A stretch of 64,000 nt of DNA from Nostoc sp. FACHB-280 (GTDB taxonomy: Bacteria > Cyanobacteriota > Cyanobacteriia > Cyanobacteriales > Nostocaceae), in contig NZ_JACJSD010000029.1 in the NCBI RefSeq assembly GCF_014697615.1, forward strand, positions 1-64,000, written 5' to 3'. Positions 1 to 64,000 of the stretch are shown here, one piece after another. The position numbers and the translations under genes were made by a program. The notes under the pieces are model-generated. The model saw only the letters and a list, made by a program, of their open reading frames with translations. It had not been told where the DNA came from and did no database searches. Every line of letters starts with the position of its first letter. The stretch's first letter is position 1.

Positions 1-2
1 TG

Positions 3-86
3 TTTATATTGCCAATTGCTTGTATAACTCTTTCCCTACTTGGGCTTTTGCCACCAATTACTGCTAATTCTATTGAATTATACTGA
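3..86 (+). CDS. possible C-terminal tail of a gene entering from the left edge
   Basis: From base 3 an open frame of 27 hydrophobic residues (beginning FILPIACITLSLLGLLPP) runs to a TGA at 84-86. It reads like the end of a membrane or exported protein, but it is too short to identify and could be chance. The rest of the leading 203 bases shows no other coding sign. Confidence 0.25.
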   Translation, partial: FILPIACITLSLLGLLPPITANSIELY

Positions 87-203
87 TTTTATTCATGCTA
101 TTCTAGCATAGCTACTCTGGGAGAGCCAAAAATATCAATCATTCGCTACATTTGCCTCAGTTGCTAAAATAGAACAGCAAAAAATAGTCTAAGTATCCCA
201 GCA

Positions 204-710
204 GTGCGAAGATATCAAGTCTTTTATTTAATATTTTTTCTCACTTTAGCTGCTATTGTTAGCTTTTGTTTATTCACTGATGTTTCACCGTTGGTTAGTT
301 GCGATAAGTGGAAATATTCTAGTAATTACCCACCAGAAAAATATTATGCCCATCCTGTAGATTTAGTTGTGACACCTTGGCGGGGACAACATAATGTATA
401 TGGGACATTCATTATTCCCAATGGTTATAAAAATGATGGCTTTTTTACGCTCACATTACCAGGAGATAAAACTTACTGTGGACAACTGTTAAATGTGAGT
501 AGTTTTGTCATTCCGGGAATTTACCCACAGCCAAAAAACCGTGTTCTTAGGGGGTATTTAAATACTCGCATCGCTCTTTGGCTGATCTTGCAAGGACATA
601 TTAACGATTTAAAACAACCAAACAATTGGAAACTAGGTTATTTTGAAAGCAAAAAAGTTAATAAGAATAGAAATAGTGTTTATCATCCTAGTAATACAAA
701 ATCCATATAA
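204..710 (+). CDS. small exported or membrane-anchored protein, unknown function
   Basis: An open frame of 168 codons starts at GTG. Residues 5-25 form one hydrophobic segment (YLIFFLTLAAIVSFCLF) that looks like an uncleaved signal anchor or signal peptide, so most of the protein should lie outside the cytoplasm. The mature part has two cysteines (about residues 33 and 92) that could form a disulfide, and a basic, serine/asparagine-rich tail. I recognise no family. The coding frame is clean and the gene is followed by a convergent nucleoside transporter 71 bases downstream. Confidence 0.55.
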   Translation: MRRYQVFYLIFFLTLAAIVSFCLFTDVSPLVSCDKWKYSSNYPPEKYYAHPVDLVVTPWRGQHNVYGTFIIPNGYKNDGFFTLTLPGDKTYCGQLLNVSSFVIPGIYPQPKNRVLRGYLNTRIALWLILQGHINDLKQPNNWKLGYFESKKVNKNRNSVYHPSNTKSI

Positions 711-781
711 AGAAGTATGTAATTATAACTTCTTTTTAGTCTTTTAACTTTTTAATTTTGCCTTATTTATTCAGTCATTTT

Positions 782-1990
782 TCAAACTAGCACTCCCGCA
801 ATACAAGCAGTAATAAAACCAGCTAATAGTCCTCCAATCATTGTCCTCACTCCCAAGCGAGCTAAGTCATGTTGACGGTGAGGAGCCATACCTGTCAGTC
901 CGCCAATTGTAATGCCAATTGAGCCGATATTGGCAAAGTTGCATAATGCGTAAGTTGCAATAATTACGGCACGTTGAGAAATTTTTCCGTCTTGAATTAG
1001 TTGTTTTAAATCTAAGAAAGCAATAAATTCATTTAAAATTGTTTTTGTTCCTAATAGCGCCCCGACTTGTTGGCAATCTTGCCACGGTACACCCATCAAC
1101 CATGCCACAGGAGCCATAACAAAAGATAATATCAACTGTAAGGATAATTGCGGTAAATTTACAAGTGAACCAAACCAACCCAATAAAGCATTTAAAGCCG
1201 CAAGTAATCCTAAAAAAGCAATAATCATTACCCCCACATTCACAGCTAATTTTACGCCATCAATAGCGCCTGTTGTAGCTGCATCAATGACGTTGACATA
1301 GTTGGTTTCGACATCAATTTTGGCTTGTCCTGCTGTTTGAGAAACTTCGGTTTCTGGATACATTAATTTTGATACAACTAAAGATGTAGGTGCAGTCATA
1401 AAAAAGGCTGCAATTAAGTGTTCTGGGGGAATACCAAAGGAAAGATAAGCGCCTAAAACTCCACCGGCAATTGTGGCAAAACCTCCCGTCATCACGGCAT
1501 GAAGTTCGGATAAAGTCATACTGCCTATATATGGTTTAACCATCAGTGCAGCTTCTGTCGGCCCTAAAAAGATGTTACCTGCACAAGATAATGATTCTGA
1601 ACCTGATGTTTTCATAGTTTTAATCATTACCCAGGCGAGCAAATTGACGACTCGCTGTAAAATTCCGTAGTAATACAAAACACTAATAAAAGCAGAGAAA
1701 AAGATAATAGTTGGGAGTACTTGAAAGGCAAAGAAATGGTCTTTAAAATTTTCGCCAAAGACAAATTTTGCCCCAACATCAGAAAAAGCTAAGAAATTAC
1801 TGACAATATCTCCTAAAGATTTAAATATATTTAAACCCCAAGGTGTTTTCAAAATTAGCAGTGCAAATATAAACTCTAATCCCAAACCCCAAGCTACTGT
1901 ACGCCAACGAACTGCTTGACGTTCCACAGATAAAGCATAAGAGATGCCAAGAAAGACTAATATTCCCAGTATGGAGATAGCACGTTCCAT
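782..1990 (-). CDS. concentrative nucleoside transporter (CNT/NupC family)
   Basis: A 402-residue polytopic membrane protein that should import nucleosides with a coupling cation. Family features include the segment GAYLSFGIPPEHLIAA, the following MTAPTSLVVSKLMYPETE stretch, and NEFIAFLDL in the second half, all near the nucleoside-binding re-entrant hairpins of CNT proteins. The length matches bacterial NupC (about 400 residues). The longest frame starts at a TTG four codons upstream; the ATG at 1990 is preferred because its MERAISILG segment begins the first helix directly. It lies alone on the minus strand and probably serves nucleoside salvage. Confidence 0.9.
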   Translation of the reverse strand: MERAISILGILVFLGISYALSVERQAVRWRTVAWGLGLEFIFALLILKTPWGLNIFKSLGDIVSNFLAFSDVGAKFVFGENFKDHFFAFQVLPTIIFFSAFISVLYYYGILQRVVNLLAWVMIKTMKTSGSESLSCAGNIFLGPTEAALMVKPYIGSMTLSELHAVMTGGFATIAGGVLGAYLSFGIPPEHLIAAFFMTAPTSLVVSKLMYPETEVSQTAGQAKIDVETNYVNVIDAATTGAIDGVKLAVNVGVMIIAFLGLLAALNALLGWFGSLVNLPQLSLQLILSFVMAPVAWLMGVPWQDCQQVGALLGTKTILNEFIAFLDLKQLIQDGKISQRAVIIATYALCNFANIGSIGITIGGLTGMAPHRQHDLARLGVRTMIGGLLAGFITACIAGVLV

Positions 1991-2221
1991 AGTAACTGCC
2001 AAAAATGTATAGCTATGATACTCGGCTATCCAGCATACATAAAAATGTAACTTTTTTAACTTTTGGATTTGACTGTCTTGGTATCAAAGAAAAATGCGAT
2101 CGCCCGTTAATTGAGAATTAAACTCTATAAAAGTGCAAAGTTCAAAATTTTTAATAAAACTTTCCGTGTCAAACAATGCCAAAACTGATACCTTAAAATT
2201 TACTTTGTTTAAAAACAGTTT

Positions 2222-2494
2222 ATGAATCGCATGTTTCGCCGCTATCACCGTCAGATAGCCATTATTCTGTGCTTGCCTTTATTTTTAACTGTATTAACTG
2301 GTATGGGTTATACCATAGCCCATGAAATATTACACCAAGATGAGATAGGTGAATTCCTCTTAGGGTTGCATACCTTAGAAATCGTTCATTTAGAAAAAAT
2401 TTACCCACTTTTGAATGGTTTAGGGTTAGTTGGCTTGTTAATTACTGGCGTAACTATGACAGGTTTATTCCGTAAACGAGTTTCACAGGAATAA
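2222..2494 (+). CDS. PepSY-type small membrane protein
   Basis: A 90-residue protein with two transmembrane helices. The N-terminal RRYHRQIAIILCLPLFLTVL and the closing LITGVTMTG segment resemble the membrane helices flanking PepSY domains in iron-regulated membrane proteins. The intervening loop carries His and Glu residues. It is far shorter than full PepSY transporters (about 370 or more residues), and similar short versions are common in cyanobacteria. It stands alone; no operon partner is visible. Confidence 0.65.
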   Translation: MNRMFRRYHRQIAIILCLPLFLTVLTGMGYTIAHEILHQDEIGEFLLGLHTLEIVHLEKIYPLLNGLGLVGLLITGVTMTGLFRKRVSQE

Positions 2495-2894
2495 TTTTGT
2501 GGTTTTGGAGATTAATTTCTCTGCGCTAACTGTACTCGCCGTTTAGCGAGAGATGTTTAAGGCACAAAAAATGCTTCGTATATTTATAAGGTTTAGAGAT
2601 GATTGATAAAGTAAACCTTAAATTTTAGGGTGAATTATAGCAACGTTTAACGCACCATCTTTCTCGGTGCGTGACGGCTAATTCTCTCTCTTTTAAGTTC
2701 CAAAATCCTTGTATAGCCGTAACACACCCTACTAGCGTGACAAGCCTTAAATGTTGCATTATAAATTTCTTGTGGGATGGGCTTCTAGCCCGTCCGGTGC
2801 GGGCAGGATGCCCACACCACAAGAGTCATTTTTATGCCCTATTTTAGCCTTGCCACGCCACTACTTAAAGTATATTCGTGCCGATTAATTAATA
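2495..2894. repeat. intergenic region with dispersed cyanobacterial repeats
   Basis: No convincing gene. Positions about 2640-2680 hold a GCACCATC...GGTGCGTGACGGC imperfect palindrome, and positions 2770-2822 hold a GC-rich inverted sequence (GGGCTTCTAGCCCGTCC, then a GTGCGGGCAGGATGCCCACACC segment). Both look like dispersed intergenic repeats of filamentous cyanobacteria. A 65-codon open frame over them is an artefact of the repeat. Confidence 0.5.
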
Positions 2895-2931
2895 CAAAAA
2901 ACCACAGATAAACCCAGTGTTTACCTGTGGT
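2895..2931 (-). terminator. rho-independent terminator of the peroxiredoxin gene
   Basis: Read on the minus strand, arms of 13 bases (ACCACAGGTAAAC / GTTTATCTGTGGT, one mismatch) enclose a 5-base loop and run into six T residues. It lies about 60 bases past the peroxiredoxin stop codon. Confidence 0.85.
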
Positions 2932-2990
2932 AAAAATGAATTTTACCTTCAATGCCAACAAAAACTATTGGAATTGAAAGCGAGAAAATT

Positions 2991-3602
2991 CTAGACGGAA
3001 GCGAAGTAAACTTTAGACTTCACAGGGTCAGGAGTCATTGTCTGATCTCCTGGTTGCCAACCAGCAGGACAAACTTCATCAGGATGTGATTGTACGTGCT
3101 GAATAGCTTGTAATGTCCGTAGGGTTTCATCAACGCTACGACCAAAAGCTAGGTTGTTAATGGTAGCGTGTTGGATGATACCATCTTTGTCAATCAAGAA
3201 CAGACCACGCAATGCAACGCCTGCTGCTGGGTCAAGAACGTTGTAAGCCGCGCTAATTTCTTTCTTGATGTCGGAAACTAGGGGATAATTGAGGTCGCCT
3301 ACGCCACCAGATTTGCGATCAGTTTGAATCCAAGCGAGGTGGGAGAACTCACTATCAACGGAAACACCGAGAACTTCAGTGTTAAGTTTCTTGAATTCTT
3401 CGTAGCGATCGCTAAATGCTGTGATTTCAGTAGGACAAACAAAGGTAAAGTCTAGGGGGTAGAAAAATAAGACTACATACTTACCGCGATAGTCGGAAAG
3501 TTTGATTGTCTTGAATTCCTGATCAAATACAGCAGTTGCTGTAAAGTCGGGAGCTTGTTGACCAACGCGGAGGCTTCCTTCTGTTCCGTAAGTGAGGGAC
3601 AT
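2991..3602 (-). CDS. typical 2-Cys peroxiredoxin (thioredoxin-dependent peroxidase)
   Basis: A 203-residue cytosolic enzyme that reduces hydrogen peroxide and organic peroxides using thioredoxin or NTRC. The peroxidatic cysteine is Cys56 in [13 protein letters not shown], and the resolving cysteine is Cys178 in [10 protein letters not shown], the arrangement of AhpC/Prx1-type enzymes. The tail ends YFASV, a C-terminal extension of the kind linked to over-oxidation sensitivity. The ATG at 3602 follows an AGGAGAATTAGGTTA-like leader. It is divergent from the debranching-type enzyme, with a striking dyad at 3705-3729 between them, and has its own terminator. Confidence 0.97.
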
Positions 3603-3704
3603 TAACCTAATTCTCCTTCAACTTATATTTTGTTTTGGTAGCGTTAGGATTCGGGTCAGGTAAAACTCACCCATCCACGCTGATTCACAGTTTAATTACG
3701 ATCT

Positions 3705-3729
3705 GTTACGACTATATCATAGTCATAAC
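3705..3729. promoter_or_regulatory. candidate operator: 25-bp dyad between peroxiredoxin and debranching enzyme genes
   Basis: GTTACGACTAT-ATC-ATAGTCATAAC: 11-base arms with a single mismatch around a 3-base centre. It lies 103 bases before the peroxiredoxin start and 15 bases before the glucosidase start. Size and AT-rich symmetry fit a Fur/PerR-family site, and cyanobacterial peroxiredoxin genes are known targets of PerR-type (FurC) regulators. The assignment to that family is inference. Confidence 0.5.
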
Positions 3730-3744
3730 GATTTTGAGTAGCAA

Positions 3745-5853
3745 ATGACCAATTTAGATACAAGAGAATGGTTACTAACCAATGGCTTAGGCAGTTTTGC
3801 CAGTGGGACAGTTTCTGATGTCCGCACACGTACCTACCACGGTTGGTTATTTGCCGCTACAAATCCGCCATCTGGGCGCACCCTATTGTTATCGCACTTA
3901 GAAGCGAGTTTAGAAGTATCAAAGGGAGTCGTGGCACTAGGAACAAACATTTGGGGCAGTGGTGAGATTAAGCCCACAGGTTACGAACTCCTACGATCTT
4001 TTGATATTAACCCAGTACCCAAATGGATTTGGGGTGAAGATAACTGGCAGTTAAGTAGACAACTGTTAATGCCATACTATGCCAGTGAAGGCAGTAGGGA
4101 AGGTAACTCCCAAGCCCATCGGATATTGATTCACTATCGTTATGACGGCATAGAGACAGCAATTTTAAAATTGAGGTTGTTGATTTGCGATCGCGACTTT
4201 CATCGTCAACAAACTGCCACAGGGTTACAATTTTCCCAATTACTAGGGCAACAACAAGTTTGCCTACAAGCGATCGCATCGGGACACTTTGGCAAACCTT
4301 GGTATTTACGTTGGACTCAGGGTAAATATCAAGCAGACGCATTTTGGTATTGGAATTACGTCTTACCAGAAGAAACACGCCGAGGATTAGGTAATTATGA
4401 AGACCTTTATAGTCCTGGCTATTTAATCGTCACACTCCAGCCAGGAGATAGCGTCACCTTAGAAGCAAGGTTAGGTTTTCCTGACCCACAGCAAAACCCA
4501 CTGTTAACAGAAAGTTTTGCAGAAGCAGTCGAAGCAGAACAAGAAAGACTCAGCCAGATTTTTGGCTACATTCAACCCAAAAATCGAGATTGGGAATCAA
4601 CCACAGGCTTATTTACAAGTAAAGCAGCAACCGCCCAGGAAAGTGAAGAAAGCCCTCAATTCCCAGTTTCCTGTCCACTGCTGAATACCCAATCTCTGAT
4701 TTGGCAACAATTACTCAAAGCCAGTGATCAGTTTATTGTGTATCGGGCTGCCGTTGCTGGCCCAACAATTATTGCTGGTTATCACTGGTTTAATGACAGA
4801 GGGCGTGATACGTTAATTGCCTTACCAGGTCTAGCATTAGTGCCGCAACGCTACGAATTAGCCAAAGGGTTATTACAAACTTTTGGGCTTTACTGTCGCC
4901 ACGGTTTAATTCCCAATGCCTTTCCTGATGTTGATGGTGAACCATCTTACAACAGTATTGATGCGGCGCTCTGGTGGATTGAAACATTAGGACTGTACTT
5001 AGAAGTCACCCAAGACTGGGAATTTTTAGCAGACCAATTCCCGATAGTGCAGCAAATTCACAAAGCCTTTGTTGGTGGGACAAGATATAACATCCAAGTT
5101 GATGCCACCGATGGATTAGTGGGTTGGTATGCTCGTGGTGTAGCTTTAACTTGGATGGATGCTCTAGTTAATGGTCAACCTGTAACGCCTCGTCATGGTA
5201 AGCCAGTAGAAATTAATGCCCTGTGGTATTCTGCGTTGTGTTGGATGAGCCAATGGGCGCAACGCTTAAGCCAAATGCCTGTGGAGGATGCACCACGTTT
5301 AGCAAAACAGGCGCAACGTTATACACAGCAAGCACAACAGGTAAAAGTTTCCCTGCAAAAATTCTGGAATCCAATGTTGGGTTACTTTTACGACACCATT
5401 GAACCAGACGATCGCCGCAACTCCCAAATTCGCCCCAATGCTGTGATTGCGTTATCTTTACGCCATTGTGGATTTTCTCAACAACAAGGTCGTCAGGTAC
5501 TCGACTTAGCCACTTATCGCTTGCTGACTCCCTATGGACTGCGTAGCTTGGATGCGATTGATCCGGAATATGTAGGTAAGTATACAGGTATGCCCCATGA
5601 TCGCGATCGCGCTTACCATCAAGGTACCGTTTGGAGTTGGTTAATTGGGCCGTTTATTCGTGCTTGGCAGCGTTTTTACCCCAAACAACCACTGCCTTTT
5701 AATTGGCAACCTCTCATCGACCATTTTCTTGCCGATGCTTGTCTTGGCTCCATTTCCGAAATTTTTGATGGCGACCCACCGCACACCCCCAGAGGTGCGA
5801 TCGCTCAAGCTTGGTCAATAGCCGAAGTGATGCGTCATATCCAAGAATTTTGA
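3745..5853 (+). CDS. amylo-alpha-1,6-glucosidase (glycogen debranching-type enzyme)
   Basis: A 702-residue enzyme expected to hydrolyse alpha-1,6 branch glucose of glycogen or related glucans. The N-terminal part (residues 1-270, opening REWLLTNGLGSFASGTVS) is the beta-sandwich typical of bacterial GDE proteins. The C-terminal (alpha/alpha)6 barrel spans about 310-700, with the acidic motif NAFPDVDGEPSYNSIDAALW near residue 393 and the HDRDRAYHQGTVWSW motif near 617; acidic residues there are the presumed catalytic ones. The ATG lies right behind the 25-bp dyad. With the GH57-type enzyme and sucrose synthase elsewhere in the window it suggests active glucan turnover. Confidence 0.92.
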   Translation: MTNLDTREWLLTNGLGSFASGTVSDVRTRTYHGWLFAATNPPSGRTLLLSHLEASLEVSKGVVALGTNIWGSGEIKPTGYELLRSFDINPVPKWIWGEDNWQLSRQLLMPYYASEGSREGNSQAHRILIHYRYDGIETAILKLRLLICDRDFHRQQTATGLQFSQLLGQQQVCLQAIASGHFGKPWYLRWTQGKYQADAFWYWNYVLPEETRRGLGNYEDLYSPGYLIVTLQPGDSVTLEARLGFPDPQQNPLLTESFAEAVEAEQERLSQIFGYIQPKNRDWESTTGLFTSKAATAQESEESPQFPVSCPLLNTQSLIWQQLLKASDQFIVYRAAVAGPTIIAGYHWFNDRGRDTLIALPGLALVPQRYELAKGLLQTFGLYCRHGLIPNAFPDVDGEPSYNSIDAALWWIETLGLYLEVTQDWEFLADQFPIVQQIHKAFVGGTRYNIQVDATDGLVGWYARGVALTWMDALVNGQPVTPRHGKPVEINALWYSALCWMSQWAQRLSQMPVEDAPRLAKQAQRYTQQAQQVKVSLQKFWNPMLGYFYDTIEPDDRRNSQIRPNAVIALSLRHCGFSQQQGRQVLDLATYRLLTPYGLRSLDAIDPEYVGKYTGMPHDRDRAYHQGTVWSWLIGPFIRAWQRFYPKQPLPFNWQPLIDHFLADACLGSISEIFDGDPPHTPRGAIAQAWSIAEVMRHIQEF

Positions 5854-6002
5854 ATTTTGACTTTGCTGTAAGACTGTAAGTGTTCAAAACCCTTACCTCC
5901 ATACACCCGCATCAACCGACCATATTTGTGCTTAAATCCTGAATCAAATATGAGAAACTATCTTCTCTAACCCCTAATTTCTAGTCTCTAGTCTCTATAA
6001 GC

Positions 6003-7112
6003 ATGATGAAACGCCGAAAGATTTTAAACACAGCCGCTTTAGCCACAGCCACTGCTGCAACTTTAACTGCTTGTAACCGTAGTAATACATCCCCTGGAGT
6101 GCAAACTGGACTCCCGACTGTCCGGTGGCGAATGGCTACTAGTTGGACTAAAAGTTTAGGGACTTTTATTGGTGCAAAGGTAGTTTCACAACGAGTCAAG
6201 GAAATGACTAACGGTCGGTTTACAATTACTCCCTTTGCGGCTGGCGAGTTAGTCCCAGGATTGCAAGTTTTAGATGCGGTGCAAGCCGGAACTGTAGAAT
6301 GCGGTCATACATCCAGCTATTATTACATTGGTAAAAGTCCAGCTTTAGCTTTCGCCACCTCTGTACCCTTTGGTTTAAACGCCCAACAGCAAAATGCTTG
6401 GCTATATCATGGCGGCGGTTTAGAAGCAATTCAGAAAGTCTATGCCAATTTCAATATTATTAATTTTCCCGCAGGTAATACTGGGGCGCAGATGGGGGGC
6501 TGGTTTAAAAAAGAAATTAAAACTGTCGCTGACCTCAAAGGTTTAAAAATGCGAATTCCGGGGTTAGGCGGACAAGTAATGTCGCGTTTGGGTGTGAATG
6601 TGCAAGTTTTACCTGGAGGCGAAATTTATTTGTCACTCGACCGGGGTGCGATTGATGCGGCTGAATGGGTAGGCCCTTACGATGACGAAAAACTTGGCTT
6701 AAATAAAGCTGCAAAATATTATTACTATCCCGGTTGGTGGGAACCAGGGCCATCTTTGGATGTGTTAGTCAATTTGAACGCTTGGAACAAATTACCCCAA
6801 GAATATCAGCAGATTTTAAAAGCTGCTACTTTAGAAGCAAACATGAATATGCTGACAGAGTATGATGCGTTGAATGGTGCTGCACTTTCGAGATTAATTG
6901 CTGGCGGTACGCAACTAACGCCCTATAGTCAGGAGATTTTACAAGCAGCACAGCAAATTGCCATTGAGATATATCAAGAAAACGCCACTAAAGATACTAA
7001 CTTCAAACAAGTTTATGAACAGTGGAAAAACTTCCGCCAACAAGTTTATAACTGGAATCGGGTGAATGAATTAAGCTACGCCAACTTTGTTACTGCTAGT
7101 AATAGCAAGTGA
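6003..7112 (+). CDS. TRAP transporter substrate-binding lipoprotein, 2-oxoacid (TakP/All3028) type
   Basis: A 369-residue periplasmic receptor of the DctP family. The N-terminus carries twin arginines (KRRKIL), an alanine-rich hydrophobic core and a lipobox-like LTAC at about residue 24, so a Tat-exported, lipid-anchored protein is likely. The conserved family arginine is in [12 protein letters not shown]. The segment [18 protein letters not shown] matches what I recall of receptors for pyruvate and other 2-oxo monocarboxylates (TakP; All3028 of Anabaena PCC 7120, whose system was shown experimentally to take up pyruvate). Its membrane partners are on the opposite strand at 15475-17350, separated by two sensor kinases. 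ATG ATG gives two possible starts, 6003 or 6006. Confidence 0.9.
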
Positions 7113-7117
7113 TAGCT

Positions 7118-7148
7118 TCCCCACACGCTGTTGTACTTTGTGTGGGGA
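7118..7148 (+). terminator. probable terminator after the TRAP binding-protein gene
   Basis: TCCCCACAC (7118-7126) and GTGTGGGGA (7140-7148) form a 9-bp perfect stem with a 13-base loop, followed by an AT-rich TATAAATTTT stretch. It begins six bases after the stop codon. Confidence 0.75.
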
Positions 7149-7417
7149 TATAAATTTTATGTTGAGCTTGCTTGTGTGGGAATGTTGATTTAGGGATAGC
7201 GATCGCACAAAAAACATCCGCCAAGTTAGTTTATTTGTATTACTATAATCATAGTGTCAACAGTATTGCTGACCTGAGTTTTTCAACTCTCAATCTCATC
7301 TGGTAAATACCTCAGCTTGAGCAAACTTTAAGAAAATATTTACAAAATTCATTAATAGCCAAATAGCTTCTTGATCACTGAGCTTACGATTTAGCTCACG
7401 CAAGTGAAAAAATAAAC
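7149..7417. other. gene-free leader region of the two-kinase operon
   Basis: About 270 AT-rich bases with a GCGATCGC site at 7199 and no other clear signal. It must contain the promoter of the kinase pair, but I cannot place it confidently. Confidence 0.4.
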
Positions 7418-10400
7418 ATGAGTATTATTCTTGCCGACTACAATCTTATTAAAATTTTGTACCAGAACACCAATACCTGTATTTATCGTGCTGTCAAAGA
7501 GTCAGAAAAAATATCAGTAATTATTAAAACTATCACAAATGAGTATCCTACAATCGAACAAATCACTCGGCTGAGATACGAGTATCAAATACTGCAATCT
7601 TTAGCAATAGAAGAAGTGATTCAACCTCTAGCTTTAGAAACTACACAAAATAGAATTACACTGATTCTACAAGACTTTCCTGGAGAAACATTGCATGATT
7701 TCATTCGCACAAATAACTTAAAATTAACTGTTTTTTTAGAAATTGCAATTCAATTAGCATCAACATTATCTCAGTTACATCAAAATAATATTATTCATAA
7801 AGATATCCAACCTTATAATATTTTAATTGACCCTAACACAAATAAAATCAAAATTATCAATTTTAGTATTGCTTCACGCTTACATAGAGAAAATCAGACT
7901 GTAAATAACATCAATTTGTTAGAAGGTAGTCTTGCTTATTTATCACCCGAACAAACCGGGAGAATGAACCGCTTAATAGACTACCGTACGGATTTTTATT
8001 CTTTAGGTGTTACCCTTTATCAAATGTTAGTGGGTAAACTGCCATTTGTAGCAAGCGATCCTTTAGAAATAATTCATTCTCATATTGCAAGAATTCCTAT
8101 ACCACCTCAAGAATTAAATTCACAAATTCCACCAGCAGTATCTAATATTGTGCTGAAATTATTAGCTAAGACTGCTGAGGAACGATATCAGAATGCCTTG
8201 GGTTTAAAAGCCGATTTAGAATTATGTTTACATCAGTTACAAACAATTGGCAAAATTACAGATTTTGTTGTCGGTAAACTTGATTTAAATAGTCAATTTG
8301 TAATTCCTCAAAAACTTTATGGACGCGAGCAAGAAGTTGCTCAATTGATTAGTATTTTTGAGCAAGTTAGTTCTGGCAGCACTGAATTAATCCTAGTTAG
8401 TGGTTATTCGGGAATTGGTAAATCTTCGTTAGTCAATGAAGTTTCTCAATCGATTATCCGCCAGCGTGGTTATTCTATTTCAGGAAAGTTTGACCAGTAT
8501 AAACGTCATATACCTTATGCAGCATTTATCCAAGCATTCCAAGAATTAATTCGACAGATATTAACAGAAAGCTCTGAAAAAATCACCAGATGGAAGATGA
8601 AAATTCTATCAGCAGTTGGTGTTTACGGTCAAGTAATTATTGATGTGATTCCTGATGTTGAAAAAATTATCGGTACCCAGCCAGAAATCCCGTTATTAGG
8701 AATTAATGAAACACAAAACCGCTTTAATCGATTATTTCAACAATTTATTTATGTATTTTCCCAAACAGAACATCCATTAGTAATTTTCTTAGATGACTTA
8801 CAGTGGGCAGATATTGCATCTCTTAAATTAATTCAATTACTTCTGAGTGATATTGAGAGCAAATATTTATTACTCATAGGTGCATATCGTGATCATGAAG
8901 TCAGTTCAACCCATCCATTAATATTAACTCTCGAAAAACTAAAAAACAGTGAGGTAAATATTAATAATATTAGACTGCATCCGTTGAATATTAGTCATGT
9001 TCAACAACTGGTTAGTGATACATTTCAGAGTTTTCCAGAAAATTCCCAAGAATTAGCTAATTTAGTTTTTCATAAAACCCAAGGCAACCCATTTTTTGTG
9101 ACACAATTACTCAAATCTCTTTATCAAGAAAACTTATTGTTTTTTAATTTTGATACCGCTTGTTGGCAGTGGCATATCGACACTATAAAAGATATTGCCA
9201 TTACCGATAATGTCGTTGAATTGATGGTGAACCAAATTCAAAAATTATCACCAACAACCCAAAAAAAATTACAACTAGCTGCTTGTATTGGAGATAAGTT
9301 TAACTTAGATGTTTTGAGTATTGTAAATCAAAAATCTTGGGCAGAAACAGCCAAAGAACTTTGGGAAGCTTTGCAGGCAGGTTTGGTTTTACCTTTAGAT
9401 GCGTCTTATAAAAGACCTTTAGTTTTAAGTGAACAACAAACAGAACAGCAAATTAGCTATAAATTTTTACATGATCGTGTACAACAGGCATCTTATTCGC
9501 TAATTCCTGATATTGAAAAAAAAATCACTCATTTTACTATTGGTAGATTACTGTTACAAAAATTTTCCCCAGAAGAGCAGAAAGAGCATATTTTTTATTT
9601 AGTCAATCATCTCAATTATGGCATTGATTTGCTCACATCAGATTGGGAAAGATATGAGTTAGCAGAACTTAATTTGATTGCAGGTAAGAAAGCAAAAGCA
9701 GCCGCCGCTTATGAGTCTGCAATAGGCTATTTAAATATAGGTTTAAGCCTCATCGGTAATTCTAGCTGGAATCAGCAATATGAATTAACCTTAGATTTAC
9801 ATCAACAAGCAGTAGAAGTGGCATTTTTGGGTGGTGACTTTGAGCAAATGGAGTTATTAGCTGAAGTCGTACTGCAACAAGCTAAAACACAACTGGAAAA
9901 AGTGAAAGTTTATGAGTTGCGAATCAAAAGCTGTGAAGTACAAAGGAAATTAATGGCGGCTGTGCAGCTTGGGTTACGAGTTTTAGAGATGTTAGGAGTA
10001 AAACTTAACCAAGCACCAACAGAGTTAGATATTCAGCAAGCTATTCAAGAAACTACAAATTATTTAGCCGGGAAACAAATTGCAGATTTAATTAATTCAC
10101 CTGCGGTGACAGATCCTCACAAACTAGCAGCAATGAGACTAATAGCCAGTTTAGTCCCTGCTGCTTATCAATCTGCACCAGAATTATTTATTTTGATGGC
10201 TTGTCAACAAGTTAACTTATCTATTCAATATGGTAATACACCATTTTCAGCTAGTGGTTTTGCTGATTTTGGCGTAGTTTTTAGTGGCTTATGCCAAAAT
10301 ATTGATGCTGCTTATCAAGTTGGAAAATTAGCTTTAAATTTATTGAATAGTTTAGATGCTGATGAAGTCAGAAGCCAAGTTTTATTTAAAGTAGCTACTT

Positions 10401-13400
10401 TCATCATCCATTGGAAACACCATGTCAAAGATACTTTACCGCTTTTAGAAGCTGCTTACTTAAGTGGATTAGAAACAGGAGATTTAGTACATACAGGATA
10501 TTCAGCCAGTAATAGGTGTCAATATGCCTATTGGAGCGGCGCAGAATTAACCAGTCTTGAACAGGAAATGGCAAGATATAGTAAGGCGATCGCACAAATT
10601 CATCAAGAGACTGCTTTAAAATGGCATCAAGTATTTCACCAAGCAGTTTTGAATTTATTGGGATTATCTGCCAACCCTTGTCTGTTAATTGGTGAAGCTT
10701 ACAACGAAGTGGAATTGTTAGCACTGCATATCCAATCAAATGAACGCACCATTATTCACTATGTATTTCTCAATAAATTAATTTTGTGCTATCTCTTTGG
10801 AGATTTTGCCCAATCTGTAGAAAATGCCCACAATGCAGAACAGTATTTAGATGGAGTTACAGGGTGGTTAAATGTGCCATCATTTCATTTCTATGATTCT
10901 TTAGTACAACTTGCTATTTATCCATCATCTGCATCTAATCATCAAAAACTGCTGCTGAATAAAGTCAATTATAATCAACAAAAAATGCAAACATGGGCGA
11001 GTTATGCGCCGATGAATTTTCAACATAAATATGAGCTTGTGGAAGCGGAAAAAGCCAGAGTTTTAGGGCAGTATTGGCAAGCAATGGCACATTATGACAA
11101 AGCCATTATCGCTGCAAAAAACCAAGGATATATCCAAGAAGCAGCTCTCGCCAATGAACTAGCAGCAAAGTTTTATTTTGAGACTGGTAGAGACAAGGTA
11201 GCTCAGATTTATTTGATTGATGCTTACTATGGATATAGTAACTGGGGAGCCATAGCCAAGTTGCGAGATTTGGAAGTTAAATATCCCCAAATTGTCGCGC
11301 GGCTGTCGGAACGCCAAACGCTAAACTTAGGTAAAAATCAACTCATCAACGCTATCAATCACAATACAAGTGAAGCTTTTGATTTAGCAACAGTGATGAA
11401 AGCGGCTCAAGCACTTTCTGGTGAAATTGTTTTAGACAAATTACTGGCTAAATTAATGCAAATTCTCCTAGAGAATGCTGGTGCAGCCAGAGGATATTTA
11501 ATTCTAAATCAGGCAAATACTTTATTAATTGCAGCATCAGGTAGTTTTGATCAACCTGAAATTAATGTCCGCCAATCTACCCCTGTAGAATCCAGTGATA
11601 ATTTGCCCAGTTCAGTGATTAATTATGTGTATCGTACAGGAGAAAATGTGGTTATTAATGACGCTAATTGTGAAGGTGGATTTACCACAGATGATTACAT
11701 TGTTAAGCATAAACCAAGGTCAATTTTATGTAGTCCAATTGTAAATCAAGGCAAATTAATTGGCATACTTTACTTAGAAAATAAATTGATTGCTGGGGCA
11801 TTTACACCAGAACGATTAGAAGTTTTACAACTTTTATCATCACAAGCAGCAATTTCTTTAGAAAATGCCCGCCTTTATCATGATTTAGAAGAGTATAATC
11901 AAACATTAGAAACAAAAGTTAAAGAACGGACTTTAGAATTACAAGCGAAAAATTCCCAATTACAACAAGAAATTCAGGAACGCCAAAGAGCCGAAGAAGC
12001 AGCCGCAGCCGCTAACCGCGCCAAAAGTGAATTTTTGGCTAATATGAGTCACGAACTGCGGACACCGTTAAATGGCATTTTAGGTTATACGCAAATATTT
12101 CAAACAGATGCGTCTTTGAGTAGTCAACAGAAAAATGGTGTAAATATCATTCATCAGTGTGGCGAACATCTCTTAACACTAATTAATGATATTTTAGATA
12201 TTTCTAAAATTGAAGCTCGGAAAATGGAGCTTGAATTGAAAGAATTTAATCTTCCTGGCTTTTTAGAAGGGATTGCCGAAATTTGCCGACTACGAGCAGA
12301 AATTAAAGGCATAGCTTTAGTTTATCAGCCACTTGGTTATTTACCCAGGCTAATTCGAGGTGATGAAAAACGCTTACGTCAGGTTTTAATCAATTTATTA
12401 AGTAATGCTGTTAAGTTTACAAAAAAAGGTAGGATAAATTTTAAAGTAGGTTATGCAACCCAGGATGGAGACTGGATATTAAATGGAGAAGAACTTACTA
12501 GCCAATCTCCAACACCAAAAATTCGCTTTTTAGTAGAAGACACAGGAATTGGCATTGCTCATGAGCAATTAGAAGAAATATTTCTACCGTTCAAACAAGC
12601 GGGTGAGGATAGTTTGAAGACGGAAGGAACTGGGTTAGGCTTATCAATTAGCCGTCAATTAGTTCAGATGATGGGTGGCGAATTGCGTGTCAAAAGTGAA
12701 CTAGGTAAAGGCAGTATTTTTTGGCTAGATTTGGAATTACCGGAAGTTGAGCAACAGTTAAATTTTGATAGTGAGCCATCTAAGATTATTGGTTTTACAT
12801 GCTCTCAACGCAAGATTTTAATTGTTGATGATAAATGGGAAAATCGCTCAGTGTTAGTCAATATTTTAGAGCCTTTGGGTTTTGAAATTTTGGAAGCAGG
12901 TGATGGTGTAGACTGCCTGGATAAAATACCCAAGTTTCAGCCAGATTTGATTTTGATGGATTTGGTGATGACAGGAATGGATGGTTTTGAAGCTACTCGA
13001 CGCTTGCGATTGTTACCAAACTTTAAGGAAACAATAGTAATTGCAGTCTCAGCAAGTGTGTTTGAGTTTAATCAACAAGAAAGCCGCAAAGTTGGGTGTG
13101 ATGACTTTCTAGCGAAACCTATTCAAAGAGCCGAACTTTTAGAAAAGTTACAAGTTCACTTGGGATTGACATGGGTATATGAAGACAAGGTAAGAAAGAT
13201 AAAGGATGAACACCAAAGTTCAATAAATCCTTTACACTTAACATCTCAGGCTTCGATTGTGCCTCCCCCAGCAGATGAACTGGCAATTTTGTTAGATTTG
13301 GCTATGCGGGGTGACTTAAGAAGTATTGCTGAAAGAACTCAAAAATTAGCAGAACACAGTGAGGAGTTACAACCTTTTGCTGCTCGTTTATATCAACTGG

Positions 13401-13462
13401 CTAAAGGTTTTAAAGGGAAACAAATATTGGAGTTTCTCCAAAAGTATTCTGAGGCTTTATGA
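7418..13462 (+). CDS. giant hybrid sensor: Ser/Thr kinase-like + AAA ATPase + GAF + histidine kinase + receiver
   Basis: A 2014-residue signalling protein. Order: protein-kinase fold (1-275; Lys37, HKDIQPYN at 127-134, but NFS where DFG is expected, residue 148); AAA-type ATPase (about 300-560; Walker A SGYSGIGKSS near 329-338, Walker B FLDDLQWAD near 460); a long helical TPR-like region (about 690-1310); GAF domain (1340-1500); coiled coil; HisKA with phospho-acceptor His1545 in MSHELRTPLN; HATPase (about 1650-1785); receiver with Asp1848 in LILMDLVM. The architecture is that of the HstK family of filamentous cyanobacteria. The stop overlaps the next gene's start (ATGA), so the two are translationally coupled. 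Ligand and targets are unknown. Confidence 0.93.
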   Translation: MSIILADYNLIKILYQNTNTCIYRAVKESEKISVIIKTITNEYPTIEQITRLRYEYQILQSLAIEEVIQPLALETTQNRITLILQDFPGETLHDFIRTNNLKLTVFLEIAIQLASTLSQLHQNNIIHKDIQPYNILIDPNTNKIKIINFSIASRLHRENQTVNNINLLEGSLAYLSPEQTGRMNRLIDYRTDFYSLGVTLYQMLVGKLPFVASDPLEIIHSHIARIPIPPQELNSQIPPAVSNIVLKLLAKTAEERYQNALGLKADLELCLHQLQTIGKITDFVVGKLDLNSQFVIPQKLYGREQEVAQLISIFEQVSSGSTELILVSGYSGIGKSSLVNEVSQSIIRQRGYSISGKFDQYKRHIPYAAFIQAFQELIRQILTESSEKITRWKMKILSAVGVYGQVIIDVIPDVEKIIGTQPEIPLLGINETQNRFNRLFQQFIYVFSQTEHPLVIFLDDLQWADIASLKLIQLLLSDIESKYLLLIGAYRDHEVSSTHPLILTLEKLKNSEVNINNIRLHPLNISHVQQLVSDTFQSFPENSQELANLVFHKTQGNPFFVTQLLKSLYQENLLFFNFDTACWQWHIDTIKDIAITDNVVELMVNQIQKLSPTTQKKLQLAACIGDKFNLDVLSIVNQKSWAETAKELWEALQAGLVLPLDASYKRPLVLSEQQTEQQISYKFLHDRVQQASYSLIPDIEKKITHFTIGRLLLQKFSPEEQKEHIFYLVNHLNYGIDLLTSDWERYELAELNLIAGKKAKAAAAYESAIGYLNIGLSLIGNSSWNQQYELTLDLHQQAVEVAFLGGDFEQMELLAEVVLQQAKTQLEKVKVYELRIKSCEVQRKLMAAVQLGLRVLEMLGVKLNQAPTELDIQQAIQETTNYLAGKQIADLINSPAVTDPHKLAAMRLIASLVPAAYQSAPELFILMACQQVNLSIQYGNTPFSASGFADFGVVFSGLCQNIDAAYQVGKLALNLLNSLDADEVRSQVLFKVATFIIHWKHHVKDTLPLLEAAYLSGLETGDLVHTGYSASNRCQYAYWSGAELTSLEQEMARYSKAIAQIHQETALKWHQVFHQAVLNLLGLSANPCLLIGEAYNEVELLALHIQSNERTIIHYVFLNKLILCYLFGDFAQSVENAHNAEQYLDGVTGWLNVPSFHFYDSLVQLAIYPSSASNHQKLLLNKVNYNQQKMQTWASYAPMNFQHKYELVEAEKARVLGQYWQAMAHYDKAIIAAKNQGYIQEAALANELAAKFYFETGRDKVAQIYLIDAYYGYSNWGAIAKLRDLEVKYPQIVARLSERQTLNLGKNQLINAINHNTSEAFDLATVMKAAQALSGEIVLDKLLAKLMQILLENAGAARGYLILNQANTLLIAASGSFDQPEINVRQSTPVESSDNLPSSVINYVYRTGENVVINDANCEGGFTTDDYIVKHKPRSILCSPIVNQGKLIGILYLENKLIAGAFTPERLEVLQLLSSQAAISLENARLYHDLEEYNQTLETKVKERTLELQAKNSQLQQEIQERQRAEEAAAAANRAKSEFLANMSHELRTPLNGILGYTQIFQTDASLSSQQKNGVNIIHQCGEHLLTLINDILDISKIEARKMELELKEFNLPGFLEGIAEICRLRAEIKGIALVYQPLGYLPRLIRGDEKRLRQVLINLLSNAVKFTKKGRINFKVGYATQDGDWILNGEELTSQSPTPKIRFLVEDTGIGIAHEQLEEIFLPFKQAGEDSLKTEGTGLGLSISRQLVQMMGGELRVKSELGKGSIFWLDLELPEVEQQLNFDSEPSKIIGFTCSQRKILIVDDKWENRSVLVNILEPLGFEILEAGDGVDCLDKIPKFQPDLILMDLVMTGMDGFEATRRLRLLPNFKETIVIAVSASVFEFNQQESRKVGCDDFLAKPIQRAELLEKLQVHLGLTWVYEDKVRKIKDEHQSSINPLHLTSQASIVPPPADELAILLDLAMRGDLRSIAERTQKLAEHSEELQPFAARLYQLAKGFKGKQILEFLQKYSEAL

Positions 13463-15450
13463 AAAACGATTTTAATAAATCCAGTGTCATTTTAATTGTT
13501 GATGATACTCCCATCAATTTAGAAATGCTTTTTGATTTTTTAGGCACGACCGGATTTACAGTATTAATTGCTGAGGATGGTGAAAGTGCGATCGCCATAG
13601 CAGAATATGGTAAGCCTGACTTAATTTTGTTAGATATCCTCATGCCAGGAATTGACGGTTTTGAAACTTGTCGTCGTCTGAAAGCGCAGGAATCAACCCA
13701 AGATATTCCCGTGATTTTTATGACAGCACTTTCGGAGACTGTTGATAAAGTCACAGGCTTTGAACTGGGTGCAGTTGATTACCTCACTAAACCACTCCAA
13801 CACCAAGAAGTGTTGGCGAGAATTCAATTACATCTCAAGTTACGCGCTCTCACTAAAACATTACAAGAACAGAATTTACGTTTAGAAGCTGAAATTACAG
13901 AACGTTTGCAAGTTGAAGAAAAAATCCGCGAACAAGCAGCTTTATTAGATGTAACTAGCGATGCAATTGTCGTGAAAGATTTTAATAATCAAATTTGTTT
14001 TTGGAACCAAGGTGCGGAAAATTTGTATGGCTGGCAAGCTACAGAAGTCATTGGTCAAAATGTCAATCAGATTTTATACTCACCAGAGACTTTAGGGCAA
14101 GTCCAAAACATTTATGCAAGTATAGCTGAGTCTGGCTTTTGGCAAGGAGAATTAAACCAAGTTAACAAACAAGGACAAACTGTGATTGTGGCCAGTCGTT
14201 GGACATTAATGTGCGATCGCCATAACCAGCCTAAATCAATTTTGACTGTTAATACTGATATTACCGAAAAAAAACATTTAGAAAATCAAATTCTCCGCGC
14301 TCAACGTTTAGAAAGCATCGGCACATTAGCTAGTGGTATTGCTCATGATTTGAACAATATTTTGACACCAATTTTAACAGCCGCACAACTACTACAACTC
14401 AAACTGCCCGATACTAACGAGCGCAATCAACAAATGTTGAAAACCATCGAAGCTAATTCTAAACGCGGCGCAGCTTTAGTTAAGCAAGTTTTACAATTTG
14501 CGCGGGGAGTAGATGGGCAGCGTACCATTGTGCAAGTAAACCATTTATGTTCAGAAATTCGACAAATTGTCCAAGAGACTTTTCCTAAATCTATTGAATT
14601 AACAACCCAGATTCAGCCAGGACTTTGGGCTGTAATTGGAGATGCAACCCACCTCCATCAACTACTGATGAATTTAGTAGTTAATGCCCGTGATGCCATG
14701 CCCACAGGCGGTAGTATCAAAATTTCTGCGTCAAATCTGTTAGTAGATGAACAGTATGCACGGATGAATTTAGATGCGCGTGTCGGTGCTTATATTGTGG
14801 TGACAATTGCCGATACAGGTGTGGGAATGCCGCCAGAGATTATTGATAGAATCTTTGAGCCATTTTTCACCACTAAAGATATTGGGAAAGGTACTGGATT
14901 GGGTTTGTCGACTGTAAGAGGTATCATTCAAAGTCACGGTGGTTTTGTGAATGTTTCTAGTCAAGTTGATAAAGGTACAGAATTTAAAATTTTCTTACCA
15001 GCTGTGGAGGTAGCAAATCCACTCCTTGAGGAAGACTTAGATTTATTTAAAGGTGACGGAGAATTAATTTTAGTAGTTGATGATGAAAGTGGAATTTTAG
15101 AAACTACCAAAATTTCCTTAGAAACCTACAACTACAGAGTATTAACTGCTACTAATGGCATTGAAGCGATCGCTCTTTATGCTCAACACGAAGACGAAAT
15201 TAGCTTAGTGTTGATGGATATGATGATGCCTGCAATGGACGGTGCTACGGCTATTAGCACTTTGCAAAAAATGAACTCTCAAGTCAAGGTAATTGCTGTT
15301 AGTGGTTTAACTGCTAGTAGTAAATTAACCAAAATATCTGGGGTGAAAAAGTTTATTCCTAAGCCTTATACAACCAAGGATTTATTGCAAACCTTACACA
15401 GCATTTTGGTACAGGAATCTAGACAGCAAGAGCGTGTGGCTAAATCTTAG
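13459..15450 (+). CDS. hybrid sensor kinase: receiver + PAS + histidine kinase + receiver
   Basis: A 663-residue cytosolic protein with no membrane segments. N-terminal receiver (5-125, phospho-acceptor Asp59 in [10 protein letters not shown], Lys in YLTKP), coiled coil, PAS domain (about 155-270), HisKA with His296 in [12 protein letters not shown], HATPase (about 390-515, GTGLGLSTV), and a second receiver (540-655, Asp587 in LVLMDMMMP). The HDLNN form of the H-box is typical of HPK4-class kinases. It starts within the stop codon of the upstream giant kinase (ATGA overlap), which suggests a phosphorelay pair: the upstream receiver or this N-terminal receiver could accept phosphate from the partner. 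Flanked on both sides by TRAP transporter genes. Confidence 0.95.
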
Positions 15451-15474
15451 ATATAGCACGAGGCAGAAGGGCAG

Positions 15475-16812
15475 TTAACTTCCCAAAGAAGGTAAGAAAC
15501 TGACAATCTGCGGGAAGACAATAATTAACAACACAACCAACAACTGAAGCAGAATAAACGGTATGACACCACGATAAATATCTGATGTGGTTACTTCTGG
15601 AGGTGCAACACCACGCAGATAAAATAAAGCAAAGCCAAAAGGTGGTGTTAAAAACGAAGTTTGCAGATTTGCCCCTAGTACTACACCATACCAAACTAAA
15701 TCAATGCCTAATTGCTGGGCAACAGGCACAAATAAAGGTATGACGATAAAGGCAATTTCAAAAAAGTCGATAAAGAAACCGAGGATAAACACCACAATCA
15801 TACTGACGGCTAAAAAGCCGACTTTCCCACCAGGAAGATTGGCGAGGACATCAAACATAAATTGATCGCCATTTAATCCTCGGAATACTAAGCTGAAAGC
15901 TGTCGAACCAAACAAAATAAACACCACCATACTGGTGATTCGTAAAGTGGTATCACATACTTGACGCAGAGATGTTAAAGTTAATTGACCATTGGCTGCT
16001 GCTAAAGCGATCGCACCTACACAACCAACTGCACCTGCTTCTGTGGGGGTGGCAATGCCAAAAAATATACTACCTAACACAAGTAAAATTACTACCAAAG
16101 GCGGCAACATCACCTGAATTACCCTTGTCCCCAAGGCTTTACCGCCAATTTCTCGCACTTGGGCAGGCAAAGCTGGTGCGGCATCTGGTTTTAAAAATGC
16201 CACAATCAGCACATGCAGGGCAAAGGCACTAGCCATCATCAAGCCGGGAATCACCGAACCAATAAATAAATTACCTACAGACACACCAAGTTGGTCGCCT
16301 AACACTACCAAAACCACACTCGGCGGAATAATTTGCCCTAAAGTGCCTGAAGCTGCAATCACACCCGTGGCTAATTGTTTGTTGTAACCATAGCGCAGCA
16401 TAATTGGCAGCGAAATTAAACCCATCGCTACCACAGTGGCTGCTACGACCCCAGTAGTGGCGGCCAGTAACGCTCCCACTAACACTACTGCTAAGGCCAG
16501 TCCACCCCGTAACCGTCCCAACAAAATCCCCATCGTTTCCAGCAGCCGTTCCGCAATGCCAGATTTTTCTAGCATTGACCCCAGAAAAATAAAGTAAGGA
16601 ATAGCTAACAGGGTGTAATTAGCCATAATTCCGAAAATTCGCTGGGGCATAGCGGTGAGAAATATCGGGTCAAACACACCCAAACTAATTCCCAATAAAC
16701 CAAAGACAATAGCCACACCACCCAGGGAAAATGCCACGGGATATCCCAGGGATAACAAGACCAAAGCCCCGGCAAACATCAGCGGCCCCAGCCATTCATA
16801 AGCCAGTGTCAC
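15475..16812 (-). CDS. TRAP transporter large membrane subunit (DctM type)
   Basis: A 445-residue protein with about twelve hydrophobic segments that forms the translocation channel of a TRAP transporter, driven by an ion gradient. Typical family segments are PLMFAGALVLLSLGYPVAFSL at the start, GIMANYTLLAIPYFIFLGSM, and the C-terminal TPPFGFALFYLRG, which is highly conserved in DctM. The open frame extends five codons further to an ATG at 16827, but the GTG at 16812 is preceded by a perfect AGGAGG at six bases spacing, and the longer start would include that site in the coding region. It overlaps the small subunit gene by 17 bases. It converges on the kinase operon (24-base gap). Confidence 0.95.
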   Translation of the reverse strand: MTLAYEWLGPLMFAGALVLLSLGYPVAFSLGGVAIVFGLLGISLGVFDPIFLTAMPQRIFGIMANYTLLAIPYFIFLGSMLEKSGIAERLLETMGILLGRLRGGLALAVVLVGALLAATTGVVAATVVAMGLISLPIMLRYGYNKQLATGVIAASGTLGQIIPPSVVLVVLGDQLGVSVGNLFIGSVIPGLMMASAFALHVLIVAFLKPDAAPALPAQVREIGGKALGTRVIQVMLPPLVVILLVLGSIFFGIATPTEAGAVGCVGAIALAAANGQLTLTSLRQVCDTTLRITSMVVFILFGSTAFSLVFRGLNGDQFMFDVLANLPGGKVGFLAVSMIVVFILGFFIDFFEIAFIVIPLFVPVAQQLGIDLVWYGVVLGANLQTSFLTPPFGFALFYLRGVAPPEVTTSDIYRGVIPFILLQLLVVLLIIVFPQIVSFLPSLGS

Positions 16813-17350
16813 GTTGTTCCTCCTCAACTGCTAGTCTGCCTTGGATAATTGCCCAGTTTTTAATTGCTTGGGAAATTCCCTGAAAAATCAGCAATATAAA
16901 GGAGACAATAATCATTGCTTTGATTGGGTAGCGGGGTAAACCGCCAGGATCAGGGGAATTTTCCTGAATCTGCCAAGAAGCGATGATAGTATCCCAAGAA
17001 AAAATGATTACCATCACACAGAAGGGAATCAAAAAAAATACTGTCCCTAGCAAGTCTGCTAAGGCTTTGCGCCGACGTTGCCAATTACTATAAAAAATAT
17101 CTACACGGACGTGTTCGTTATGCTTGAGGGTGTAAGCTGCCCCCAGCAAAAAAACTAAATCAAAAATATACCACTGCGCTTCGATGTAAGCGTTGGATGT
17201 CAGGTTACTGCCAATAAATCGTCCTACATATCGCCCGACAACGTTCCATACTCCCAGGATGACCATGACTAGCACCAGCCAACTGGTACATCGACCGATA
17301 AATTCAGTACAAGTATCAATAATTTTGGAAATTTTTAAAAGTTTCTCCAA
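16796..17350 (-). CDS. TRAP transporter small membrane subunit (DctQ type)
   Basis: A 184-residue protein with four hydrophobic helices (TSWLVLVMVILGVWNVVGRYVG; WYIFDLVFLLGAAYTLKH; FFLIPFCVMVIIFSWDTI; AMIIVSFILLIFQGIS) and the family motif NEHVRVDIFYSNWQRRRKALAD, which is diagnostic of DctQ. It pairs with the large subunit encoded immediately downstream (17-base overlap using the preferred dctM start). The start shown is a TTG; there is a GAGG about a dozen bases upstream. In Anabaena PCC 7120 the homologous 2-oxoacid TRAP genes are likewise split, with the receptor gene facing the membrane-subunit genes. Confidence 0.92.
   Translation of the reverse strand: MEKLLKISKIIDTCTEFIGRCTSWLVLVMVILGVWNVVGRYVGRFIGSNLTSNAYIEAQWYIFDLVFLLGAAYTLKHNEHVRVDIFYSNWQRRRKALADLLGTVFFLIPFCVMVIIFSWDTIIASWQIQENSPDPGGLPRYPIKAMIIVSFILLIFQGISQAIKNWAIIQGRLAVEEEQRDTGL
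16819..16824 (-). promoter_or_regulatory. ribosome binding site that fixes the dctM start at GTG 16812
   Basis: Minus-strand AGGAGG followed by AACAAC and then GTG. This is the strongest Shine-Dalgarno sequence noticed in the window and lies within the end of the dctQ-type gene. Confidence 0.8.
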
Positions 17351-17509
17351 TGGTGGTATTACCTCTGTCGTGAAGATAGGGCTAGGGGTGTAGGGAAAGG
17401 GTTTTTTACGTTTTGCTTTAAGATTTTCTCATGAATAGCTGACTTGAAAGTGCTGAGTAATATATTTTCTCCCTTGCACCCTGCCCCCTGCACACTTTCC
17501 CCCAGCCTC

Positions 17510-18970
17510 TTAACTCGACTGTCGCCAGTGTGTAGGAGGTTCAAGATCATCGGGTAGACGGGTTGTGCGATCGCCTACTGCCATGCCAATCTGTTGTGAG
17601 TCTAAGTTTTTCACACCTGTGAGAATTGCGCCTTCTAGTTTGACATCACACAAATTTGTGCCGAATAAATTCGCGCCGATGAGGTTGGCTTTAGACAAAT
17701 TCGCCTCATACAAAACTGCCCGATTCAAATTTGCACCCATGAGATTGGCTTGATATAAATCGGCTTCTGTCAAACTGGCTTCGGTGAGGTTGGCAAAAAA
17801 GACTTCTGTTTGCTGGAGTTTGGCAGCATTTAAATTTGCCCCAGACAAGTTAGCGCCATTCAAGTTGGCGGCTTGTAAGTTCGCGCCAATTAATCCGGCT
17901 AAATGCAAGTTAGCTTTACCCAGCTTTGCCCCTTGTAAATTAGCCAGAAATAATTTTGCACCTGCGAGGTTAGCAACTTTTAAGGTTGCCTGCTGTAAGT
18001 TCGCTTTATACAGGTTTGCCCCTTGTAAGTTAGCTGTACGCAGACTTGCACTTTGCAGGTTAGCAGCACGCAAGTTTGCGCCATAAAGGTTCGCACGGTT
18101 CAAGGTTGCCCCTTGTAAGTTGGCTTCCCGCAGGTTGGCTTTTTGTAAATTGGTTTCGTAGAGAATGGAGCGTACCAGTTTGGCACTGTTGAGATTAGCT
18201 CCCGAAAGGTTAGCGCCGCGTAAATCTGCACCAGAAAGGTCAGAACCGCGTAAATCTGCCCTTTCTAAATTAGCGCCGAGTAAATCTGCTCGCCGAATAT
18301 CTATGTTGCGTAAATCTAATTTTTGACTTTCTAATTCTAATAGGGAATTACGTCTACCAATGATTGTCAGTGCGGCTTGGACATCCCGGCGAATTTTGGG
18401 AGCGGCTTCACTGTTGTGTTTGTTTGCCAATACCCGACTTTTGGGTTTACCCCAATATATAGGCTGTGCATCTTCTTCTTTGAAGAGTTCGCCTTCTGTG
18501 GGAATGCCTGTGTTCTCCCGCACAAATGCCGCCAGGATTTCCATAATTGTCCAGTGTTCTTTAGGAAAATCCTGGGCAATGCGTTCTAACACATAAATTG
18601 CACCGATGCGCGTTTCAATTCTCTCATGACCAAGCTGCGTAATAGCAGCCATAAATCTATCTGCAATCAATCTGTCTTGGGAGATTTGCGTATTTTGCAG
18701 ACTCACTTCGACATTTTTTTCGGAGGCGATCGCATTTTTTTGCATTGCCTCGGCCCGTTTACCTGCATAATAGGCATTAACCATGACTGCCAAGCCTAAA
18801 AACATAATTGCAGTTGTGGTTAATGCTTGCGTTCTGTATTGCATTTGCTGCGAAATTGATAACTCCTTTTTACTGGAGGCAGCAAAAACAATTATATTCA
18901 GCCCCAGCGCGAATACAACTGTTGTACCTATCAACCAACGCAACATTTTGTCTGTCTTATTTGCAGACAT
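17510..18970 (-). CDS. membrane-anchored pentapeptide-repeat protein
   Basis: A 486-residue protein. Two N-terminal transmembrane helices (WLIGTTVVFALGLNIIVFAA and TTTAIMFLGLAVMVNAYYAG) are followed by a helical module (about 95-160, DRFMAAITQLGHERIETRIG and TIMEILAAFVREN), then about 45 pentapeptide repeats of A(D/N)LXX type (about 215-460) that should fold as a right-handed quadrilateral beta-helix. The function of such proteins in cyanobacteria is largely unknown. The helical module recurs in the neighbour at 19253-19993, so the two are paralogs. ATG 18970 is preferred over the upstream GTG; an AGGA lies 11 bases before it. Confidence 0.9.
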   Translation of the reverse strand: MSANKTDKMLRWLIGTTVVFALGLNIIVFAASSKKELSISQQMQYRTQALTTTAIMFLGLAVMVNAYYAGKRAEAMQKNAIASEKNVEVSLQNTQISQDRLIADRFMAAITQLGHERIETRIGAIYVLERIAQDFPKEHWTIMEILAAFVRENTGIPTEGELFKEEDAQPIYWGKPKSRVLANKHNSEAAPKIRRDVQAALTIIGRRNSLLELESQKLDLRNIDIRRADLLGANLERADLRGSDLSGADLRGANLSGANLNSAKLVRSILYETNLQKANLREANLQGATLNRANLYGANLRAANLQSASLRTANLQGANLYKANLQQATLKVANLAGAKLFLANLQGAKLGKANLHLAGLIGANLQAANLNGANLSGANLNAAKLQQTEVFFANLTEASLTEADLYQANLMGANLNRAVLYEANLSKANLIGANLFGTNLCDVKLEGAILTGVKNLDSQQIGMAVGDRTTRLPDDLEPPTHWRQSS

Positions 18971-19252
18971 AGGAATTAGATTCCTCACACTACAGAATTA
19001 TTACTTAGAGGTTGGGATGAGTATAACATTTCGCTCAAGGTTTGAATATGAAATTACGGATTTTTATTGATATTACTTTTATGCTTAAAGTTGTCTTTGT
19101 AATGATATTGTGACAACCACAGAGATAATCTTGAATATTCGCGGACAATTTAGTAGTTTTTCACCCTGATTCTGTGCCAGTACTCAGACTTGTACTGCCA
19201 GAAATTAATAATAATGTTGCGGAATCTGTTCTATTTTCATTAGAAATTGTGT

Positions 19253-19993
19253 CTATCCGGAAAATTTTGCTTCTCGGAAATTAGCTCCATCAAGGATGGC
19301 ATCTTGGAGATTAGTTTGAGACAAATTAGCGAGATAAAAGTTTGCTTTGACCAAATTTGCTTTTGCTAGGTTTGCCCCAGACAAGTTAGCAGAACTAATA
19401 ATTGCTTCCGAAAGGTTTGCACCAGCTAAGTTAGCCTGGGATAAGTTAGCAGCACAGAGAATTGCCCCACTGAGATTTGCACCCGCCAGATTCACTCCTG
19501 ATAAATTAGCTTGGTAGAGATTCACACCTGCAAGGTTTCCACCACTGAGATTTGCTCCTCTTAAGTCTGTATAGCTTAAGTCGAGTTGTTCCGATGCTAA
19601 AGATTTTTGGGTGTCTGTTTTTGTGAGTACCTTCAAAGAAGCCTGAATATCTGGATGAATGTTTGGTGATGACTGACTCTTAACTTCCTGGTGTGTTTTA
19701 TACAGAGAGTTTTGGCGCACAAAAGCCGTGAGAACCTCCATAATTTCCCAGTTCTCTTGTCCATGATAATTGGCTAATTTTTCGAGTTCGGCAATTCCCT
19801 GTAATCTGACATCTAATTTTTGATGATGTAGCTTATCTACTGCCATTCTCAAACGTTTTTTAATGCTTCGTTGCGAGGTATGCTGCTGTTTGTCTTGGCG
19901 GTTAATTATTCCTAATATGATATCGAAAAATAAGTTTTCATTAATTGCATGGTTTTTTTCCGGATGGTTAAAATTGCCGATGTAAGTAAGCAT
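19253..19993 (-). CDS. pentapeptide-repeat protein, soluble paralog
   Basis: A 246-residue protein without membrane segments. Its central helical module (RLRMAVDKLHHQKLDVRLQG, then NWEIMEVLTAFVRQNS) matches that of the pentapeptide protein at 17510-18970, and the C-terminal third is about twenty A(N/D)LSX repeats. The ATG at 19993 is chosen over a TTG five codons upstream. The two paralogs lie in the same orientation 282 bases apart, suggesting local duplication followed by loss or gain of the membrane anchor. No biochemical role can be read from the sequence. Confidence 0.85.
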   Translation of the reverse strand: MLTYIGNFNHPEKNHAINENLFFDIILGIINRQDKQQHTSQRSIKKRLRMAVDKLHHQKLDVRLQGIAELEKLANYHGQENWEIMEVLTAFVRQNSLYKTHQEVKSQSSPNIHPDIQASLKVLTKTDTQKSLASEQLDLSYTDLRGANLSGGNLAGVNLYQANLSGVNLAGANLSGAILCAANLSQANLAGANLSEAIISSANLSGANLAKANLVKANFYLANLSQTNLQDAILDGANFREAKFSG

Positions 19994-20580
19994 TTTTAAA
20001 GATTTCAAAAAGATACTGTTGTGTTTTATTCTCCAAAACCAGTAAAGATTTCGTCATTCGTAAATATAATGATTATTTCAAGCCAATAATTAGAAAATAT
20101 CACTACGTCTAGAGGCAGAAATACACGTCAATACTTTGAAAATTAGTGGTATTTTTCAGTAAAAATACTTTGTATAATGTTTCTCAGTCTGACCAGAAAC
20201 AAATACTCTACAAAACTTGTAACTAGAGGTTTACAAGTCTTTATCCATAGTTCACGATTTTTCTATAGCTTACAAGGTGAGAGCTAATTTTCTCGGTAAT
20301 ACCAAAAATTAAGTAATATTTTATACTAAAAATTATGTATCATTATACTTAGTTGCACAGTCATTCAAGCGAGAATAGCATACTTCTCCTTTGTCAGAGT
20401 GCGTCTACAAGGCACCCGATTACTTGATACATAAATAATACTTAAGTTTTGTTGGCTTTCTTAATTAAATTACTTAACTGTCCTTAAATGTCTTAACTGT
20501 CCTTGCTGATTCACCAAAATCATCAGATGCTGCGATCGCAGCAACGTCAGCAGTTTGCTGTTTATTTGCTGTTGCGAAAG
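19994..20580. other. AT-rich intergenic region with TTAACTGTC repeats at its end
   Basis: No gene seen. Positions 20473-20504 hold two copies of CTTAACTGTCC separated by TTAAATGT. The same words recur upstream of the microviridin precursors at 22361-22456. A TTG-initiated extension of the next gene would run through this repeat and is judged spurious. Confidence 0.4.
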
Positions 20581-20856
20581 ATGAAGCACAATCGCTACAA
20601 ATATATAACGAGTTCAACAACATCTATAGAATTAACAAACTTTGTTGAAAGCAAGTTAAATGAATACGCTGAAAAGATTGTTAAAGGTGGAGATAAATCT
20701 GATGATCTAGCCTTTGGACAAATTAGCTTTTATCTATCTTTGCGTCGAGTGTTAAAAGGTAAGTCCAGTTTGCAAGATGTAGGATTAGTAGACGCAATAA
20801 ATGACACATTGCAAGAGTTAGGAATTATTGAGGCAGGTAAAACTTTTTATAAGTAG
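20581..20856 (+). CDS. small conserved-looking protein of unknown function
   Basis: A 91-residue soluble, charged protein (from MKHNRYKYITSSTTSIELTN). No family is recognised. The frame is open further upstream to a TTG at 20503, but that extension overlaps a repeat and a HIP1 site; the ATG at 20581 has GCGAAAG just before it. A strong terminator follows, which supports a real transcript. It could be an RNA-binding or regulatory small protein, but nothing in the sequence proves that. Confidence 0.55.
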   Translation: MKHNRYKYITSSTTSIELTNFVESKLNEYAEKIVKGGDKSDDLAFGQISFYLSLRRVLKGKSSLQDVGLVDAINDTLQELGIIEAGKTFYK

Positions 20857-20911
20857 CTTTCTTGCTATATCTAAATAATACCAAGTATTGGTAAAAATTG
20901 ACATCACATTG

Positions 20912-20963
20912 ACCCCACAAGCTCACTAACATCGCTGTTAAATAGGTAGCTTGTGGGGTTTTT
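20912..20963 (+). terminator. rho-independent terminator
   Basis: ACCCCACAAGCT (20912-20923) pairs perfectly with AGCTTGTGGGGT (20948-20959), followed by a run of five T. It terminates the 91-residue protein gene. Confidence 0.85.
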
Positions 20964-21102
20964 ATATATATTCATAGCTACTACAGTTACTCCAATCAAC
21001 CATTTAAATACAAAATTACTAACTTAAGAGATAGTTTCAAAAAGAGTAAATATATGTTCAGCTTATTAAAATAGATTTAGCCATCATGGAATAGTTTAGT
21101 TT

Positions 21103-21657
21103 ATGCTAAAACGCAGCTTTTTTGTTGGGCTATTGATGTCACTTTTGACATTTATCAGTATTAGTAATATACCAACTGCTGCACTGTCAAGTAACTCTTT
21201 TCCTCAGACTTGGCAAGGTACATGGAGTGGTACATTATATGATCGCACTGTATCAGGAAAATCTCACACTGTACCGATGAAGCTGCGGATTAAACTCATT
21301 TCGCAAGATCCCATCCGCTACACTTGGCAAATCACCTATGGCACAGGAAGCGAAAAGCAGGTACGTAATTATGAATTAGTTGCTAAAAATCAAAGTACTG
21401 GACACTTTGCTATTGATGAAAAAGATGGAACTGTTATTGATACTTGGTGGTTAGGAGAAAAACTCTACAGTCAATTTAGAGTTGAAAATCTGCTACTGAG
21501 TACACAGTGTCAACTACAAGATAACCAGCTACGCTATGAACTTGTGGTTTATCAGTCTCTCTCAGAACTAGAGCCGAATTCTACAGAAAAATCGACTTTT
21601 GAGAGCTATCAACTGCGTTCTATTCAGTCTGCAACTCTAGCACCTGTAAAAGATTGA
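21103..21657 (+). CDS. secreted protein of unknown function, lipocalin-like strand pattern
   Basis: A 184-residue protein with a clear signal peptide (residues 1-28, RSFFVGLLMSLLTFISIS, cleavage probably near TAALSS). The mature part starts with FPQTWQGTWSGTLYD and continues as alternating short hydrophobic strands, as in small beta-barrels of the lipocalin type that begin with a W-x-G motif. No enzyme motif is visible. It lies alone, on the same strand as the microviridin genes and about 860 bases before the first precursor. Confidence 0.65.
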   Translation: MLKRSFFVGLLMSLLTFISISNIPTAALSSNSFPQTWQGTWSGTLYDRTVSGKSHTVPMKLRIKLISQDPIRYTWQITYGTGSEKQVRNYELVAKNQSTGHFAIDEKDGTVIDTWWLGEKLYSQFRVENLLLSTQCQLQDNQLRYELVVYQSLSELEPNSTEKSTFESYQLRSIQSATLAPVKD

Positions 21658-21980
21658 CACAGAAATAAGAAGTATTTTTAGAGTGGCTCGTAATTAAAGA
21701 GTAATATTTGGATGTGGAGTTTTTTTCAGCAATTCAACATCCGTTTTATATAATCACAGGACTCACGCACAAAAATTTTCTGTGGAGACTGGGTGTAAGG
21801 GTTAAAGGGTGTGGGGTGTAAGAGTTTTGGACACATACACCCCTATACCCATAAACCCTTATACCCTTCCCAAAACCCTTGGTTTTTCGTCTCACTGCGT
21901 AAATCCTAAATCATACTAAATACGCATAAAACACCTTGTTATTCTGGAGTCGGAGTAAATGGGCGTTGTTTGTATAATTA
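21658..21980. repeat. intergenic region with G/T-rich and C/A-rich inverted repeat
   Basis: Positions about 21790-21872 hold GGGTGTAAGGGTTAAAGGG followed about 30 bases later by CCCTATACCCATAAACCC-like sequence, a degenerate large hairpin of a kind that recurs in this window (for example 44536-44600). No gene. Confidence 0.4.
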
Positions 21981-22122
21981 ATACCAATTCTGTATGAATA
22001 TGCACTGAATTAAATAACGAACCACATAGACGCGGTAGCGGCTTCCCGCAGGGTAGGGCGCAAAGAACACAAAGAAAAAAGAGATATGAAGATTAAATGC
22101 AGACTCACATAGAATTGGTATA
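21981..22122. mobile_element. MITE-like element, copy A, with a nested repeat
   Basis: A 142-base sequence bounded by ATACCAATTCTGTATG and CATAGAATTGGTATA (terminal inverted repeats). Its interior matches the reverse complement of 25490-25602 almost base for base, apart from about 28 extra bases at 22026-22055 containing CGCGGTAGCGGCTTCCCGCA. It has no coding capacity, so it would depend on a transposase elsewhere. Confidence 0.7.
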
Positions 22123-22360
22123 AGTCTTCCAGTCTTTGGATAAATGAGGATTTATCACAACGTGTTTCGTATCAGTTCTGAATTATGGATGATAGATTAT
22201 AGCAATCCTAAATGAATAAGAAACATCTCTGCCTTGTCTACCGTTTCCGCCTTGTCTCCCTTGCCTCATTTGTTCACATATCAAATAGGATTGCTATATC
22301 AATATTCTGGGTTAAAAAATAAAATCAAATTTTATATTAATAATCATTAAATAATATTGT

Positions 22361-22456
22361 TTAACTGTCTTAAGTGTCTGCTGTACTGCCTTAAATGTCT
22401 TAACTGTCTTGAAATACTTAACATATTTAATGCTTAATTGTCTTAACTGTCCTTGC
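22361..22456 (+). repeat. iterated TTAACTGTC / TTAAATGTC words before the microviridin precursors
   Basis: Within 96 bases the words TTAACTGTC, TTAAGTGTC, TTAAATGTC and TTAATTGTC occur six times, ending with CTTAACTGTCCTTGC, which is also found at 20492-20506. Spacing is irregular. They end about 60 bases before the first precursor start and could be operator copies or a degenerate short repeat. Confidence 0.5.
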
Positions 22457-22518
22457 ATAGATATTAAATTACTGATATACCTTTAATTGCAAAAATAATT
22501 TCCTTCAAGGAAATCACC

Positions 22519-22674
22519 ATGTCTACAAACACAATTCAAAAAGTGGGTGTGGGAGTGGTACCATTCTTTGCACGTTTCTTGGAAGCGCAAGCGGCAGAAG
22601 GAGAAGGAGAAGGTACAGACATTCCTTCTTGGCCTTGGACTTTCAAGTTCCCTTCAGATGCAGAAGACACTTAA
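22519..22674 (+). CDS. mdnA: microviridin-type graspetide precursor A1 (variant core)
   Basis: A 51-residue ribosomal precursor. The leader contains the helix PFFARFLE (residues 15-22), the ATP-grasp recognition motif of microviridin precursors. The core ends WTFKFPSDAEDT: Thr41, Lys43, Ser46, Asp47, Glu49 and Asp50 provide the canonical ring-forming positions of T-x-K-x-P-S-D-x-E-D. Expected links by family rule: Thr41-Asp47 and Ser46-Glu49 esters, Lys43-Asp50 amide. It differs from the next two precursors in the leader, a Gly/Glu linker, two Trp before the core, Ala instead of Trp inside the ring, and no C-terminal Tyr. The start ATG has AAGGA eight bases upstream. Confidence 0.93.
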   Translation: MSTNTIQKVGVGVVPFFARFLEAQAAEGEGEGTDIPSWPWTFKFPSDAEDT

Positions 22675-22764
22675 TTCTAGTCTTCTAAACCTGGAGTGAC
22701 GGGAGTAGTTTGTTATTAAATAACTGCTAATTCTGAATAAAAACTAACATCAAGGAATAATACC

Positions 22765-22908
22765 ATGTCTACCAACACAAACAAACCAGCAAATGTAGAA
22801 GCAATTCCATTTTTTGCTCGCTTTTTAGAAGAGCAAGCTGCTGAACAAGCAGATAATGCTCCTTACGGACAAACTCTCAAGTATCCTTCTGACTGGGAAG
22901 AGTACTAA
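22765..22908 (+). CDS. mdnA: microviridin precursor A2
   Basis: A 47-residue precursor. The leader is MSTNTNKPANVEAIPFFARF-type with the PFFARFLEE recognition helix; the core is YGQTLKYPSDWEEY. Thr37, Lys39, Ser42, Asp43, Glu45 and Glu46 are the residues that form two lactones and one lactam in microviridins, and the core is very close to known microviridins (for instance microviridin B, FGTTLKYPSDWEEY). AAGGAA lies nine bases before ATG. It is nearly identical to the next precursor, with a repeat period of 236 bases that includes the spacer, so the two come from a recent tandem duplication. Confidence 0.97.
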   Translation: MSTNTNKPANVEAIPFFARFLEEQAAEQADNAPYGQTLKYPSDWEEY

Positions 22909-23000
22909 ATCCAGCTCCCCCTGATTAGCAATTAAGGGAGTAGCTGTTATTGAATAAACAGTTACTCCTGAATAAAAACAAATATCACAGGAATAATACC

Positions 23001-23144
23001 ATGTCTACCAACACAAACAAACCAGCAAACGTAGAAGCAATTCCCTTCTTTGCTCGCTTTTTAGAAGAGCAAGCTGCTGAACAAGCAGATAATGCTCCTT
23101 TCCCACAAACTCTCAAGTATCCTTCTGACTGGGAAGAGTACTAA
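23001..23144 (+). CDS. mdnA: microviridin precursor A3
   Basis: A 47-residue precursor identical to A2 except that Tyr34-Gly35 is replaced by Phe34-Pro35, giving the core FPQTLKYPSDWEEY. The open frame extends 17 codons upstream to 22950, but the ATG at 23001 corresponds exactly to the A2 start and has AGGAA at the same place. Only the exocyclic N-terminal residues of the product differ between A2 and A3, so the cell should make at least two microviridins with the same cage but different tails. A long hairpin follows before mdnB. Confidence 0.97.
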   Translation: MSTNTNKPANVEAIPFFARFLEEQAAEQADNAPFPQTLKYPSDWEEY

Positions 23145-23198
23145 ATCTCTAGTTAGCTTCGTTGTTATTTAATAACTGAAACCTACTCTTGTCTGAGT

Positions 23199-23239
23199 GA
23201 TCGCTTCCATATTCAATTATCCCAAATATGGATGCGATC
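23199..23239 (+). promoter_or_regulatory. long hairpin between precursor genes and mdnB
   Basis: GATCGCTTCCATATT and AATATGGATGCGATC pair over 15 positions with one mismatch around an 11-base loop. No T-run follows, so it is not a standard terminator. Its position 55 bases after the last precursor and 105 before mdnB suggests partial attenuation or protection of the precursor mRNA 3' end, giving more precursor than enzyme. That role is inference. Confidence 0.5.
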
Positions 23240-23343
23240 GCCTTTAGAACTCTGACTTATTGATAGTTAAGTTCTATAGCAAAAAATCTGTTCGATATTT
23301 CTTAAATACCTACTTTACTCATAATTCTAAAAGAGCATATTTT

Positions 23344-24333
23344 ATGCACCTATCTGGTGATGTTGTTTTATTAATTACCCATAGTGGAGACTTTTTCACA
23401 ATAGATAGAGTGGCAGAAGCCTTAACAAAAAAAGGGGCGCAACCATTTCGTCTAGATACTGACAAATTTCCTTTAGAAGTGCAATTAACAGCACAATTTG
23501 ACAAGTTTAAAAGTTACCACACCATAGAATATGGCAATCAATTGATCAGCACAGAACAGGTGCAAGCTGTGTGGATGCGTCGGATTTGGGAACCAAACCT
23601 CAGTCCAGAATTAGCGCCTAAGTTCCGCGAAGCTTGCCTGAGAGAATCAAAAGCAACTTTAGATGGTTTTTGGGATAGCCTTAAACAAGCTCGTTGGGTA
23701 GATGATTTGCAACGGATAGATTATGCCAACAACAAGCTGCGCCAACTGCGAATCGCCTCAGAAGTAGGTTTTGTAATTCCTAAAACCCTTGTGACAAACA
23801 AAGCCGAAGCCGCTAGAGAGTTTTTTGGACAAGTTAATGGCAAAATGGTGAGCAAGCTGTTAACTGCGCTTTCTCGTAGTATGCAGGCTAACTCTTCCTT
23901 CTTTCTTTACACCAGCGTTGTCAAAGAAGAAGACTTACAAGATGCTGAGTCTCTGCGCTACTGCCCAATGGTTTTTCAAGAACAAATACCCAAACAACAG
24001 GAATTACGGGTAGTCTATGTGAATGGCGAGGTGTTTGTCGGGGCGCTGAATGCAGATGTGTATGCAGCCGCCAAAGCTGACTGGCGTAAACCCGGTGTAG
24101 ATGTTGGTGCATGGCAACACCATGAACTTCCTGATGAAATAGTTCGTCGTTTGCAAACCTTTATGGGGAAATTAGGGCTATTGTTTGGCTCGTTTGATTT
24201 TATCCTCACTCCGTCAGGGGAATACGTGTTTTTGGAAGTCAATCCTACTGGCGAGTGGGGAATGTTAGAGAAGGATTTAGACTTACCCATTGCCAATGCG
24301 ATCGCAAATGCACTATTGCAAACCGACAAATAA
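23344..24333 (+). CDS. mdnB: microviridin ATP-grasp ligase, lactam-forming type
   Basis: A 329-residue ATP-grasp enzyme that by family activates a core side-chain carboxylate by phosphorylation and joins it to the lysine amine. The N-terminal signature VVLLITHSGDFFTIDRVAEA and FRLDTDKFPLEVQL match MdnB; the C-terminal FDFILTPSGEYVFLEVNPTGEW carries the Glu and Asn metal ligands. The frame is open to a TTG at 23260, but that adds 28 residues not expected in the family; ATG 23344 has only a weak AAAAGAG upstream. It follows the precursor genes on the same strand and is 73 bases ahead of mdnC. Confidence 0.95.
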   Translation: MHLSGDVVLLITHSGDFFTIDRVAEALTKKGAQPFRLDTDKFPLEVQLTAQFDKFKSYHTIEYGNQLISTEQVQAVWMRRIWEPNLSPELAPKFREACLRESKATLDGFWDSLKQARWVDDLQRIDYANNKLRQLRIASEVGFVIPKTLVTNKAEAAREFFGQVNGKMVSKLLTALSRSMQANSSFFLYTSVVKEEDLQDAESLRYCPMVFQEQIPKQQELRVVYVNGEVFVGALNADVYAAAKADWRKPGVDVGAWQHHELPDEIVRRLQTFMGKLGLLFGSFDFILTPSGEYVFLEVNPTGEWGMLEKDLDLPIANAIANALLQTDK

Positions 24334-24406
24334 TCTAGCAAGACTTCATACTTCAGACTAGTTTGCGGCAAGCCCGTCAAAGCGTCTACACACTTCATAC
24401 TTATTT

Positions 24407-25381
24407 ATGACAGCATTAATAGTTACCTTTAGCAACGACAACGAAAGCATTCCTTTAGTTATCAAAGAAATTGAAGCTAGAGGCGAAAAAGCATTTCGGT
24501 TTGATACAGACAGATTTCCCACTGAAGTCAAGTTAGATATTTACTCTGGTGATAGTGAAAGAGTCATCATTACTGATGGTGAACAGCAGCTTGATTTCAG
24601 CGAAGTTTCTTCCGTTTGGTATCGGCGGATGCGCTATGGGCATAAAATCCCCAATTCAATGGACAAGCAATATCGAGATGCGTCCATTCAGGAATGTCGC
24701 GTCACTGTCAGAGGTATGATTGCCAGCCTCCAGGGATTTCATTTAGATAAAATGTTCAATGTGGATCGGGCGAATAATAAACAGTTGCAATTGCAAACTG
24801 CACAAAAAATTGGCTTGTTAACTCCCCGTACTCTCAGCACAAATAATCCCGCAGCCGTCAAACAATTTGCCCAAGAATGTCCCCAAGGTATTGTCACCAA
24901 AATGCTGTCTTCCTTTGCTATTTATGATCAGCAAGGGCGAGAAAACGTTGTGTTTACCACTCCAGTAACAGCTGATGATCTGGAGAATATGGAAGGGCTA
25001 CGTTTTTGTCCGATGACTTTTCAAGAAAATGTACCAAAGGCGCTAGAGTTGCGGACAACTATTGTAGGACATCGGGTATTCACCGCCGCAGTCGATTCAC
25101 AAAGCTTAGAAGGTTCTACCTTTGATTGGCGTAAAGAAGGTCAAGCCTTAGCTAAGAATTGGCAACCCTACGACTTGCCGGAAGACATTGAGAAAAAGCT
25201 ACTCACCTTGATGGCTGAGTTTGGCTTAAACTATGGCGCAATTGATATTATCGTCACCCCAGATGGTCGTTATGTATTCCTCGAAGTTAATCCAGTCGGG
25301 GAATTTTTTTGGATGGAGATATATTCACCTTATTATCCAATTTCTCAGGCGATCGCAGAAATTTTAGTCACTCAAAAATAA
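24407..25381 (+). CDS. mdnC: microviridin ATP-grasp ligase, lactone-forming type
   Basis: A 324-residue ATP-grasp enzyme, by family the one that closes the two ester rings (Thr-Asp, then Ser-Glu) before the lactam is formed. The opening ALIVTFSNDNESIPLVIKEI and the AFRFDTDRFPTEVKLD segment match MdnC; IDIIVTPDGRYVFLEVNPVGEFFW holds the Mg-binding Glu and Asn. Length fits the family (about 325). It is paralogous to the preceding mdnB (shared RFDTD, NxKQLQLQ, FQENVPKxxELR segments). Between it and the lipase gene is a 400-base spacer containing MITE copy B. Confidence 0.96.
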   Translation: MTALIVTFSNDNESIPLVIKEIEARGEKAFRFDTDRFPTEVKLDIYSGDSERVIITDGEQQLDFSEVSSVWYRRMRYGHKIPNSMDKQYRDASIQECRVTVRGMIASLQGFHLDKMFNVDRANNKQLQLQTAQKIGLLTPRTLSTNNPAAVKQFAQECPQGIVTKMLSSFAIYDQQGRENVVFTTPVTADDLENMEGLRFCPMTFQENVPKALELRTTIVGHRVFTAAVDSQSLEGSTFDWRKEGQALAKNWQPYDLPEDIEKKLLTLMAEFGLNYGAIDIIVTPDGRYVFLEVNPVGEFFWMEIYSPYYPISQAIAEILVTQK

Positions 25382-25489
25382 GCTAGAAAGCCAAATATTC
25401 GGGATTTGTGGTTTAGTCTAGTAACCAAATCTCAAATCCTCAATCTTCATATTAATTATTTGTTAAATAAAATTTTTGAACTACGTAAG

Positions 25490-25602
25490 ACCAATTCTAT
25501 GTGAGTCTGCATTTAATGCTCATATCTCTTCTTTCTTTGTGTTCTTTGCGCCCTTTGTGGTTCGTTCTTTAATTCAGTGCATCTTCATCCAGAATTGGTA
25601 TA
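25490..25602. mobile_element. MITE-like element, copy B, inverted relative to copy A
   Basis: A 113-base sequence starting ACCAATTCTATGTGAGTC and ending CATCCAGAATTGGTATA. It is the reverse complement of copy A (21981-22122) with only scattered differences and lacks the nested 28-base repeat. With copy A it brackets the three precursors and both ligases. The rest of the 25382-25783 spacer is AT-rich and shows no gene. Confidence 0.7.
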
Positions 25603-25783
25603 AGACCATTGTGACTTGCTCAAAATGATATGTACATTATTTTTATTGAAAAAATATAGACATAGATAAAATTGTCACCAATTAATATATTATTAGTTTA
25701 ATTACCAAATTAATTATTCAAAAATTACTATTTAAATTTACTCCTTTAATGACGAATTAATTTTATTTGGAGATTAAAATGCT

Positions 25784-27829
25784 GTGATCAAGAGAGTACA
25801 GACGCAAACAGTTTTAACATTTGATGGGGTAGATGATTACATAGATTTTGGCAGAAATGACCTCGGTGGTGTTTTTGCTCAAGGAAGTTCAGCTTTCACG
25901 GTTTCAGGCTGGATAAACCCTCATAAATTAACCAATAAAGCGACGAGTTACGGAACACGCAATGTATTTTTAGCTCGTTCTTCAGAGCGATATAGTGATA
26001 ACTTTGAATTTGGTATTAGTGAAACAGGAAGCCTAGATATTTATATTGATGAAACCGTTACTAAAGGAATCAAAACCTTTGGTCAAGGGGAGTTAACTAT
26101 AGGAGCATGGCACTTTTTTGCTATTGTTTTTAATCAGGGACAAATTACAGTCCATCTGGATGAACAAGAATACACTGATTCCTTAAGAGGTACAGCTTTA
26201 AACAAAGCAACTAGTCCTTTAACTCTTGGTGCGACCTTACACAAACGTATATATTTTGCTGGGCAATTAGCTAATATTAGCATCTGGAATTATCCCTGCA
26301 CCTCAGAACAAATCCATGTTCATCGTTGTGGACTAATAGTAGGAGATGAACCAGGATTAATGGCTTATTGGAAATTAGATGAAGGTGAAGGGAAGACAGT
26401 CAAAAGTCAAACTGTTACCGACTCCCAAGGAAATTTGCGTGGTAATCCTATTTGGGATGTTGTACAAATTCCCTTTGCAGATCCATCATCACCACCAGAT
26501 GAAATTGCAGTTGAAACAATAACTACTACTGAAGAAGAGATTTCACCAATCACGACAAATTTATTAGCAGCAACGGTCTCTTTAACTAACCAAGAAGAAG
26601 CAACACCAATTAATAATCAAGAATCAGATATTCTGCTCAATCTAGTAACACTCCCGCTACGAGTTACAGAACCAACACAAGAATCTACTAGTCAACGTGA
26701 AGTTGAAGATAATGTTCAACCTTCAGAGGTACCAACATTAGTTCAAAATCAAGCACCAGAAACTATGGAAACTACAGCCAAATCCAAATATAAAATACTG
26801 TCTATTGATGGAGGTGGTATTCGTGGGATTATTCCAGCACTTTTGTTAGCAGAAATTGAAAGGCGGACACAAAAACCCATATTCAATTTATTTGATTTAA
26901 TTGCTGGTACTTCGAGTGGAGGGATTTTAGCCCTCGGACTCACAAAACCTCGCTTAAATTCCGAAGCATCTGAAGAGTTATCTGCGGAATACACGGCTGA
27001 GGATTTGCTGCAACTATTTATTGAGTATGGTGTAGAAATATTTTATGAGCCATTTTTTGAAAGAATACTAGGGCCAATAGAAGATATATTTCTTCAACCA
27101 AAATATCCTTCAACCAGCAAAGAAGCAATTTTAAGACAATATTTTGGCACTGCATCTCTTGAAAATAATCTGAAAGAAGTTTTTGTCACTAGTTACGATA
27201 TTGAACAGCGAGTTCCCATATTTTTTACCAATCAATCACAAAAAGAACAGATAGAATCTAAAAATTTTCGTAATTTGTGTAGAGGGTTTTCGCTATTAGA
27301 TGTAGCATTAGCCACTAGTGCTACCCCCACTTATTTTGCTCCCCATCGGATTCCAACTTCCCACAATACTAGCGGCTTTTACACTTTAGTTGATGGTGGA
27401 GTTTTTGCTAATAATCCAGCCCATTTAGCTATTATAGAAGCACAAATTAGTAGTAAAAAAGAAGCAAACAGAATCCTCAATCCCGAAGATATCTTAGTAG
27501 TTTCTTTAGGTACAGGTTCCTTGACGAGTGTCTACCCTTATAACGAAGTCAAAAACTGGGGACTCTTGCAATGGGGCAGACCTCTTTTAAATATTGTGTT
27601 TGATAGTGGTAGTGAAGTGGTATCTGGAGAATTAGAAAGGTTGTTTGAACATAGCCATCAAGAAGCTAAAAGTTCTTACTATCGATTTCAACCATTTTTA
27701 GATGAGGAACTAGAAGCAATAGATAATATCAAACTTCCAAATACTCGGAAGCTACAAGCTGTAGCCCATCAATTGATTGCTGAAAATAGCCAACAAATTG
27801 ATGAATTATGTAGTCTGTTGTTGGCATAA
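25784..27829 (+). CDS. LamG-patatin fusion: lectin-like domain plus patatin-type acyl hydrolase
   Basis: A 681-residue protein. Residues 1-210 are a LamG/concanavalin-like jelly roll (opening LTFDGVDDYIDFG; later SGWINP and MAYWKLDEGEG). A Thr/Glu/Gln-rich linker (about 225-335) leads to a patatin domain (338-560) with an intact Ser-Asp dyad: oxyanion motif DGGGIRG at 342-348, nucleophile Ser378 in GTSSG, and Asp537 in VDGGVFANNP. Lipid or acyl-ester hydrolysis is expected. No signal peptide is visible. The GTG start overlaps a three-codon ATG CTG TGA frame that lies at better distance from the GGAG site. It sits between mdnC and mdnE, outside the classical pathway gene set. Confidence 0.9.
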   Translation: MIKRVQTQTVLTFDGVDDYIDFGRNDLGGVFAQGSSAFTVSGWINPHKLTNKATSYGTRNVFLARSSERYSDNFEFGISETGSLDIYIDETVTKGIKTFGQGELTIGAWHFFAIVFNQGQITVHLDEQEYTDSLRGTALNKATSPLTLGATLHKRIYFAGQLANISIWNYPCTSEQIHVHRCGLIVGDEPGLMAYWKLDEGEGKTVKSQTVTDSQGNLRGNPIWDVVQIPFADPSSPPDEIAVETITTTEEEISPITTNLLAATVSLTNQEEATPINNQESDILLNLVTLPLRVTEPTQESTSQREVEDNVQPSEVPTLVQNQAPETMETTAKSKYKILSIDGGGIRGIIPALLLAEIERRTQKPIFNLFDLIAGTSSGGILALGLTKPRLNSEASEELSAEYTAEDLLQLFIEYGVEIFYEPFFERILGPIEDIFLQPKYPSTSKEAILRQYFGTASLENNLKEVFVTSYDIEQRVPIFFTNQSQKEQIESKNFRNLCRGFSLLDVALATSATPTYFAPHRIPTSHNTSGFYTLVDGGVFANNPAHLAIIEAQISSKKEANRILNPEDILVVSLGTGSLTSVYPYNEVKNWGLLQWGRPLLNIVFDSGSEVVSGELERLFEHSHQEAKSSYYRFQPFLDEELEAIDNIKLPNTRKLQAVAHQLIAENSQQIDELCSLLLA

Positions 27830-27919
27830 ATTCAAATTAATGATTTCTGTTTTAAAGAAGTCATTAATAATTCTCTGATTCATGTTTTCACCTAATATAC
27901 AAGGATATCGGTAAGTACA

Positions 27920-28324
27920 ATGGATGAACTGGTCAAAAAAATTGCTGGTTTAGGGCTTCCTGGCATATTGTTCGTGATTGCAACAGCCGCATCTGGTGGT
28001 AGTGTCGCCGCAGTTGTCGCTTTACTTTCATCTTTGGGCGGGCCTTTGGGACTGTTGGGAGGTCTAGGTCTGTTGGGATTAGTAGGTGTTTTGGCAGAAT
28101 ATATTGCTGGCTTTGGAATTGAAAACGTTCTTAAACTCGTATATACAGAACGTAGTAAAACCGAATCTGTGAGATTTCTTCTCAAAGAAATCAATGAATT
28201 ACCCATTACAGATGAACTCAAAACCAAACTTCAAGAACATCTTAGTCCAGTAGTTGTTACTGACACTCCAGAGGGAGAGGCTCCAAAAACTATCGAAATT
28301 GTTGAGGAGGAAGCAACAACGTAG
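27920..28324 (+). CDS. small Gly/Leu-rich membrane protein between the lipase and the exporter
   Basis: A 134-residue protein. Residues 8-75 are almost entirely hydrophobic with glycine pairs (LLSSLGGPLGLLGGLGLLGL), enough for two or three tightly packed membrane helices; residues 80-115 are a charged amphipathic helix region (SVRFLLKEINELPITDELK), and the tail is acidic (EIVEEEATT). No signal peptide or enzyme motif. I do not recognise a named family. It follows the LamG-patatin gene by 90 bases on the same strand, so a functional pair (membrane anchor, pore or lipase partner) is possible; a hairpin separates it from mdnE. Confidence 0.75.
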   Translation: MDELVKKIAGLGLPGILFVIATAASGGSVAAVVALLSSLGGPLGLLGGLGLLGLVGVLAEYIAGFGIENVLKLVYTERSKTESVRFLLKEINELPITDELKTKLQEHLSPVVVTDTPEGEAPKTIEIVEEEATT

Positions 28325-28370
28325 TACAGTTGATGGGGAGCGAAAAACCCTCAATTTTTAAAATTACAAG

Positions 28371-28406
28371 ATGGCCTCTGAGTTTAATTTATTACTCAAA
28401 GGCCAT
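28371..28406 (+). terminator. hairpin between the small membrane protein gene and mdnE
   Basis: ATGGCCTCTGAGT (28371-28383) pairs with ACTCAAAGGCCAT (28394-28406), 12 of 13 positions, around a 10-base loop. Only TTTCA follows, so it may be a weak terminator or attenuator rather than a full stop. Confidence 0.5.
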
Positions 28407-28439
28407 TTCAAAATGTCTGGTGTATTTCACTTTTAGAAT

Positions 28440-30455
28440 ATGCAAACTTCATCTGTGCGTGAGCAAAATAATATCAATCCTTTTTCTAGTTTGATTCAAT
28501 TTTGGCAAGATATTAAAATAGTTGCTCAACCCTATTGGTATCCCACAGCAACAGAGGGACGAATATTTTCAGAAGTGATTCGTTCATGGGGAATGCTGAT
28601 TCTCTTGCTATTACTAATAGTCGGGAGTGTCGGGATAAATGCTGCAAATACTTACTGGAATCGTTATGTAATTGATATTGTTATTGAAGAAAGAAGTCTG
28701 GATAAATATAATGATACTTTATGGATATCGAGTTTATTTGTTGTAGCAATTGTTATAGTTGTTACTTTATTAAAGTATGTTACTAAAAAAGTTGCCCTTG
28801 ATTGGTATACATGGCTAAACAATTATATTTTAGGGAAATATTTTAGCAATCAAGCTTATTATAAAATCAATTTTCAATCTAATATAGATAATCCAGATCA
28901 ACGCTTATCTCAAGAAATAGAACCGATTACGAAGATTGCTCTGAGATTTTCCACAACTTTTATCGAAAAGACGCTAGAAATGGCAAGTGCTTTGATAATT
29001 CTTTGGACTATTTCTGCACAAATTGCCATGTATTTAGTGATTTATACAATTGTGGGTAATTTAATTGCTATTTTTTTAAATCAACAACTGAATAAAATTA
29101 ATCAAGAGGAAATTCAATTTAAAGCTGACTTGGCTTATTGCTTGACTCATGTGCGGAATCATGCTGAATCAATTGCTTTTTTTCAGGGCGAAACCGAAGA
29201 ATTAAATATTATTCAACGCCGCTTTAATAATGTTCTTCAAAGTGCAGAACGTCGCTTGAGTTGGGAGCGAGGACAAGATGCTTTTGCTAGAGGGTATCAG
29301 GCTGCGATCGGTGTATTTTCGATGTTCATTCTGACACCTTTATTTTTACAAGACAAAATTGATTATGGAGAAATTAATCAAGTTAGTGTAACTTGTTTTA
29401 TGTTTTCTAATTCTCTGGGAGCATTAATCTCAGAATTTGCTTTGTCTGGGCGTTTTTCTAGTTATGTGAAACGTTTAGCAGAGTTTTCTGATGCCTTAGA
29501 AGCTGTTACTCAAAAGCCAAAGGATGTCAGTGTAATTAGAACACTGGAAGAAAGTAGGTTAGCGTTTGAGGATGTGACTTTGCAAACCCCTAATTATGAA
29601 CAGGTAATTGTGAAAGATTTATCACTTGCCGTTCAGCCAGGGGAAGGGTTATTGATTGTTGGCCCTAGTGGTAGGGGTAAGAGTTCTTTGTTGAGGGCGA
29701 TCGCAGGTTTGTGGAATGCGGGAACTGGTCGTTTAGTCCGTCCTCCACTCAAAGAAGTCTTGTTTTTACCCCAGCGTCCCTACATTATCTTGGGGACTTT
29801 GCGGGAACAGTTGCTTTATCCTCATACAGATCGGAAAATAAGCGATCGCGAACTCGAAGCAATTTTGCAACAAGTTAACCTCCAACACTTGCTGACTCGC
29901 GTCAAAGGTTTTGATACAGAAGTTCCTTGGGAAAATATCTTGTCGTTGGGTGAACAACAACGCCTAGCTTTTGCCAGATTATTAATTACACATCCAAGTT
30001 TCACCATTTTAGATGAAGCGACAAGTGCTTTAGATTTGCAAAACGAAAGTAATTTATATCAACAATTACAAACAACAAACACAACCTTTATTAGTGTCGG
30101 ACATCGAGAAAGTCTGTTTAACTACCATCAATGGGTTTTGGAACTTTCAGGAGAATCTACTTGGCGACTGATTTCTATAGAAGATTATCGTCGAGAAAAA
30201 GAGACTGGTAAACTATCTGGAACAGAAATAGTTACTATAGATGTTTTGCCTAAGCATGAATTGAAAATACAGCCAGAATTAGCAGTAACGGCAACAATTA
30301 TAGGATTGTCTCACAAGGAAATGCAAACATTAACAGACTATTCTCTAGCTACTATTAGAAGCAAAGCCAGTCAAGGTAAATCTGTAACTGCTAAAGATGG
30401 CAAAATATATTACTACAACAAAGACCCAAAGGTTTTGAAATGGATACTCGATTAA
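28440..30455 (+). CDS. mdnE: microviridin-cluster ABC transporter, membrane and ATPase domains fused
   Basis: A 671-residue half-transporter. About six membrane helices (60-360) precede one ATPase domain (385-570): Walker A GPSGRGKSSL near 407-416, signature LSLGEQQRLAFARLL near 500, Walker B FTILDEATSALD near 520. The arrangement and the PPLKEVLFLPQRPYI stretch resemble the SbmA/YddA-like class. No C39 peptidase domain is present, so it does not remove the leader. About 85 extra residues follow the ATPase domain, ending in a small basic domain-like stretch (ATIRSKASQGKSVTAKDGK). MdnE homologs are needed for proper microviridin processing, probably as part of a complex; export is inferred. 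Confidence 0.92.
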   Translation: MQTSSVREQNNINPFSSLIQFWQDIKIVAQPYWYPTATEGRIFSEVIRSWGMLILLLLLIVGSVGINAANTYWNRYVIDIVIEERSLDKYNDTLWISSLFVVAIVIVVTLLKYVTKKVALDWYTWLNNYILGKYFSNQAYYKINFQSNIDNPDQRLSQEIEPITKIALRFSTTFIEKTLEMASALIILWTISAQIAMYLVIYTIVGNLIAIFLNQQLNKINQEEIQFKADLAYCLTHVRNHAESIAFFQGETEELNIIQRRFNNVLQSAERRLSWERGQDAFARGYQAAIGVFSMFILTPLFLQDKIDYGEINQVSVTCFMFSNSLGALISEFALSGRFSSYVKRLAEFSDALEAVTQKPKDVSVIRTLEESRLAFEDVTLQTPNYEQVIVKDLSLAVQPGEGLLIVGPSGRGKSSLLRAIAGLWNAGTGRLVRPPLKEVLFLPQRPYIILGTLREQLLYPHTDRKISDRELEAILQQVNLQHLLTRVKGFDTEVPWENILSLGEQQRLAFARLLITHPSFTILDEATSALDLQNESNLYQQLQTTNTTFISVGHRESLFNYHQWVLELSGESTWRLISIEDYRREKETGKLSGTEIVTIDVLPKHELKIQPELAVTATIIGLSHKEMQTLTDYSLATIRSKASQGKSVTAKDGKIYYYNKDPKVLKWILD

Positions 30456-30529
30456 AGATTCTCATACTTCATCATTAAGTACATCAATTGTATTGAACGC
30501 AAACACAAACAAAAAATTAGGAATTAACT

Positions 30530-31072
30530 ATGCTGAAACAACTGATTACTCACAGATTAAATTTAGTACCTTTTAACTTAGATGTAGTACAAGTAGCAAT
30601 CAAAGGAAATGCCGAATTATCATCATTTTTGGATGTGAAAGTTTTACCTGATTGGTATTGGCATGATGATGAGTTTATGAACAATTTCTCTATGATTGCA
30701 GATATTTTATCCAAATATCCCTTTCAAAGAGAATGGGGTTGGGGAAGTTTAATCATTCATCAAGCGGATAACACCCTTATTGGCCACGTTATGGTGAAAG
30801 TAATTCCTGATAGCACAGGTACACCCACTGGTTCTTTAGAAATTGGCTATTATGTAGCGCCATCATATCGACAACATGGGTACGCATCAGAAGCGACAAA
30901 AGCTGTGATTGATTGGGTATTGTCTCAACCCCATATAAAAAATGTAACTGCTGGATGCGATCGCGATAATATAGCTTCTAAGCGAGTGTTAGAAAAAATC
31001 GGTATGGAGCTTGTAGAATCACGCCAGAATTGTTTGGTCTGGAAATTATCTAAAACAGCTACTGTGCCGTAA
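30530..31072 (+). CDS. mdnD: GNAT-family N-acetyltransferase of the microviridin cluster
   Basis: A 180-residue RimJ/RimL-type acetyltransferase. The acetyl-CoA loop is RQHGYASEA in the segment EIGYYVAPSYRQHGYASEAT; NIASKRVLEKIGM is the conserved C-terminal GNAT helix. By analogy with MdnD/MvdB it should acetylate the N-terminus of the trimmed microviridin. An AGGA lies seven bases before ATG. It follows mdnE by 74 bases and is the last recognisable gene of the cluster. Confidence 0.9.
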   Translation: MLKQLITHRLNLVPFNLDVVQVAIKGNAELSSFLDVKVLPDWYWHDDEFMNNFSMIADILSKYPFQREWGWGSLIIHQADNTLIGHVMVKVIPDSTGTPTGSLEIGYYVAPSYRQHGYASEATKAVIDWVLSQPHIKNVTAGCDRDNIASKRVLEKIGMELVESRQNCLVWKLSKTATVP

Positions 31073-31154
31073 TTTTGCCTGGTTTTTTGCATTAAATCTT
31101 TAGGTGTTGCAATTGATAAAAGTTTGGGGCTAATTATATTTTTTAGAATCTGTG

Positions 31155-32837
31155 ATGTTAGCTAAAAAGCAGAAAAAATTAATTACTTATGAATCGATTA
31201 CGATTTATGAAAAAAAATATAAGTTCCCGATTCTAAAAAATCCTAAGTTAAAGAAGGTTCAAAAAAAAATTAAAAAATGTCAAACCTTAATTAAAGAAGG
31301 TTATAAATCTCATGGTTACTTGTGGGGATTAATTAAACGTAAACAAGAAATTAGTCAAGTTGAGGTTTTAGCAGAAGTTAAATTATTAATTAGGGATTAT
31401 ACTCAACTGTTAGAGTTTTTGGAAAGTTATAAAGATAGTTATCAAGAATTTTTATTAAAATTTATCGATGATTGGAAGAATTTATTTAACCAAAAATACA
31501 GCGAAATTAGAAAAATTAATGAAGAGAGAAATAAGCTAGAAATTAAAAACTTTAAGAATTCCCAAATTCTCGAAAAATTAAAATGGGAGAAAGAAGAAAA
31601 TTTAAAATCTACTTTACTATTAAGTAATACTAATCTTTTAATTTTAGAAAAAGTTCAATTGCTCAGTGCGGGAATTAAATGTTTAGGAGAAGATACTAAA
31701 AATCAGCAGCGAGCTATTCAGCAAATAGCTAAAGATATAGAAATATATCAAGAAATCTATGAATATCAACTCAAAGCGACAAAAATTCGCCAAGAAATTG
31801 CCAAAATAGCAGAAACCGCAATTAATTTGGAAAATTCTCTGCAAGATTACTTTAGTCCATTGCAGTCTTTAATAGATGAGGTGGTAAAAGTAGATGCAGA
31901 TTTTTATGCAACTGTAGGAGAAATTCAAAATTTAGCCAGCAGTAATTTAAATTCTGAAGTAAATTTATTAAAATTCCAAGATAATAATACAATTTCTCAT
32001 AATATTCTTAATTTATTAGTAGCCAGTTACGAAAAGCAAGATAGGCTGCCAGATGCTTTTTTTCAAGTACAATTATTAGATGCTCAAAGTTACGATTTTA
32101 ATATCAATCACGATGAAATAACTGTCAATCAAGCGATTTGCTTAATATCTAATTATATGTCTACCCAACTGGTAGCCCAAAAAGAAGCACTGGGGATAGT
32201 AGAGATAGAGAGAATTGATACTAGAGCAGAAATTCCGATCGCAAAAATTGATTTACCAGAAGTAGCGCAGGATGATATTAAGTTTAGCCAAGCAGAATTG
32301 CAGTTTACAACAACAATTGATTACAGTAAGTTGCAAAGTTTACTAGCAAATTCTAAATGGCAAGAAGCTGATATTGAAACAGCGAAATTAATGTTGCAAG
32401 TTATGGGTAAGAGTGATTGGAATGAAGTTTATCGGGAAGATATTTTAAGTTTTTCTTGTCAAGATTTTCATCATATTGATCAACTTTGGCAAAAATACAG
32501 TCATGGTTATTTTGGCTTTAGTGTTCAACAAAGTATTTGGGATGAAATTGGTGGACAAGTTGATTATGAAACAGAAAAAAAATTAGGCGATCGCCTGGGG
32601 TGGCGAAAAGCAGGAAAATGGTTACAATACGAGCAATTAACTTTTAAATTATCCCCAAATACACCAATGGGACATCTACCAGTTAAATGGTTACACTACG
32701 ACCAAGATACTGTTAGCATATCTTCTAATTTATCTGTAGAGCCGATGTCAATGGGTGCTTGGCGCGTTGGTTCTTGGTTGGTGTGGCAAATGCACCTATT
32801 TTTGACTCGCGTGAAAGTTTGTAACAACAATTGGTGA
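31155..32837 (+). CDS. coiled-coil protein with C-terminal GUN4 domain
   Basis: A 560-residue protein. Residues 1-260 are lysine/glutamate-rich with heptad character, predicted to form long coiled coils. Residues about 390-550 are a GUN4 domain: YSKLQSLLANSKWQEADIET, then HHIDQLWQKYSHGYFGFSVQ and LGDRLGWRKAGKW follow the GUN4 pattern. Canonical GUN4 binds porphyrins and stimulates Mg-chelatase; stand-alone fusions like this one are usually of unknown function and may sense tetrapyrroles. The frame begins GTG ATG; the ATG is used. Base use is distinctly A-rich in the N-terminal half. It lies just behind the microviridin genes but has no known link to them. Confidence 0.85.
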   Translation: MLAKKQKKLITYESITIYEKKYKFPILKNPKLKKVQKKIKKCQTLIKEGYKSHGYLWGLIKRKQEISQVEVLAEVKLLIRDYTQLLEFLESYKDSYQEFLLKFIDDWKNLFNQKYSEIRKINEERNKLEIKNFKNSQILEKLKWEKEENLKSTLLLSNTNLLILEKVQLLSAGIKCLGEDTKNQQRAIQQIAKDIEIYQEIYEYQLKATKIRQEIAKIAETAINLENSLQDYFSPLQSLIDEVVKVDADFYATVGEIQNLASSNLNSEVNLLKFQDNNTISHNILNLLVASYEKQDRLPDAFFQVQLLDAQSYDFNINHDEITVNQAICLISNYMSTQLVAQKEALGIVEIERIDTRAEIPIAKIDLPEVAQDDIKFSQAELQFTTTIDYSKLQSLLANSKWQEADIETAKLMLQVMGKSDWNEVYREDILSFSCQDFHHIDQLWQKYSHGYFGFSVQQSIWDEIGGQVDYETEKKLGDRLGWRKAGKWLQYEQLTFKLSPNTPMGHLPVKWLHYDQDTVSISSNLSVEPMSMGAWRVGSWLVWQMHLFLTRVKVCNNNW

Positions 32838-32885
32838 TCAAGTCAGAGACTATTGAGCGAGATATTACTACTTTATCTTTGAAAG

Positions 32886-35006
32886 TTACTGCTCTGTTCC
32901 CACAGGTGTGGGCGTTTCTGTAGGTGTTTCTATTGGTGTGGGCGTTTCTGTGGGTGTTTCTGTAGGTGTGGGTGTCTCTACAGGGATGGGACTTTCCGCA
33001 GCGATGGTAAGTTGATAATCGACTGGGGTTGTGGCTGTAGAAACAATCACAAACTCGTAGTATCCTTTTTCGGGTAACTCTGTAGTTAAAGTGCGTTTTG
33101 TCGAGTCTTCTAAGAGTTTGAGTTTGCCAGAAGGGGAATAAATTGATAACAAAACTTTGGAATTTGCTTTCAGGTTTAAATCCAAAGTTTGCCCTTTGGC
33201 TAGTCCAGCAATGAAGACTTTACCACTTCCTGGTTTGAGAGTTCCATTGACTGTTTCACTTGTTGCGCCTATATCAAAGACAATCTTGGCAAAAGCGTTG
33301 CCATTGAGGATAGCATTTAGTTGATCGTTAACAAACCCATGCCAAACTTGACCGATGGGTTCCTTCATAAAATCTCGGCCACGTTGTTCGGGAAAGACGC
33401 GGTAAAAAGCTGCATCGCCTAAATCATATAAAGCGCGACTCCCAACGTTAATATTATTTACGGCAGCTTTCCAGCGATCGCGGTCTGTTGCGTTATAATT
33501 CCCTAATTGCCGTCGGGATTGGTCAGTGAGAAAGGCAAGTTTACCTAATAATTCATCCGCAGTTTTATCCCAAGTCGCCCGCAAATTTTCATCTTCGGGT
33601 TTATTGCTGAGGGTGCGTCCTTGTAAACTCGGATTTCTCCGCCAAAAGATTTGATTCACCAAGTTTATATAAAAGTCTTGATCAATTCCCAGTGCTTGAC
33701 GGCGATCGCTTAATTTTTCTTTGCGTTGCTTTTCTTCTGGGGAATAATTCTCGGAAGCATCCACAGGTTGAGTCACCGTCGGGGTGGGTGTGGGTTCAAC
33801 TTTTCCACCATCATTACGATTGCGATTTGTGCCTAACCAAACTACCCCAATCACACTTACTAAAGCTAATGTTGCCACAAAAGTTTTTGTCGGTGTCCAA
33901 CGGCTTTGGGGTTGGGGTATGGGTGCGGGAGAGGGTGAAATTGGGCGGGGTGGTATGGATTTAATATGAGGAGAAGGGGAGACAGCGACAGTTGCAGATG
34001 TTTCTGGCGCTGGTGGTAATGGTGGTTGAGTAACGGCGTAGTTACTTGGTGTTGGGTTTAGGGCTTGCAGAACTTGACTAGCAGATTGATAGCGATCGCT
34101 TGGTCGGGGTGCTAACATTTTGTCTAACACCTGTCCTAACATCGGACTCAGACTAACTTCTTGATGCCATTTCCAAGTTAGGGTGTAGTTATCTAATAAT
34201 TCTTGTGGTTGTTTACCTGTTAATAATACTAATATGGTGACTGCCAACGCATATAAGTCACTGTGGGGAGATACTGCACCAGTTTGCATTTGTTCCGATG
34301 GTGCAAAACCGATTTTTCCTAATAAAGTCGGTGCAGGCATTTGACCAGCTGCATCTGGTTGGTAATATTGAGAAGCTACAGTGGCGACTACTTGTTTCAC
34401 ACCACCAAAATCAATTAAGACTGGCAGTTGGTCGGCGGTGCGTAAAATTAAATTATCTGGGGAAATATCTCGATGAATTACACCCAGAGAATGAATATAA
34501 TCTAAAACTGGTAAAATTTGCTGTAAGAGTTGCCTGACTTCTACTTCTGTAAATCGTAACCCTTGCTGCTTGCGGGTATTTAATAACGAGTTGTAAGTTT
34601 GTCCTTCGACATAATCTTGGACTAAAAACAAATATTCCTTACCTTGCAAATTTGTGCGAAACAGTTCCCGAAAGCGGGGAATTTGGGGATGTTGCAATTT
34701 GTAGAGAACACTGGCTTCGCGCTGAAACAGTTCTTCGGCTTTTTGCAGCACATAAGCTGTTTGCACTTGGGGAGAAAATTCCTTTAAAACACAAAGTTCA
34801 CGGAAACGGTTAATATCTTCCGCTAAATAAGTGCGTCCAAACCCACCTTGTCCGAGTTGACGAACAATTACATAGCGATCGCTTAAAGTTAACCCAGGTT
34901 GGATACCATAACTTACAGGTATCTCTTGCAAATTTTCACCACACTGGAGACAAAACCGACTACCTGCGGGATTTACATGACCTTTAGAGCAATAAAATTT
35001 AGTCAT
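32886..35006 (-). CDS. membrane Ser/Thr protein kinase with zinc-ribbon start and extracytoplasmic tail
   Basis: A 706-residue kinase. An N-terminal zinc-ribbon-like knuckle (CSKGHVNPAGSRFCLQCGE) precedes a full kinase domain (about 40-310: glycine loop QLGQGGFGRTYLAED, catalytic Lys in CVLKEF, HRDISPDN, IDFGG). A proline-rich stretch and one membrane helix (TFVATLALVSVIGVVWLG, near 375-392) lead to an outside part with a helical module (about 435-570), a PPC-like beta domain (about 590-680) and a (ETPTPT)-type repeat tail. The helical module is shared with the neighbouring kinase at 35115. All catalytic residues are present. Substrates are unknown. Confidence 0.93.
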   Translation of the reverse strand: MTKFYCSKGHVNPAGSRFCLQCGENLQEIPVSYGIQPGLTLSDRYVIVRQLGQGGFGRTYLAEDINRFRELCVLKEFSPQVQTAYVLQKAEELFQREASVLYKLQHPQIPRFRELFRTNLQGKEYLFLVQDYVEGQTYNSLLNTRKQQGLRFTEVEVRQLLQQILPVLDYIHSLGVIHRDISPDNLILRTADQLPVLIDFGGVKQVVATVASQYYQPDAAGQMPAPTLLGKIGFAPSEQMQTGAVSPHSDLYALAVTILVLLTGKQPQELLDNYTLTWKWHQEVSLSPMLGQVLDKMLAPRPSDRYQSASQVLQALNPTPSNYAVTQPPLPPAPETSATVAVSPSPHIKSIPPRPISPSPAPIPQPQSRWTPTKTFVATLALVSVIGVVWLGTNRNRNDGGKVEPTPTPTVTQPVDASENYSPEEKQRKEKLSDRRQALGIDQDFYINLVNQIFWRRNPSLQGRTLSNKPEDENLRATWDKTADELLGKLAFLTDQSRRQLGNYNATDRDRWKAAVNNINVGSRALYDLGDAAFYRVFPEQRGRDFMKEPIGQVWHGFVNDQLNAILNGNAFAKIVFDIGATSETVNGTLKPGSGKVFIAGLAKGQTLDLNLKANSKVLLSIYSPSGKLKLLEDSTKRTLTTELPEKGYYEFVIVSTATTPVDYQLTIAAESPIPVETPTPTETPTETPTPIETPTETPTPVGTEQ

Positions 35007-35114
35007 TAGTGCTGAGTGCTGAGTTTTAAGTAATATATTTTCGTTTTATTCCCCCTGCACCTCTGCACCCCTACACCCCTGCTTCCATACTCACTCATCA
35101 CCCTGACACCTTAA

Positions 35115-36800
35115 CTAATTGTTCGATTGTATTTTACTAACTTTATCAGCCGCGATCGCATACCAAATTTGACCGTAAGTTTGTTGCTGCTGTTTCTCCC
35201 GTTGTTTTCCAGGAAATAACTCTTCAAATTTTTGATTGGTTTCTCTGTTCAACTGACTCATTGTATAGTCACCGAACTTTCCACTTCTGGCTTGCTGTCT
35301 CCATCTTTCGTAATCTTGTTGAGTATAACTACCCAATTTCCGGCGGGCGGTGGGACTAAGTTCAGCCTGTTCTAGTTTATCCAACAAGTCATCAGCAATT
35401 CTCAACCATTCATCACGCAAAGCCTTATCTTCTGATTTTGAGGTGATGGTTCGTCCTTGCATTTCCGGCTTTTGGCTATAAAACAACGAGTCTACCATAC
35501 GAATAAAGAAGCCTTCGGAAATTTCTAATTCTTGGCGACGCGCCATTACATCCCCGTTTCCTTTATTGCTGACTGGTTGCGCTAGGGGATTCGGTAAAGA
35601 TGGCATTGTGGGCAAAGAAATTGAAGGTATGCTGATAGATGTGATACCCCGCACTACCGCATTCACCGCCGCCCAAGTTCCCGCCACGGTTAACCCGACT
35701 ATGGCTGTACCCGCCATACTCACAGCAAAGGGACGCAACCACATAGGTAAAGGTAATTTACGGCTAACAGCTTGAGTTCTTTGATGAATTTTACTGACAA
35801 TGGCGTTAGCGCGTTTCTGCCCTGGGGCGACGATTTGAGTTTTCAACTTGGTAATATAAGGATTGCTGGGTTGGGTAACAGCAGGCGATGGTAAATCTTT
35901 GAGAACTTGTTCGGCTGTTTGATAGCGATCGCTTGGTTTATAAGCCAGCATTTTTTTCAATACCGATTCTAATTTGGGGCTAACTTTAATTTCTTTACCC
36001 CAATACCACATCCCTTGATAGCTATCGTATAATTTTTGCGGTTCCTTCCCTGTTAATAATACGAGTATCGTCACCGCTAAAGAATATAAATCACTGCTTA
36101 AAAATACTTTTCCTTGACGAATCTGTTCTTCTGGTGCGTAGCCTTTTTTACCTAATAAAGTGTGATTAACAGCTAACTTAGTGAACCAAAAACCCTGGGA
36201 AGCTGGTAACTGCTTCACCCCACCAAAATCAATCAATACAGGTAAATGGTCTGAACGTCGCCAAATTAAATTATCGGGTGAAATATCGCGGTGAACAACA
36301 TCTTTTGAGTGGATGTAGGACAACACAGGTAAAATTTGTTGCAGCAGCAAAATGACTTCTTCTTCACTAAAAGTTTGTCCTTGGGCTTGACGCTGTTCTA
36401 ATAACTGGCAATAATTTTCACCCTGGATATAATCTTGCACCAAAAAGAAAAAATCTTTACTGCCGATTTGCACCTGTAAAGAAGCATGAAACCGGGGAAT
36501 TTGTGGGTGCTGGAGTTGCTTCAGCACATTGGCTTCTCTTTCAAATAACTCCTTGGCTTTTTGTAAATCTTGCTGTGCTTGGACTTGGGGTGCAAATTCC
36601 TTCAGCACACACATTTGATTCGCTTTTTGTTGATCTTCCGCTAAATAAGTACGTCCAAAACCGCCCTGCCCTAGCTGACGTATAATTTGATAGCGTTGAT
36701 TAACAATCTGCCCAACCGCAAGCGGTAACGGTTCACCACAAGAGGTACAAAACCGATTACTTTCAAAATTTGCGTGTTGTTTACTGCAATAAACCTGCAT
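35115..36800 (-). CDS. membrane Ser/Thr protein kinase, tandem paralog
   Basis: A 561-residue kinase with the same plan as its downstream neighbour: zinc-ribbon start (CSKQHANFESNRFCTSCGEP), kinase domain (about 30-300, GQGGFGRTYLAED, CVLKEF, HRDISPDN, IDFGG), membrane helix (about 357-380, VSMAGTAIVGLTVAGTWAAV) and an outside helical module (about 425-555, MQGRTITSKSEDKALRDEW). It lacks the PPC domain and Thr-Pro tail of the paralog. The genes are in tandem, 108 bases apart, with AGTGCTGAGTGCTGAG repeats in the spacer. They probably arose by duplication. Confidence 0.93.
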   Translation of the reverse strand: MQVYCSKQHANFESNRFCTSCGEPLPLAVGQIVNQRYQIIRQLGQGGFGRTYLAEDQQKANQMCVLKEFAPQVQAQQDLQKAKELFEREANVLKQLQHPQIPRFHASLQVQIGSKDFFFLVQDYIQGENYCQLLEQRQAQGQTFSEEEVILLLQQILPVLSYIHSKDVVHRDISPDNLIWRRSDHLPVLIDFGGVKQLPASQGFWFTKLAVNHTLLGKKGYAPEEQIRQGKVFLSSDLYSLAVTILVLLTGKEPQKLYDSYQGMWYWGKEIKVSPKLESVLKKMLAYKPSDRYQTAEQVLKDLPSPAVTQPSNPYITKLKTQIVAPGQKRANAIVSKIHQRTQAVSRKLPLPMWLRPFAVSMAGTAIVGLTVAGTWAAVNAVVRGITSISIPSISLPTMPSLPNPLAQPVSNKGNGDVMARRQELEISEGFFIRMVDSLFYSQKPEMQGRTITSKSEDKALRDEWLRIADDLLDKLEQAELSPTARRKLGSYTQQDYERWRQQARSGKFGDYTMSQLNRETNQKFEELFPGKQREKQQQQTYGQIWYAIAADKVSKIQSNN

Positions 36801-36856
36801 GGTGCTGAAGGATAAGGTAGGGTTTTTATAAATTACTACAGCTGAGGTAGTTCTGT

Positions 36857-37030
36857 TTACGGACAGCTCACCATATACACCAATCTTCTTAAAATAGACT
36901 CTATTGGTGGTAAGGGATACTCAGTCAAATCAATAGTAATTGTACTGTCTTGCAATCGCAGAAAACGCCAAACTGTGCCAGTAGTAACAGTTCCATAAAT
37001 CGTATCTGCAACACATTGTCCTAAACCGCC
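36857..37030 (-). pseudogene. 3' remnant of a degraded protein gene
   Basis: On the minus strand a 57-codon frame ends at TAA 36857-36859 and encodes GTVTTGTVWRFLRLQDSTIT and IDLTEYPLPPIESILRRL, which resembles the C-terminus of a common cyanobacterial family of about 200-residue unknown proteins (T-G-x-x-W-x-F-L-R-L pattern). Immediately upstream the frame is closed by TGA and no start exists, so only the tail remains. The rest of 36801-37305 holds a TTTGCGTCCTTTGTGTCCTTT tandem motif related to the MITE interior. Confidence 0.5.
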
Positions 37031-37305
37031 TTTTCAGAGTCAGGTGGAAATCTTTAGGACTTAAGCAAGAACTCTCTTAAACTCTTAGAACTTCTTGTCC
37101 TTTGCGTCCTTTGTGTCCTTTGCGGTTCGTTTTTTCATACTTCTGCGTAAGTCATAATCTTGAATAACTCTTGGCAAACTAAACTGGCTGTACGACATAT
37201 TAGTTAGTAAAGTTTTTAGCCAACTGAACACTCAGCTTTACTTTGCGTTTACCAGTGCGTTTAAAATCAAATCTAGCTTGATATTCAACGACTGGATATA
37301 GATTT

Positions 37306-38850
37306 ATGAACGCTAATTCCCAACAACAGCGCAGCATAAAGGCATTTACGGACTTTATCTCTACTCCTATAGAAACCCTACTACAGAGACATCACAACAC
37401 TGTTAGTTCACAAATAGTCTTAACATTGTTTCGGGATGTGGCGGCGAATGTGCCAGCATACCAGGCATTTTTAGCCGAAAGAGGCATTAATCCAGCGACA
37501 ATTCAAAGTTTAGAAGATTTTCAGCAATTACCTGCGATCGCTAAAGAAAATTATATCCAACGTTATCCTCTGCCAGATTTGTGCCGCAATGGACAGTTAG
37601 CAGAGTGCGATATGATAGCCGCTTCCTCTGGTTCTACAGGTAAACCCACATTTTGGCCTCGCTTCTTCACCGATGAACTGCAAATAGCCACCCGCTTTGA
37701 GCAGATTTTTCATGATAGTTTTTTTGCAGATACTCGACGCACCCTGGCTGTAGTTTGTTTCACCCTAGGAACTTGGGTAGGGGGAATGTTCACGACAAAT
37801 TGTTGTCGTTATTTGGCGAGTAAAGGTTATCCCATCACCCTTATTACTCCTGGTAACAACAAAGAAGAAATCTTGCGCGTCGTTCAAGAACTAGGGGGAA
37901 ACTTTGAACAAGTTGTTTTGTTGGGATATCCGCCATTCCTCAAAGATGTTATTGATACTGGTTTAAGTCGTGGTGTGCAGTGGTCACAATATCACATCAA
38001 ACTAGTTATGGCGGGAGAAGTATTCAGCGAAGAATGGCGCAGTTTAGTTGCTGACAGAATAGGTTCCCAAAACCCTTGTTATGATTTCGCCTCACTTTAT
38101 GGAACTGCTGATGCTGGGGTGTTGGGAAATGAAACGCCGTTGAGTATTTGCATTCGCCGTTTCTTAGCGAAAAACCCCGACGCTGCTAGAACTTTATTCG
38201 GTGAATCTCGTCTACCTACATTAGTCCAATATGACCCCATCAGTCGCTTTTTTGAGGTGCAGAACAACTCATTATTATTTTCTGGTGATAATGGCGTTCC
38301 CCTAGTACGTTACGACATCCTCGACACTGGCGGAATTATTACCTACGATGCAATGCTTGAGTTTTTAGCAGAATGGAACTTCAACCCACTAGAAACACTC
38401 AGTACTCAAAACTCAGCACTCAGCACTCAGCACTCAGCACTCAAAACCCCCAGAGGAATACACCCCTTACCTTTCGTCTACGTTTTTGGACGCTCTAACT
38501 TTACGGTGTCTTATTTTGGTGCCAATATCTATCCCGAAAATGTCTCTGTCGGTTTAGAACAACCCGCAGTACAAGAGTGGGTAACAGGGAAATTCGTCTT
38601 GCAAGTCAAAGAAGATGCAGACAAGAACCGATTTTTATCTGTAGTTGTAGAACTCGCACCTGATATTGAAGAAAGTGAAGATAAACGCCAAGCTATCACC
38701 GAGTCAATTTTGGTGCAACTTTTACGCCTCAACGGTGAGTTTGCTAATTATGTCCCCCCAGAATATCAAACACCACAGGTAACTTTAACCGCAACAGGCG
38801 ATCGCGAATATTTCCCCATCGGCGTTAAGCATCGTTACACACGTAGATAG
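37306..38850 (+). CDS. phenylacetate-CoA ligase-like adenylating enzyme
   Basis: A 514-residue member of the AMP-forming superfamily, PaaK-like subgroup. The phosphate-binding loop is SSGSTGKPTFWPRF (residues 106-119); DFASLYGTADAG is the region that binds the adenine, and the C-terminal part contains the mobile domain. It should activate a carboxylic acid as acyl-AMP and perhaps transfer it to CoA; the acid is unknown. Residues about 364-381 (ETLSTQNSALSTQHSALKTP) are encoded by the intergenic ACTCAGC repeat and form an unusual insertion between the large and small domains. A TetR regulator follows 138 bases downstream. Confidence 0.85.
   Translation: MNANSQQQRSIKAFTDFISTPIETLLQRHHNTVSSQIVLTLFRDVAANVPAYQAFLAERGINPATIQSLEDFQQLPAIAKENYIQRYPLPDLCRNGQLAECDMIAASSGSTGKPTFWPRFFTDELQIATRFEQIFHDSFFADTRRTLAVVCFTLGTWVGGMFTTNCCRYLASKGYPITLITPGNNKEEILRVVQELGGNFEQVVLLGYPPFLKDVIDTGLSRGVQWSQYHIKLVMAGEVFSEEWRSLVADRIGSQNPCYDFASLYGTADAGVLGNETPLSICIRRFLAKNPDAARTLFGESRLPTLVQYDPISRFFEVQNNSLLFSGDNGVPLVRYDILDTGGIITYDAMLEFLAEWNFNPLETLSTQNSALSTQHSALKTPRGIHPLPFVYVFGRSNFTVSYFGANIYPENVSVGLEQPAVQEWVTGKFVLQVKEDADKNRFLSVVVELAPDIEESEDKRQAITESILVQLLRLNGEFANYVPPEYQTPQVTLTATGDREYFPIGVKHRYTRR
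38396..38447 (+). repeat. in-frame ACTCAGC heptamer repeat inside a coding region
   Basis: About four perfect and several imperfect copies of the 7-base unit ACTCAGC lie within the adenylating-enzyme gene. The same unit (or its complement GAGTGCT) occurs between genes at 35006-35024, 47806-47823 and 48164-48177, and in another gene at 51264-51286. Confidence 0.85.
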
Positions 38851-38988
38851 AAATTTCGTAAAGCTTTATTAATCTCAGTAGTATTAGTCTGTTATAACTT
38901 TACAAATGTTTGCTAAATATTGTAGTAAGTTGCTTAATCAAACCTTATTTAACCTTAAATATAATGCAAGTAAGTACTTGCAAGCAAA

Positions 38989-39627
38989 ATGACTAAAAAC
39001 ATCCGTTCATCCACTCTCACCCGTACACGTTTAATTACAGCAGCCTCACAGGTATTTGCTAATTTAGGTGTACAAGGCGCAACTACCCGCGAAATAGCTC
39101 GCGTTGCTGGCGTGAATGAGGTAACATTATTTCGTCACTTTGCCAGCAAAGAACAACTCCTCAAAGCAGTTATTGAAAATGCTGTAGCACTCCAGTTAGA
39201 AGCTTTGGCTCACCCCGAAGCCTGGACACAAAATCTCAGTGTTGATTTGAGACACTATGCCAAACTTTATAACTCAATGTTAGAAGCTCAAGAAGATTTA
39301 ATTCGTACTTTTATTGGGGAAGCTAAACGTCATCCAGAAGCAGCTAAACAAGTCATTCAAGAAGCTGCTCAACCCTTAAGCGAAAAACTCATTACCTACC
39401 TCAAATCTTGTCAGCAAAATGGTACTGTTAGACCGGAACTTGACCCCGCACCAGCAGTTGATATGTTTACGGGAATGCTACTCGCAGCTATGCTCTGTCA
39501 TAATGCTAAACTCAAATATAAGAGTTATACCAATGATGAATATATTGATACTTGTGTAGATATTTTTGTCCGTGGTATTAGTTTAATCCCTGTGCCAGTT
39601 GTTAACTCAGCTAAGATAAATTGCTAA
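38989..39627 (+). CDS. TetR-family transcriptional regulator
   Basis: A 212-residue regulator. The N-terminal helix-turn-helix is at about 25-48 (TTREIARVAGVNEVTLFRHF), the standard TetR DNA-binding domain; the C-terminal helical part should bind a small ligand. It follows the PaaK-like gene on the same strand and is the obvious candidate to control it. Its stop codon overlaps the 3' end of the convergent gene by four bases. Confidence 0.93.
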   Translation: MTKNIRSSTLTRTRLITAASQVFANLGVQGATTREIARVAGVNEVTLFRHFASKEQLLKAVIENAVALQLEALAHPEAWTQNLSVDLRHYAKLYNSMLEAQEDLIRTFIGEAKRHPEAAKQVIQEAAQPLSEKLITYLKSCQQNGTVRPELDPAPAVDMFTGMLLAAMLCHNAKLKYKSYTNDEYIDTCVDIFVRGISLIPVPVVNSAKINC

Positions 39628-40061
39628 AGCAAAATTCGCCCAGATAATAACCTCCGCACAAAGCCAAACAAACCAATTGCTACATTAATTTGCGTTTGAG
39701 TTTTACTGGCTTCATCTATATTCGCCAAAATTTTCTGCATTTCGGCGGCATTATCAGAATTAACTTCAATCACAATTTTATTAATAATGGCGGCTCTTAC
39801 ACTATCAATGGTATATTTACATTCCTGAATTGCTGGTCTTAAGGTATTTACTAAATCCCAATTACTTTTATCTTTAGCTTGCTTTAATTCAAATTGCAGC
39901 ATAAGTAAAATATCTTCTAATTCATCTTCTGTAGACTGTAATTTCGGTAAATTAATACTATCTTTGGGTTCTGTTTGTAACTGTTGAATAATTGTAGCTA
40001 AACTATCTATTGTTTTATTACCAACCACTGCTATAATGTTATTTACAGGCTGATTATTCAT
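39624..40061 (-). CDS. small protein of unknown function paired with a lipoprotein
   Basis: A 145-residue, helix-rich soluble protein (repeating short amphipathic helices, about 25-120) ending in a hydrophobic-basic stretch (IGLFGFVRRLLSGRILL) that could bind membranes. ATG 40061 is chosen over an upstream GTG because AAGGTG lies six bases before it. It starts 13 bases after the lipoprotein stop, so the two form an operon. No known domain is recognised. Confidence 0.65.
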   Translation of the reverse strand: MNNQPVNNIIAVVGNKTIDSLATIIQQLQTEPKDSINLPKLQSTEDELEDILLMLQFELKQAKDKSNWDLVNTLRPAIQECKYTIDSVRAAIINKIVIEVNSDNAAEMQKILANIDEASKTQTQINVAIGLFGFVRRLLSGRILL

Positions 40062-40074
40062 AATGATCACCTTG

Positions 40075-41040
40075 TTAGATTTGGCATTTCAGTTGAGATT
40101 TATCAGGTTTTGATTGTCCATTGACAACATCAATAAAAAAACTGCTCAGAGTTTGATCAGATTTAATTTCTTGCTCAACAATATTAATTCTGCCTCTGAG
40201 TGAACTGTAATTATTCCCAGTGATATCTGTAGTTAAATTTAAGATTTGGGTAATTCTCGCTGCCACCACATCAAAGCTAAGATGGGGATATTCATCAATG
40301 AGTTTGGATAGCCTTTGTCCTTTATCTGCTGCTACTATAAATTTAGCGATCGCTGCTTCTATCAGTTCCTTTTCTTCAACATCCAAACTCTGCCACTGTC
40401 TGACTAACACACCGACTTGCTTTTCAATTGCTTGCTTCTCTGCTTCTGATATATTCGCTTGTCTATACGCTTGACGCAGCTTAATTAACTCGGCTCCAAT
40501 ATCTGCTCGTTCAGGATTTTTTGGCTTGGGTGGATTTTCTTGCAAAAGTTTTGCCAAACGCAGCATTTTCACCGTTAAACACCTTGCTGGTCGTGCCGTT
40601 TGTGCTACTATCTTGCTACTACCATAATCAATAGCTTCCAGATTGCTAAATATCTCGGCAACTTGATCATATTCTGCTTGTAAATTGTTTAAAGCTGCAT
40701 CAAATTCTGTTGGTTGCTTTTTTTCTCCTAAAATAATTAAATCTAACTCTTGAAAATTAATACTACCACCATTACTATCATCTTCCAGAATAGGATTATT
40801 TAATAATTCCTCAACAATTTTTTCTGGGTCATCCCTGGTAGAATCTCGCAGTTGCAATTGATTAATCTCTCTATATGAATTAATTGCCTCAGCAGCTTGG
40901 TTACGAAAGTTTTCCGCCGTAGCTCTGAGGATAGCTCTTCGTTCTGGTGTACAGCTACTCAGAGTCAAACTAATAGCAACAACAATTAAAGTCAAATTAC
41001 CAACTGTATTTTTTGACAAACAGCAAAATTTGATGGACAT
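40075..41040 (-). CDS. helical lipoprotein of unknown function
   Basis: A 321-residue protein with a lipoprotein signal (hydrophobic core LTLIVVAISLTLSSC; lipobox LSSC, Cys near residue 30). The mature part is mostly charged alpha-helix, with few hydrophobic surfaces. The ATG at 41040 is preferred to the TTG eight codons upstream. It is cotranscribed with the 145-residue gene downstream. No catalytic motif is seen. Confidence 0.7.
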   Translation of the reverse strand: MSIKFCCLSKNTVGNLTLIVVAISLTLSSCTPERRAILRATAENFRNQAAEAINSYREINQLQLRDSTRDDPEKIVEELLNNPILEDDSNGGSINFQELDLIILGEKKQPTEFDAALNNLQAEYDQVAEIFSNLEAIDYGSSKIVAQTARPARCLTVKMLRLAKLLQENPPKPKNPERADIGAELIKLRQAYRQANISEAEKQAIEKQVGVLVRQWQSLDVEEKELIEAAIAKFIVAADKGQRLSKLIDEYPHLSFDVVAARITQILNLTTDITGNNYSSLRGRINIVEQEIKSDQTLSSFFIDVVNGQSKPDKSQLKCQI

Positions 41041-41457
41041 AATTATGTAGAAGAAATATGCCAATCTTGAGAAAATAAATTATTTAATATCTGCTACTAT
41101 AATCTCTGAATTGCTGTAATTTTTAAAACTTAAATAAAATTCAGCATTTTACTTCTCACTGAAGCAGAAAAAATATTTAAAACTCTGAATAAACTAAGAA
41201 ATGTAAATATATATTTAGCTGTGGAAATGAAAAATTAGCCAATCCAAGCACAACACCATCAAAATAACTAATTTTTTTAGATTTTCTTAATCTAGTGTTT
41301 TATAAATAACTAATAAATATATAGTTATATGATTATAATAAAGAATTGTAAATAGTGTAACTTGAAACCTGTAAAATTAACTCCAAACTCTCAGATAGAA
41401 GCGGCAAAGCATACGAGCAAGTTATAATTCTCTTGCGGACGAGCGTAACAAAAATTT
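41041..41457. other. AT-rich divergent intergenic region
   Basis: About 400 bases between the lipoprotein gene and the 104-residue gene. Very AT-rich, no gene and no clear operator found; promoters of both genes must lie here. Confidence 0.4.
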
Positions 41458-41772
41458 ATGAGTAACCCTCTTTTACAAGCCTTTTTTGTAGGCAGAGCAG
41501 TAGCTGAAGTGATTAACGAGCGCCTAGAAGTCGCCTTGACTGATGCGTTAAGTGAGTTAGGTAAATTTGATGCTGAAGCCAGAGAGCAACTGCGTCAGTT
41601 TACAGAAGAAGTCACAGCCAGAGCAAATCGGGCAGCAGAGGCGGCTAATGTTGGTCAAACCACAACAGTGGGAGAAGACCCAGTTGATTTGCAAGCCAAC
41701 ATTGACGAACTACGCGCGGAAATTGCCCTATTGCGTAATGAACTCCAGCGATATCGCAGCAGTTCTGTTTAG
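41458..41772 (+). CDS. small conserved cyanobacterial protein with C-terminal coiled coil
   Basis: A 104-residue protein. The N-terminal half (LLQAFFVGRAVAEVINERLE) is amphipathic helix with alanine-rich surfaces, and residues about 78-100 form a short coiled coil (NIDELRAEIALLRNELQRY). It looks like a conserved small cyanobacterial/plastid family (possibly DUF6825), but this is from memory. It precedes the ABC1 kinase gene by about 150 bases, separated by AATGAC-type tandem repeats. Confidence 0.75.
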   Translation: MSNPLLQAFFVGRAVAEVINERLEVALTDALSELGKFDAEAREQLRQFTEEVTARANRAAEAANVGQTTTVGEDPVDLQANIDELRAEIALLRNELQRYRSSSV

Positions 41773-41846
41773 TTAATGGTCAAGAGTTAATAGTCAAGAG
41801 TCAAAATGACGACTGACAAATGACCAATGACGAATGACAAATGACT
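41773..41846 (+). repeat. short tandem repeats (AGTCAAGAGTTAA and AATGACN units)
   Basis: GGTCAAGAGTTAATAGTCAAG followed by degenerate copies of a seven-base AATGACN unit, a repeat class typical of Nostocales intergenic DNA. It produces spurious ATG codons ahead of the next gene. Confidence 0.7.
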
Positions 41847-41926
41847 CTTTAATCAAACACAGTTTAGGAATCAGAGTGTCTTATCTTCCAGTTGATTCAG
41901 TGACAAACCAACGGTACGCAAAAGAT

Positions 41927-43612
41927 ATGGAACAAAGTTATTCAGACAAAGCATACCGTTGGAATCGTGAAAACTACTCTAGCAAACGCCGTTTTGTGGA
42001 CATTTGGTCTTTCGTGTTGACCTTTATGTTCAAAGTTTGGCGTTACAACAAATCTTGGAGTTATCCAGGTGGTGTAACAGAGGCCAAACAAGCAGCAAGG
42101 CGCAAAGCCCAAGCAATTTGGGTAAGAAATACATTACTAGATTTAGGGCCGACTTTTATTAAAGTTGGGCAGTTGTTTTCAACTCGTGCTGATATTTTTC
42201 CGAGTGAATATGTCGAAGAGTTGTCAAAACTGCAAGATAAAGTCCCGGCATTTAGCTATGAGCAAGTAGAAACGATTATTGAGCAAGAATTAGGGAAGAA
42301 AATTCCGGAACTTTTTCAAAGTTTTGAACCTATTCCACTAGCGGCTGCGAGTTTAGGACAAGTACACAAAGCTGTGCTGCACAGTGGGGAAGCTGTTGTC
42401 GTTAAAGTACAGCGTCCTGGATTAAAAAAGTTATTTGAAATAGATTTACAGATTCTCAAAGGAATTGCGCGTTACTTCCAAAATCATCCCAAATGGGGGA
42501 AGGGACGAGACTGGATGGGGATTTATGAAGAATGTTGTCGCATTCTTTGGGAAGAAATTGATTATCTTGGAGAAGGCCGTAACGCTGATACATTTCGCCG
42601 CAACTTTCGCGGTTATGACTGGGTGAAAGTGCCTAGAGTTTATTGGCGTTACGCTTCACCACGGGTTCTGACCTTAGAATATTTACCAGGCATTAAAATT
42701 AGTCAATATGAAGCTTTAGAAGCTGCGGGTTTAGACCGGAAATTAATTGCGCGTCAAGGCGCTCAAGCTTATTTACATCAATTGCTGAATAATGGCTTTT
42801 TCCATGCTGACCCCCATCCAGGTAACATTGCTGTCAGTGCAGAGGGTGGTTTAATCTTCTACGACTTTGGGATGATGGGGCGAATTAAGTCCAATGTTCG
42901 AGAAGGACTGATGGAAACCCTGTTTGGCATTGCCCAAAAAGATGGCGATCGCGTAGTAGAATCACTAGTTAATTTAGGAGCGATCGCACCAGTCGATGAT
43001 ATGGGGCCAGTCCGGCGTTCTGTCCAGTATATGCTGGACAATTTCATGGATAAGCCGTTTGAAACACAATCAGTTGCAGCAATTAGTGATGATCTATACG
43101 AAATAGCTTATAATCAGCCATTTAGATTTCCTGCAACGTTTACTTTTGTGATGCGAGCTTTTTCCACTCTAGAGGGGGTAGGCAAGGGCTTAGATCCAGA
43201 ATTTAACTTTATGGAAGTTGCCCAACCTTATGCAATGCAGCTTATGACAAACATGAATGGCGCTGACAGCAACAGCTTTTTAAATGAATTAAGTCGTCAA
43301 GCAGTACAGGTAAGTACAACAGCATTTGGACTACCCCGTAGGCTAGAAGATACCCTGGAAAAATTAGAGCGGGGTGATATGCGGGTGCGGGTGCGTTCTA
43401 TCGAATCAGAACGCCTGTTACGACGACAGGCAAGTATCCAACTTGGAATTAGTTACGCTTTGATAATCAGTGGATTTACTCTGTCAGCTACCATTTTATT
43501 GGTGAATCATTATGTATGGTTAGCGGTGGTAGCTGGCTTGATTGCAGCAGCCGTCTCAGTAATCCTGATCCGTTTGCTTCTTCGCCTCGACCGTTATGAA
43601 CGTATGTATTAA
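41927..43612 (+). CDS. ABC1/AarF/UbiB-type atypical kinase
   Basis: A 561-residue member of the ABC1 (ADCK/UbiB) atypical kinase family, which in plants and cyanobacteria acts in isoprenoid-quinone and tocopherol metabolism. Markers are the KxGQ motif (FIKVGQLFSTRADIFP), the alanine-rich loop AAASLGQVHKAVL in place of a glycine loop, the catalytic HADPHPGNI and the metal-binding DFGMMG. Two C-terminal membrane helices are present (SYALIISGFTLSATILLV and LAVVAGLIAAAVSVILI). The open frame continues to ATG 41834 inside a tandem repeat; ATG 41927 (MEQSYSDKAYRWNRE) is preferred. The PP2C gene follows 18 bases later. Confidence 0.9.
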   Translation: MEQSYSDKAYRWNRENYSSKRRFVDIWSFVLTFMFKVWRYNKSWSYPGGVTEAKQAARRKAQAIWVRNTLLDLGPTFIKVGQLFSTRADIFPSEYVEELSKLQDKVPAFSYEQVETIIEQELGKKIPELFQSFEPIPLAAASLGQVHKAVLHSGEAVVVKVQRPGLKKLFEIDLQILKGIARYFQNHPKWGKGRDWMGIYEECCRILWEEIDYLGEGRNADTFRRNFRGYDWVKVPRVYWRYASPRVLTLEYLPGIKISQYEALEAAGLDRKLIARQGAQAYLHQLLNNGFFHADPHPGNIAVSAEGGLIFYDFGMMGRIKSNVREGLMETLFGIAQKDGDRVVESLVNLGAIAPVDDMGPVRRSVQYMLDNFMDKPFETQSVAAISDDLYEIAYNQPFRFPATFTFVMRAFSTLEGVGKGLDPEFNFMEVAQPYAMQLMTNMNGADSNSFLNELSRQAVQVSTTAFGLPRRLEDTLEKLERGDMRVRVRSIESERLLRRQASIQLGISYALIISGFTLSATILLVNHYVWLAVVAGLIAAAVSVILIRLLLRLDRYERMY

Positions 43613-43630
43613 ATATTGCCTTAAAAAATT

Positions 43631-44365
43631 ATGAAATTAAAATTCACGGGTTTTAGTGATCCGGGTCTTATTCGTTCTAGTAACCAAGATGCTTATTATA
43701 TCGATCCTGAAGGACGATTTTTTATCGTCGCTGATGGCATGGGTGGTCACGCAGGTGGTGAAGAAGCAAGTCACATTGCTACCAGAGAAATTCAAGCCTA
43801 TTTAGTAGCAAATTGGGATGGGGCTGAATCAGATACTGAAATCCTCGAAAAAGCTCTGTGGCAAGCAAATGAAGCTATCTTACAAGATCAGCAAAATCAT
43901 CCCGAACGTGCTGATATGGGTACTACCGTAGTTGTAGTACTTTTCCGTCAAGCAGGCGCTCCTTTGTGCGCTCATGTCGGCGACTCTCGATTGTATCGCT
44001 TGCGGAATTCACAACTAGAGCAAATCACCGAAGACCATACTTGGGTAGCAAGAGCTATTAAAATTGGTGACATCACTGCGGAAGAAGCCAGAATTCATCC
44101 TTTCCGCCATGTGCTTTCCCGGTGTTTGGGTCGAGAAGACCTTAACCAATTTGATGTGCAACCATTGGATGTGAAAGGGAGCGATCGCTTGCTATTATGC
44201 AGTGATGGTCTCACAGAAGAACTGGTAGACGAACAAATTGCTGATTGTCTACAAAACATCCCCATACTGGAAAAAGCCTCTATCTCCCTCATAGAAGCTG
44301 CTAAAGAACATGGCGGGCATGATAACATCACAGTCGTGATCGTAGAAGTACAAGAGAACTACTAG
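43631..44365 (+). CDS. PP2C-family Ser/Thr protein phosphatase
   Basis: A 244-residue metal-dependent phosphatase of the bacterial PP2C type (PphA/Stp1 size). Metal-binding motifs are visible in order: RSSNQDAY, VADGMGGHAGGEEAS, ADMGTTVVV, HVGDSRLYRL and GHDNITVVIVEV. Cytosolic, no accessory domain. It starts 18 bases after the ABC1-kinase stop, so the two are probably one operon. Natural opponents include the Ser/Thr kinases encoded elsewhere in the window, but no specific pair can be read. Confidence 0.97.
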   Translation: MKLKFTGFSDPGLIRSSNQDAYYIDPEGRFFIVADGMGGHAGGEEASHIATREIQAYLVANWDGAESDTEILEKALWQANEAILQDQQNHPERADMGTTVVVVLFRQAGAPLCAHVGDSRLYRLRNSQLEQITEDHTWVARAIKIGDITAEEARIHPFRHVLSRCLGREDLNQFDVQPLDVKGSDRLLLCSDGLTEELVDEQIADCLQNIPILEKASISLIEAAKEHGGHDNITVVIVEVQENY

Positions 44366-45289
44366 ATAGTCAACACTCACCAGTCAAAATTACCTTTGAC
44401 CAACAGTTAATCGTGTTTTTAGCCCGCCAGTCGCCCTTCTGGTGAAATTCTTCGTGGCTAACGGCAGTTTACTTCATTCCTATGCACTGCCTGACCATAC
44501 AGTCCACATCTACCAGCCTAGAATTATGAAAAATCAAGGGGTTGAGCAAGGGTGTGGGGGTGTTGTATTCAAAACCCTTTCACCCCTACACTCAATCTTG
44601 ATGCGTAAGATCAAGTTCAGTTAATTAGTGATGATTCCCCCACATCTGTGCAGGAAGGTCACAACCCTTTCCTTTGTCTTCTCTGCTCCCTCTGCGCTCT
44701 TAATGGCAAGTCTTTCAGCGAACACGATATAAGTCTTGGAAGGAACGGACTCACATTTTTGTCCAATCCCAAAATTGTTTGACTTTGAACATTATTTTTA
44801 GTAGATATACTCAGCAATTTGTTCAGCCTGAGCATTTTTATTTTTTACAACTTGATAAAAATACTCTTAACTTCCAAAATTTAGCAGTTGGAGGCAGAGT
44901 TTATATAATTTGTTGAATTGACATCTTGCACCTAATACGGTATAGCGAATATAATTCAGGTTTAATACCTTGTATTTGCCTTTGCACTCATCAGTTTTCC
45001 TCTCCCAGAGAATCTGTAACTCGAAAAGGCTAAAATCAGGTATTTAGATTCACTATTTGTGAAATTTCCCGGAATTTGCCTCAATATACTTGAGTTGTAT
45101 ACCAGTAGGTTTAGGCAAAGACGGTTAAGGACACAAAAAATTTAATCCCAAGGGGTGTGGGCAAATAGTCAAACAATTGTTATCTTTCTTAATACATAGG
45201 AACAAATGTAGAGCTAATTCCCAAAACTATCCTTTGTAGGATTTCTGTCCCTAAATCTCACTTTTACGTGTTGTTTTTCGGAGTTTACT
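44366..45289. other. long gene-free region upstream of nblA
   Basis: Contains a GGGTGTGGGGGTGTTGTA ... CCCTTTCACCCCTACACTC inverted repeat at 44536-44590 and AT-rich DNA nearer nblA. I looked for an NtcA-type GTA-N8-TAC box and did not find a clear one. The nblA promoter and leader must lie in the last few hundred bases. Confidence 0.4.
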
Positions 45290-45487
45290 ATGAACCAGCC
45301 AATTGAATTATCTTTGGAACAACAATTCAGCATTCGTTCATTTGCTACTCAGGTGCAGCACATGAGCCATGACCAAGCAAAAGACTTTTTGGTCAAGCTC
45401 TATGAGCAAATGGTTGTGCGCGAGGCTACCTACCAAGAGTTACTTAAGCACCAGTGGGGCTTAGATTCAGGTTCCACTCTGGCATAG
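45290..45487 (+). CDS. nblA: phycobilisome degradation protein NblA
   Basis: A 65-residue protein that matches NblA over its whole length (IELSLEQQFSIRSFATQVQ, then DQAKDFLVKLYEQMVVREA and YQELLKHQWGL). NblA binds phycobiliproteins and Clp chaperone and triggers phycobilisome breakdown during nitrogen or sulfur starvation; in Anabaena it acts in vegetative cells and heterocysts. It is monocistronic, as usual. GGAG lies a few bases before ATG. Expression is normally strongly induced by nitrogen step-down. Confidence 0.97.
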   Translation: MNQPIELSLEQQFSIRSFATQVQHMSHDQAKDFLVKLYEQMVVREATYQELLKHQWGLDSGSTLA

Positions 45488-45892
45488 ACTTACTTTTTGT
45501 GTCGCAGTGGGCGACCTCCTTCTCTTGCTCGGTTCCAAGAAGGAAAGGAGCTGGGGATGCTGGGGCGTCAACTTTAAATCAGTGATTGTAAATTGATTGT
45601 TTTAACCTAACTTTATGACTAGCCAAATTAAAGGCTGCACATATTTGTTAAGAGTAAACTGTATTGTAGGGGATAAATTAGAAAGTTTAGATAGCTGAGG
45701 TTATTAACTCAAAGCTAATTAAGCAAACTAATTTGGGTGCTGTATTGGATACATAGCACGACTTGCGTAGATCCATTTAATTGTAGTTTACCAATCACCA
45801 TCGCTAATCATTATATTTGCTATAACGTAAGGCTTACAACCGAATATAGTTTTTTCGTTACAAAAGTTTACATTTTGCAATCTACAACATTA
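45488..45892. other. gene-free region between nblA and a kinase gene
   Basis: Includes CTCCTTCTCTT ... AAGAAGGAAAGGAG (45516-45552), an imperfect hairpin that may end the nblA transcript. Nothing else was seen. Confidence 0.35.
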
Positions 45893-47461
45893 CTAACCAG
45901 AAAGCTCAAAAGGAAAGTCTGTAGCCGTTGCTTCTAATTTAGATAAGATTTGGGGTTTAATTCTTTCGTATTCACTTTTTAGTACATTCTTACTAAGTTG
46001 TGGATCAACAGATGAAGCTGAGATTTGACTTTCTTCAGCCCATTGTTCAAGATTTTTGCGTTGAGCTGTAGCGATACTACAAAGTAGGATATGTGAACAG
46101 CGACTTGGTGCTTCTCTGGCAAAGAATAACAATCGATAATAACCAGTTTTTGCGAGTAATCTAGTTATTTCTTGGCCAAAGCTAGTTTTGAGATCAAGAT
46201 AATAAGGCAGCCACTTTACACCATGTTGCCGATTGTAAATAACCGTAATCCACAGTGTCATCGGATGTGGTGCAGGCAGAAAGAGAAATTGATTATAACG
46301 ATTACAAGCAAACCTTTTGATAATTTCCTGCTGTGGTAGCATCACCCAAAGAGTTGGTAAAACTTCGTTATTCACACAAATTGTTTTGGGGAAGACAATA
46401 TCAGCTATTGGCTTGTTGTCTGGCCAAGCAGTAGAACGTAAAATTTCATCATGTGCAGATAATACCTCTATATCAGCTTTTGTTTTGGGCTGAACTTCTA
46501 CCGGAATTGTTAAGCTACGAGTCGCTACAGCTTTTGGTGCGGGTTTATCTGGTTGAATGATGGGCGAGCGATAATTCTGTTCAATGGATTCTAACGCCTG
46601 CAAAATTTCGCTTACCTTTTGGGGGCGATCGCTTGGTGATTTTGCCAGACAACTCATAACCAAATCTTCTACTTGTTTAGGTAGTTCTAACCCAGGATTC
46701 ACTTCAGCAAACGAACGTGGTTCAAGCAAATGATGGGTTTTGTACCATGCACCAAAGGAATGAGTTGCTGCTACTAACGGCATTTTGCCAGTTAGCATCT
46801 CAAACATCATCACACCTAAACTGTAAATATCTGACCGATTATCTAATTCCTTACCCTCCATCTGTTCGGGAGAAGAATAAGCCAGAGTTCCCAAATAAAA
46901 TTTTGTTTGGTCGTTGCTATTAGCTTGGAGTAACTTAGCAATCCCAAAATCCAGAATTTTGATTAACTCACCAAAGCTGGAGTCTTGAATTACCAGCATA
47001 TTGCTGGGTTTAATATCGCGGTGAATAATTGGGTAAATAGCGCCATCAACGGGAATACCATCATGGGCGCACTGTAACCCCAGCCCAATTTGACGCACCA
47101 TACTCAAGAATCTGGGTAAAGCTAAATGATGCTGACGAATAATTTGACTGAGTCCATGTCCTTGAAGATATTCCATCACGTAAAAGGGCGTGTTATTTTC
47201 ATCTACGCCATAGTCCATGACTCGCACAATATGAATGCTTTTTTGTCCTAGCAAAGCACAGGTTTTCGCTTCTCGCTCAAAGCGTTCTTGTAACCGCATT
47301 TTTTCATTTTGAATCGAGAGGGCGAGAAACTTAACTGCAACTGGTACACCTCCCAACAAAATATCTTTAGCACGATAAACTCGACCCATTGCTCCAGTAC
47401 CAATTAATTCCTGAAGCTGATAGCGTTTGCCGAGTAAGCGTCCAATGTTGGGGTCTGACAT
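45893..47461 (-). CDS. cytosolic Ser/Thr protein kinase (Pkn type)
   Basis: A 522-residue kinase. The catalytic domain (about 10-285) has LIGTGAMGRVYRAKD, Lys in VAVKFL, IHRDIKPSNML, LDFGIAK and the activation-loop end YSSPEQMEG, all intact. The C-terminal 230 residues contain a globular part without membrane helix (WVMLPQQEIIKRFACNRYNQ) and resemble no known domain. Bacterial Hanks-type kinases of this form are common in Nostoc. Lies convergent to nblA. Confidence 0.93.
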   Translation of the reverse strand: MSDPNIGRLLGKRYQLQELIGTGAMGRVYRAKDILLGGVPVAVKFLALSIQNEKMRLQERFEREAKTCALLGQKSIHIVRVMDYGVDENNTPFYVMEYLQGHGLSQIIRQHHLALPRFLSMVRQIGLGLQCAHDGIPVDGAIYPIIHRDIKPSNMLVIQDSSFGELIKILDFGIAKLLQANSNDQTKFYLGTLAYSSPEQMEGKELDNRSDIYSLGVMMFEMLTGKMPLVAATHSFGAWYKTHHLLEPRSFAEVNPGLELPKQVEDLVMSCLAKSPSDRPQKVSEILQALESIEQNYRSPIIQPDKPAPKAVATRSLTIPVEVQPKTKADIEVLSAHDEILRSTAWPDNKPIADIVFPKTICVNNEVLPTLWVMLPQQEIIKRFACNRYNQFLFLPAPHPMTLWITVIYNRQHGVKWLPYYLDLKTSFGQEITRLLAKTGYYRLLFFAREAPSRCSHILLCSIATAQRKNLEQWAEESQISASSVDPQLSKNVLKSEYERIKPQILSKLEATATDFPFELSG

Positions 47462-48270
47462 AAAATATTCGACTCCAAAAGCAGATTGATTTTAAGTGTG
47501 TAGGAAAACAAGTACTTTCAAACGAGTATTTTTGATGGATCTAGAATGAGTTTCTAGAGTAATTAATAAAGTTCAAAAGCAGTTTTTAGTTCTCTGAGGA
47601 GAGCTACTACTTTTGGACTGCGGTTTGTCAGCTAGTGGTTTTTACAACTGGTGGAAGATGCCAATTCAAATCTACGGAATGGTAGATTCATCCTGAAGTT
47701 TGCTCACATTCCGCACGCTGATGTTGATGTATTTCTAGTCTGCCCAAATTTAACTAAATAATTATCTATAGTTTCTATTGATTTACAATTGCTGATATAT
47801 GGCAAAGTGCTGAGTGCTGAGTAGAAACCCAGTAATTTCAAGGACAGGACTCAATACGGTTCAGTTAAGGTGATGAGAGTTGATTTCTCAATTTCTGCTC
47901 TACCTATTAGACAATGAGAAAGATTTGGGGGATTCTCCCCCACACCCCCGATTGGGGGACGGTTGCGTCCCCCAAACCCCCTCCAAAATCATTTTTTCGT
48001 TTTTTATTGAGCCATTAGTTATTATTTGTTGCTTTTGTTGTCATTTAGGATTCTTATCTGAATCGTATTGGGTCAGGACTGATGCACAGGCTATGGAAAG
48101 TTAAACCACTCCAGACGCAAGACGCAGAGTTCCCTGAGAAATGAGAGTTTGAGCGGTTTTTGCATCAGTGCTGAGTGAGTATCTTTACAATTCCTCACTC
48201 AGTAACGCCAGTTGCTACAACGGAGGAAACCTCCGCAACGCACTGGCTCCTCAACACTTTCAACTCAGCA
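47462..48270. repeat. gene-free region with dispersed repeats
   Basis: Includes GTGCTGAGTGCTGAG (47806-47823), a C-rich/G-rich element (47925-47990, GGGGGATTCTCCCCC and GGGGGACGGTTGCGTCCCCC), and a palindromic repeat at 48206-48247 (GCCAGTTGC...GGAGGAAACCTCC...CACTGGC). No gene is supported. Confidence 0.45.
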
Positions 48271-48720
48271 TTATTTGAGTGGTTGCCGTTCTAAGCTGGC
48301 TTCCATTGTACTGGTGAGGGAATGACCGGACATGACACCACAACTTAGATAGTAAGCGTCATCGGAGAGACGATACACTGTTTCAAAGCCACTGCGACGT
48401 TGACGATCGCTCAGTACCCAATAGCGTTGCACAATTGTATCTAGACCAATCCAACCTTCACCTTCAATCTGCCCGAACAAATTATGTTGAAGTAAAAAAG
48501 TATACTGACGTTCACCTTCATGCAAACGCCCTTTATACAGTAAGGAGATTTCTGAGCGATCGCTGCCAGGAAAAATCAGCTTGGTTGCCATTGTAAACCA
48601 GTTATCTCGATTCCAAGCAACTAGGGTCATACCCTTAACGCTGATTGGCATTCCATTGTGTTCTAGCCAATTGCCTTGTAATGACCAGCGTCCTGGTTCC
48701 ATTAAAAAAGTGTGACCCAC
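48271..48720 (-). CDS. unknown protein, probable small beta-barrel
   Basis: A 149-residue soluble protein dominated by alternating beta-strand patterns (GRWSLQGNWLEHNGMPISVK; WFTMATKLIFPG; RQYTFLLQHNLFGQIEGEGW), suggesting a lipocalin-like barrel such as those of cyanobacterial bilin lyases, although the lyase motifs are not evident. The GTG at 48720 is shown; an in-frame ATG is at 48702. It lies 88 bases downstream of anmK on the same strand and may be cotranscribed with it. Confidence 0.6.
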   Translation of the reverse strand: MGHTFLMEPGRWSLQGNWLEHNGMPISVKGMTLVAWNRDNWFTMATKLIFPGSDRSEISLLYKGRLHEGERQYTFLLQHNLFGQIEGEGWIGLDTIVQRYWVLSDRQRRSGFETVYRLSDDAYYLSCGVMSGHSLTSTMEASLERQPLK

Positions 48721-48808
48721 CTTCTCAGTTCCTTGTCTTAATCGAGTAACCTTACGACTTAAAGATATATTTGAAACCTAAAAATGTCAGGTGCTAAGTC
48801 CGCAAAAC

Positions 48809-49969
48809 TTATTTTTTGGCTAGATGAATTTCTCCCAGTAGGACTTCATGGGGTGCGCCTGTGGCTGATGGCAGGTTTCCGGGTATATTTAACTGTCGCC
48901 AGTAGGCTAAAACTGCAAAAGCGATCGCTTCTTTAAAGTCTCCACTCAAGCCGACTTCATCGGTAGTTAAGACGGGGATTGCCTTTAATAATGACTGCAA
49001 ACGTTCTTTTAAATACAGATTCCGACTACCACCACCACATAAAAATACCCGTTGTGGCATTTGCGGTAAAAAGGTTTGGTAACTGTGAACAACAGAGGCT
49101 GCTGTCAGTTCGGTAAGGGTGGCGAGAAAGTCAGCCGGACTGAGTTGATATGGCCCGGCATCTTTTAAACATTGATTTAAGTAATCTACGCCAAATAACT
49201 CACGTCCTGTAGATTTGGGTGGTGGTAGATGAAAGTAATCTTGCTGTAACCACTGTTCTACTAAAGATTGGCAAGGACTACCCGTCGCTGCCCATTTACC
49301 ATCTTCATCATATTTTTTATCACCATTAGTTAAATGGGCTACTGCTAAATCTAATAAGCTATTGCCAGGGCCAGTATCCCAACCGCGCATTTTTTCTAAC
49401 CAGTTGTCGCGGCGGGGTGGGATGTAAGCAACATTACCGATACCGCCTAAATTTTGAATGCAGCGAGCTTCTTCTGGATGACTGAGTAAATAAGCATCAA
49501 CTCTTGGTACCAGGGGTGCGCCATGACCACCAATTGCAATGTCAGCCACACGGAAATTACTGACGGTGGTAATTCCTGTGATACTAGCAATCAATTCACC
49601 CCTTCCCAGTTGCAGGGTATAACCTAGGGACTGGGGTTGCCTAAATCCTTGGCTTTGTGGTGGTCGATGATAAACTGTTTGCCCGTGGGAACCGATTAAA
49701 ATTGCTGGCTGATGATTAGTTTGAATGTTTTGAGCCGCTTGAGCAAAACTAAAGGCGATCGCATCATCTAATGCTGCTAATTCTGCCATTGAAATGGCTT
49801 TCCCTGCACAAACAGCTAAAATACTGTCTCGGAGTTCAGCAGAATAAGGATATGTTTGTCCTGCTAATAACTCGACTTTCAGGTCTAAATCTGTACCAGA
49901 AATATCTACTAAAGCAGCGTCAATGCCATCTACGGATGTACCACTAATTAAACCGATAATGCGAGTCAT
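48809..49969 (-). CDS. anmK: anhydro-N-acetylmuramic acid kinase
   Basis: A 386-residue enzyme that opens the 1,6-anhydro ring of anhydroMurNAc and phosphorylates it with ATP to give MurNAc-6-phosphate in cell-wall recycling. The ATP-binding start [20 protein letters not shown], the central [12 protein letters not shown], and the [12 protein letters not shown] and CGGGSRN segments are diagnostic. Length fits the family (about 370-390). Confidence 0.97.
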
Positions 49970-50285
49970 AAAAGATGATTAATAGTTTGATTGCTCAATA
50001 GTTATTAGTCAATTTTGGGTTGACTGCGACCACAATAGTACAGTTGGGGATTTTAAATAAATCAGACAAGTTACTATATCAGTCTGATGACGTATAGTAA
50101 ATCTATCTTAAGTATGTTAAATGAGATTGCCACTCAATACATAATTACTAATGTTCCACTTTTGTTTGTGCAGCGATCGCTCCCTTAATTTAGGCTAATA
50201 GGAGCGATCATTCCTCTATATCAGACCAAATTATTTGGCTGATTAATCTAGTTTTATAGCAATTCTCAATCATTCGTGAATAGCA
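49970..50285. other. gene-free region
   Basis: AT-rich DNA with one GCGATCGC and a nearby inverted GGAGCGATCA-type remnant; no gene seen. Confidence 0.35.
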
Positions 50286-50318
50286 AGATCCCCGACTTCT
50301 TCAAGAAGTCGGGGATCT
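50286..50318. terminator. perfect 33-base palindrome at the end of the GH57-type gene
   Basis: AGATCCCCGACTTCTT and AAGAAGTCGGGGATCT are perfect 16-base arms around one C. It lies 17 bases past the stop of the minus-strand gene. This same palindrome type is scattered in cyanobacterial genomes, so it may be a repeat that doubles as a terminator. Confidence 0.7.
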
Positions 50319-50334
50319 AAGTTTGAGGAATATA

Positions 50335-53016
50335 CTAATCTAACTGACTTAAAATTGCTTTGACATCAACAGCTAACTTTTGACCTAATTTTAATAACTG
50401 CCGACATTGATTCGTATCCTGTTTATTGATCAGGCTGGCAAAACAAGCTGGTGCTATCTGACTGTGCAGACAACTGAAGTATAGTTCTTGAGAACGATAG
50501 AGAGAAATACCCAAGTTGAGTTGATATCCCACATCAATCAATCTTTCTAATAGTTGGATATCGGTGGCAAAACTACCGTTGGTGTCATGTAATAATTGCC
50601 AGAGCGATCGCAAAATCAATTGCTCTAATATTTGCTTACCTTCGGGAATATTTAAGCGACAACGCAGATGCTTGGCTTCTGTGGCGATCGCTTCTAATTC
50701 TACAATGTGATTTCCACAAGATTGCGGTTCTGTGATGTCTTGCTCTAGCGATCGCAATGTTGTCATACAGCGATATCCTAAAGCAATCTCGGCAGCCACT
50801 TGCAATTCTTGGGGTACTTCGAGTTCATCCCGATGAAAGGCCATGAGTACGCCATAATTTTCCCGGTATGTTTGGGTATACAGTTGGTCTAGTCGAGTTA
50901 ATGTTTCTTGATTAATTAACCGCATAATTCGGTGGCGTTCTTCAGCAAATAAATTCTGTAAGCTAAAGGTTTCATTGCCAAATACCTGTGTCATCACCAA
51001 AATAGTCTGGGCTGCACTGGCTTGCTGGAGTGCGGTGAACAATTTTTCTTTTAACTGGCTGTAATCACGTCGCCCAGTAAACTGTTGAATGCAGCAGTGA
51101 AAATCCCAACCGCCTAAATGCAGCACAGCAAACACTAAATGTTCGCTTTCCCAAGTAATTTCGGAAACTAATTTTAAATGTCCGACAACTAAAGTCAACG
51201 CCCCCATTCGTTGCAGTTGATAGTCTAACTCATTCGTTGTGTAGCAATAAACTCGCTTTCTGTGAGTGCTGAGTGCTGAGTGCTGACCGTTACTATTACT
51301 ATTAAACAGCGAAGTAATTGCATAGTGAGCAGCAACTTGCTTGAAGCTAACTTGAGCAGTTAGGACTAACTGACGATATATTTCACCACCATGTTTGAAT
51401 AAGTCTACATTGCTTGGTGCTAAACCCAGGCGTTTGACGAAGCCTTTTTCTAACTGCACACCTGCAACATCTCCCGCCAGTTCTAAGGCGCGGGCGGCGT
51501 AACGCAGAATTTGAGTACCTTCTGGGCGAGATAGTTCTTCAAAAAACCAGCCGCAACTGGTGAACATTAATAAGGAGTGACGCTGCATTTCTAATAAACG
51601 CAAAGCATCTACTTGTTCGGCGGCGTTGAGTTTGTGGGTTTGATGGCGGGAAAGAAAGCGGCTGACATTGGCGGGTGAGCGATCGCGGATGACTTTGATA
51701 TACTCATCCCTAGCTAACCAAGGATCTTTGAAGAATTGCTGACCATATTCTTCGTACACTTCTACTAACTGATCCCGTAGCCAATTTAAGGCATTACGTA
51801 AAGGCCGCCGCCATTTTTGATGCCAAACACCACCCTCACCACCACAACCACAATCATCTTGCCATCTATCGACACCGTGGGCGCAACTCCAAGCGGTGAT
51901 AGGCTTGAGTTCGACTTCCCAAGTTGGTGGGTTTAGGCTGAGGTAGTGGGCAAAATTGGTAACTGTCCAACCATGACGAGGAAATTCGGCTGTAAAGGCG
52001 TAGGCGATGGTTTTTTCTGTGCCTTTTTTATGGTGTCCAAAGGTTTCCCCATCGGTAGCCACAGATATCAATTGGGCGGGACGATGATCCCCACGCACAG
52101 CTGAACCTATACGTCCGGCTAAATGATGGGAACTATAGGTGACATCTGTAAAACCCATATCGCGGGATATGGGGCCATCGTAGAAGAAGATATCTATATA
52201 TTTAGAAGTGTCTGGTGTTGGGAGTGGTGAGTTGAGGATGTCTCCTTTGTCAAATCCCCATTCTTTATTCCCTTTCAAATAGCAACGATAGGGACGGGTG
52301 GGATCAATCTGACTACCGCCAACTTCGTGCCATTCTGGCTGGGGATCATTTTTGGTGGGTAGAGGACGACAACGTTGTGCTTGGGATGGTGCCAAGATAA
52401 TAAAACGAATCCCTTCGGCAATTAAAGCTTCTATAGTTGCGTAGTCTACACCTGTTTCTGCCAACCAGATGCCTTCGGGATCACGGCCAAAGCGGGATTT
52501 GAAGTCTTCTTTACCCCAGCGAATCTGCGTATATTTATCCCGTTCGTTAGCCAAAGGCATGATGATGTGATTATATACTTGCGCGATCGCATTGCCATGA
52601 CCTTGCAGGCGATCGGCACTTTTGGCATCTGCTTCTAATATTCGTTGATAAACCTCCACATCATAGCGTTCTAGCCACGACATCAAGGTAGGGCCAATAT
52701 TAAAGCTGAGATACTCGTAATTATTCACGATCCCCATCACTTCGCCTTGGTCATTCAAGATTCTGGCAAAAGCATTAGGACGATAGCATTCATAGTGAAT
52801 TCGCTCATTCCAATCATGGAAAGGTGCAGCACTGGGTTGACGCTCAATTGCATCTAGATAAGGGTTTTCGCGCGGTGGTTGATAAAAATGACCATGCACT
52901 GTGACATACACACCAGTCGCTGTTTTTAGGGGATCATGCTGGTGAGTATCTTGGACAGTGGAATGATTAATAGACGTAGCGCCAGAGCTAGCTGGCAATT
53001 CAGCAGCAGAAGTCAT
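50335..53016 (-). CDS. glycoside hydrolase family 57-type protein with DUF3536 region
   Basis: An 893-residue cytosolic protein. The N-terminal GH57 barrel (about 36-420) starts VYVTVHGHFYQPPRENPYLD with the HGH strand motif and continues with WLAETGVDY (nucleophile-region Glu) and ATDGETFGHHKKGTE (acid/base-region Asp), so an alpha-glucan-acting enzyme is likely. The C-terminal half (about 500-880) corresponds to DUF3536. Residues about 577-584 (HSALST) are encoded by an AGCACTC repeat inserted in frame. The real substrate is not established for this subfamily. Confidence 0.9.
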   Translation of the reverse strand: MTSAAELPASSGATSINHSTVQDTHQHDPLKTATGVYVTVHGHFYQPPRENPYLDAIERQPSAAPFHDWNERIHYECYRPNAFARILNDQGEVMGIVNNYEYLSFNIGPTLMSWLERYDVEVYQRILEADAKSADRLQGHGNAIAQVYNHIIMPLANERDKYTQIRWGKEDFKSRFGRDPEGIWLAETGVDYATIEALIAEGIRFIILAPSQAQRCRPLPTKNDPQPEWHEVGGSQIDPTRPYRCYLKGNKEWGFDKGDILNSPLPTPDTSKYIDIFFYDGPISRDMGFTDVTYSSHHLAGRIGSAVRGDHRPAQLISVATDGETFGHHKKGTEKTIAYAFTAEFPRHGWTVTNFAHYLSLNPPTWEVELKPITAWSCAHGVDRWQDDCGCGGEGGVWHQKWRRPLRNALNWLRDQLVEVYEEYGQQFFKDPWLARDEYIKVIRDRSPANVSRFLSRHQTHKLNAAEQVDALRLLEMQRHSLLMFTSCGWFFEELSRPEGTQILRYAARALELAGDVAGVQLEKGFVKRLGLAPSNVDLFKHGGEIYRQLVLTAQVSFKQVAAHYAITSLFNSNSNGQHSALSTHRKRVYCYTTNELDYQLQRMGALTLVVGHLKLVSEITWESEHLVFAVLHLGGWDFHCCIQQFTGRRDYSQLKEKLFTALQQASAAQTILVMTQVFGNETFSLQNLFAEERHRIMRLINQETLTRLDQLYTQTYRENYGVLMAFHRDELEVPQELQVAAEIALGYRCMTTLRSLEQDITEPQSCGNHIVELEAIATEAKHLRCRLNIPEGKQILEQLILRSLWQLLHDTNGSFATDIQLLERLIDVGYQLNLGISLYRSQELYFSCLHSQIAPACFASLINKQDTNQCRQLLKLGQKLAVDVKAILSQLD
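51264..51286 (-). repeat. in-frame AGCACTC heptamer repeat in the GH57-type gene
   Basis: Three tandem copies of GAGTGCT on the plus strand (AGCACTC on the coding strand) add the peptide HSALST between the two main domains. Three 7-base units keep the frame. Confidence 0.85.
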
Positions 53017-53663
53017 GTAGTATATTTATCCAAAACAAAAAACTTGCAGCAACACGGAAAGGCTTGTTTTCCAACCTCATCTACACAGGCTTGAACACAA
53101 AATCCGGTATAGACTAAAACTATGGCTATAGGATACACTCTAGTTCTTGAGACAGCAGTCTGACTAGAGTGTGAAATCTGCGTTATCCTATCTCTGTTTC
53201 TCAAGTATTACTAATTTTTCGGCTATTTCACAATTTTAGATTTTAGATTGACCCCACAGATAAATCTGGGTATTTGCACCCTTTAGGGACTATTGGTCAA
53301 CATGAATTGTCTTTCAATCTATTAAACTCTATTTTCTGTGTAGTATGCTACCTGAAAATTGATATTTTTACTACAAAATGTTGCGGAAAATCTGTAAAAC
53401 ACAACGTTAGTTTACATTGTGCATTGATCTGTTTTCATCAATTTTGATAAATTGCCACGAGTTTAGTAAATTCTCTCAATGGGTTAACTAAAGGTTGAGA
53501 GTATCCTATTGGAGTGCTGAGTTATGAGTACTGCGGGGGATGAGGAAGAGAAGCAAAACAGGGAAGAATCATTTTGGTTGACTCACTTTACTTGCTTCAC
53601 TGCCTCATCTTCCCCATATTTCACTCAGCATTTTTCCAGGATAACTTTTACTAAAGTAACCAA
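53017..53663. other. divergent intergenic region of the GH57-type and antiporter genes
   Basis: Contains ACACTCTAGT (53135-53144) and ACTAGAGTGT (53163-53172), a perfect 10-base inverted repeat with an 18-base spacer, about 120 bases before the GH57-type start. A 75-codon frame at 53524-53751 overlaps the antiporter start and is not credited as a gene. Confidence 0.4.
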
Positions 53664-54755
53664 ATGTCAGGTAAAAACATTCTTTTTTTCGTGCTGTTAC
53701 TGTTTATTCCCGTATCCCTGGCGGCGCATTTTCTCGAATGGGGAGACTTAATAGTGTTTGTCACTGCTGGTTTGGCAATTTTGCCTTTAGCAGCTTGGAT
53801 GGGAACAGCAACAGAGGAAATTGCTGTGGTGGTCGGCCCAACGCTGGGAGGGTTATTAAACGCCACCTTTGGTAATGCAACAGAATTAATCATTGCTTTA
53901 GTTGCTTTGCAAGCCGGACTGGTTGGTGTAGTCAAAGCCAGTATCACAGGGTCAATTGTCAGTAACTTATTACTGGTGATGGGTCTTTCGATGTTTTTAG
54001 GAGGACTGCGCCACAAAGAACAAACATTTCAACCGATTGTGGCGCGTGTAAATGCTTCCTCCATGAATCTGGCGGTGATTGCTATGTTACTCCCCACGGC
54101 AATGAACTATACTTCCCAAGGAATTAATGAACAAACTCTACAAAATCTTTCCTTGGCTGTGGCAGTGGTGTTAATTGTGGTTTATGCCTTGACATTGCTG
54201 TTTTCGATGAAAACCCATACTTATTTGTATGATGTCGGCGTGGCTGAGGCGGAAGACAATGAAGGTTCCCACGAGAAACCAAATATGTGGTTGTGGACTG
54301 GGGTGTTATTGGTTTGTACCTTACTAGTCGCACTGGAATCAGAAATGTTAGTAGATTCCTTAGAAACCGCCACATCCCAATTAGGTTTAACAGCACTGTT
54401 TACAGGTGTAATTTTAGTGCCAATTGTGGGTAATGCCGCAGAACACGCCACGGCTGTGACTGTAGCAATGAAAGACAAAATGGATCTTTCTGTATCTGTA
54501 GCTGTGGGTTCCAGTATGCAGATTGCTTTATTTGTAGCCCCAGTATTAGTCATCGCCGGGTGGATATTTGGTCAACCAATGGATTTAGATTTTAATCCCT
54601 TTGAATTGGTAGCTGTGGCTGTGTCGGTATTAATTGCCAACAGTATTAGTTCTGATGGTAAATCTAATTGGTTGGAAGGTACTTTGTTGTTAGCTGCATA
54701 TACAGTTTTAGGTTTTGCTTTTTACTTCCATCCAGTAATTACCAGTATTGGATAG
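53664..54755 (+). CDS. calcium/proton antiporter (CAX family)
   Basis: A 363-residue polytopic membrane protein exchanging cytosolic Ca2+ for H+. The two inverted alpha repeats of the family are present: GGLLNATFGNATELIIALVA (near 54-73) and IVGNAAEHATAVTVAMKDKM (near 255-275), whose acidic and Asn residues bind the cation. An acidic loop (GVAEAEDNEGSHEKP, about 190-204) separates the halves. About eleven helices. A HIP1-pair hairpin lies right behind the gene. Confidence 0.95.
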   Translation: MSGKNILFFVLLLFIPVSLAAHFLEWGDLIVFVTAGLAILPLAAWMGTATEEIAVVVGPTLGGLLNATFGNATELIIALVALQAGLVGVVKASITGSIVSNLLLVMGLSMFLGGLRHKEQTFQPIVARVNASSMNLAVIAMLLPTAMNYTSQGINEQTLQNLSLAVAVVLIVVYALTLLFSMKTHTYLYDVGVAEAEDNEGSHEKPNMWLWTGVLLVCTLLVALESEMLVDSLETATSQLGLTALFTGVILVPIVGNAAEHATAVTVAMKDKMDLSVSVAVGSSMQIALFVAPVLVIAGWIFGQPMDLDFNPFELVAVAVSVLIANSISSDGKSNWLEGTLLLAAYTVLGFAFYFHPVITSIG

Positions 54756-54771
54756 TGATAATTATGCAGAT

Positions 54772-54803
54772 AGCGATCGCTGTTACTTTTGTGAGCGATC
54801 GCT
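54772..54803. terminator. hairpin made of two HIP1 sites after the antiporter gene
   Basis: AGCGATCGCT occurs at 54772-54781 and 54794-54803 with a 12-base loop; because the word is palindromic the two copies can pair. No T-run, so termination is uncertain. The remaining 54804-55147 stretch is AT-rich and gene-free. Confidence 0.45.
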
Positions 54804-55147
54804 TCTGCTAAGAGATAGAATTAATTTGACTTTTTGTGCGCTACGTAACCAGATTTTTGTATCTTTATCAAGTCTGAAAAATCAAAGTAATTTCTTATTC
54901 AAATCTTATTAACCATCAGAGATACTGCTTCAGATAGAGTCAATTTTTTATTATCTAGAGTTTATTATTTTCAAGGAAAGCAGGGACATAAAAGCAAATA
55001 GACTAGTTATGCTCGATTGTGTCAGTCATGATTGAGGATTACTAGGCAAACTCCGTTGTTTATGATTACGCAAAATTATTATATTTTTTTATTTTTAGGA
55101 CACACCATTCCGGAACTACGACAATTTTTCTGTCAAAGGAAATATGG

Positions 55148-55771
55148 GTGTTAATAACATCAAAAAAAATGAGTGATATTGTCCTGCTGATGACGGGCGT
55201 GTTAATTGCCAAACAACCATCTCCGTCTCATATCAACCAGCAGCCTGTAATTCAGATAGATAATGGCGTGCAGAAAACACCACAGGGGCAGTCATCTCAA
55301 TTCGATTTAAATAGAAAAACCACGCCGTCTGAATTCATGCAGCTTCAAGAAAAACCTGAAGCTACTCTAGTAGCTTTTAATGCTAATTCTGAAAAAAATC
55401 TAGTAAAAAAAACAGACAAAAAACCTACTAAAGACTTATATAGCGTATCAGAATTTAAGAACTTTCAACCTGTAAATATCAAGTTTCCGCGTTCACAACG
55501 CCTCATCGCCCAAAAATTGAGCGACGATGAACTTTTATTAGCTAGGTCTACAAGATTGGGTGGTCGTACTGTACCTAATTTACGTTTTGGAAATTCAGGT
55601 CTAGCTGTGAGAGTTTTACAAAAGTTACTCATAGCTAATGGCTATACAATTCGTATAGATGGGGTTTATGGTGCGTTAACAGAAAGTGCTGTTAAAGCCT
55701 TTCAAAATCGTCGCAATATCAATGTAGATGGCATAGTCGGCCCAAGAACTTGGTTTCATCTAACAAGATAA
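55148..55771 (+). CDS. exported peptidoglycan-binding-domain protein
   Basis: A 207-residue protein. A short hydrophobic N-terminus (DIVLLMTGVLIA, about 9-20) may act as signal sequence; a low-complexity Gln/Lys-rich linker (about 25-125) leads to one PG_binding_1 domain (about 138-205: LRFGNSGLAVRVLQKLL, then GVYGALTESAVKAFQ and VDGIVGPRTW). It should bind the cell wall; no catalytic domain is attached. The GTG at 55148 has AAAGGA seven bases upstream; an ATG at 55169 is possible. Confidence 0.85.
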   Translation: MLITSKKMSDIVLLMTGVLIAKQPSPSHINQQPVIQIDNGVQKTPQGQSSQFDLNRKTTPSEFMQLQEKPEATLVAFNANSEKNLVKKTDKKPTKDLYSVSEFKNFQPVNIKFPRSQRLIAQKLSDDELLLARSTRLGGRTVPNLRFGNSGLAVRVLQKLLIANGYTIRIDGVYGALTESAVKAFQNRRNINVDGIVGPRTWFHLTR

Positions 55772-55776
55772 ACATG

Positions 55777-55820
55777 AAAGTAAAAAGGCAAAATAAAATA
55801 AGCTTTTGCCTTTTTACTTT
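55777..55820. terminator. bidirectional terminator
   Basis: Perfect 17-base arms AAAGTAAAAAGGCAAAA and TTTTGCCTTTTTACTTT around a 10-base loop, with T-rich flanks on both strands, between two convergent genes (peptidoglycan-binding protein and sucrose synthase). Confidence 0.9.
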
Positions 55821-55839
55821 TTACTTTTACCTTAAATCA

Positions 55840-58260
55840 TTACCGATATTTATGCTGTTCGAGAAGTTGTTGCGCTCTGGGTTTATAAATTAAGTAAAAC
55901 AGTGCTTCTAGATAGCGCAATAAATCTTCGCGGTTTTCTTGGGAAGTAAAATTCCAGAAACCGTAAATTCTAGCTAAAGATAACAGCTTGGTCGTGTGTA
56001 TTTTCCAAGTATAGGTAGTGTAAACTCGGTTAATTGCCTTTTGAGAAATTGTTTGCCAATAGTCGGGATTTTGTTCACATTTGGTAACAAAATCTAAAAT
56101 TTTCGTAGCCGTCTCTGCTAAATTCGTGGGGTTAATGTAAAAGCCATTAACTTTATCTTGAATGATTTCTAGCGGCCCGCCAAATTGAGTCGCAAAGGTT
56201 GGTAGTCCAGAAATCATTGATTCTAAAATTGTTAAACCGAAGGCTTCAAATAAAGCAGGTTGGACAAAAATACCTTGATGGTCAGCAATCACACGATAAA
56301 TTTCGCCAGAATCACTTTTTGATAACCGGACACCTAACCAACGAATTTTGCCGTGAAGATTATATTCATCAATGATGTGATAAAGCTTGATAATTTCGTC
56401 ACGTTCTTCGTTGTCGTCTGATTCTTCTGTGCGTAATTTCCCTGCCACTAAAATCAAGTTACAATGCTCTTGCAAATCTTTATTTTGACCAAAACATTCG
56501 GCTAAACCAGTCAGGTTTTTAATGCGGTCGAGACGCGCCATTGAAAAGATAGGGCGCTTGTTGGGGTCATCCAGTTTGCCGAAAATTTGGCTAGAGTCTT
56601 CTAAAGTAAATAACATTTCAGCGAGACGCAAGCGATCGCTTTCTACCCGTTCTTCAGTCTTGGTGTAGGGGAAGTAGTAACTCTCGTTCACCCCAGGCGG
56701 AACAACATTAAATTTCGGGCTGAATAACTCAATGCCATTCACTACATGATACAACTCCGGCATGGTGAAGCATTTATAAGACTCGTATTGTCCTACACTA
56801 TCAGGTGTGCCGACAATTTCTTGATAAGTACTGCTGACCACAAAGTTAGCAGCATTCATAGCAATTAAGTCAGCAGTAAATTGTAGAGAGAAATGATATT
56901 TATCTTCTAAATCTTGCCAGTAAAGATTACTAAACAAATATTTAGATTTTTCTAAAGCATGGGCGATGTTACATTGGGTAACTTTCATCCGTCGCGCTAA
57001 TAGGAAGGCGACTAAGTTTCCATCAGTGTAGTTACCCACAATTAAGTCTGGTTTACCTTGAAATTCTGCTAATAATTCTCTTTCTGAGTCAATAGCAAAG
57101 GTTTCGAGATAAGGCCAAAACTCAAAGCGAGAAATCCAGTTTTGGGTCATGTTGGGATTGAAATCCCGCAAAGGTACGCGCAAAATCCAAGCATTATCTG
57201 TACCGTAGACTTTCTCTAACCTTTCGTTACATAAAGTACCATCACTATTGGGAATCAAGCGCGAGAGAATAATGACTTTTGGTTGGACGTTTAGTCCTTC
57301 TAAACCCGCCAGTAAGACATCTTCTTGTAGTTGCTTTTCTAAATTTCTGGCTTGGTCGAGTACATAAACTACTTGACCACCTGTATCGGGTCTTCCTAAA
57401 ACTCCCTCTTGTCCAAACCAACCATGTGCGGAAACCAAGACGATTCTAAAAATCATCGGGACGCGGGAAATAAATTCTTCGAGAATTTGGGGGGCTGGTG
57501 AGTCAATTAGTTCGTCCAAAATATTCAGGGTTTCTTGTACCCGTTGGGCGGTGTTACCCCAACCTGGTTCAAAACCCATTGTTTGCAATTGAAAGCGAAA
57601 ATCATCGTAGGGTTCATCACTGGGGCGTTCGTTGACAAATGCGATCGCTTTTTTGACTTGTTGAGAAAGCTGCTGCTGTGATTGAATCCGATTGTTAATT
57701 AGGAGTTGAATACCGTTATATTGGTGCAGGCGCAAAAAGTTAAATAAGCTTTCTAGCCATTGTTTGGGGTCTTGGAAAAGTTTACTAGAAAGATAACGGT
57801 TGAGATACTGTACACCCTTACCAATGTTTTTGGGGTCGCGGATAACTGGGGTGTAGTCATAAAAAGGGCCGAAGTCTAATTCTAACAGGTCGCCTTCGTT
57901 GGGATGATATTTATTGACGAGGCGATCGCGCAGATCCAGTAGTTCTTGTACTGTCATAGCTTCCGCACTCAAATCTGCTGTGATTCGATACACTTCTTGA
58001 CTAGCAATATAAGGGCGGATAATAAAACAAAAGTTGGAGTCTTCTTGAATAATTTCTTGCGTGTAATAGAGGAGTTTTCCTAACAGAGATAATTTGTCAG
58101 ACTTTTCCGGCTGCCCATGTTTAGCACAATATTCACCATATACCTGGAGTATGTCATTTCTCAGTAAATAATTTTTTTCTTGTTGGCGTAATTCACTAAT
58201 GAAAGCACGCAAATCATTTTTTTCTTCACTTTCTAGAACTGCTTGAATCAATTCAGACAT
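55840..58260 (-). CDS. susA: sucrose synthase
   Basis: An 806-residue enzyme (the same length as the Anabaena SusA) that reversibly cleaves sucrose with UDP or ADP to fructose and NDP-glucose. The N-terminal regulatory part (1-250) is followed by the GT-B core: GWFGQEGVLGRPDTGGQVVY, MARLDRIKNLTG and the nucleotide-sugar motif EAFGLTILE. ATG 58260 is chosen over an upstream in-frame start ten codons earlier because GAGG lies five bases before it and the length then fits. In Nostocales it feeds carbon from sucrose toward glycogen or supports nitrogen-fixing cells. Confidence 0.97.
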   Translation of the reverse strand: MSELIQAVLESEEKNDLRAFISELRQQEKNYLLRNDILQVYGEYCAKHGQPEKSDKLSLLGKLLYYTQEIIQEDSNFCFIIRPYIASQEVYRITADLSAEAMTVQELLDLRDRLVNKYHPNEGDLLELDFGPFYDYTPVIRDPKNIGKGVQYLNRYLSSKLFQDPKQWLESLFNFLRLHQYNGIQLLINNRIQSQQQLSQQVKKAIAFVNERPSDEPYDDFRFQLQTMGFEPGWGNTAQRVQETLNILDELIDSPAPQILEEFISRVPMIFRIVLVSAHGWFGQEGVLGRPDTGGQVVYVLDQARNLEKQLQEDVLLAGLEGLNVQPKVIILSRLIPNSDGTLCNERLEKVYGTDNAWILRVPLRDFNPNMTQNWISRFEFWPYLETFAIDSERELLAEFQGKPDLIVGNYTDGNLVAFLLARRMKVTQCNIAHALEKSKYLFSNLYWQDLEDKYHFSLQFTADLIAMNAANFVVSSTYQEIVGTPDSVGQYESYKCFTMPELYHVVNGIELFSPKFNVVPPGVNESYYFPYTKTEERVESDRLRLAEMLFTLEDSSQIFGKLDDPNKRPIFSMARLDRIKNLTGLAECFGQNKDLQEHCNLILVAGKLRTEESDDNEERDEIIKLYHIIDEYNLHGKIRWLGVRLSKSDSGEIYRVIADHQGIFVQPALFEAFGLTILESMISGLPTFATQFGGPLEIIQDKVNGFYINPTNLAETATKILDFVTKCEQNPDYWQTISQKAINRVYTTYTWKIHTTKLLSLARIYGFWNFTSQENREDLLRYLEALFYLIYKPRAQQLLEQHKYR

Positions 58261-58713
58261 ATTCACCTCACAGTCAATAAGTACAAACACGAATAAACAC
58301 AGATAAACTCTTTCTATCTGTGTTTCACAAAGCTTATGGACTTCTTGCGTGTTCTTCTTTACCTAAATTATCGAAGACTCCGTATGATTCCCTCTAACTA
58401 TAGGCGGACAATTTTCCTAACTTTAGGCTGATTCAGTACATTTATTGCTGGAAATGCCTCAATTCTCACTTGATATCGAAAAGCGATCGCCTGATAAATT
58501 ATTTCTTTTTCTCTTTAGCTCAATTTCTCAACAACGCCTAATAAAAATTTAAATTGTTTTGCTTTAAATGTAAAATATTCATACTTGTTTGTGGCCAGTA
58601 TTTTTTTGCAATAAAAGTTAATTTTTATATTGTGGTACTAACAATGAGTTTGTATTTAAATCAAATAAAATCAACTTTTGATATTAGTGAGAATAATTTA
58701 AATTTGCCCTCGC
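58261..58713. other. divergent intergenic region of susA
   Basis: About 450 AT-rich bases with one GCGATCGC; no gene. It holds the susA promoter on the minus strand and, at the right end, the promoter of the small membrane peptide gene. Confidence 0.4.
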
Positions 58714-58719
58714 TATAAT
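58714..58719 (+). promoter_or_regulatory. -10 box TATAAT of the 38-residue peptide gene
   Basis: A consensus TATAAT lies 37 bases before the ATG at 58756. No convincing -35 hexamer is seen at 17 bases spacing. Confidence 0.5.
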
Positions 58720-58755
58720 TGCACCACGAAGTAATTAGAAACAGGGACGGTATAT

Positions 58756-58872
58756 ATGCAAGACCATTCACATAAATTAACAACTACCGACCACAGCATA
58801 GGCAACATTCTAATTGTCTCATTCATCGTATTCTGTGGAATGACTTTTATCTTTCTTTTAGGAATTTTCTAA
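58756..58872 (+). CDS. 38-residue single-helix membrane peptide
   Basis: A very short frame with a hydrophilic start (MQDHSHKLTTTDHS) and one membrane helix (residues 17-38, ILIVSFIVFCGMTFIFLLGI). AGGGACGG lies about seven bases before ATG, a consensus -10 box 37 bases before it, and a strong terminator 30 bases after the stop, so it looks like a complete transcription unit. The size and layout resemble the small single-helix subunits of photosynthetic or respiratory complexes, but I cannot match it to a named one (not PsbM, PsbX or a high-light protein by motif). Confidence 0.7.
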   Translation: MQDHSHKLTTTDHSIGNILIVSFIVFCGMTFIFLLGIF

Positions 58873-58901
58873 CAGTGACCTTGGGAAATAAAGAATTTGT
58901 G

Positions 58902-58934
58902 GGGAAGCAAACAACTGAATTTGCTTCCCTTTTT
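58902..58934 (+). terminator. rho-independent terminator of the small peptide gene
   Basis: GGGAAGCAAA (58902-58911) and TTTGCTTCCC (58920-58929), perfect 10-base arms with an 8-base loop, followed by five T. Confidence 0.9.
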
Positions 58935-58969
58935 AATGAGGATTTACGCAAAAAAATTATGAAACTTCT

Positions 58970-59060
58970 CCCGCCTAGAACTAAAGTTCCAGGCTAATAG
59001 CTAAAGTCCACTCAAGTGGACTGCAATGAATTGCTGGTTGAGTTCTCTGAAAGAGGAGTT
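58970..59060. repeat. dispersed repeat with AGTCCACT-CA-AGTGGACT palindrome
   Basis: The palindrome at 59005-59022 is embedded in AACTAAAGTTCCAGGCTAATAG-like sequence, which resembles a scattered intergenic repeat of cyanobacteria. No gene between the terminator and tRNA-His. Confidence 0.5.
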
Positions 59061-59195
59061 ACGCTATGAGACTCAGAATTGATTCCCAGGCAGGACTGAA
59101 AATTAAAGTTTTGATAAAAGTGTTACCGGGATAGCCAAACGTTATTGTACCCATTCCGGTTTATAACTTTTAATTAGAGTAGTTTGTATTAACTA

Positions 59196-59270
59196 GGGCG
59201 AACGATGGGACTCGAACCCACGGATGGTGGTACCACAAACCACTGCCTTAACCACTTGGCTACGCTCGCC
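59196..59270 (-). tRNA. tRNA-His (anticodon GTG)
   Basis: On the minus strand a 75-base cloverleaf is read: acceptor GGCGAGC pairs with GTTCGCC, the anticodon stem is GTGGT/ACCAC with loop TTGTGGT (anticodon GTG), the T-loop is GGGTTCGAGTCCC, and base 73 is C as required for tRNA-His. CCA is not encoded. The base before position 1 is T, so the usual extra G at -1 is not encoded. Confidence 0.96.
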
Positions 59271-59382
59271 ATTGACTTATCGATTAATAATCATAGCATC
59301 TATTTAGTGATTGAGCAAGGGTTTTTTTCAAGGAACGGACTTTACTAATGTATAGTCCAGGAACACTAATGGCTATCAGAAG

Positions 59383-59778
59383 ATGACAGTGAGAAATATG
59401 AAGCTTTTGACGATGATGGCATTGGCGATCGCTACTAGCATAGCTGTAGTTAGCGTAGCCATGTCTAAAACCAATCCGACCTCCCAGGAGTATGAAGATT
59501 ATGCAGTCAATCAACTCACCCAATATCTCAAAAATGATGTGTGTCAAAAAACCTCAAAGTTGATTGAGAGCTTACTTAATTCTCGCTGCGACAAACTTGT
59601 TGATTCTACTAACCCCCAAATGCGAGATTTGATCAGAACCACAACGGAACGGCAAGATTTTATGTTGTTTAGTGTGTACCGTACAGATTTGACTCTTGGT
59701 GCTTGGCTACCAGGGTACAAGTTTGAAACGGTGGGAGCTTTTCATAATTTTTATACTTACAGAGCTGAACAGCAATAG
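59383..59778 (+). CDS. DUF4359-type exported protein
   Basis: A 131-residue protein with a signal peptide (LLTMMALAIATSIAVVSVAMS) and a mature part with two cysteines (in NDVCQKTSK and NSRCDKLV) that may form a disulfide, ending in the family pattern TERQDFMLFSVYRTDLTLG. The pattern fits DUF4359, a cyanobacterial family of unknown function. Two starts are possible (59383 or the ATG at 59398, directly before the hydrophobic core). Confidence 0.85.
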   Translation: MTVRNMKLLTMMALAIATSIAVVSVAMSKTNPTSQEYEDYAVNQLTQYLKNDVCQKTSKLIESLLNSRCDKLVDSTNPQMRDLIRTTTERQDFMLFSVYRTDLTLGAWLPGYKFETVGAFHNFYTYRAEQQ

Positions 59779-59837
59779 CCTTCACTAACTCCCGCATCTA
59801 AGATTAAGCTTAGTTAGCAAGAGTTACACCTTTACCC

Positions 59838-60560
59838 ATGTCATCTGCATATCTTTTGGTATCGCACGGAAGCCGTGACCCTCGTCCAGAAATTGCTTTA
59901 CAGCAATTGACAGAATTCATCAATCAAAAACAGCAAAGTTACTCATCAAGCAAAAAACTAGTCGGCTTGGCTTACTTAGAAACACGTCCAGAACCTCTAC
60001 ACATCCAAATCAAAGAATTTGCTCATAGTGCATTTGTGGCTGGATGCGAGAGTCTCAAAATCATACCCCTATTTCTTTTACCGGGAGTCCATGTGATGCA
60101 AGAAATCCCCGAAGAAATAGCACTAGCACAACAAGCTTTGGGTAAAGATATTAATTTGGAATTACTACCATATATAGGTAGCAACCCTGCTCTAACTAAG
60201 TTGCTGTCTCAACAAATGGCTGAGATCATAACCCAAGCCTGGATTTTAATTGCTCATGGGAGTCGCCGTCCGGGTTTTCAACAGCCAGTGGAAACCATAG
60301 CAGCAAATATAGGTGCAGTAGCAGCCTATTGGTCTGTGGCTCCTAGTTTAGAAGCACAGGTAGAACAGTTGGTAGCTGCTGGTAAAGAAGAAATTGCAAT
60401 TGTGCCATATTTTTTATTCGCAGGTGGCATAACAGATGCGATCGCTCAACTCACAGAAACGCTAAAATTAAAATTTCCGGCTGTGACTTTTCAATTAGCT
60501 CAACCTTTGGGAGCAAGTGCAGAGTTAGCTGATTTGATTTGGGATTTGATGAAGGAATGA
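59838..60560 (+). CDS. sirohydrochlorin chelatase (CbiX/SirB, two-repeat form)
   Basis: A 240-residue cytosolic chelatase that inserts Fe2+ or Co2+ into sirohydrochlorin. The two halves each have the H-G-S motif: VSHGSRDPRP with His10, and LIAHGSRRPG near residue 139, so it is the long type with two CbiX units. It overlaps the methyltransferase gene by ATGA, so the siroheme/cobalamin steps are translated together. Confidence 0.93.
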   Translation: MSSAYLLVSHGSRDPRPEIALQQLTEFINQKQQSYSSSKKLVGLAYLETRPEPLHIQIKEFAHSAFVAGCESLKIIPLFLLPGVHVMQEIPEEIALAQQALGKDINLELLPYIGSNPALTKLLSQQMAEIITQAWILIAHGSRRPGFQQPVETIAANIGAVAAYWSVAPSLEAQVEQLVAAGKEEIAIVPYFLFAGGITDAIAQLTETLKLKFPAVTFQLAQPLGASAELADLIWDLMKE

Positions 60561-61618
60561 ACTGCACAGAAAAAGAAGAGCAGAAGAATTTGGGAAAAGT
60601 TTATTTAGTAGGTGCAGGGCCGGGAGACCCCGGACTGATGACTCTCAAAGGCAAAAGCTTATTAGAATGTGCCGATGTCGTGATTTATGATGCGTTGGTG
60701 AGTCCAGCAATTTTAGCTATGATTAATCCCCAAGCCGAAAAAATCAACGCTGGGAAGCGGATGGGGAGACATTCACTATTACAAGATGAAACCACGCAGT
60801 TATTAATAGATAAAGCCCAAGACAACACGATAATAGTACGACTCAAAGGCGGCGACCCGTTTATTTTTGGTCGTGGTGGCGAAGAAATGGCAGATTTAGT
60901 CAACGCCGGGATTCCTGTAGAAGTTGTGCCAGGAATTACATCTGGAATTGCGGCTCCAGCCTATGCTGGCATACCTTTGACCCATCGCTTGCATAGTTCA
61001 TCAGTCACATTTGTAACTGGACATGAGTCGGCTGGTAAGTATAGACCGAAGGTAAATTGGCAAGCGATCGCCCAAGGTTCTGAGACAATTGTCATTTATA
61101 TGGGTGTTCATAATCTGTCGCACATTATTGAAGAGTTAACGGCGGCGGGTTTAAGTTTAGCAACACCAATTGCTTTAGTGCGCTGGGGTACAAGACCAGA
61201 TCAAGAAGAATTAATTGGTCAGTTAGGCACAATTGTAGAGCAAGTTGAACAAACCAAATTTGATGCGCCAGCGATCGCGGTTATTGGTTCTGTGGTGAAT
61301 CTACACGATGTATTATCTGGTTGTCGTCCAGAACATTCATATTTTCCTTTCAATACAAACAATCAATCACCTGTTGAATCAGAACCTCAGCAAGAGTTAG
61401 TATCCTCATCTCAATCTTTTAAAGAGATGAGATTTTATCTATCGGCACTTATAGGTTTTATCTTATTGGTTTACTATAAAACATTATTTTCTCAACTAAG
61501 TGTAGTGATTGATATTTGTGTTGTGCTATTTGTTGGTTTACTCATAGCAATTATGGCTGGTTTTCCCGTTCGTCAAGCGTTCAATACCATTATTCAAAAC
61601 ATATTACAAAGTATCTAA
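60557..61618 (+). CDS. cobA: uroporphyrinogen-III C-methyltransferase with a membrane tail
   Basis: A 353-residue protein. The N-terminal 260 residues are a complete SUMT, which makes precorrin-2 with SAM: GAGPGDPGLMTLKG, VRLKGGDPFIFGRGGEE, and VVPGITSGIAAPAYAGIPLT are all present. About 80 extra residues follow, with a polar linker and two membrane helices (FYLSALIGFILLVYYKTL; VVIDICVVLFVGLLIAIMAG). The usual enzyme is about 250-260 residues and soluble. The ATG at 60557 overlaps the chelatase stop (ATGA), and the longest frame's upstream TTG is unnecessary. Confidence 0.93.
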   Translation: MNCTEKEEQKNLGKVYLVGAGPGDPGLMTLKGKSLLECADVVIYDALVSPAILAMINPQAEKINAGKRMGRHSLLQDETTQLLIDKAQDNTIIVRLKGGDPFIFGRGGEEMADLVNAGIPVEVVPGITSGIAAPAYAGIPLTHRLHSSSVTFVTGHESAGKYRPKVNWQAIAQGSETIVIYMGVHNLSHIIEELTAAGLSLATPIALVRWGTRPDQEELIGQLGTIVEQVEQTKFDAPAIAVIGSVVNLHDVLSGCRPEHSYFPFNTNNQSPVESEPQQELVSSSQSFKEMRFYLSALIGFILLVYYKTLFSQLSVVIDICVVLFVGLLIAIMAGFPVRQAFNTIIQNILQSI

Positions 61619-61650
61619 ATCATCAATCTCACAAGATTTACGCATTAAAA

Positions 61651-61947
61651 GTGAAAGCCAGAATAGAAAATCAAGTACTATTTCTCCACCACCCAGACTT
61701 GCCAGAGTTTAAAAAGGGCGGTTCGGTGGTGAGAAATTCTTATTTTTGGGCGCTGCGTTCAATTGCAGGACGGGCTTCGCGTTACAGTGATTGGGAATAT
61801 GAATCAGAAGTATGGTTTGCCCTGAGACGAATGTTGTTATCATTCGCGGAGTCTGGGTATTTAGGTTACAGAGAGACTTTGTTGGAATTTCCCCTAGAGA
61901 TGGGAGAAATCCCCGATGTGCTGCGTGATGTTTCCACTTGGGAGTAA
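61651..61947 (+). CDS. small soluble protein of unknown function
   Basis: About 98 residues from a GTG at 61651 (KARIENQVLFLHHPDLPEFK), Trp/Arg-rich, with no known motif. The frame is open further upstream to 61516, but that part overlaps the methyltransferase tail in another frame and reads as noise. The start is uncertain as no ribosome-binding site is clear. Confidence 0.55.
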   Translation: MKARIENQVLFLHHPDLPEFKKGGSVVRNSYFWALRSIAGRASRYSDWEYESEVWFALRRMLLSFAESGYLGYRETLLEFPLEMGEIPDVLRDVSTWE

Positions 61948-62046
61948 TTTTGTCATTTGTCGTTATTTAATTTTTGACAAGCCTCAGTATAGATGAATGG
62001 TTGTTTGCCATTACATTCAAATATCATACTGATACATTGATATAAA

Positions 62047-62538
62047 ATGAGTCTAGAAATATTAGACAGTGTAGATTCTTCAGAAGTTAGAGAATTGCGA
62101 GCAGAAATCCTGTCAAAACGTAATCGAGGAAATGTTTTGTTTGAAATTAAACAAATAACCTCTAATTTTCTGCTTGACGAGGCTGAAAATTTAACAGAAA
62201 TTCTTGATTTATTTGTTGGACAAATAGGTTATGTTGGTATTGGCGATCGCTGGCAAGAAATCACGCAAACAGCAGCCAACAAAATTATAGTATTTGTCCT
62301 GACTAAAGATTTAGCCTATTCCTCAAAAATTATGCAGGTAGAAGAGGCAGAAAAAATCTCTCATCAAGTATTTGATTTATTTCAACCTCACTGTAAATTT
62401 TTTACTAACGCAGAATTTGTTAATAACTATTCTGCCATGATTGCTTGGGATTCTCTGACACCAGCGACCTTTGACACAGGAGTACTGTTTGTAACTGAAA
62501 CACAGATGGGAATACTCTGGGTAAATGATGAAGATTGA
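62047..62538 (+). CDS. unknown soluble protein
   Basis: A 163-residue acidic protein (SLEILDSVDSSEVRELRAEI to GVLFVTETQMGILWVNDED). No membrane segment or recognised domain. It follows the 98-residue gene on the same strand at 99 bases and precedes the secreted nuclease-like gene. Confidence 0.6.
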   Translation: MSLEILDSVDSSEVRELRAEILSKRNRGNVLFEIKQITSNFLLDEAENLTEILDLFVGQIGYVGIGDRWQEITQTAANKIIVFVLTKDLAYSSKIMQVEEAEKISHQVFDLFQPHCKFFTNAEFVNNYSAMIAWDSLTPATFDTGVLFVTETQMGILWVNDED

Positions 62539-62755
62539 TGACTGAATTAGAGAATAAGTTACTAACTTAAACTTTAACTGAGATTTAATCGAGATTTAAT
62601 AAACAGACGGGATAATTGATAGCCGCGTCGCTAATTGTAATGTGTTTTTTCAAATTCATCTCCTGTATTTTACATGATGATTTTGTTATCTGAAAAGTAA
62701 CGGAAATTATCGTCTTTTCTAGTTCGCTATCACCCACTAATTAAATCAATTAAGT

Positions 62756-64000
62756 ATGTCTAAGTTAGCTTTTCCCTTACAGATATCAGTTGGAACATTT
62801 CTTCTGTTGACTGTTTGTGTAAGTAGTGCCAATAGTGCCACAATTACGGAAGATTTTGAAATTGGTACAAAAGGCAGTTATGCAGCAGCAAATGTTGTGC
62901 TGAGAACAGGGACATGGAATTTTGATGATGCTCTACTGGGGAATCTTAGTACAGACGTAAAAAATGGTACTCAATCTGCCCGCATCCGCAATAGTGGTAT
63001 TCTCTCCATGAGATTTGACCGGACTACAGGTGCAGGTACTATCACTCTCAAACACGCTAGATTTGGTAATGATGGTAATTCTAGCTGGGGCGTTTGGTGT
63101 TCAACTAATAGTGGCGCTTCATATTCACCAGTGGGTGCAATTGTCAATACCACTTCTACAACCTTGCAAACAGCGACTATTACCGCCAATATTTCTGGTA
63201 CAGTTCGCTGCGACATTCGCAAAACTGATGGAACTGCAAACAGAACTAATATTGATGACATCGTAATTACTGATTACGGTACTACTTCTTCTTTACCCCC
63301 AGGTTCTGTACCTTTCTTTGATAACACCAACAACCTTGTGTCTGGGTTGGCTTATGGTAGTCCGGCTGATGTCACGCCTCCCGCTCCTGCTCTTAATAGC
63401 TTTGACACAGCAGTAGTGAATCTTTGCGGCGTTCCAGGTACAGTTGTGAGTCGTACTGGTTTCCAAACATTGATGAATAATAACCCCACTGTGTTGGCAA
63501 ATATTCAGAATTATGTGGGAGGGTACCTCAAACCAGGTCGGACTTCAACTGTTGATTTCTTGAACGATTTAACCGACTTGTGGTTTAACGTCGCAGGTTT
63601 TGACCATGTATTCTGCGGTGAACCAGTACAAGGCGGTGCTATTGGTGGATTGCATTTTGTTGGTCGTTATTTACAGTTGCAAAATCAAGGTTTAGCTGGA
63701 CGACTGAACAATAATACATCTAACGAAGAAGTCGTGCCGAACACAATCTACACTATAGGTGCGATCGTGAGAGTTGGTAGTGGGACTTCTCAATCTAGCA
63801 TTAAAGGTTATCCTTATACTTTGAATGCCGAGGAAATCTTGTCTAAAGCATCTTTGGGTTACAAAAACAACCCCAACACTACCAGCACTAACCAAACCTG
63901 TCTTCTCAGTGTGACTGATGAAGGTAGAACCTTTAAAGCTGTATTTGTCAGAAGATCAGGTGGTATTCGGACTTTTTATCCTGATGCTACTCCTAGCGGT
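62756..64000 (+). CDS. secreted protein with XendoU-type endoribonuclease domain (runs off the window)
   Basis: At least 415 codons, open at the right edge. A signal peptide (residues 1-28, LQISVGTFLLLTVCVSSANSA) is followed by a beta-sandwich-like domain (about 30-175, TEDFEIGTKGSYAAAN, with WNFDDALLGNL), then a XendoU-like domain: GFDHVFCGE with His284, GGLHFVGRYLQLQ with His300, and Lys350 in SSIKGYPYTL. The 16-residue His-His spacing and the GF(D/E)HVF.GE motif match the eukaryotic XendoU family, whose two His and one Lys cleave RNA at uridines. The Lys distance is slightly longer (50 versus 46). RNA cleavage outside the cell is inference. Confidence 0.85.
   Translation, partial: MSKLAFPLQISVGTFLLLTVCVSSANSATITEDFEIGTKGSYAAANVVLRTGTWNFDDALLGNLSTDVKNGTQSARIRNSGILSMRFDRTTGAGTITLKHARFGNDGNSSWGVWCSTNSGASYSPVGAIVNTTSTTLQTATITANISGTVRCDIRKTDGTANRTNIDDIVITDYGTTSSLPPGSVPFFDNTNNLVSGLAYGSPADVTPPAPALNSFDTAVVNLCGVPGTVVSRTGFQTLMNNNPTVLANIQNYVGGYLKPGRTSTVDFLNDLTDLWFNVAGFDHVFCGEPVQGGAIGGLHFVGRYLQLQNQGLAGRLNNNTSNEEVVPNTIYTIGAIVRVGSGTSQSSIKGYPYTLNAEEILSKASLGYKNNPNTTSTNQTCLLSVTDEGRTFKAVFVRRSGGIRTFYPDATPSG

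Follow-up and report, generated by a model that had tools for sequence, protein, structure and literature searches.

A LamG-patatin hydrolase and a small membrane protein as a candidate portable accessory of cyanobacterial peptide clusters

A microviridin cluster with two additional genes between mdnC and mdnE

The stretch analysed here, referred to as the window, comprises 64,000 nucleotides of Nostoc sp. FACHB-280 and contains a microviridin cluster followed by a gene for a GUN4-domain protein (Table 1). An earlier note on this DNA had read three mdnA precursors, mdnB, mdnC, mdnE and mdnD in that order on one strand, and profile matches confirmed this arrangement. As expected of microviridins (graspetide group 1), the cluster encodes two ATP-grasp ligases, one of MvdC and one of MvdD type. 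All three precursors score above the cut-offs of PF12559 (21 bits) and NF033738 and have the PFFARFL leader and TxKxPSD core. The ABC exporter (PF06472 and PF00005) and the N-acetyltransferase (PF13302) are likewise above cut-off; the available text of a microviridin review describes both as missing from some clusters and mentions further mdnF/G genes (PMC7823629). The mdnA1 product resembles a published Nostoc punctiforme precursor of the TYKFPSD type (PMC7660261, consulted in part). The other two precursor genes look like a tandem duplication, with 196 of 213 aligned columns identical and mdnA3 differing from mdnA2 by two residues ahead of the ring region. Multiple precursors per microviridin cluster are ordinary, with ten in locus L072 and five in L176 among the other loci examined.

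Table 1. Features of the microviridin block in the window
Feature	Position	Strand	Profile matches and remarks
mdnA1 precursor, TFKFPSD-type core	22519-22674	+	PF12559 36.8 bits, NF033738 35.5 bits; PFFARFL leader
mdnA2 precursor, TLKYPSDWEEY-type core	22765-22908	+	PF12559 43.4 bits
mdnA3 precursor, tandem duplicate of mdnA2	23001-23144	+	PF12559 43.0 bits
mdnB, MvdC-type ATP-grasp ligase	23344-24333	+	TIGR04185 529 bits (cut-off 425)
mdnC, MvdD-type ATP-grasp ligase	24407-25381	+	TIGR04184 557 bits (cut-off 475)
LamG-patatin, GTG start	25784-27829	+	PF13385 63.8 bits, PF01734 87.1 bits, both above cut-off
SMALL, 134-aa Gly-rich protein	27920-28324	+	no family match
mdnE, ABC exporter, ABC_membrane_2 type	28440-30455	+	PF06472 125.7 bits, PF00005 73.5 bits
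mdnD, GNAT acetyltransferase	30530-31072	+	PF13302 79.7 bits
561-aa protein, C-terminal GUN4 domain	31152-32837	+	PF05419 126.6 bits

Between mdnC and mdnE, where the earlier note had placed them, lie a LamG-patatin fusion, starting 402 bp after mdnC, and, 90 bp from it, the gene for the Gly-rich protein designated SMALL, whose membrane location is probable. The LamG domain of the fusion spans approximately residues 14-178 and the patatin domain residues 339-550, the latter carrying the DGGGxR, GXSXG and DGG motifs. Its catalytic residues are intact: the GXSXG serine (S377) and the DGG aspartate (D537) are invariant in 15 of 15 rows of one alignment and in 25 of 25 rows of another. Patatins can act on ester bonds, and the protein is probably a lipid-cutting enzyme. 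No signal peptide was apparent by eye at the start of the open reading frame, and the structure model was poor (pLDDT 52).

SMALL is predicted to be all-helical (model pLDDT 79), and its computed hydropathy is that of a protein probably residing in the membrane. Searches of Pfam, NCBIfam and PADLOC assigned it to no family, and neither its sequence nor its fold matched a PDB entry significantly; since the fold search gave no match at E <= 0.001 in PDB or viral libraries, the fold points to no function. Its C-terminal tail takes the form P[RK]T[VI]EIV[DE]E, here PKTIEIVEEE, so that the window holds what defines the module proposed below, a LamG-hydrolase adjoining a tail-bearing SMALL. This tail expression, composed after the alignments had been viewed, matches 59 of the 64 SMALLs of named loci. 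Among 21 SMALLs from loci retrieved for divergent members it matches three, which adjoin a GUN4 gene, NRPS genes together with hph-like genes, or NRPS genes. In L100, the SMALL linked to mdn fails the expression. In distant members of this family, fusions to Mrr nuclease domains occur, and type I restriction-modification genes lie beside such members in 4 of 14 loci scanned for neighbours.

The GUN4-domain gene lies beyond the point at which the earlier note ended, and 31 of 61 named LamG-patatins have a GUN4 gene no more than 10 kb away. Given that this next gene also recurs in relatives, the recurrent block extends past position 31072.

Linkage to peptide clusters and variation of the catalytic domain

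We examined the neighbourhoods of LamG-patatins in other genomes. Of 69 loci, seven without a LamG open reading frame (L175, L177, L188-L192) and a LamG fragment (L134) were dropped. For 58 of the remaining 61, SMALL is found at a distance of up to 10 kb, a co-occurrence that the earlier note had proposed to check, and mdn or NRPS/PKS genes lie within 10 kb of 49 of them (52 of 62 under looser NRPS rules, with 12 kb allowed for NRPS/PKS, the stricter rules giving 49 of 61). Among genomes of the same order, SMALL was found near 32 of 35 LamG-patatins and mdn or NRPS/PKS genes near 29 of 35. As a control we used 20 patatin-only paralogues of the same order, taken from among the matches listed and 44-51% identical over the patatin domain. 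Neither SMALL (0/20) nor mdn or NRPS/PKS genes (0/20) occurred within their fetched flanks, which for 7 of the 20 are shorter than 9 kb on one or both sides. A Fisher test was applied to these counts, the rows being non-independent and the two LamG-patatin sets sharing genomes. Together these frequencies, set against the paralogues, support the pair as a portable accessory of both ribosomal and non-ribosomal peptide clusters.

In a tree of 61 rows that includes the window, mdnC lies on the same strand and within 2.5 kb of 29 LamG-patatins, the window counted, and these mdnC-linked proteins reach down to about 60% identity. The extended pathway suggested in the earlier note thus holds insofar as these genes extend the locus in a conserved way and are not chance neighbours, and the pattern that would have spoken for coincidence, a pair found mostly beside unrelated genes and near mdn only here, did not appear. 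The further suggestion that the extra genes act on microviridin or its target was not supported, because the pair also accompanies NRPS/PKS genes and its catalytic domain can differ. Most rows are, by their titles, Nostocales of common ancestry, and linkage switches between mdn and NRPS only about three times on the tree, so much of the linkage is inherited. By the coordinates of the matches listed, a LamG-patatin lies within 2 kb of MvdD in only 10 of 65 same-order genomes whose MvdD scores above the cut-off. No mdn or NRPS/PKS genes were found within 10 kb in 12 of the 61 named loci; five of these (L151, L158, L161, L186, L187) have a flank shorter than 5 kb on one or both sides, and four (L153, L154, L157, L182) have flanks of about 10 kb in each direction and contain ABC and GUN4 genes. 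Some of the NRPS/PKS clusters with the pair carry isopropylmalate-dehydrogenase- and aconitase-like genes.

The catalytic domain next to SMALL homologues varies. In relatives, patatin is replaced by a domain of the Tle1-like effectors of type VI secretion systems (PF09994), which is absent from the block in this window. Of the 16 LamG-Tle1 places fetched, 13 have a SMALL homologue no more than 76 bp away, and in 11 of these a GUN4 gene follows. LamG-sulfatase adjoins a SMALL homologue in two of three places; the other three LamG-Tle1 places and one LamG-sulfatase place are without an adjoining SMALL. All Tle1 places with a linked GUN4 gene and all sulfatase places with a linked SMALL belong to one genus. 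The LamG domain of one patatin protein is 60% identical to that of a sulfatase protein, and the LamG domains of a Tle1 protein and a protein weakly matching lipoxygenase are 66% identical. Near LamG proteins with other C-terminal parts, SMALL was found at 0 of 13 open reading frames in 10 places, several of them with 1.5-kb flanks. Further LamG or Tle1 proteins in this order match lipoxygenase weakly or contain a haem-peroxidase domain.

Published counterparts

The order described for the microviridin N3-N9 cluster of N. punctiforme PCC 73102 (Npun_F2189-F2193) is the same as here, namely mdnB, mdnC, a "putative lipase", a "predicted transmembrane protein" and an ABC transporter (PMC7660261, consulted in part, as throughout this section), and the insertion that the earlier note called non-standard is therefore not unique. 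The present cluster differs in its three precursors and in the GNAT gene after the ABC transporter. By gene order and description, we equate F2191 and F2192 with LamG-patatin and SMALL. In the available text, the authors of that study connect these two genes solely with the production of microviridin and raise no role shared with other clusters. The two genes were upregulated together (6.5-fold and 6.3-fold, respectively), and the mdnC and ABC genes are said not to be upregulated, the paper contradicting itself on F2190 (mdnC), which another section gives as upregulated (PMC7660261). A multicopy plasmid with F2189-2192 abolished stainable lipid droplets, and at 12-14 copies growth under standard light was like that of the control. 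With the lipase F2191 alone, stationary C16:0 fell by 4.1%; the available text reports no lipid-droplet change for it and describes "most" strains as without visible change, and F2189 alone already lowered lipid droplets (PMC7660261). The droplet effect consequently need not stem from the lipase. The N. punctiforme microviridins are described as not acetylated and as having a variable N-terminal extension (PMC7660261, PMC7823629, the latter also consulted in part).

A patatin-like phospholipase (orf2) and an ABC transporter (orf1) also lie in the puwainaphycin NRPS/PKS cluster of Cylindrospermum, which we liken by description only; the accessible part of that report assigns the patatin no role and mentions neither LamG nor a small membrane protein (PMC4219810).

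Possible roles of the insertion

These observations allow us to propose that the inserted genes constitute a portable module accessory to the peptide factories of cyanobacteria, acting on the producer's lipids in export, storage or release, a proposal that we consider about evenly balanced between right and wrong. Its basis is the anatomy of the locus, the intact catalytic residues, a linkage that recurs and was set against paralogue controls, and the different catalytic domains found beside SMALL homologues. The module would pair a LamG-domain hydrolase with a small helical protein of the membrane, and an ABC_membrane_2 exporter and a GUN4-domain protein would often accompany them. It would serve a microviridin cluster here and non-ribosomal peptide clusters in relatives. 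We anticipate that the LamG enzyme is cytoplasmic and that SMALL, in the membrane, may recruit or hold it, perhaps via the C-terminal tail. The lectin-like LamG domain could steer the enzyme towards the head groups of lipids; the producer's own membrane lipids could be cut by it at sites of peptide export or storage, which would aid secretion, self-protection or controlled release. The hydrolase would not be expected to modify microviridin.

More tentatively, and with doubts that outweigh our confidence, we suggest that a single polymorphic device for delivery or release, as yet undescribed, is common to chemically unrelated peptide factories (microviridin, anabaenopeptin-like NRPS and others) and opens or remodels producer membranes. 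In such a device LamG would be joined to one of several interchangeable hydrolases of lipids or esters (patatin, Tle1-like phospholipase or sulfatase), docked by SMALL through its conserved tail and working with the ABC exporter. The GUN4-domain protein may sense damage, and the altered membranes would let protease-inhibitor peptides leave when needed.

It is rather unlikely that the genes instead form a suicide or release module, in which wounding, grazing or stress would cause the lipase to break the cell's own membranes and free fatty acids together with stored inhibitors, GUN4 possibly sensing the damage. The patatin domain resembles CapV of CBASS (NF041079, 166.5 bits, and PADLOC phospholipase effectors), the Tle1-like family is named after type VI phospholipase effectors, and the weak lipoxygenase match or haem-peroxidase domain of other LamG or Tle1 proteins would suit such a role, as would the activity of microviridins as protease inhibitors, noted in the available part of PMC7823629. 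However, the strain with multicopy F2189-2192 grew like its control, and extra copies alone are therefore not lethal.

Tailoring of the product, with the patatin adding or removing an acyl group on microviridin and so lengthening the pathway, as in the acyl-ester chemistry suggested by the earlier note, appears improbable. The position of the gene inside the cluster and the ester chemistry open to patatins would fit it, and alpha/beta hydrolases, common in microviridin loci, have been predicted as possible graspetide modifiers (PMC8939145, consulted in part). Against this, the pair also accompanies chemically unrelated NRPS/PKS clusters, the hydrolase may be Tle1-like or a sulfatase instead, and the N. 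punctiforme microviridins, from a cluster of the same gene order, are those described as not acetylated. A microviridin-specific tailoring or receptor role is unlikely given the NRPS/PKS linkage, the varying catalytic domain and the few MvdD genomes with a linked LamG-patatin.

We also give little credence to an anti-phage origin, in which a CBASS-like effector gene has lodged in the cluster. CapV is the nearest solved bacterial sequence, the two share a patatin domain with intact catalytic residues, PADLOC effector matches reach 206 bits, and the Mrr fusions and restriction-modification neighbours of distant SMALL members point the same way. In contrast to CBASS effectors, however, this protein is fused to LamG, its NF041079 score is below the NCBIfam CBASS cut-off of 200, no cyclase (CD-NTase) or other CBASS partner is encoded among the ten proteins of the block, and the linkage found, in the neighbours scored, is to peptide biosynthesis genes. 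That the pair is a chance or hitch-hiking neighbour is scarcely credible: many rows share ancestry and the tree has few linkage switches, but linkage is absent from the paralogue controls, three types of LamG hydrolase adjoin SMALL homologues, and the linkage did switch between cluster types about three times.

In the literature searched, where subscription papers were mostly outside coverage, we found no published name or description of the shared module that we propose. To our knowledge, the export, storage and release of cyanobacterial protease-inhibitor peptides are poorly understood. If the module is common to ribosomal and non-ribosomal clusters, it would offer one genetic handle on these processes. 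SMALL, for its part, belongs to an unnamed family of membrane domains that are elsewhere fused to nucleases. The module could also account for orphan patatin-like genes in such clusters and provides another reading of the published lipid-droplet loss in N. punctiforme.

Gene content of the microviridin block

The gene content and order that an earlier note had observed for this microviridin (mdn) cluster are confirmed here. MdnB (529 bits; cut-off 425) and MdnC (557 bits; cut-off 475) both pass their equivalog cut-offs. Precursor 1 has a TFKFPSD core and a leader of its own. Precursors 2 and 3 resemble a tandem duplicate, with identity in 196 of 213 aligned columns, and the two residues at which their proteins differ both precede the TLKYPSDWEEY ring region.

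Intergenic gaps in the block span 73-199 bp, except for the gap between mdnC and LamG-patatin, which at 402 bp exceeds that of most mdn-linked relatives (mostly 87-310 bp; maximum 513 bp when directly adjacent). LamG-patatin could have its own promoter inside this gap, which would agree with the lipase and membrane genes being induced separately in Nostoc punctiforme. Promoter-like sites numbered 41 in the region of the block, not clearly above the number in shuffles (33.6, sd 5.8). The GUN4-domain protein that follows the GNAT gene belongs to the recurrent block. This protein shows recurring linkage with peptide clusters, and its GUN4 part has a PADLOC match as well, to PD-T4-6 (124 bits). 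Upstream of the cluster lie two pentapeptide-repeat-like proteins whose sequences, by eye, show many A(N/D)LxxANL repeats.

Coordinates of features in the window and in fetched loci (L numbers)
Feature	Location	Strand	Detail
Microviridin block	22519-31072	+	three precursors, mdnB, mdnC, LamG-patatin, 134-aa Gly-rich protein, ABC_membrane_2 exporter, GNAT; all +
mdnC to LamG-patatin gap	25382-25783		402 bp
GUN4-domain protein	31152 (GTG) or 31155 (ATG) to 32837		561 aa; after GNAT
Pentapeptide-repeat-like protein	17510-18988	-
Pentapeptide-repeat-like protein	19253-20008	-
Small membrane domain fused to Mrr_cat restriction endonuclease	L207:6537-7304	-
Small membrane domain fused to Mrr_cat restriction endonuclease	L210:8704-9465	+
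LamG joined to stretch with weak lipoxygenase match	L280:8070-10844	+	28 bits
Tle1-like phospholipase joined to animal haem peroxidase domain	L282:8750-11509	+

Linkage of LamG-patatin with peptide clusters

In 388 genomes from the order we looked for hits to TIGR04184, the Gly-rich small protein and LamG-patatin. MvdD scored over its cut-off in 65/388. For 10 of the 65 (G000, G344, G265, G240, G384, G359, G330, G035, G313, G258), the listed coordinates place a LamG-patatin no more than 2 kb from MvdD, so the insertion is a recurring variant and does not belong to the mdn core.

Scanning named genomes with a 15-sequence LamG-patatin alignment yielded 69 loci, including two each from four genomes, with a LamG ORF in 62. 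Under our first rules, the small protein (58/62), mdnB/C (31/62), a GUN4 protein (31/62) and hph-like genes (11/62) were counted within 10 kb and NRPS/PKS genes within 12 kb (37/62), with mdn or NRPS/PKS in 52/62. Stricter rules, applying 10 kb to every gene class and dropping one LamG fragment, left 61 loci, with the small protein in 58, mdn in 30, NRPS/PKS in 34, either in 49, ABC in 36 and GUN4 in 31. For the 35 LamG-patatins retrieved from genomes of the order, which overlap with the named-genome set, the counts were 32/35 for the small protein and 29/35 for mdn or NRPS/PKS. As a control we used 20 patatin-only paralogues of the order (44-51% identity over the patatin domain); in their fetched flanks, below 9 kb in 7/20, the small protein, mdn, NRPS/PKS, ABC exporter and GUN4 each scored 0/20. 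Because rows are related, Fisher values for the linkage are only indicative.

On the LamG-patatin tree of 61 rows (29 mdn, 18 NRPS, 14 other), linkage has to switch between mdn and NRPS only three times when the 'other' rows are left out. Most mdn-linked LamG-patatins form one lineage, and L169, from an uncultured Coleofasciculus, is a deep, separate mdn-linked row. The association with peptide clusters is old: most of it has been inherited, and it has moved from one cluster type to another only a few times. The earlier note had proposed that the lipase and small membrane gene, if they act on the product or its target, extend the microviridin pathway; the linkage counts and tree support this in part, as a conserved extension of the locus, but one common to other peptide clusters.

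In some genomes an NRPS cluster that includes isopropylmalate-dehydrogenase- and aconitase-like genes has the pair at one of its ends; we take these genes to resemble HphB/HphCD of anabaenopeptin clusters. By listed coordinates, microviridin genes lie at the opposite end, 32-40 kb from the pair, in G058, G298, G374, G379 and G387, and the intervening DNA, read for the first three of these, holds NRPS genes there. In G058, G298 and G374 the two clusters are arranged end to end with LamG-patatin at the far end (L083+L104+L105, L078+L106+L107 and L091+L108+L100, respectively).

The small protein and its exchangeable partners

The small protein had no match in Pfam, NCBIfam or PADLOC and no significant PDB match. 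Its predicted structure consists of helices only, is confidently modelled in the core (pLDDT 79 overall, <50 at residues 112-134) and gave no significant fold match; the listed 19-residue hydropathy windows starting at residues 1-55 all average >1.1. The protein is a branch of a cyanobacterial domain family that has no name as yet, with members at E <=1e-4 in 153/388 order genomes. Divergent members from 20 fetched loci comprise two Mrr_cat nuclease fusions and forms of about 210-225 aa, with type I restriction genes adjoining in 4/14 neighbour-scanned loci (L198, L202, L205, L211). The tail P[RK]T[VI]EIV[DE]E was searched by a looser regex, written after the alignments had been seen, which fits 59/64 small proteins of the named loci and 3/21 in divergent-member loci, beside GUN4 (L196), hph-like and NRPS genes (L204) or NRPS genes (L208). 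Among five further small proteins it fits L101-L103, not L098 nor the mdn-linked L100. Within one genus, g88, small proteins adjoin NRPS genes at L101, L208, L219 and L220, and at L103 one comes after the genes for exporter and GNAT in the direction of transcription.

Small-protein homologues also adjoin proteins in which LamG is joined with a Tle1-like phospholipase (PF09994) or sulfatase (PF00884). The 28 LamG-Tle1 ORFs in order loci represent 16 distinct places, twelve fetched twice, and the small protein lies within 76 bp in 13/16. A GUN4 gene follows in 11 places, all in g88, where ABC is followed by a 389-406-aa protein (scanned in L271, where it is DUF6014), LamG-Tle1, the small protein and GUN4; NRPS genes lie 4.2-4.4 kb off in L271, L277 and L278. 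LamG-sulfatase occurs at three full-length places, with the small protein adjoining in two, both in g88. LamG domains whose catalytic parts differ can share 60-66% identity, against 23-25% between these and the window's LamG, so domains have been exchanged; the catalytic domain beside the small protein is exchangeable. Among LamG proteins of other kinds, 0/13 ORFs had the small protein nearby; they come from 10 places, and flanks were short at several of these.

Elsewhere, LamG or Tle1 domains are fused to a haem peroxidase domain, to a class 3 lipase or to a stretch that weakly matches lipoxygenase (28 bits). The L280 and L282 proteins are possible lipase/oxylipin enzymes in cyanobacteria.

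Published parallels and a proposed role

In N. punctiforme, F2189 is mdnB, F2191 a 'putative glycolipid lipase' and F2192 a 'protein of unknown function', predicted transmembrane; they were upregulated 10.6-, 6.5- and 6.3-fold, respectively, in an alkane-overproducing strain (PMC7660261). In one section F2190 (mdnC) and F2193 (ABC) are both described as not upregulated; the paper contradicts itself on F2190, which another section includes with the upregulated genes. In its sections on plasmid constructs, F2189-2192 abolished stainable lipid droplets, with growth similar to control in standard light and biomass +11% when high light had lasted 8 days. Droplets were also reduced by F2189 alone, whereas for F2191 alone the paper lists fatty-acid changes that were small (C16:0 -4.1%, stationary) and does not single it out there for a droplet change. 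Its authors propose that microviridin sequesters hydrophobic compounds, or else that regulators are stabilised (PMC7660261). The lipase and membrane protein are an alternative cause of the droplet effect, compatible with the constructs as published. Elsewhere, the end of the puwainaphycin cluster is described as carrying a patatin-like gene, left unexplained, and a gene resembling those of ABC transporters (PMC4219810), and a graspetide survey reports alpha/beta hydrolases as frequent in microviridin loci and lists a membrane protein family that is uncharacterised and has no clear role (PMC8939145).

The catalytic residues of LamG-patatin are intact, with S377 and D537 invariant in 25/25 rows. 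Given that no signal peptide was apparent by eye, the enzyme would be cytoplasmic. Tailoring of microviridin by the module is disfavoured, since the module accompanies chemically different peptide clusters. Together these data allow us to hypothesise that the small protein recruits LamG-patatin to the membrane and that the enzyme acts on lipids of the producer itself, with the GUN4 protein, as a guess, serving as a sensor. The module is a conserved extension of the mdn locus that probably does not act on the product, and may have a role in peptide export, storage or release.
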